IMG/VR virus record: IMGVR_UViG_3300046543_000029
Location: 1-22,105 of that record
Reading direction: 5' to 3' (one strand)
DNA: 22,105 bases
Source: a virus
The stretch's first letter is position 1; every line of letters starts with the position of its first letter. The notes below the pieces were generated by a model. It searched no databases. It had not been told where the DNA came from and worked only from the letters and a program-made list of their open reading frames with translations. Positions 1 through 22,105 of this stretch are shown piece after piece. Position numbers and translations under genes: made by a program.

Positions 1-11
1 AAGGTTGCACT

Positions 12-81
12 TGGCTGTCGTCTACGTTGGAAAGACAACTACCTCGGGTAGGAGACACTGGTTCGATTCCAGTTCAGCCTG
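12..81 (+). tRNA. degenerate tRNA-like element at the window edge
   Basis: The 3' half is tRNA-like. A perfect 5-bp T stem (57-61 with 69-73) encloses a TTCGATT loop and is followed by acceptor strand TCAGCCT (74-80). Bases 13-17 (GGCTG) pair with 75-79. Bases 20-36 form a D-arm-like hairpin (GTCT/AGAC) whose loop holds GTTGGAA. Overall size fits a class I tRNA. The anticodon arm is poor: only three pairs, loop CCTCGGG, no T33, and TCG would be the formal anticodon. The 3' end reads CTA rather than CCA. An alternative acceptor 5' strand is 2-8 (AGGTTGC, six pairs), with 39-51 as a long variable arm. It could be a decayed phage tRNA, a tRNA-like structure, or a tRNA my folding by eye misreads. 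Confidence 0.35.
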
Positions 82-84
82 CTA

Positions 85-580
85 CACCCTTGTTTTTCCC
101 CTATCTCTATCCCATTTCGGGTATAGACAGGGGCATACCTCACGCCTGGAGAGCCTAAACCCTCCCAGACGCACCAGAATCCCCTCCGGCAGCGACTAGA
201 GCCGCTTAGCGCCGTTTCTAAGCGCACACCATACCCCCCTATGTATTCCCAAAGCAACCTGCTGTAGAGCCTGTAATCACGTCCTGGGCCCATGGTCCCT
301 AGGAACGCCTAGGAACCGCTGGTTTCCTTCTGGCTACATGGGTAGCTCCCTAGTCCCGCGAGCGGTTCCTACGCGTCCTACGTGCGCTGGAATCCATAGT
401 CCTACTGCTAGGCTCCCTAGGTATCTCAAGGAACCCCAGGAACCATGCGAACACGGACAACCCTAGGTATCCCGTAGTGCCAACTACGCTGGCAAAGGAA
501 CCTAAGGTGAGCCAGTGCCGCGGCAAACGAGCGCGAACACCCCAGGGGTTACCTAGGGTCAGACTCAAACCATACAAAGT
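85..580. other. gene-free left intergenic region
   Basis: I see no credible gene here. Open frames on both strands have no ribosome binding site and translate into low-complexity Arg/Ser/Gly-rich sequence. The stretch contains an imperfect hairpin at about 97-132 (CCCC...GGGG outer arms, TCTAT/ATAGA inner arms). It also contains many short motifs of the type CCTAGGAACC, CTAGGTATCC and CAAGGAACCCC (for example around 298-315, 413-444 and 460-472). The same motif family recurs in other non-coding parts of the window. Confidence 0.6.
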
Positions 581-606
581 AAAAAACCCCAGGGGTTACC
601 TAGGGT
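540..606. repeat. 20-bp direct repeat, two copies
   Basis: The sequence ccccaggggttacctagggt occurs at 540-559 and again, identical, at 587-606 with a 47-base period. Each copy can fold into the same hairpin. Only the second is flanked by an A-tract that becomes a U-tract in leftward RNA, so only that copy looks like a finished terminator. The first may be a duplicate that lost or never had its tail. Confidence 0.85.
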
Positions 607-607
607 T
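581..607 (-). terminator. rho-independent terminator of the leftward early operon
   Basis: Read leftward, AACCCTAGG, a five-base loop TAACC, and CCTGGGGTT form a 9-bp stem (one G-T pair) directly followed by a run of six T. It lies about 125 bases beyond the stop of the last leftward gene (735-1025) with no gene between, exactly where the early transcript should end. Rightward, the same stem is followed by CTTTGGTTTG, so weak two-way activity is possible. Confidence 0.8.
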
Positions 608-734
608 CTTTGGTTTGTACGGGAGGTATCATAAGTCTCTCACTTGGTAGTGAATTGACCATTGGCATACGTGGCACTAGAGGTCCCACATGCAACCCTT
701 AGGACCTGTAGGGCATTGACTATTTGTTCTAGGG

Positions 735-1025
735 TCATACATCAATCACCACGTTGGCAAGGAACCCTGAGGTATCCACAGTTACGTTAGGCGGGATACG
801 GTCCATACGGATACCCAAGGAACCGCCAACGATACCCGAACGAATCTTAGCCAACACCCCTGGGAACATATCGCTATTGGCGAGCATTCCGTACTTCGGA
901 TGCTGCCTAGCTGCGTTCATATCCACATGCGAGTGCTTGAACACAGGAACCGCAATGTAGTGATAGGCGGGCGTATCGTCCATATTGAAGACAGTCTGGA
1001 CCTTGGCCTTGAATTGGATTTTCAT
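735..1025 (-). CDS. conserved-type small phage protein, unknown function (96 aa)
   Basis: The last gene of the leftward cluster. The protein is mixed and soluble in composition. It carries a central HPKYGMLANSDMFPG stretch that resembles small proteins of other phage early regions, though I cannot assign a function. There is no signal peptide, membrane segment or metal motif. Its ATG overlaps the TGA of the preceding 45-residue gene in the arrangement ATGA, so translation is probably coupled. The operon terminator follows after about 125 bases. It is supported by clean start-stop coupling and non-repetitive composition, unlike the flanking non-coding DNA. Confidence 0.85.
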   Translation of the reverse strand: MKIQFKAKVQTVFNMDDTPAYHYIAVPVFKHSHVDMNAARQHPKYGMLANSDMFPGVLAKIRSGIVGGSLGIRMDRIPPNVTVDTSGFLANVVIDV

Positions 1026-1159
1026 GCTTTCACCTCAACGATGAACAAGACAGGGTTAGTTGTGTCTGTGTCACGCTTGATTGCCTCAAGTGCCAGGGGC
1101 AAATACATGAGGTGCTTCCATACGCTGAAGTCAGCACGAAGGATTTTGTATGTGTTCAT
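1022..1159 (-). CDS. small hypothetical protein (45 aa), translationally coupled
   Basis: A 45-residue frame that starts inside the stop of the 92-residue gene (ATGA at 1156-1159) and ends inside the start of the 96-residue gene (ATGA at 1022-1025). Being overlapped in this way on both sides is strong evidence that it is translated. The product begins MNTYKILRADFSVWKHL and ends NPVLFIVEVKA. This pattern of two strand-like ends and a central helix could form a small alpha-beta fold. It shows no similarity I recognise, and short size is the main uncertainty. Confidence 0.75.
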   Translation of the reverse strand: MNTYKILRADFSVWKHLMYLPLALEAIKRDTDTTNPVLFIVEVKA

Positions 1160-1434
1160 GCGAATAACTCCAGGGTTTCATCTTCTTCTTGTTCAATGTC
1201 TGCCGACAGGTCAACAAACCAGGATGCAGGGATTGGGTCCAGCGCCTTAACTCCCTTAGCCATAATCTCAAACCTTACCTGCCCAATTGAGAAATTGTGT
1301 GGCACTGTGCGGGGGATTGACAGATAAAACTCTGTTCCCAAAATGCGTGTCTTGTCGCGCGGGTCTACCTTAGTGTCCGTGGTGAGCCTGATTCGCTTTC
1401 CGTTAGCTTGGGGTGCAGTCCAAAGGGTTTTCAT
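1156..1434 (-). CDS. hypothetical early protein with C-terminal TLELFA (92 aa)
   Basis: A soluble protein with a basic first third and a strongly acidic tail (SADIEQEEDETLELFA). The last six residues, TLELFA, are identical to the end of the next gene upstream (1468-1650), although the two proteins are otherwise unrelated and use different codons. TLELF resembles the sliding-clamp-binding pentapeptide QL(S/D)LF, so clamp binding is a possible but untested role. The stop overlaps the start of the 45-residue gene. A GTTGTG-type repeat lies just upstream at 1452-1460. Confidence 0.8.
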   Translation of the reverse strand: MKTLWTAPQANGKRIRLTTDTKVDPRDKTRILGTEFYLSIPRTVPHNFSIGQVRFEIMAKGVKALDPIPASWFVDLSADIEQEEDETLELFA

Positions 1435-1467
1435 GGTGTTTAGCTCAGTGTGTTGTGTAGTTACGAA

Positions 1468-1650
1468 TTATGCGAACAGTTCTAAAGTCTGATAGGACCC
1501 TACAGGCAACACCTGCAGACACTTACAGGTCTCACAGGTGCATGCCGCTTCAATGAGAGCCTTTGTGCATGCTTCGTTTGCATCCTTGGCACGTACGCGT
1601 ACCGTGAAGCGGGAACCAAGGGATTCTATGATCGCTAGGTAGAGGGTCAT
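1468..1650 (-). CDS. hypothetical cysteine-containing early protein with C-terminal TLELFA (60 aa)
   Basis: Starts within the stop of the 129-residue gene (ATGA at 1647-1650), implying coupled translation. The first two thirds (LYLAIIESLGSRFTVRVRAKDANEACTKAL) look like a small beta-alpha fold. Then follow closely spaced cysteines in the pattern ACTCETCKC, which could bind metal or be redox active. It ends QTLELFA, matching the end of the neighbouring 92-residue protein. Function unknown. A C-terminal clamp-binding-like peptide is the only functional hint. Confidence 0.8.
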   Translation of the reverse strand: MTLYLAIIESLGSRFTVRVRAKDANEACTKALIEAACTCETCKCLQVLPVGSYQTLELFA

Positions 1651-2036
1651 TGCGGTTCTACCTCACCCGCGTCTGACACGTACAGGTCAATCGAACCCTC
1701 TACTTCTGCAGCATAGGTAAGACGCTTTCCTACCTCACCCAAGCCACGGTCCCAATATCCAGCGCCATGGTGATTGCGAGTAAGCCAGAAGTCGTGGCCA
1801 GCTTGAGCCAAGGTGTACCCAGGGTGCTTCAACGCTTCCATCAAGTATTCATAGTTTTGCCCACGTTGCGCGAACAAGCGGCAATCGTTGAGCATGGCGT
1901 TGTGACAATCGATCGACACATCGTACATATCCAAGGAATTCCCTTCGTCATCCAGGGAAGCCCAAAGAGCGCATTCGACATAGCCGTTAAAGAATTCATC
2001 AAGTTGCGCGGGCGTAAGTTGGTCAATGGCAGTCAT
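1647..2036 (-). CDS. conserved phage protein of unknown function (129 aa)
   Basis: The sequence matches the general pattern of a widespread uncharacterised phage early protein. It has an N-terminal LTPAQLDEFFNGYVECALW helix (residues about 7-25), then a mid-region with an acidic and Cys-containing helix. A conserved core GHDFWLTRNHHGAGYWDRG (about residues 80-98) follows, and the end is LYVSDAGEVE. The His/Trp/Arg/Asp-rich core looks like a binding or active site, but no reaction is known to me. The acidic overall charge would fit a small protein that binds a host protein or mimics DNA. Its stop overlaps the start of the 60-residue gene. Confidence 0.92.
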   Translation of the reverse strand: MTAIDQLTPAQLDEFFNGYVECALWASLDDEGNSLDMYDVSIDCHNAMLNDCRLFAQRGQNYEYLMEALKHPGYTLAQAGHDFWLTRNHHGAGYWDRGLGEVGKRLTYAAEVEGSIDLYVSDAGEVEPQ

Positions 2037-2045
2037 GGTGTTACC

Positions 2046-2243
2046 TCAGTATTGTTTAGCCAGGAAGGTATCAACGTGATATCCAAAGAGATATAAGTCA
2101 TACATGGGGTGATTAGGGTTACCTTCGTCCACCATGTGATGGGGAACCTTGTCCAATTCACGGCAAGCTTGCGCATGACCTTCCTTAGCTGCCTTCAGTG
2201 CTTCTTTGGTCTCAAAGACTACTTGCGGTACGGTGCGTTTCAT
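2046..2243 (-). CDS. hypothetical protein (65 aa)
   Basis: A small, mostly helical, His-rich protein (ETKEALKAAKEGHAQACRELDKVPHHM then NPNHPMYDLYLFGYHVDTFL). The start is preceded by two successive AAGGAACCC units that provide Shine-Dalgarno-like AAGGA sequences. These units belong to the short motif family scattered through the non-coding DNA. It lies 9 bases upstream of the 129-residue gene and probably shares its transcript. No family recognised. Confidence 0.75.
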   Translation of the reverse strand: MKRTVPQVVFETKEALKAAKEGHAQACRELDKVPHHMVDEGNPNHPMYDLYLFGYHVDTFLAKQY

Positions 2244-2357
2244 TGGGTTCCTTGGGTTCCTTTGGGTGAAGCGTTGGTCTCATCAGTACGGGCGATACCC
2301 GCATACACCCATGTAAGGGTGTTTCGACCTGTCCTATTGTGTGTTGTGCGACCAAGG

Positions 2358-2555
2358 TCAGGCGAACGGCGGGAAGGGATTACGCAAGCGCGACCCGCGA
2401 ACAGTGTTTCCGCGCTCATCGCACCGGACCAAAGGTTTATAGGTCCACATACAGTGTCTGCACGATACCTGGGACCATATAAGCTTATCTAGGAATTCAT
2501 TACGAAAGCTGGGCTGTAGTTCGCTGAACTCTGCAGTCTGTTCATTGATAAACAT
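2358..2555 (-). CDS. possible small protein with CxxC motif (65 aa)
   Basis: ATG at 2555 has a good ribosome site (AGGAA, six bases away). The first 50 residues look coding (MFINEQTAEFSELQPSFRN, then SCRHCMW...VRC, a CxxC plus a later Cys that could hold zinc). The last dozen residues are Arg/Pro-rich and resemble non-coding translation, so the true protein may have been shorter or the end may have drifted. A GTTGTG-type repeat lies upstream at 2586-2594. Function unknown. Confidence 0.55.
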   Translation of the reverse strand: MFINEQTAEFSELQPSFRNEFLDKLIWSQVSCRHCMWTYKPLVRCDERGNTVRGSRLRNPFPPFA

Positions 2556-2594
2556 GGTGTTTCCTATTGAGTAGTGTGAGAGTGTGTTGTGTAA

Positions 2595-2828
2595 TCAACC
2601 ACGAAAGACGAAGACATATCCAGCTTGATTAGGCAAACCACCACAAACCCATTCATCAGATTTCCATTCCAACTTGGCAACCAAGGCCATTGCTGCAGCC
2701 TCATGTACAGCCTCACCACTCAGTTCGTGCGGGTAGGGGATGGTGATAGAGCCAGCGTCACACGTTGCTTTGATACGAGCGCCCTTCGTGTTCGTTGCGC
2801 TGAGGTACTTCGTTACGATTGCTTGCAT
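2595..2828 (-). CDS. conserved small phage/plasmid-type protein, unknown function (77 aa)
   Basis: The pattern MQAIVTKYLSATNTKGARIKA, DAGSITIPYPHELSGEAVHEAA, a helix, then a C-terminal strand CGGLPNQAGYVFVF is one I recognise from small proteins of many phages and mobile elements of proteobacteria. No function is assigned to them. It is likely an alpha-beta fold with one helix between strands. It is the first gene after the 2894-2922 promoter (about 60 bases of leader) and so is likely expressed early and strongly. Confidence 0.9.
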   Translation of the reverse strand: MQAIVTKYLSATNTKGARIKATCDAGSITIPYPHELSGEAVHEAAAMALVAKLEWKSDEWVCGGLPNQAGYVFVFRG

Positions 2829-2893
2829 TTTGTTCTCCAGGGTATCTAAGGGGCGCTTGGGTTCGTTCGGGTGAGTCGTTAGCGCATGTAAGG

Positions 2894-2922
2894 AATATAC
2901 AGGCTCACACAGTGTTGTGCAA
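2894..2922 (-). promoter_or_regulatory. leftward sigma70-like promoter
   Basis: Read leftward: -35 TTGCAC (2922-2917), 17-base spacer, -10 TATATT (2899-2894). The match is 5/6 in each box with ideal spacing. It drives the 77-residue gene starting at 2828. The -35 box is part of the GTTGTGCAA element (2914-2922, + strand) also found at the other two leftward promoters. Confidence 0.7.
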
Positions 2923-2935
2923 GTTATTTCTCTAG

Positions 2936-3139
2936 TTATTCTTCGCTTTCATCGTCATGGAATCCAGCACAGGTTTCCTGGTGACGCACGCAGTATCCAT
3001 ACTCTTTCGTTGCTTCCATCTTGTCCGTGTACACCTCTACTTGCTTGCCATAGGTCACATAGTAGTGTGACTCTGTGTCATTACTTGCCAGCGTTACTGT
3101 GTACTCTCCAGCTACTTCTGATTTAGCGATGATAGACAT
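2936..3139 (-). CDS. hypothetical protein, acidic, two cysteines (67 aa)
   Basis: Begins MSIIAKSEVAGEYTVTLAS and consists of alternating strand-like segments (YTVTLAS, SHYYVTYGKQVEVYT). A Cys/His-rich end follows (YGYCVRHQETCAGFHDDESEE) in which C-x6-C with flanking His could bind a metal. The ribosome site AAGGAT is well placed. It sits 17 bases downstream of the 51-residue gene and probably shares the transcript from 3448-3476. No family recognised. Confidence 0.8.
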   Translation of the reverse strand: MSIIAKSEVAGEYTVTLASNDTESHYYVTYGKQVEVYTDKMEATKEYGYCVRHQETCAGFHDDESEE

Positions 3140-3156
3140 TTTGATTATCCTTGGGC

Positions 3157-3312
3157 TTAATGAAGGTTGAAAGCAAACTTAGCTACTGAGCCAAGGAACG
3201 TATCGGGATACACCAGGCCACCAAAGGCTGACAATGCGCAACCAAGCGTTACACACATGGTGAACATTGCGATGTGTCCAGCTTCAACGTTGGCTTTAAG
3301 CTTGCGGATCAT
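3157..3312 (-). CDS. small probable membrane protein (51 aa)
   Basis: A short frame starting ATG at 3312 with a good ribosome site (AAGGGA). The product has a basic N-terminus (MIRKLKANVEAG) followed by a hydrophobic stretch (HIAMFTMCVTLGCALSAFGG, about residues 13-32) suited to one membrane-spanning helix. A short aromatic tail ends NLH. The basic-in, hydrophobic layout predicts an inner-membrane miniprotein such as a host-takeover, superinfection-exclusion or lysis-type factor. The sequence does not say which. It is the first gene after the structured leader at 3339-3439. Confidence 0.72.
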   Translation of the reverse strand: MIRKLKANVEAGHIAMFTMCVTLGCALSAFGGLVYPDTFLGSVAKFAFNLH

Positions 3313-3338
3313 TTTGAATTCCCTTGGTTAGTATTAGG

Positions 3339-3439
3339 TGGAAGCAAGGTTTCACAAAGAGAGTAGAGAGCCTTACGTCACTCCCTGATTACTCTCGGAC
3401 ATCGGGTCTCAGTCCTAGTCCGGTACTTCCTTGCTTCCA
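3339..3439 (-). ncRNA. structured RNA leader or small RNA
   Basis: The two ends pair perfectly over 11 bp: tggaagcaagg (3339-3349) with ccttgcttcca (3429-3439). Inside, 3359-3365 pairs with 3390-3396 (7 bp, GAGAGTA/TACTCTC). Bases 3397-3400 pair with 3418-3421 or, as an alternative, 3412-3415, giving a multibranch fold. The promoter at 3448-3476 predicts a start near 3441, so the RNA would begin one or two bases before the closing helix. The 51-residue gene's ribosome site follows about 15 bases after it. It is not a tRNA (no T arm), and I do not recognise a known riboswitch or ribozyme core. It could be a stability hairpin, a regulatory leader or a processed small RNA. Confidence 0.6.
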
Positions 3440-3447
3440 TGGACTCC

Positions 3448-3476
3448 ATTAGAACATGGGAAACACAGTTGTGCAA
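3448..3476 (-). promoter_or_regulatory. leftward sigma70-like promoter of the structured RNA
   Basis: Read leftward: -35 TTGCAC (3476-3471), 17-base spacer, -10 TCTAAT (3453-3448), each 5/6 to consensus. Expected start is about 3441, directly at the base of the structured element. The -35 overlaps the GTTGTGCAA element (3468-3476), here extended to the near-palindrome GTTGTGCAAC. Confidence 0.7.
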
Positions 3477-3532
3477 CACCTTTGTGTGCAATGGATAACG
3501 AAAGATACGTTGGGGTTCCTTAGGACCCTTGG

Positions 3533-3667
3533 TTAGACCACTGTAACGTATGCAATCTCCTCACCTTCTCGCAACTTGCGCCCGGCCTTTTGGCGAGCGT
3601 GGATAAGGCTAAGTGCCTGGACTAAGAAGAAGTCGCCATTCGTTAGTGTGATCCTATAAGGCCGCAT
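3533..3667 (-). CDS. small hypothetical protein (44 aa)
   Basis: ATG at 3667 follows an AGGGA ribosome site. The product (MRPYRITLTNGDFFLVQAL, then a basic helix HARQKAGRKLREGEE, then IAYVTVV) reads as two beta strands, a helix and a final strand, a credible miniature fold. An in-frame ATG at 3706 would add 13 residues and overlap the stop of a tiny upstream frame. I prefer the inner start because of its ribosome site. It is downstream of the 3804-3832 promoter. Function unknown. Confidence 0.7.
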   Translation of the reverse strand: MRPYRITLTNGDFFLVQALSLIHARQKAGRKLREGEEIAYVTVV

Positions 3668-3705
3668 TGCTTTATCCCTATAAAGTGTAAGGTGTATGTG
3701 AAGCA

Positions 3706-3777
3706 TCAGTAACCTTTCTGCCCTCTAGGATCGTTCGCGATGTTTCTGGGTTTCCCCGAGTAATCTTGAACCGCCAT
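3706..3777 (-). CDS. possible 23-residue leader peptide
   Basis: A 23-codon frame (begins MAVQDYSGKPRNIAND) with a well-placed AGAGG ribosome site. It is the first start about 20 bases downstream of the predicted start of the 3804-3832 promoter. Its TGA overlaps an in-frame ATG of the 44-residue gene (TGATG). Position and ribosome site argue for translation. The length is too short for composition to tell. Confidence 0.3.
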   Translation of the reverse strand: MAVQDYSGKPRNIANDPRGQKGY

Positions 3778-3803
3778 CCGGTTACCTCTACTGCATGACC
3801 TCC

Positions 3804-3832
3804 AATGTACAGGTCAGGTGACTGTGTGTCAA
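3804..3832 (-). promoter_or_regulatory. leftward sigma70-like promoter, start of the early block
   Basis: Read leftward: perfect -35 TTGACA (3832-3827), 17-base spacer, -10 TACATT (3809-3804, 4/6). A GTTGTGCAA element sits just upstream at 3839-3847 instead of forming the -35 itself. Predicted start is about 3797, upstream of the 23- and 44-residue frames. It is the rightmost leftward promoter I see and lies about 70 bases from the parS-like site. Confidence 0.6.
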
Positions 3833-3838
3833 CACAAA

Positions 3839-3847
3839 GTTGTGCAA
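3839..3847. repeat. GTTGTGCAA element, one of three exact promoter-linked copies
   Basis: Exact copies on the + strand lie at 2914-2922, 3468-3476 and 3839-3847, each at a leftward promoter. On the leftward strand each continues TTGCACAAC followed within one to three bases by TGTGT or GTGT. Near copies sharing GTTGTG are at 1452-1460, 2343-2351 and 2586-2594, also upstream of genes. In two exact copies it is the -35 box and in the third it lies just above it. This suggests either descent from one promoter cassette or a regulator site. Confidence 0.7.
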
Positions 3848-3900
3848 TCCAGGGGGATTCTTTGGGGTTCCTTGGTTCGTTCGCCTGTCGAACAAACAAA

Positions 3901-3916
3901 TGTTGCACGTGGAACA
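3901..3916. other. parS-like palindrome (candidate ParB-binding site)
   Basis: TGTTGCACGTGGAACA differs from the perfect palindrome TGTTCCACGTGGAACA, the form typical of bacterial chromosomal parS, at a single base. The core CACGTG and both TGTT/AACA arms are intact. Eleven bases further, TGTTTCACG (3928-3936) is a second half-site. It pairs with CGTGGAACA (3908-3916) as a 9-bp inverted repeat around an A/T loop. The location in the gene-free switch region between leftward and rightward genes is where a regulatory or partition site would be expected. No parB-like gene is visible in this window. Confidence 0.6.
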
Positions 3917-3931
3917 ATAATTTTTTATGTT
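3903..3931 (+). promoter_or_regulatory. possible rightward promoter overlapping the parS-like site
   Basis: -35 TTGCAC (3903-3908) lies inside the parS-like palindrome, followed by a 17-base A/T-rich spacer and -10 TATGTT (3926-3931, 4/6). If used, a protein bound at the palindrome would block it. The nearest rightward gene starts at 4711, so its product is unclear and the call is tentative. Confidence 0.3.
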
Positions 3932-3936
3932 TCACG

Positions 3937-4458
3937 GCTTTCACGCAACTATGTGCGAACGCATGGATAACCCATGGAACCCAGGGAATCCACACGATAT
4001 CCATACGCCCGCACCGATGCGCCGACACAGGCCCAACACGGCCTGGATTACCCAGGAATTCACCAGGATTCACCACTGTTCTACTCGCATTAGATACCTC
4101 ATCTAGTGCAATCCCAATGGAATCAATGACTTAGCCAGTGCTGGACCAAATGACCCAGGCAAATAGACCAGTACTTGGCCCTGCAGACATCGCTTCAAGA
4201 ACCCCGTTAAACCCTCCGCGTTGTTGTTGTTGTTCGACCTTGCGAGTGGGAGAGCCATCCCCAGGAAACCCCCGGGTACCCCCAGAATCCACCCCGTCCC
4301 CATTTACCCTAAAGACCCCCTATGGGAACCCCAGGAACCCCCTAGTTTTCCCCCAAAAGAGACCCCCGGGGGACCCCCAAGTACCCTATGTACCCTGTTG
4401 GTTCCACACAACACTGAGTGGCGTTGTCACGACCAGTGCAACATGGGGGGTAGGGGGG
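3937..4458. other. gene-free switch region with C-tract cluster
   Basis: No frame here looks coding. Translations are low-complexity Pro/Gly/Trp-rich and lack ribosome sites. Visible structure includes a hairpin pairing 4137-4144 with 4168-4175, five GTT units at 4220-4234, and an exceptional cluster of C-runs from 4259 to 4378. Those are ten runs of four or five C plus a CCC, spaced 4-12 bases apart. On the opposite strand these are G-runs compatible with several G-quadruplexes. Confidence 0.7.
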
Positions 4459-4496
4459 AACCTTAAGACCTAAGGTTTTCTTAGGGTTACCCTAAG
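4459..4496 (+). terminator. tandem hairpins, possible rightward terminator/attenuator
   Basis: Hairpin one: AACCTTA (4459-4465), loop AGACC, TAAGGTT (4471-4477), followed by TTTTCTT-like sequence. Hairpin two: CTTAGGG (4480-4486), loop TTA, CCCTAAG (4490-4496). Both are perfect 7-bp stems. The first with its T-rich tail resembles a weak intrinsic terminator that would insulate the late genes from transcripts of the switch region. The stems are short and A/T-rich, so a protein-binding role is equally possible. Confidence 0.4.
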
Positions 4497-4507
4497 GACC
4501 CTAAGGT

Positions 4508-4567
4508 ATCTAAAGATTATCTTAAGTAATAACCGTTATTAATAACCATAGTAACTAATCTTTAGAT
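4508..4567. promoter_or_regulatory. nested dyads in the AT-rich leader of the late genes
   Basis: ATCTAAAGATTA (4508-4519) and TAATCTTTAGAT (4556-4567) are a perfect 12-bp inverted repeat. Between them lie AATAACCGTTATT (4528-4540, odd-centred dyad) and GTTATTAATAAC (4535-4546, perfect palindrome), which overlap. Further right are AACCCAAGGGTT (about 4582-4593) and a CTATAT/ATATAG dyad (about 4614-4630). The arrangement is typical of repressor, replication or phage-polymerase control regions. I do not find a convincing sigma70 promoter for the late genes here. Confidence 0.5.
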
Positions 4568-4710
4568 TCCTAAGTCTTAATAACCCAAGGGTTACCTAAA
4601 GAATCCTTAATCCCTATATATTGAATATAGGTCTATCAATATTGGTCTCATCCTTAGATGAACCATAGGTACCCTTTGGGTATCCATTAGAACCCCAAAG
4701 AACCCATACA

Positions 4711-5427
4711 ATGGCATTAGAAACTGGTACTTACATTAGTGATCTGGTCTCAACCAATCCGGCAGGCTCGGATGCTTTAGCTTTTGCTGACGATCACCTT
4801 AGGCTCATTAAGTCTACCCTCAAGAATACCTTCCCGAATATCACGGGTGCAGTAACGTTGAACCAAGCACAACTTAATACGGCGATGCCTATTGGTGGGA
4901 TCATCATGTGGTCCCAAGCAAGTATCCCCTCAGGGTGGGCCTTGTGTAACGGTCAGACTGTGGCTCGGTCAGATGGTGGTGGGAACATCACTACGCCTAA
5001 CCTGCTTGATAGGTTCATCGTAGGGGCAGGGAATTCCTATGGCCTTAACGCTGCGGCAGGTAATGCGCTCATCTCCCTCAACACCTCCCAACTCCCTGCA
5101 CACAGCCACGGTGTTAATGACCCGGGCCATGCTCACGCGGTTACGGACCCTGGGCACCACCACAACATCTCGGACCCTGGGCACCACCATGATGTGTACT
5201 ACAACGGTGGGAGCGGGGGTCTCAATGGATTCTCAGGTCCCGTAGGCTCTAGCACCCTCAAGACTAACTCAGGTGAAGCCACCACGGGTATCCAGATTCT
5301 CAATACCCAGACCGCCATTGGGATCAACGCAGGGGGTACCAACGTCTCCATCCAGAACACAGGCTCAGGGGCTGCTATCGATATTCGTCCCCCGTACTTC
5401 GCCCTCTACTACATCATGAAGGTCTAA
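4711..5427 (+). CDS. tail fibre / phage tail collar protein (238 aa)
   Basis: A virion adhesin component. The N-terminal 55 residues (LETGTYISDLVSTNPAGSD, then DDHLRLIKSTLKNTFPNITG) form an attachment-type module. A Collar-type domain follows (residues about 60-108, GGIIMWSQASIPSGWALCNG then LLDRFIVGAG). The end IDIRPPYFALYYIMK is the classic close of collar and fibre-tip proteins. Between them, residues 131-162 carry four H-x-H clusters. Three come from a nine-residue tandem repeat (x-DPGH-x-H-xx, 136-162), suited to axial metal binding in a trimeric needle as in T4 fibre tips. It is the first gene of the rightward block and has no clear Shine-Dalgarno. The next gene is a paralogue. Confidence 0.9.
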   Translation: MALETGTYISDLVSTNPAGSDALAFADDHLRLIKSTLKNTFPNITGAVTLNQAQLNTAMPIGGIIMWSQASIPSGWALCNGQTVARSDGGGNITTPNLLDRFIVGAGNSYGLNAAAGNALISLNTSQLPAHSHGVNDPGHAHAVTDPGHHHNISDPGHHHDVYYNGGSGGLNGFSGPVGSSTLKTNSGEATTGIQILNTQTAIGINAGGTNVSIQNTGSGAAIDIRPPYFALYYIMKV

Positions 5428-5431
5428 GGCC

Positions 5432-5977
5432 ATGGGTCTCGAATCGGCAACCTATGTCAATCAGTTGGTCTCTGCGAACCCTTTGTCCACGGACTCGGTA
5501 TCTCAGTCGGACGACCATCTTCGTCTCATCAAACTTGCACTAGTAAGCACCTTTCCCCACCTTGATAGCCCAGTCACGGCTACCCCGGCTCAATTGAATT
5601 CCCCGGTACCCAAGGGAGTCATTGTGCTGTGGTCAGGCGCTATCGTGAACATCCCCGCAGGCTACGTGATCTGTGATGGTACCAATGGGACCCCGGACCT
5701 CCGTAATAGCTTCGTGGTTGGTGCAGGGTCTACCTATGCCCCTAACGCCACAGGCGGTGATGTAAACACAGGGTTCGCAGGTAGCCATACCCACACGGTC
5801 AATGGGACCACAGATGCCCCAACGGTAGGTACAGGGGCTGTACAGGCAGGCACAGGGACCACGGTGGTCTCTAGTGTTACGCCCATCAGCCACACGCACA
5901 CGGTCAACCTCGTAGGGGATCACCAGCATTCCTGTCTCCCTCCGTACTTGGCTTTGGCCTACATCATGAAGACCTAA
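5432..5977 (+). CDS. second tail fibre / phage tail collar protein (181 aa)
   Basis: A paralogue of the preceding gene, four bases downstream. It shares the N-terminal module (GLESATYVNQLVSANPLSTD, DDHLRLIKLALVSTFPHLD) and the collar domain (GVIVLWSGAIVNIPAGYVIC, then RNSFVVGAG). The tail differs and is shorter, with H-x-H pairs at 119-121, 154-156 and 164-166 and the end PPYLALAYIMK. The pair probably arose by tandem duplication followed by change of the distal half. This suggests two fibre tips with different receptor or metal-binding ends, or a fibre and a short companion that share one docking site. AAGG precedes the start closely. Confidence 0.88.
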   Translation: MGLESATYVNQLVSANPLSTDSVSQSDDHLRLIKLALVSTFPHLDSPVTATPAQLNSPVPKGVIVLWSGAIVNIPAGYVICDGTNGTPDLRNSFVVGAGSTYAPNATGGDVNTGFAGSHTHTVNGTTDAPTVGTGAVQAGTGTTVVSSVTPISHTHTVNLVGDHQHSCLPPYLALAYIMKT

Positions 5978-5993
5978 AGGGTCACCTAACTCT

Positions 5994-7700
5994 ATGGCAA
6001 ACCTCCCGCTTCGTAAGCTAGGGAGCGTGGGGGTAATCACAGACGCTAGTCCCTATGATCTCCCTGGTAACGCTTTCTCTGCTGCCAACAACGTAATCTT
6101 TGCTGAGGACCGCATTCAGCGTGCCCCAGTCTTCAAGCAACTCTTCGCACCTATCCGGTCTGCATTGACCTACGATGGGTCCTCGGGAACCTTTGATGCT
6201 CAAACTGGGCTATATAACTCGGCTGATGGTACTCCGTCTAATGCTTCTCGCTTCGTTGGGTCATACACCGATCCCACTGCCGGGGAGACCGTATTTGTTG
6301 CAGACAATGACGGAGCTATCCGAGCCTACCCGAACAATGTGATGGGGTTCCAGACTCCCACGGGCACCTTGGTGACCAACGATAACCCTTGGTCCCATGC
6401 TCAGGTCTCTGGAGTCTCCTTCCTCGCTCGTAAGGGTATGAGGCCCTACGCCCGTAACGTAGCCACCGATGCCAACTACTCCCTCATTGCAGGGGATTGG
6501 GTAGCTACTGATCAGGCTCGAGTAGTCCGAGGGTTCATGGGCTTCTGCATCATGCTTGGCCTCGATAGAGCCAGTGGTCCAGCGCCCACGGTAGTCAAAT
6601 GGAACAACCCGGCTCAGTATTCCAGCCCAATCTCAGGGATCAATTGGGATCCCGCGAACCCTAACTATGTATCCGGTGAGAGTGTCATCGGTGAGATGAA
6701 GACTGCTATCCGAGATGGTATGACCTTGGGTAACTCCTTCATCATCTACTCGCAGGATCAGGTGTGGCTCATGGAATACCGTGGGGATGCCTCGGTCTTT
6801 GGGTTCCGTAGGCTCCCCTTCGTAGGCGGGATTCTCAGCACGAACTGTGTGGTAGAGGTCGAAGGTAAGCACTTCGTATTCGGTGAGAACGACATCTACA
6901 TGCACGATGGTGTCTCCAAGCAATCCTTGGACGATGGTCGTATCCGCAGACGTGTCTATAACACCTTGGACCGCAGCAAGCAAGGTAACTGCTTCGTGGT
7001 CCATGATTCGGTCTCGAAGCTGATCCACTTCTGCTACGCAACCCTGCAGCAAGAGGCTAACTTCGCTGGAACTCAGTTCTGCAACCAAGCTGCCGTCTAT
7101 AACTATAAGAACGACACATGGTCCTTCATGGACTTACCCAATGTCGTTGGTGGTGCAGAGGCTAATGCTACCTTGGTCCAGTCGGTCTACAGCGGAACCA
7201 TTGGTAACACATCGCTGTACAACACGGCTTACACCACGTTCAACGGTGCAAACCAGCGGCTGTCGATCATGCTAGGTATCTTCGACCAATCCAAGGGTCT
7301 CTCAGACTCCGCAGTCTATGCCATCGATCTCCCTACGATTGGCTTGGTGAATCTTCCAGCGAACCCTGAGACCCTGAAGACTGCCTATGTAGAGCGTATC
7401 GGTGTTTCCTTGGATGCCCAAGGTCTCCCACTGCGATCCTACAAGACAATCCAGAGCGTGACCCCTGAGGCCTTCTTTGATGACTCAACGGGTACCTTCA
7501 CGTTCACCTTTGGTTCCTCGGACCTCCCAGAACAGACGCCTACGTACCGGGCTTCCTCGGTCTACAACCCCTCAGTGGACTACAAGATCGACATGATGGT
7601 CTCAGGCCGCTTCCTGGCCTACAAGATCAGCACTGACTCCATCTCCAACTTCCAGATTTCCGGGATGGATACGGAAGTCAAATCACTGTCGAAACGGTAA
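5994..7700 (+). CDS. virion protein, tail nozzle / stabilisation-like (568 aa)
   Basis: The opening (LPLRKLGSVGVITDASPYDLP, then FSAANNVIFAEDRIQRAPVF) follows a pattern I know from podovirus structural proteins annotated as packaged-DNA stabilisation or tail nozzle proteins. They close the head after packaging and form the tail tube end. The remainder is rich in strand-like segments and turn residues with no transmembrane or catalytic motif, as expected for a beta-propeller or beta-rich tail component. It sits between the fibre and ejection genes. The family role is inferred from this N-terminal pattern, its length and context, so nozzle versus stabilisation plug stays open. Confidence 0.7.
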   Translation: MANLPLRKLGSVGVITDASPYDLPGNAFSAANNVIFAEDRIQRAPVFKQLFAPIRSALTYDGSSGTFDAQTGLYNSADGTPSNASRFVGSYTDPTAGETVFVADNDGAIRAYPNNVMGFQTPTGTLVTNDNPWSHAQVSGVSFLARKGMRPYARNVATDANYSLIAGDWVATDQARVVRGFMGFCIMLGLDRASGPAPTVVKWNNPAQYSSPISGINWDPANPNYVSGESVIGEMKTAIRDGMTLGNSFIIYSQDQVWLMEYRGDASVFGFRRLPFVGGILSTNCVVEVEGKHFVFGENDIYMHDGVSKQSLDDGRIRRRVYNTLDRSKQGNCFVVHDSVSKLIHFCYATLQQEANFAGTQFCNQAAVYNYKNDTWSFMDLPNVVGGAEANATLVQSVYSGTIGNTSLYNTAYTTFNGANQRLSIMLGIFDQSKGLSDSAVYAIDLPTIGLVNLPANPETLKTAYVERIGVSLDAQGLPLRSYKTIQSVTPEAFFDDSTGTFTFTFGSSDLPEQTPTYRASSVYNPSVDYKIDMMVSGRFLAYKISTDSISNFQISGMDTEVKSLSKR

Positions 7701-7705
7701 CCTTC

Positions 7706-7864
7706 ATGCAATACAAACACCCAGTCCAACGCTACACCCGCTCACAGCAACCTCCGACCAATGCCAACCTTCCTGCCTACTTGGATGAAGAGTTGAAGAA
7801 AATAGAGAGGTCTTTGTCCACGATTTACGAAGCACTCAAGGACATCGCGGCTCACGTAGCCTAA
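7706..7864 (+). CDS. small virion-operon protein (52 aa)
   Basis: ATG at 7706, three bases after the previous stop. The 52-residue product starts with a Pro/Gln-rich segment (YKHPVQRYTRSQQPPT). It continues as one amphipathic helix (LPAYLDEELKKIERSLSTI, then YEALKDIAAHVA) likely to form a coiled coil. Short proteins with a YLDEEL..IE.. helix are common in podovirus structural operons next to tail genes, without known function. It could be an assembly factor or minor virion part. Confidence 0.75.
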   Translation: MQYKHPVQRYTRSQQPPTNANLPAYLDEELKKIERSLSTIYEALKDIAAHVA

Positions 7865-7878
7865 CTTAATTAGAGAGT

Positions 7879-8472
7879 ATGAACTTCCGCCTTATCGCTG
7901 ACAACATCGATGCCACTCCGCTCAGGGAAACCTTGGTTAGCCACCCTGAGTTCTTCGGACTCTATGACTTCCGAGGGTCCGCCTACGGTTCCCCTCACAC
8001 ACAGATGAGGGACATCTGGGTTCGCTACAAGGACGTTGTGCCCCATCTGGTTGCCAACGATATGCGGGGGTTCACGGATGAACACGAACCCATCTGGTAT
8101 CCCATTGCCAAGATGATCCCTGAAGTGTTCCCCATCGTCACCGAACTGATGGAGCGGGTCCAAGCGAAACGCCTGGGTGGAGTCTTGATTACCAAGGTTC
8201 CCCCGGGTGGCCGCATTGATCCCCATGTGGACCGAGGGTGGCACGCAGCGTATTACGACAAGTACTACGTTCCTATCCTCAATAACGATGGGGCAACCTT
8301 CAACTTCCCCGATGGGGCGATTGCTCCGAACTACGGTGAAGTCTACTGGTTCAGGAATGACGTGCCTCATTGGGTCATCAATGACTCTGACACAGACCGT
8401 ATCGCAATGATCGTCTGCATCGAGCCTAACGACCGATTCTCTGATGAGCACCGTAACCGACCGGTTCAATGA
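7879..8472 (+). CDS. aspartyl/asparaginyl beta-hydroxylase-like Fe(II)/2-oxoglutarate oxygenase (197 aa)
   Basis: The C-terminal half has the double-stranded beta-helix signature of the Asp_Arg_Hydrox family. It shows GGRIDPHVDRGWH (iron ligands H116 and D118), then GEVYWFRNDVPHWVIND (third ligand H164), and D-x-DRIAM with R174 positioned to bind 2-oxoglutarate. The expected reaction is hydroxylation of an Asp or Asn side chain in a protein, or of a small molecule, using O2 and 2-oxoglutarate. All ligand residues are present, so it is probably active. It overlaps the cupin gene by 29 bases, inside a virion operon. The substrate is unknown, and phage structural or host surface proteins are candidates. 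Confidence 0.88.
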   Translation: MNFRLIADNIDATPLRETLVSHPEFFGLYDFRGSAYGSPHTQMRDIWVRYKDVVPHLVANDMRGFTDEHEPIWYPIAKMIPEVFPIVTELMERVQAKRLGGVLITKVPPGGRIDPHVDRGWHAAYYDKYYVPILNNDGATFNFPDGAIAPNYGEVYWFRNDVPHWVINDSDTDRIAMIVCIEPNDRFSDEHRNRPVQ

Positions 8473-8827
8473 ACTGGAGGGGACCTTTGAGATTGACCTG
8501 CTAGTCAAGCACTTCTTCTCTGATGGTCTCTATGCGAAACAGATGTCCCTCCCGAAAGGGTACGAGGCAGTCTCTCACGCACACAACTATAACCACCTCA
8601 GCCTTCTCGCCAAGGGACGAGTGACCGTTCGCACTGACGATAGTGTGACCGAGTACACAGCACCCGCAATGCTCGAGATTGTCGCAGGGGTCCATCACAG
8701 CATTACCGCCCATGAAGACGTGGTGTGGTACTGCATTCACGCTACCGACGAAACGGATTCTTCCGAAGTCGATGAAGTTCTAATCAAGAAGGAGTCCGTA
8801 TGCCGTGGGCAGCCGCAGGAGCAGTAG
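8444..8827 (+). CDS. small cupin-domain protein (127 aa)
   Basis: A single cupin fold. Motif one is HAHNYNHLSLLAKGRV (H45, H47 and H51 as metal ligands, then the turn Gly). Motif two is PAMLEIVAGVHHSITAHED (H84/H85 and H90). Three His and no Glu in the first motif is a variation on the textbook cupin. It begins inside the hydroxylase gene and its end overlaps the next gene by 28 bases, so the three genes are tightly coupled. It may be a second metal enzyme, a partner of the hydroxylase or a structural beta-barrel. No substrate can be read. Confidence 0.82.
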   Translation: MSTVTDRFNELEGTFEIDLLVKHFFSDGLYAKQMSLPKGYEAVSHAHNYNHLSLLAKGRVTVRTDDSVTEYTAPAMLEIVAGVHHSITAHEDVVWYCIHATDETDSSEVDEVLIKKESVCRGQPQEQ

Positions 8828-9942
8828 CAGCCGCAGGGATTGGAGCAGTTGCTTCGTCCAGCGCCGCAAGTAAAGCAGGGGATGCACAGGTTTCCGCAGC
8901 ACAGGCCGCTAACTCCCCTTGGAGTGCAGCGCAGCCTTTCGTCCAAGCAGGGTTCCAACCCTCCGAAGACGCAATGAATGCAGCGCTGACCCAAGGTGCC
9001 TATACGGGCCAACGGGCAGCTAACCTCGACCCCTACCAAACCCAAGGTGCCAACAGTACCGCTGCGTACGCTCAGGGTAATGGGATCAACACGGCGAACC
9101 AGTTCTACAACTCTGGTACGTCGATGATGGGTTCGGGGCAGGGCTTCGGCAACAACGCTCAGACCTTGTTCAACCAAGCCCAAGGTGACCCAACCCAAGG
9201 GTTCCTTAACACCGCCAACAGCTACGCGAATAATCCGTACACCAGCCAGATGATCGACGCTGCGAACACGGACGTACAGCGTGAACTGAACCAGCAACAG
9301 CTTCCTACGCTTGCCCTCAACGCAGCCCAGTCTGGTAACACTGACTCCACGCGTACGGGTGTCCAGTCTGCAATCATGCAGTCTCAAGCGCAACAGAACA
9401 TGCTGAACAACGCTTCGACCATTCGGGGCAACATGTTCAACACGGGCCTCAATATGGCTCAGTCGCAGTACAACACACAACAACAGCAAGCACTCAACGC
9501 CAACACACAGATGGGCAACGCCTACACCTTGGGTGGGGGTGCGCTCATCAACGGTCAGCAAGCCAACGCGAACAACTTCGACCAGATGCAAGGCGCTGGT
9601 GGTGTCTTCCAGAACCAGAATCAACAGCAACTCACGGCTCAACAGCAGCAGTGGCAAGACCAACTCAACACACCTCTTAACATCCTCGGTCAATACCAGA
9701 ATGTCATCGGTGGTAAGTGGGGCGGTCAGGCTGTCAGTTCGGTTGGACCTTCGACGACCGCTGCGGCTCTGCAAGGAACCCTTGGTGGTGCTGCTCTGGG
9801 TAGTGGCCTTGGTCAGAAGCTTGGTAGTTACTACAACGCCCAGACCACGCCCACGAACGCAACGTATCAGTCCGGCGGTTACAACCCATTGACTGACTCG
9901 GGTTCGTACAGCGGCTTCGATAACCCCGACAACTACGGCTAA
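8800..9942 (+). CDS. internal virion / DNA ejection protein (380 aa)
   Basis: The first 30 residues are an Ala/Gly-rich hydrophobic stretch (AAAGAVAAAGIGAVASSSAA) that can enter a membrane. The rest is Gln/Asn/Ala-rich with long helices (QQQLTAQQQQWQDQL and similar) and no cysteine-rich or catalytic motif. This composition, and its place as the first of three such genes before the terminase, fits podovirus ejection proteins. Those are stored in the head and form the trans-envelope DNA conduit. A strong AAGGAG ribosome site lies in the end of the cupin gene. The family is inferred from composition and order, not from a specific motif. Confidence 0.75.
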   Translation: MPWAAAGAVAAAGIGAVASSSAASKAGDAQVSAAQAANSPWSAAQPFVQAGFQPSEDAMNAALTQGAYTGQRAANLDPYQTQGANSTAAYAQGNGINTANQFYNSGTSMMGSGQGFGNNAQTLFNQAQGDPTQGFLNTANSYANNPYTSQMIDAANTDVQRELNQQQLPTLALNAAQSGNTDSTRTGVQSAIMQSQAQQNMLNNASTIRGNMFNTGLNMAQSQYNTQQQQALNANTQMGNAYTLGGGALINGQQANANNFDQMQGAGGVFQNQNQQQLTAQQQQWQDQLNTPLNILGQYQNVIGGKWGGQAVSSVGPSTTAAALQGTLGGAALGSGLGQKLGSYYNAQTTPTNATYQSGGYNPLTDSGSYSGFDNPDNYG

Positions 9943-9950
9943 GGGAAACT

Positions 9951-11516
9951 ATGGGCTTTTCACTCTCTGATCTCATCCGTTCGCTGTCGGATGATTCTGC
10001 TACCCCCGCAGATAAAAGTTACGCAGCAGCTCAGCAGGGGGCAGACTCCCAACTTGGTAGTTTGTTTAGTTCTGCCCCTCCGTCTTACTATGGCCCCCAG
10101 TCGTACTCCCCGGCTGCACCATCTCAAGGGACCGGTAACGCCTTCTCCCAGTTTCTCTCGAATCTCGGTAGTGGCACTGCTGGCTACAACGTCTCAGACG
10201 CCCCGGGTGTCGCATCGATCCCAGCGCCCACGAAGAACGGGCGTCCCTTTGATCCCTCGGGAATCGATGGGTACGGCCAAGGGTATGTAGCGGGAAACAA
10301 CACGGCTCCTCCGATTGCCAACGCCATCCAGAACCCCACGGGAGCCACAAGTGCTCCTCAGGCTGCTACGGGAGGTGCTCAGGCTACAGACCCGAACACT
10401 GGTCTCCCGGTACGAGCAAGTCAGTTCGATACGGGTCTTGGGATGCCTGGGTCCGGCGCGGGGCTTCTCTCGTACCTTGGGAACCCTGTGCTCAATGGGT
10501 CGCAAGACACGCCCATTTCGAACGCTATGGCTCCTCAGGCTCCCACGACTACCATGGGACAGGCTACGGCTGCTCAGGACCCGAGTAACCCCTACGGTGA
10601 CATCGATCCCCGTATGGTCGCCATGTGGAAGAACCAAGCCCAGAACCCGAACAATGCACTGAGCAATAGCTTGATTGCTGCTGGCTCTGCGATCTTGGGT
10701 GGCAAGGACTTCCAGTCTGGTCTAGCTGCTGGTGGTAACGCCTTCAACGATACCTTCGACAAGACCTTGACGAACCAACGGGACCTCAACACTCCCAAGG
10801 TCGTCCCGATGGCCGATGGTGCCTTCTCGATGGTTCAACTCCCAGGCCAACAGCCTCAGGTTGTACGGAATGATCAGGTCGCAGGGTTCCTCCAAGGTCA
10901 GAAGATTCTCCAAGGCCAGATCGAGCTTAACAAGGCCTATGGTGTCCAGCAGATGAAGCAGCAAGGTCAGGACAACCAGCAAGCTCGTGCCCAAGGTTAC
11001 GAAAACAACGCCAAGTTGCTCCAGACCAACAACATGCTCCAGAACATGGATGATGCTTACAAGGTCGTAGCTAATGACGATGATTCCGGTGCTCGTCAGT
11101 TGGCCGCTAAGTTCCCTGGTATGGCTGGGGCCTTGGGTGTCGATGGGGCCGCTAAGAACAAGATTCTGGCTAACGTCTCCGTGGACAAGCAGTTGGTACA
11201 AGGTGCCTTGCAGAAGGGCGCTATCACGAACCAAGAAGCCTCGGCATTCACCTCGGATGTCCCTTCGGCAACGGATGCTAACTCCGTATGGCGTGCGTGG
11301 ATCGAACGTAACAAGCCGATCATGCAGAAGATCCAGGCGTCCCAACAGAACATCGTTAACGCTGGTGCTAATGCAGGTGCCCCAGGTCTAACAGCTTCTA
11401 CCCCTGCTAGTTCCTCTACTGGTCCAGTCTCAATCAACTCCAAGGCAGACTTTGATGCCTTGCCTTCAGGTGCCACATTCAAGGCCCCCGATGGAACACT
11501 CCGAAGGAAACCGTAA
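9951..11516 (+). CDS. second internal virion / DNA ejection-type protein (521 aa)
   Basis: An amphipathic N-terminus (GFSLSDLIRSLSDDS) precedes about 190 residues of low-complexity Pro/Gly/Ser/Ala/Thr sequence. A helical C-terminal half follows, with coiled-coil segments (EQ/LNKAYGVQQMKQQGQDNQQ) and a QASQQNI helix. No enzyme motif is seen. AAGGGA precedes the start nine bases after the previous gene, and the stop abuts the next ATG. With the genes on either side it forms a three-gene ejection-protein set comparable in layout to P22 gp7-gp20-gp16 or T7 gp14-gp15-gp16. Confidence 0.72.
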   Translation: MGFSLSDLIRSLSDDSATPADKSYAAAQQGADSQLGSLFSSAPPSYYGPQSYSPAAPSQGTGNAFSQFLSNLGSGTAGYNVSDAPGVASIPAPTKNGRPFDPSGIDGYGQGYVAGNNTAPPIANAIQNPTGATSAPQAATGGAQATDPNTGLPVRASQFDTGLGMPGSGAGLLSYLGNPVLNGSQDTPISNAMAPQAPTTTMGQATAAQDPSNPYGDIDPRMVAMWKNQAQNPNNALSNSLIAAGSAILGGKDFQSGLAAGGNAFNDTFDKTLTNQRDLNTPKVVPMADGAFSMVQLPGQQPQVVRNDQVAGFLQGQKILQGQIELNKAYGVQQMKQQGQDNQQARAQGYENNAKLLQTNNMLQNMDDAYKVVANDDDSGARQLAAKFPGMAGALGVDGAAKNKILANVSVDKQLVQGALQKGAITNQEASAFTSDVPSATDANSVWRAWIERNKPIMQKIQASQQNIVNAGANAGAPGLTASTPASSSTGPVSINSKADFDALPSGATFKAPDGTLRRKP

Positions 11517-14500
11517 ATGGCCGATTGGTGGGATGCTGCTCCCAAAGCAAGCACGATAGATGTTGCATCAGATGCTGAGGGCGCTTCCCCCCAAGTTGCG
11601 GACTTGGCTCGTAGCATCTATCACCAAGAGTCCGGCAGTGGGAAGAACACAACGACTTCCAACGCTGGTGCTGTGGGCGGGATGCAGATTATCCCCTCCA
11701 CGTTTCACTCTGTGGCGGATCCTGACTGGAGTATTCACGACCCAGTTCAGAATGCTCGAGCCGGTGTACGGTACATCACCCAGCTGCTCGACAAGGCTGG
11801 TGGGGACCCCGCTCTGGCTGCTGCAGGCTACTACGGTGGCCCGGGGGCTATAGACAAGGCTCGCAAGGGTATTGCCGTAAGTGACCCTAGGAACCCCAAC
11901 GCTCCCAACACGCTGCAGTATGGACAACAGGTAGTCTCTAGGATGAACGGTGGGGGTAGTGGCTCAGGCTCTAACTGGTGGTCCTCGGCTCCCTTGGCTG
12001 ATGATGGCTCCGATGCTCCCCAAGCACCTGATCCGGACCAAGTACCCAATGCAACCCCTGGGGTCTCTCAGGATGCTGCGTATGGCTTCAACACGCAAGG
12101 GCAGGCTGCAGGTACCCAGGCCCCTACGGATGCCCCACAGGCTCCTCAGGAAGCCCCTAGTCAAGCAGGGCAGGCTTGGAACCAGATCATCCACGGTGTG
12201 GGTAATGTGGTCCTCCATCCGCTCGACACAGCAGCGAAGATTGGAACCGCAGTAAAGGATGGTGCTGTTGACTTTGGTCAGAGTATGTACGATCACCCAG
12301 GTCAGACCATCGACAACGTGGTCCGGGGTATCGCTGATACGGCTACCTTCGGTGCTGCTGACAAGATAGCAGCGAAAGCGGACCAACTTACCGGTCGCAC
12401 GGGTGACGCCACCTATGACCAGAACCTTGCTGCCCAAAGAGCACAGGATCAGGCAGGCGGTGCAGCGTTCCACGTAGGTCAGTTGGGGGGTGCATTCCTC
12501 CCGGGTGTAGGGCAGGTAGGCCTCGCTGCCCATGCTGTCGAAGCGGTCCCCACGGCCTCTAGGCTCCTAAAGTTAGGCGCTGGTGCAGGCGCTGGTGCTG
12601 CTGAAGGCACAGCGAACTACCTTGGTCACAACGATGGTCCTGTGAACCTCAGCGACCTCTCGGCCAATGCTGCCGTGGGTACCCTTGGTGGCACGGTCCT
12701 CGGTGCTATGAACAAGCATACCGGCGACCAGATGGCTGAGTCGTTCCTGAGGAAAGCTGGTGGTGCTGGCGATGACGCTACTCGTATCGCTAATGCCCAA
12801 CAGGCCGCTGAGATTACCCAGGGTCTTCAGGGTCTCCAAGGTCGCACAACACAGGGTGACACAGCACTAGGTCCTGCAGACGCTAATGCTCTTGCCAACA
12901 AGTACACGCAAGACGCAGCCAATGCTATCCGTCAGGTTCCTAAGACCGCAGACCGTCAGACGCTTCTCCAAGCTCTGAACATGCCTCGTGCTCTCACGGA
13001 CGATGAGGTAACAGCCCTCCGAGCACTCCCTCATGGGGACGCTGTAGCTGATGCTATCCAGATGCGCAACCGCGCTATGGCGATGACTGCTGCTTCTCCT
13101 GCCAGTTCCAATCCGATCTTGGCTATGGGACGCACAGGTGTCGATAACGGTCTCCTTGGTACCGCTGCGTATGCCACGGGTCACCCTGTCATCGGTATGG
13201 CACTGAACTCTGGGTTCGCTCGGAACCTCGCTGGTCGCCTCTTGGGTGGCCGTGAGAACCGCACGGGGAACATTGCATCGTGGCTCAAGCAAGGGGACAA
13301 CGCTGAGGCGTTCCTGAATAAGTACGGTAACTCCGCGGCAAACCAGAGTGCCCAGGACCTCCAGACTGGTCTGCAACAGATGCAGAACTTCCAAGGTCCG
13401 ATGCCTCAGGGTGCTCAGGGTTCCCAAGGTGCTGCGATGCAGGGTGCCCGACAGGCTGCTGCTGCCCAGGCTGCATTGGCTAAGGCTCAGGCTGCTCGGG
13501 ATGCTCAACAGGCTGCGAACCTCACGAACTCTGTGAAGATTCGACAGCAACAAGCTGCTGCTCGTCAGGCTGCTGCAACGGCTCAGGCTAACCAAGCGGC
13601 TCAGGCTCAGACCACTGTGGAAGCTCAGGCTGCTCAACAGGCCCAAGCCGAACAGGCTCGTGCTGCTCAGTACGCCCAACAGCGCCAACAGCAATCCGCT
13701 TCTGTCCGTCAGCAACAGGCTGCTCAAGCTGCTCAACAGCAACAGGAAGCTGCGGCTCAACAGGCTGCTCAGGCTGCATCACAGCAACGAGCCAGTCAGT
13801 ACGCCCAACAGCGTCAGGCTCAGTCCGCTGAGGTCCGTGCTGCCCAACCGACTCCTGTGGACCCTGCGGTAGCCATGGCTCAACAGGCCCAAGCTGCCAA
13901 GGATCGTCTTGCTGCACGTGTGGCTGCTCGTCAGACTGCTAACACTGCTGACAATGTGGCTAAGGGTCGAGTTGCTGATGCTGCTGCCAAGCAAGCTGAG
14001 GCTCAAGCCAAGGTCGATAAGGTTGCCTCGGGTGACTTTACGGATGCTGACTTCAACAAACCGGCTGTCAAGGTGATGCTGGCCCATGTGGACAGTCCTG
14101 ACCTCGATTCGGTGAAGAAAGCCCTGTCTGAGATTGCCACGGAAGAGCCTGCAGTTGGTGCTACGGCTGCTCACTTGCTCACCCCAGGGTCCAAGAAGAT
14201 CAACTACTACACCCTTCAGCAACGACTCCAGAACAAGTTGGGGGTCCGTGAGCCTGAGGTTGGTGAAGTGGACAAGATCATGGGCCGAACTCCGGCTCCT
14301 TCGAGTGGTGATGGTGCTCTTTCGGGGGCCATTCAGAACCCTCAGGCATACCAAGCCCAAATCAACCGTAGGCAAGCGCAGGTTTCCCATGCTGTTACCC
14401 AAGCTCCTACGCCAGAGATGGCTGTAGTGGCTCATCAGATGGGCGGTGAATCGTCTCCGGCAATCAAGCAGCAGGCTTTTGATGCGGTTATGGCTAAAGC

Positions 14501-14564
14501 GTCTGCTAACGAGAAGGAATACCTGAAGAAATTCGTGGAGCCTTTGATCTCATATGGGAAATAA
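11517..14564 (+). CDS. ejection protein with lytic transglycosylase domain (1015 aa)
   Basis: Residues about 25-120 are a soluble lytic transglycosylase (SLT) domain. The catalytic Glu is E38 in IYHQESGSG. It is followed by NAGAVGGMQIIPSTF (the GLMQI motif) and AAAGYYGGPGA (the AYNxG-type motif). It should cut peptidoglycan locally during DNA entry. A Pro/Ala/Gln linker and several Gly/Ala-rich hydrophobic segments (for example GQLGGAFLPGVGQVGLAAHA, residues about 319-338) follow. A very long Ala/Gln coiled-coil zone (about 630-850) contains a 43-residue-spaced repeat. The C-terminal 130 residues are ordinary soluble sequence. It is the third and largest ejection-type protein, starting directly on the previous stop with AAGGAAA upstream. 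Confidence 0.88.
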   Translation: MADWWDAAPKASTIDVASDAEGASPQVADLARSIYHQESGSGKNTTTSNAGAVGGMQIIPSTFHSVADPDWSIHDPVQNARAGVRYITQLLDKAGGDPALAAAGYYGGPGAIDKARKGIAVSDPRNPNAPNTLQYGQQVVSRMNGGGSGSGSNWWSSAPLADDGSDAPQAPDPDQVPNATPGVSQDAAYGFNTQGQAAGTQAPTDAPQAPQEAPSQAGQAWNQIIHGVGNVVLHPLDTAAKIGTAVKDGAVDFGQSMYDHPGQTIDNVVRGIADTATFGAADKIAAKADQLTGRTGDATYDQNLAAQRAQDQAGGAAFHVGQLGGAFLPGVGQVGLAAHAVEAVPTASRLLKLGAGAGAGAAEGTANYLGHNDGPVNLSDLSANAAVGTLGGTVLGAMNKHTGDQMAESFLRKAGGAGDDATRIANAQQAAEITQGLQGLQGRTTQGDTALGPADANALANKYTQDAANAIRQVPKTADRQTLLQALNMPRALTDDEVTALRALPHGDAVADAIQMRNRAMAMTAASPASSNPILAMGRTGVDNGLLGTAAYATGHPVIGMALNSGFARNLAGRLLGGRENRTGNIASWLKQGDNAEAFLNKYGNSAANQSAQDLQTGLQQMQNFQGPMPQGAQGSQGAAMQGARQAAAAQAALAKAQAARDAQQAANLTNSVKIRQQQAAARQAAATAQANQAAQAQTTVEAQAAQQAQAEQARAAQYAQQRQQQSASVRQQQAAQAAQQQQEAAAQQAAQAASQQRASQYAQQRQAQSAEVRAAQPTPVDPAVAMAQQAQAAKDRLAARVAARQTANTADNVAKGRVADAAAKQAEAQAKVDKVASGDFTDADFNKPAVKVMLAHVDSPDLDSVKKALSEIATEEPAVGATAAHLLTPGSKKINYYTLQQRLQNKLGVREPEVGEVDKIMGRTPAPSSGDGALSGAIQNPQAYQAQINRRQAQVSHAVTQAPTPEMAVVAHQMGGESSPAIKQQAFDAVMAKASANEKEYLKKFVEPLISYGK

Positions 14565-14870
14565 GTGAAAACCATTGAAGTTTTGAACCTGCTGGAGGCC
14601 TTTGGACGCATTGAAGGCTCTCCGGCACTAACCAACGAAGAAAAGGCCGGCATCGGGAAGGAGATATTGCGTCAACTTCCCTTTGCACACCTTGCATCTG
14701 CCTCACACGCCTCTATTGAAGCCGTTTCTCGGTCCATTGGGGAGCGTGTAGCAACCTTGGAGAAAGAGAGTGAGCGAAGAATCACCGAAGACACCCGGAA
14801 GATCGACAGCCCGAGTAAAGAAACACAAAAGACCCGACAGCCACTTCGCAAAGCTCCAGCAAACCCCTGA
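14565..14870 (+). CDS. hypothetical protein before terminase (101 aa)
   Basis: Starts with GTG immediately after the previous TAA (weak GGGA ribosome site). The first 75 residues are helical and acidic-basic mixed (VLNLLEAFGRIEGSPALTNEEKAGIGKEIL). The last 35, which overlap the terminase small gene in another frame, are Lys/Arg/Ser-rich and probably disordered (RKIDSPSKETQKTRQPLRKAP). No family recognised. Position suggests a packaging helper or a minor virion protein. The 101-base overlap with the next gene is unusually long for this compact block. Confidence 0.7.
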   Translation: MKTIEVLNLLEAFGRIEGSPALTNEEKAGIGKEILRQLPFAHLASASHASIEAVSRSIGERVATLEKESERRITEDTRKIDSPSKETQKTRQPLRKAPANP

Positions 14871-15243
14871 GGGACGTGCTCAGTTAGCTGAGTGGCGGTC
14901 TCGGAGTAGTCATTCTGGGCGTCCCCATGGGGCAACCGATGGGTTCACTCAGAAGACTCGTACCAAAATGATCGCTAAGGCCCGCGCCGAGGCAAAGGAC
15001 CTAATGATTCATATGGAAAAGAAAGGATACGTCATCCCGAAGGATGAACATGCCAAGGAAGCCCTGGAAGTTGTGATTACGGAGATGCGCCGCAAGGACA
15101 TTAGCCCTAAGGACAAGATTTCAGCCGCTGCTTTGCTCCTCACGTACACCTTGGCTAAACCGGCAACGGAAACGACCATGAATGTGCGCAAAGCCGAGGA
15201 CTTCTTGAATGACCTCGCTCTTGAAATGAAGGATGACAAATAG
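14770..15243 (+). CDS. terS: terminase small subunit (157 aa)
   Basis: GTG start with a GGAG ribosome site inside the preceding gene. The product has a strongly basic N-terminus (KTPGRSTARVKKHKRPDSHF) suited to DNA contact and a central helical oligomerisation region (KEALEVVITEMRRKDISPKDKISAAALLLTYTLAKP). The tail matches those of phage small terminases (ETTMNVRKAEDFLNDLALEM). It would recognise the packaging start and regulate the large subunit. Assignment rests on this pattern plus position two genes before terL, and size fits the family. Confidence 0.8.
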   Translation: MSEESPKTPGRSTARVKKHKRPDSHFAKLQQTPEGRAQLAEWRSRSSHSGRPHGATDGFTQKTRTKMIAKARAEAKDLMIHMEKKGYVIPKDEHAKEALEVVITEMRRKDISPKDKISAAALLLTYTLAKPATETTMNVRKAEDFLNDLALEMKDDK

Positions 15244-15677
15244 TGTGTGAGCTTAAGGCCTGCACTCGTTGCGGGCAGTCAAAGCCACTATTCGAGTTTG
15301 GGAAAGACGCCAGAAATACTGGCAGCGGTCTAAAGGCTGAGTGTAAAGCTTGTGCGCGTGCATACGCTAACGCTCGGCCCCGCGACAACATCAACCGCCT
15401 AGCTATGGAAGGCTACTACAGGCGCACTTTTGGCCTTACCCGAGAAGAGGTAAAGGCAAAGAAGGAAGCTGTAGGCAACCGCTGTGAGATATGCGGTGAC
15501 CTTGTAGGAAGACTTGTCGTGGATCACAACCACGCCACCGGTGAGGTGCGGGGGATTCTCTGCACAAACTGTAATAGCGGTATCGGAAAACTAAAAGATT
15601 CGCCCTCTGTTTTGGAGGCGGCAATCGCCTACTTAACATCACGAGGGCACTATGGACCCACAACTGGCAGTCCGTAA
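15243..15677 (+). CDS. recombination endonuclease VII-type HNH nuclease (144 aa)
   Basis: An N-terminal zinc ribbon (C7, C10, C34, C37) is followed by a His-Me finger domain. That domain carries CEIC (C81, C84), the catalytic VVDHNHATGEVRGILC (D94, H95, N96, H97) and CTNCNSGIG (C107, C110). This is the endonuclease VII layout, which resolves branched DNA. It starts on the terS stop (GTG sharing one base) and ends inside terL by 26 bases. HNH nucleases beside terminases are needed for genome packaging in several phages, so a role in clearing branches or cutting concatemers fits. A homing nuclease is the alternative, but the tight overlap argues for an integral gene. Confidence 0.9.
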   Translation: MCELKACTRCGQSKPLFEFGKDARNTGSGLKAECKACARAYANARPRDNINRLAMEGYYRRTFGLTREEVKAKKEAVGNRCEICGDLVGRLVVDHNHATGEVRGILCTNCNSGIGKLKDSPSVLEAAIAYLTSRGHYGPTTGSP

Positions 15678-17220
15678 ACGACTACTAGAAGACTTCACCT
15701 TCTACGCCAAACACTGCTTAAAGATTCGTACGAAAGAGGGTTCTATTGAGCCTCTGGTTCTCAATGAGGCCCAAACGATCTTCGTCGAGAAGTGTATGAA
15801 GCAGCTTCAAGAGACAGGAAAGATTCGAGCGATTGTCCTTAAGGGGCGTCAGCAAGGTCTCTCCACCGTCATTGAAGGGATGCTCTACTGGTATGTATCG
15901 CAACACCGGGCAGTGAAGGCAATCGTGGTTACGCACTTGGGGGAATCTACCAAAGCCCTTTTTGACATGTGCAAACGGTACCACGACTCATGTCCTGAGG
16001 CCCTTAGACCACAGACCAAATACTCCTCACGTAAAGAACTTGCATTCAACCTGCTTGATAGCTCCTATATGGTGGCTACGGCTGGTGGTGAGGGCATTGG
16101 GCGTGGCGAAACGATTCAGCTTGCCCACCTCTCTGAAGCAGCTTTCTATCCTCCCGCTACAGCCAAAGACAACATCAACGGCCTGTTCCAAGCTATCCCT
16201 AACGCCCCCGGCACGATGGTATTCATCGAGTCCACGGCGAATGGGATTGGGAACCCTTTCCACAATATCTGGACTGCGGCTGTAGAAGGTAAGTCTGAAT
16301 TCGAGCCTGTGTTCATCGAGTGGTTCCTTCAGAAAGAATACCGCTCCCCTGTTCCCAAGGGGTTCCAAAGAACGCCTAAGGAAGAGGAGCTAGTCAAGCT
16401 GTACGGGCTGGATGATGAGCAACTGATGTTCCGCAGGCACAAGATAGCCATCAACGGTGAGGAGTTATTTCAACAGGAATACCCCTGCTGTGCTGATGAA
16501 GCCTTCTTGACCACTGGACGCCCTGTGTTCAACCAGCAGCAGATGCAGACGCTGATAAATGACGCCCCTGACATCAAGCAACGCCTGGAGCTTATTGGTG
16601 ACGAGTTTGAGGCTACTCCTCGGGGTGACCTTCTGCTCTACAAGACGGTTGACCCAGGTGAGGCTTACTACATTGGTGCTGACGTTGCCATGGGTATCCG
16701 AGGTGGCGACTGGTCCGTAGCTCAGATTCTTGACTCCAAGAAGAGACAGGTCGGTATCTACAGGTCTCAGGTTCACCCTGACTACTTCGCTACCGTCCTA
16801 GAGAAACTTGGGCACTTCTTCAACACAGCGAAGATCGCCGTCGAGAATAACAACCACGGCATCCTGACTGCTACCCGATTGGGCAAAGACCTTGCCTATC
16901 CCAACATCTACTTCGAGACCAAGGTCGACACGCAGACCGAGGACGAGACCATCACCTACGGCTTCCGTACCACTGTCAAGACCAAGCCTCTCATCATCGA
17001 CAAGCTTCGTGCTGCGTACCGTGAGAAGGACATCGAGGTCTATGACAAGTTGACCCTTCGTGAGTGCCTTACTTACGTGGTCAAGGACGATGGAAAGATG
17101 GAAGCGGAGTCTGGGTGTTACGACGATTGTGTCATGTCCCTCGCAATAGCGAACTTCATACATGAAGGCCACTTCACTCCCGTGGAGAGTACTTCTGAAT
17201 ATTACATCGAGATGATTTAA
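15652..17220 (+). CDS. terL: terminase large subunit (522 aa)
   Basis: The packaging motor ATPase plus nuclease. The ATPase half shows Walker A KGRQQGLST (64-72), a Walker B-type strand ending HLSEAAF (E162 as likely catalytic carboxylate), and FIESTANG (191-198) as coupling motif. The nuclease half is RNase H-like with acidic residues D344 in YIGADVAMG, E398 in AVENNNHG and D491/D492 in GCYDDCVMSLA. All key residues are intact and length is normal for the Terminase_6/large terminase class. GAGGG precedes the start, which lies 26 bases inside the endonuclease gene. It is likely to dock on the portal encoded next. Confidence 0.95.
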   Translation: MDPQLAVRKRLLEDFTFYAKHCLKIRTKEGSIEPLVLNEAQTIFVEKCMKQLQETGKIRAIVLKGRQQGLSTVIEGMLYWYVSQHRAVKAIVVTHLGESTKALFDMCKRYHDSCPEALRPQTKYSSRKELAFNLLDSSYMVATAGGEGIGRGETIQLAHLSEAAFYPPATAKDNINGLFQAIPNAPGTMVFIESTANGIGNPFHNIWTAAVEGKSEFEPVFIEWFLQKEYRSPVPKGFQRTPKEEELVKLYGLDDEQLMFRRHKIAINGEELFQQEYPCCADEAFLTTGRPVFNQQQMQTLINDAPDIKQRLELIGDEFEATPRGDLLLYKTVDPGEAYYIGADVAMGIRGGDWSVAQILDSKKRQVGIYRSQVHPDYFATVLEKLGHFFNTAKIAVENNNHGILTATRLGKDLAYPNIYFETKVDTQTEDETITYGFRTTVKTKPLIIDKLRAAYREKDIEVYDKLTLRECLTYVVKDDGKMEAESGCYDDCVMSLAIANFIHEGHFTPVESTSEYYIEMI

Positions 17221-17223
17221 ACA

Positions 17224-19281
17224 ATGGCTAAGGCTTCCAAAAAGTTTCAGCCTGTGGATGACAGTGAACTCAAGGTTATCGTAGGGAAACACGTTCAATC
17301 GAGCGTGCTCTACTATGACTCGAAGCTGTCCAAAGAGCGTATGGATGTCATGGAGTATTACCATGGCAATCGTCCTAAACCCGCTCACGCAGGTAATTCG
17401 AAGTACGTCTCTATGGACGTTTTCGATGCTGTGGAATCCCTGAAGGCTGTCCTTCTGGAAACCTTCTCCGCAGGCAACAAGATTGTCTCCTACGATCCCC
17501 AGACTGACGCTGATGTCGAGCCTATGCGGATCGCAACGGAGTATGCAGACTACGTAGTCCATCGTCAGAACGATTCCTACGGCATCTTCTCGAGCATCAT
17601 CCAAGATGGCCTGATGGCTCGGAACGGGATCGCTAAGGTCTATTGGAGTGAAGAGTACGAGGACCAAGAAGAAGAGTTCCACAACCTGGACCTTCAGACT
17701 GCCGAACTGCTCTCCAATGACCCTGATGTCTCCGATGTCTCCCTCGAACACGACCCGGATACTGGGCTGTTCAATGGCACTTTGATTCGCAAGGTCGACA
17801 AGTGCCAAGTGAAGATCGATCCGATTCCCCCTGAGGAATTCCTGATCACCTCCACGGCTGCATCGATCGAAGCGGCTCCTTTCGTAGCACATAGAACCCG
17901 AAAGACTCGTACTGAGTTGATCAACATGGGGTACTCGAAGAAGCAGGTCTACGCTATCGATGATAACGATGGTGCCGATGAGATGAACATGGACCCAGAG
18001 CGCCTAGCACGCTTTGAGGACCTTGGTGTTGGTCTCCTGAACCTGGATGAAGTCGAGAATCAGGAACAGACTGAGCATGTGATCGTGTATGAAGCGTACA
18101 TGAACATCGATATGGATGGGAAGGGTACAGCCAAGTTGTGGAAGGTCACGATGGCTGGTAACACCATTCTCGACAAGGAACAGTGCGACAAGAAGCCGTT
18201 CCTCTCGTTCTGCCCGGTACCCCTGCCCCATGCGTTCTATGGTGGCAACTATGCTGCCCGAGTGATCCCTACGCAGAACGCTCGTACTGTGCTGGTCCGA
18301 GGCATCCTAGACCATACCGTAGTCACCAATAACCCCCGCATGATGGTGGTTAAGGGTGCCGTGACGAACCCCAAGGAACTCCTAGAGAACCGTGTGGGTG
18401 GTCTGGTGAACGTGACGAGGCCGGATGGCATCATTCCGCTCCCACAGCCGGGTCTTAATCCCTTCGTATTCCAGACGATTCAGTTGCTGGATGACGATAA
18501 GGAAGAGGTCACTGGGGTATCCAAGCTGTCCCAAGGTCTCAATAAGGACGCAGTGTCGAAGCAGAACAGTCAGGCAATGGTGGAGAACCTTGTCGGCCTG
18601 TCTCAGCAACGCGAGAAGATCATCGCTCGTAACTTCGCCAATCACTTCATCAAGCCCCTGTACCTCGAGGTCTATCGTCTGGTTCTTATGAACGAGAAGA
18701 AGACCAAGATCATCAGGCTCGCAGGGAACTTCACGGAAGTGAATCCCCAAGAGTGGACCGAGGAAGTCACTTGCACCATCGAGTTGAAGCTTGGCTACGG
18801 TGAACAGGAAGCTGAGGCTCAGAAGTACATGGGTCTCCATACGTCCCTCTCGGCTGTCGATGGTGGCTCTGGTCGTCTCTACTCCGAGCAGAACAAGTAC
18901 GCCCTGATGCAGACCGCCTTGGACAAGACAGGCATCAAGCAAATCAACCGTTACCTCACTGATCCTAGCACCCTTCCGCCTGTCCAGCCTGATCCTAATC
19001 AAGTCAAGGCTCAGGAACTCGAGGAACGCCAAGTGGCTGTCCAAGAGCAGATGGCTCAGACCTCGGCTCAGAAGGTTAGCGACCACGCGACCCTTGAACA
19101 GATGCGTCTCAAGATTGAGCAGATGCAAGCTCAGTTGGATGCACAGAACAAGAGCAAGGAACTCAGTATCAAGGAATTCACTGCTTCGTCTGAACTGGCT
19201 CTCAAGACCCATGAACTGGACCTTGTAGAGAAAGAGATGGAGATGAATCCTCCGCAAACCCAAGCGGTCCTCAAGACCTAA
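17224..19281 (+). CDS. portal protein (685 aa)
   Basis: Podovirus-type portal by length, position after terL and sequence style. The N-terminus (KLSKERMDVMEYYHGN, then SKYVSMDVFDAVESLKAVLLETF) begins the clip/wing region. A central block (NARTVLVRGILDHTVVTNNPRMMV, then TGVSKLSQGLNKDAVSKQNSQ) is the crown-stem region seen in these portals. The last 100 residues are a Gln/Glu/Lys coiled coil (QVAVQEQMAQTSAQ to HELDLVEKEMEM). A dodecameric ring at the capsid vertex is expected, through which DNA enters and leaves. It starts three bases after terL with only a weak ribosome site. Confidence 0.92.
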   Translation: MAKASKKFQPVDDSELKVIVGKHVQSSVLYYDSKLSKERMDVMEYYHGNRPKPAHAGNSKYVSMDVFDAVESLKAVLLETFSAGNKIVSYDPQTDADVEPMRIATEYADYVVHRQNDSYGIFSSIIQDGLMARNGIAKVYWSEEYEDQEEEFHNLDLQTAELLSNDPDVSDVSLEHDPDTGLFNGTLIRKVDKCQVKIDPIPPEEFLITSTAASIEAAPFVAHRTRKTRTELINMGYSKKQVYAIDDNDGADEMNMDPERLARFEDLGVGLLNLDEVENQEQTEHVIVYEAYMNIDMDGKGTAKLWKVTMAGNTILDKEQCDKKPFLSFCPVPLPHAFYGGNYAARVIPTQNARTVLVRGILDHTVVTNNPRMMVVKGAVTNPKELLENRVGGLVNVTRPDGIIPLPQPGLNPFVFQTIQLLDDDKEEVTGVSKLSQGLNKDAVSKQNSQAMVENLVGLSQQREKIIARNFANHFIKPLYLEVYRLVLMNEKKTKIIRLAGNFTEVNPQEWTEEVTCTIELKLGYGEQEAEAQKYMGLHTSLSAVDGGSGRLYSEQNKYALMQTALDKTGIKQINRYLTDPSTLPPVQPDPNQVKAQELEERQVAVQEQMAQTSAQKVSDHATLEQMRLKIEQMQAQLDAQNKSKELSIKEFTASSELALKTHELDLVEKEMEMNPPQTQAVLKT

Positions 19282-19290
19282 CGATCCCTC

Positions 19291-19536
19291 ATGAGCGAAG
19301 AACTCATGCTCAAACGAGGATTGGCGGCTGAAGTGCTTCTGGAGACAGAGGCCTTCACCGTCGTCATCAACGAGCTATACAACCAATACCTTGCGGAAAT
19401 AACTGAGAGTGACCTGGGAGCCAAGGAGAAGCGTGAGAACGCCTTCTACCAACTCCGAGCACTCCAGAACGTTACCGCAGAACTCCAAAGTTGGGTCTAT
19501 GCCAAGGCCCAGCTTCTTACCCCAAACGAAGAGTAA
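19291..19536 (+). CDS. small conserved-type head-operon protein (81 aa)
   Basis: An all-helical, acidic protein (LKRGLAAEVLLETEAFTVV, then LYNQYLAEITESDLGAKEKR, then LRALQNVTAELQSWVYAKAQL). Small proteins of this pattern sit between portal and scaffold in many podoviruses, with unknown function. A role as an assembly helper or minor head protein is inference from position. There is no clear Shine-Dalgarno, so it may depend on translation of the portal gene nine bases upstream. Confidence 0.8.
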   Translation: MSEELMLKRGLAAEVLLETEAFTVVINELYNQYLAEITESDLGAKEKRENAFYQLRALQNVTAELQSWVYAKAQLLTPNEE

Positions 19537-19545
19537 TCAAACACT

Positions 19546-20583
19546 ATGACCACCCAATCGGGCGTCAACGCTGAACACACCGCCGCGTTGTCCTTTACTG
19601 AAGATGACGCAGCAGAACAATTTCTGTCTAGATGGAGCGATAAGGACCCTGAAGAGGTATCCGAAAGCCCTGAGGAAGAAGACGTAGCTCAAGAGGACGA
19701 TGAACCGACTGAGCACGAGGCTGAAGAAGAGCATGAAGAAGCCGAAGGAACCGATGAGGACCCTCAAGAAAGCGACGAGGAGCCTACCGAAGACGACGAC
19801 CAGGAAGTCGAAGAGGAAGACAAGCCTAAGAAGAAGGCTAAGGTCCTCGATGACGAAGCAAAGGTCATCGTTAAGGAAGGCGACGAGGAGCACGAGGTAT
19901 CCGTAAAGGACCTGAAGCGTCTCTATGGTCAAGAAGCAGCACTGACGAAGAAGTCTCAGCAGGTTGCATCTCAACGCAAGGAAGTGGAAGCCGCTAACCA
20001 GAAGGCTGCTGCACAGATTGATCGAATCTATCAGAAGGCCGCTGCCCGTTGGGAGCCGTATTCGAAGATCGACATGCTGGTCGCAAGCAAGCAACTGGAT
20101 GCTGAGTCTTTCACCGCCCTCCGCGCTGAAGCACAGGCTGCATGGGATGACTTTCGTTTCATCACCCAGGAAGTAGACACGTTCGTAGCGAATGCTAATG
20201 AACAACGTCAACAAGCAATGAAGGCTGCAGCAGTCGATGCTGTCAAGACCCTTCAAGAAAAGCTGCCCGGCTGGAACCAGAAGGTTTATGACGAAGTTCG
20301 GTCCTATGGGATCGATAAGGGCTTGGCACCCGAAGTCATCAACAACATGGTCGATGCCAATGCACTGCTGATTATCCACAAGGCAATGCAGTTCGACAAG
20401 GCGAAGAGTGTCGTGACCAAGAAGGTCAACAACACTCCCAAGAAGGTCCTGAAGACCACCAAGGCAGTCACATCTAATGACGCCAAGGTCGACAAGACCA
20501 CCAAGGCCAAGCAACGTCTCAAGACCTCGGGTTCCACCGATGACGCTGCAGACCTGTTCTTGGCTCGTTGGGCAGCTGAGTAA
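19546..20583 (+). CDS. capsid scaffolding protein (345 aa)
   Basis: Lies between portal and capsid genes. Residues about 30-100 are extremely acidic. A helical coiled-coil core follows (KKSQQVASQRKEVEAANQKAAAQ and later segments), then a basic linker (about 290-330), the usual make-up of scaffolds. The N-terminal DDAAEQFLSRW (20-30) and the C-terminal DDAADLFLARW (332-342) are near copies, 8 of 11 identical. Scaffolds usually bind coat through one terminal helix, so this protein may have two coat- or portal-binding ends. GAAGAG precedes the start. Confidence 0.85.
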   Translation: MTTQSGVNAEHTAALSFTEDDAAEQFLSRWSDKDPEEVSESPEEEDVAQEDDEPTEHEAEEEHEEAEGTDEDPQESDEEPTEDDDQEVEEEDKPKKKAKVLDDEAKVIVKEGDEEHEVSVKDLKRLYGQEAALTKKSQQVASQRKEVEAANQKAAAQIDRIYQKAAARWEPYSKIDMLVASKQLDAESFTALRAEAQAAWDDFRFITQEVDTFVANANEQRQQAMKAAAVDAVKTLQEKLPGWNQKVYDEVRSYGIDKGLAPEVINNMVDANALLIIHKAMQFDKAKSVVTKKVNNTPKKVLKTTKAVTSNDAKVDKTTKAKQRLKTSGSTDDAADLFLARWAAE

Positions 20584-20613
20584 TCAATCCCTCTCTCCAT
20601 TTAGGAAAACACA

Positions 20614-21555
20614 ATGAGCAATACCGCATTTAAGACGTACGACCAAGTTGGTATCAAGGAAGACATCAGCGACGTTATCTCGAACATCTCGCCTACGGCT
20701 ACCCCGTTCCAGACGATGATCAAGAGCGAGAACATCCAGAACACGCTGTTCCAATGGCAAGAAGACTCGCTGGCTACGGTTGCTGTCAACGCAACGCTTG
20801 AAGGCGCTGATGCTACGGACAGCGTGCTGAACCCGACCGTGATGCGTTCGAACTACACCCAGATTCTCTCGAAGACGGTGCGAGTGTCGAACACGGCTGA
20901 TACGGTCAGCACCTATGGTCGTGCCAAGGAAACGGCTTACCAACTCGGTAAGAAGTCGGCTGAACTGAAGCGTGAATTCGAATACCACCTCATCGGTATC
21001 TCGCAGAACGCTGCTGTTGGTTCGGAGTCGGTGGTTCGCAAGTTCGGTAACGTCTGGGGCACGGGTGCAAGTGGTGTTGCACAAATCTCCGCAGGTAACG
21101 TTGTGGACCACACGGCTACCCCGGTTGCCCTTACGGAAAACGACATCCTGACGGCTAACCAGAACCTGTATCAAGCTGGTGGTGAGGCTACGGTCCTGAT
21201 GATCAAGCCTGCTGACTCGCTGATCGTGGCTGGCTTCACGGCTGCTGCTGGTCGCTACCGTACGTTTGATGGTTCGGCTGACCGTACCGTGGTGAACGTT
21301 GTGGACCTCTACGTCTCGCCGTTCGGTGAACAGAAGGTTGTCATCAACCGCTTCATGAAGGCTGACCGTGCCCTCCTGTTCAACCCGGTCAACTGGAAGG
21401 TTGCGGTTCTCCGTCCGTGGTCGCGTATTCCGCTGGCTATCACGGGTGATGCACACCGCGAGGAAATTGTTGGTGAGTTCTCGCTGAAGCACCTGAACAC
21501 GGGTGCCTCGGGCGCAGTCATCGGCCTTACCGGCGCAAACCCGATGCTTCCGTAA
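20614..21555 (+). CDS. major capsid protein, SU10/DUF5309-like (313 aa)
   Basis: The pattern ISDVISNISPTATPFQTMI, then LFQWQEDSLA, NATLEGADATDS, NYTQILSKTVRVSNTADTV and YQLGKKSAELKREFEYHLIG matches the DUF5309/SU10 major capsid family. That family has an HK97-type fold. The length of 313 residues is normal for it. A strong AGGAAAA ribosome site lies upstream. Codon choice is clearly more uniform than in neighbours (frequent TCG, ACG, CTG, GGT), as expected for the most abundant virion protein. A hairpin cluster follows the stop. Confidence 0.93.
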   Translation: MSNTAFKTYDQVGIKEDISDVISNISPTATPFQTMIKSENIQNTLFQWQEDSLATVAVNATLEGADATDSVLNPTVMRSNYTQILSKTVRVSNTADTVSTYGRAKETAYQLGKKSAELKREFEYHLIGISQNAAVGSESVVRKFGNVWGTGASGVAQISAGNVVDHTATPVALTENDILTANQNLYQAGGEATVLMIKPADSLIVAGFTAAAGRYRTFDGSADRTVVNVVDLYVSPFGEQKVVINRFMKADRALLFNPVNWKVAVLRPWSRIPLAITGDAHREEIVGEFSLKHLNTGASGAVIGLTGANPMLP

Positions 21556-21568
21556 GCATCTGAAGGAT

Positions 21569-21665
21569 AACCAGTAGATTCCTGCTGGTTCCTAGTTTCA
21601 TCCTTGGGGTCCCTAGCGGCCCCATCCCAATTCCTTTACGTCTGCTGGCGCTTACTCTCCGCCAG
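21569..21665 (+). terminator. three hairpins after the capsid gene
   Basis: Stem one pairs 21569-21576 with 21583-21590 (AACCAG/CTGGTT core, 8 bp including one G-T). Stem two pairs GGGGTC 21606-21611 with GGCCCC 21618-21623. Stem three pairs CTGGCG 21645-21650 with CGCCAG 21660-21665, followed shortly by CTTTTACG. None has a full U-tract. Together they would partly stop transcription or protect the 3' end of capsid mRNA, raising capsid relative to downstream genes. Confidence 0.5.
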
Positions 21666-21683
21666 TGGACCTTTTACGTCCCT

Positions 21684-21980
21684 ATGTCGCTAATCCTCAA
21701 TGGCGTGAACGCCTCCGTCAGTGAGAACACTGATGGCCACATCATCGAATCTGTCCAGAACATCCCTGACAGTTTCCTCCAACGTCTCAAAGATGAACGC
21801 AATGAATCCCAAAGCGTTCGTGAGACCGAACACCAGCGAGTCGCCTCTATCCCTGTGGTCCTTGTGGACAAGTGGATCAAAGAAGGCTTCGACTTCTGGA
21901 ATGAATCTAACCACAAGATCGTGGCAAAGCTTAAGGCCGAAGGTCTCGAGTATTTCCTCACGACCACCAAGGCCGTCTAA
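21684..21980 (+). CDS. hypothetical head-operon protein (98 aa)
   Basis: Lies between the capsid gene and the adaptor-like gene. The first half is variable. The second half (VASIPVVLVDKWIKEGFDFWNE, then IVAKLKAEGLEYFLTTTKAV) matches a pattern I have seen in small proteins at this same position in other podoviruses. No function is established. It may be a head-completion or decoration protein. There is no clear Shine-Dalgarno before the ATG, and the stop overlaps the next ATG by one base (TAATG). Confidence 0.78.
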   Translation: MSLILNGVNASVSENTDGHIIESVQNIPDSFLQRLKDERNESQSVRETEHQRVASIPVVLVDKWIKEGFDFWNESNHKIVAKLKAEGLEYFLTTTKAV

Positions 21981-22105
21981 TGACTCTTGCAGACCTCCGT
22001 TCCCAACTGCTGGCAATCCTTAATCGTAACGACTGCAGCACAAGCCTAGCGAACACCTTCATCAACCAAGCCCAGACTCGCATTGAGCGAACCCTTCGTA
22101 TCCCT
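21980..22105 (+). CDS. head-tail adaptor-like protein, N-terminal part only
   Basis: ATG at 21980 overlaps the previous stop (TAATG) and the frame stays open for 42 codons to the window edge. The start MTLADLRSQLLAIL followed by FINQAQTRIERTLRIP is the helical opening typical of podovirus head-tail adaptor proteins that dock under the portal. This places it correctly after the capsid gene. The rest of the gene lies outside the window, so the call is partial. Confidence 0.7.
   Translation, partial: MTLADLRSQLLAILNRNDCSTSLANTFINQAQTRIERTLRIP

Follow-up and report, generated by a model that had tools for sequence, protein, structure and literature searches.

A probable lineage-specific insertion with a predicted 5'-terminal stem in an early message of an SU10-like podovirus

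The first gene of an early leftward transcription unit in this virus is preceded by a structured leader RNA that is closed by a perfect 11-bp helix starting at the predicted 5' end of the message. The window, which is the whole 22.1-kb virus record analysed here, carries this leader as a structured insertion of an ordinary kind, without conservation or an assignable RNA family. We give roughly even chances to the explanation that a lineage-specific insertion provided an early mRNA with a 5'-terminal stem, which may slow decay of the message and keeps most of the ribosome site accessible.

Genome context and promoter

Judged by the sequences of its SU10-type portal and major capsid proteins, collar fibre protein, and transglycosylase-domain protein, the window is an SU10-like podovirus. 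The early genes are short and point leftward, starting at ~3.8 kb; rightward-oriented structural genes begin at 4.7 kb. A cluster of CCCCAGGAACCCCC-type repeats lies between the two blocks at 4259-4390, and an intergenic inverted repeat with 19-nt arms (89%) precedes the structural genes at 4501-4574; this repeat has z-scores of -4.3 to -4.6 on both strands and is possibly a terminator or operator. The promoter and genes of the leftward unit are as follows.

3477..3491, minus strand: second TTGCACA copy, TTGCACACAAAGGTG, directly ahead of the -35 element and conserved in contigs L030, L029, and L032
3448..3476, minus strand: sigma70-type promoter, with -35 TTGCAC at 3476-3471, a 17-nt spacer, and -10 TCTAAT at 3453-3448
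3157..3312, minus strand: small hydrophobic, membrane-like protein of 51 aa (membrane location judged from sequence), the first gene after the RNA
2936..3139, minus strand: 67-aa protein of PHROG 6500, function unknown, the second gene of the unit

IMG/VR contains 11 relatives of the 51-aa protein (82-90% identity); no Pfam or PHROG family matched the protein, and a search with it for a bacterial host found no relative in genome contigs.

The first-pass annotation had proposed a good leftward promoter that starts transcription within a few bases of the RNA, and related phages back this proposal. The site at 3448-3476 was overlooked by a consensus scanner because position 2 of its -10 element is C. 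Related IMG/VR phage contigs nevertheless contain a family of promoters with equal spacing at 19 distinct places, in which TTGCACA or TTGACAC is followed after ~17 nt by TACATT, TATATT, TCTAAT, or TATAGT; the layout in relatives is TTGCACAAC and then TACATT, TATATT, or TCTAAT, often with GGAGTCCATG next. From the promoter position and comparison with relatives, transcription is predicted to start at ~3441 and proceed leftward, and the recurrence of the family with the same spacing makes a start near this position credible. In the window, the TTGCACA motif is common to three leftward promoter-like sites (3847-3804, 3491-3448, and 2922-2894). The longer TTGCACAAC..TGTGT motif, present on the minus strand at 2894-2922, 3448-3491, and 3804-3847 and ahead of small genes at the 19 places in related contigs, may be an operator or activator site that these promoters have in common.

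Structure of the leader RNA

Folding of the transcript from the predicted start gave the following elements.

3339..3441, minus strand: folded leader RNA, ~103 nt with 33 base pairs, closed by 11
3429..3439, minus strand: 5' arm of the closing helix, TGGAAGCAAGG, whose first seven bases (TGGAAGC) also occur in insert-free relatives
3397..3421, minus strand: inner hairpin A of the fold model, 4 + 2 bp
3359..3396, minus strand: inner hairpin B of the fold model, 6 + 7 bp with a 4-nt bulge
3339..3349, minus strand: 3' arm of the closing helix, CCTTGCTTCCA, from inverted-repeat and fold computation

The pairing of the RNA ends over 11 perfect base pairs, seen in the first-pass annotation, was reproduced by fold computation: positions 3439-3429 pair with 3349-3339, and ten of these pairs have probabilities of ~1.0. 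Two inner hairpins were also recovered, with the helices of 7 bp and 4-5 bp described earlier proving to be parts of the 6 + 7 and 4 + 2 bp hairpins; a 3-bp helix completes the interior. Across the fold, most pair probabilities exceed 0.8. The leader has a minimum free energy (MFE) of -41.7 kcal/mol (z -4.2), a stability reached by 2 of 4000 dinucleotide shuffles, and ranks 19th by z among 1468 stretches from both strands of the whole window. Its opposite strand folds less stably (z -2.4).

Nearly all of this stability is owed to the closing 11-bp repeat. When the closing helix was left out, the interior and its hairpins were no stabler than shuffled sequences (z -0.9), and a perfect 11-bp inverted repeat with a gap of 40-120 nt is present in 32% of shuffled windows, with two in the real one. 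Given these results, what is statistically unusual is the closing repeat together with its placement; the notable feature of the leader is a repeat that begins at the predicted transcription start. The closing stem encloses ~79 nt with the two further hairpins and starts at nt 2-3, or 1-2 nt inside the predicted 5' end, which puts a stable stem within a few nucleotides of the 5' end of the transcript, as predicted from a start inferred from the promoter. The fold does not include the Shine-Dalgarno/start region, most of which stays single-stranded in the model; the start codon and some bases of the GGG are partly paired there. No U-run terminator follows the fold.

Other structured sites occur in the window. 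Upstream, the leader of the next promoter (3832), at 3650-3805 on the minus strand, is also long and fairly structured (~-21 kcal/mol for 90 nt); it has a GATCCTA..TAGGATC closing helix at 3732-3650 and scores weakly with the Rfam skipping-rope model (19.9 bits against a cut-off of 36.7). The minus strand at 519-680 likewise folds very stably, with energies as low as -44 kcal/mol (z ~-4.5), and has a terminator-like hairpin at 611-581.

Comparison with related phages

The contigs closest to the window in the flanking sequence are L030/L002, L029/L004, and L032, with 87-92% identity over ~890 upstream bases (L030, L029). Alignment with them delimits one further feature.

3341..3432 (approximate), minus strand: insertion relative to L030/L032, net 91 nt, with ends ambiguous by several bases

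L030, L029, and L032 keep TCTAATGGAGTCCATGGAAGC, with the -10/+1 region exact, and then jump to ACCTAA...AACCAAGGGAA, for a net length 91 nt shorter. Directly after TCTAATGGAGTCCATGGAAGC, the closest relatives run on with ACAACACCTAACGAACCAAGGG, whereas AAGG...CTTGCTTCCACCTAATACTAACCAAGGG takes this place in the window, which exceeds them by 91 nt; the junction sequence is GGAGTCCATGGAAGCAAGGAAGTACC. These three contigs place a different small gene first behind the promoter. Farther upstream, a cassette of a promoter and a 57-aa gene (3492-3848) is absent in L030/L029, where the equivalents of 3848 and 3492 join within ~26 bases.

The leader is also missing from the wider set of relatives. In seven (L035-L039, L041, and L042), the promoter lies 34-35 nt ahead of the same 51-aa gene and the leader MFE lies between ~0 and -1.6 kcal/mol; the promoter and the 51-aa gene are separated by one other small gene in L040 and L043-L045. 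Across the promoter family, leaders in relatives are 33-54 nt long (one is 71 nt) and mostly have MFEs of ~0 to -3 kcal/mol, compared to 128 nt and -42.9 kcal/mol for the window. The closing helix is missing, not mutated, in related phages. No conserved sequence-structure core with covariation was found, as 395 kb of related loci contain no homologue and the orthologous leaders lack the RNA; with the RNA absent both from every relative of the downstream gene and from the closest contigs, there is no covariation to test.

Judging by the three closest contigs alone, a deletion in these contigs may have occurred instead of an insertion here. Because the wider set of relatives also lacks the RNA, the most parsimonious reading of these sequences is that the ~91 nt are most likely an insertion in the lineage of the window. 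The slot behind the promoter varies in gene content, with different small genes in L030/L032 and in L040/L043-L045, and by this comparison of contigs the early region is one that swaps small-gene cassettes.

Searches for other copies and known families

Rfam 15 gave no family match in the leader RNA at gathering scores, and at a permissive threshold (E<=5) the ZNFX1-AS1_2 and skipping-rope matches fell outside it and below their cut-offs, in keeping with the first-pass view that no known riboswitch or ribozyme core is recognised. ARAGORN found no tRNA or tmRNA, which bears out the remark that the fold lacks tRNA features. Neither the region nor the RNA by itself had a blastn match among phages and plasmids, exact patterns of the arms and core found no other copy in viral contigs and genomes, and a single-sequence covariance model run against the window and 40 related loci (395 kb) returned only the leader itself; the collections searched may omit records very close to the window, and copies in the same species could thus be missed. 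As to a MITE-like element, the sequence is single-copy in the window, viral contigs contain none with the same arms, and no clear target-site duplication was visible by eye.

Other candidates were rejected. Translations of the insert gave no credible match that would mark a hidden coding remnant, and a 20-codon ATG..TGA frame (MEARKYRTRTETRCPRVIRE) from the transcription start is not common to relatives. A hammerhead-like reading by eye, based on GAAAC beside the helix, was dropped because the sequence has neither the CUGAUGA core nor a cleavage-site context.

Possible origins and functions of the leader

In the explanation we favour, the short leftward unit of this SU10-like podovirus, which encodes the 51-aa hydrophobic protein and the 67-aa protein, would be driven by an early promoter of the host sigma70 type, and in the lineage of the window ~91 nt would have entered between the transcription start and the Shine-Dalgarno sequence of the first gene. 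By analogy with known stabilisers, the 11-bp stem at the 5' end of the message would shield it from RppH/RNase E-type decay, hindering 5'-end conversion and RNase E entry while translation initiation stays open. The inverted repeat itself may stem from a template-switch event, an origin suggested by the presence in one arm of bases also found in insert-free relatives.

A neutral insertion is nearly as likely as a protective one. By this account, to which we assign a substantial if tentative probability, a neutral or transient inverted repeat arose at the DNA level (by template switching, fold-back insertion, or as a small TIR element), and the RNA fold is a functionless by-product. Such an origin fits a fold whose significance derives only from the 11-bp repeat, the chance occurrence of comparable repeats in a third of shuffled windows, the absence of the RNA in all relatives, and the overlap of one arm with sequence conserved in insert-free relatives; it fits less well with a repeat that begins exactly at the predicted start and has mismatch-free arms, as expected if it is recent or maintained, and a mobile element would be at odds with the lack of a second copy in the collections searched.

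The first-pass annotation had offered a stable small RNA, a protective leader, or a sensor controlling the 51-aa protein. A protective leader is plausible, but no positive evidence backs a sensor or a stand-alone sRNA. A discrete sRNA gene, carried as a cassette in the variable early region and freed by processing, would suit a slot where relatives carry different small genes, but there is no 3' terminator at 3339 and no homologue in anything searched, making this origin improbable. We consider antitermination like that of HK022 put RNA, in which nascent RNA binds RNA polymerase and suppresses downstream termination, very improbable: the position just downstream of an early promoter and the size speak for it, but the architecture is unlike that of put, relatives with the same genes and same promoter lack the RNA, no relevant Rfam family was found at E<=5, and the next promoter (2922) is only ~0.5 kb downstream. 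It is just as doubtful that the leader represents a structured RNA cassette, put-like or stabilising and unrelated to known families, that moves to the +1 position of phage early promoters. Less probable still is a riboswitch or protein-sensing leader for the 51-aa protein; the 5' leader position and multibranched fold would be appropriate, but the RNA has no conserved core or Rfam match, is absent in relatives of the 51-aa gene, leaves the ribosome site largely unpaired outside the fold, and offers no terminator alternative.

The leader is a clear example of a candidate regulatory RNA, proposed from a single sequence, that relatives reveal as most likely a lineage-specific insertion. Should the 5' stem prove functional, it would show how a single insertion could retune a phage's early gene; if not, the case counsels caution in calling leader RNAs from single sequences.

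Comparison with known systems

Template switching has been reported to create perfect RNA stems in one event (PMC8794818). The leader resembles such hairpins in having a perfect inverted repeat in one lineage, with an arm that overlaps the sequence of relatives, and differs in its ~79-nt interior, which the proposed event leaves unexplained. The put RNAs of phage HK022 are two tandem stem-loops of ~70 nt, with putL located just downstream of the early PL promoter (PMC9378689). Like them, the leader belongs to a phage, lies immediately downstream of an early promoter, and has a similar length; unlike the side-by-side stem-loops of put, it forms one closed three-way junction, and it has no Rfam match and is missing in relatives with the same genes.

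The ompA and papA leaders of E. coli are 5'-terminal stem-loops that stabilise mRNA. Base pairing at the 5' terminus blocks RNase E (Bouvet & Belasco 1992; Emory et al. 1992, as cited in PMC3997798). Compared to these stabilisers, the leader described here is lineage-specific, has a branched interior, and has a putative effect on decay, but, like them, it has a mostly open ribosome site and a stem that starts 1-2 nt inside its predicted 5' terminus.
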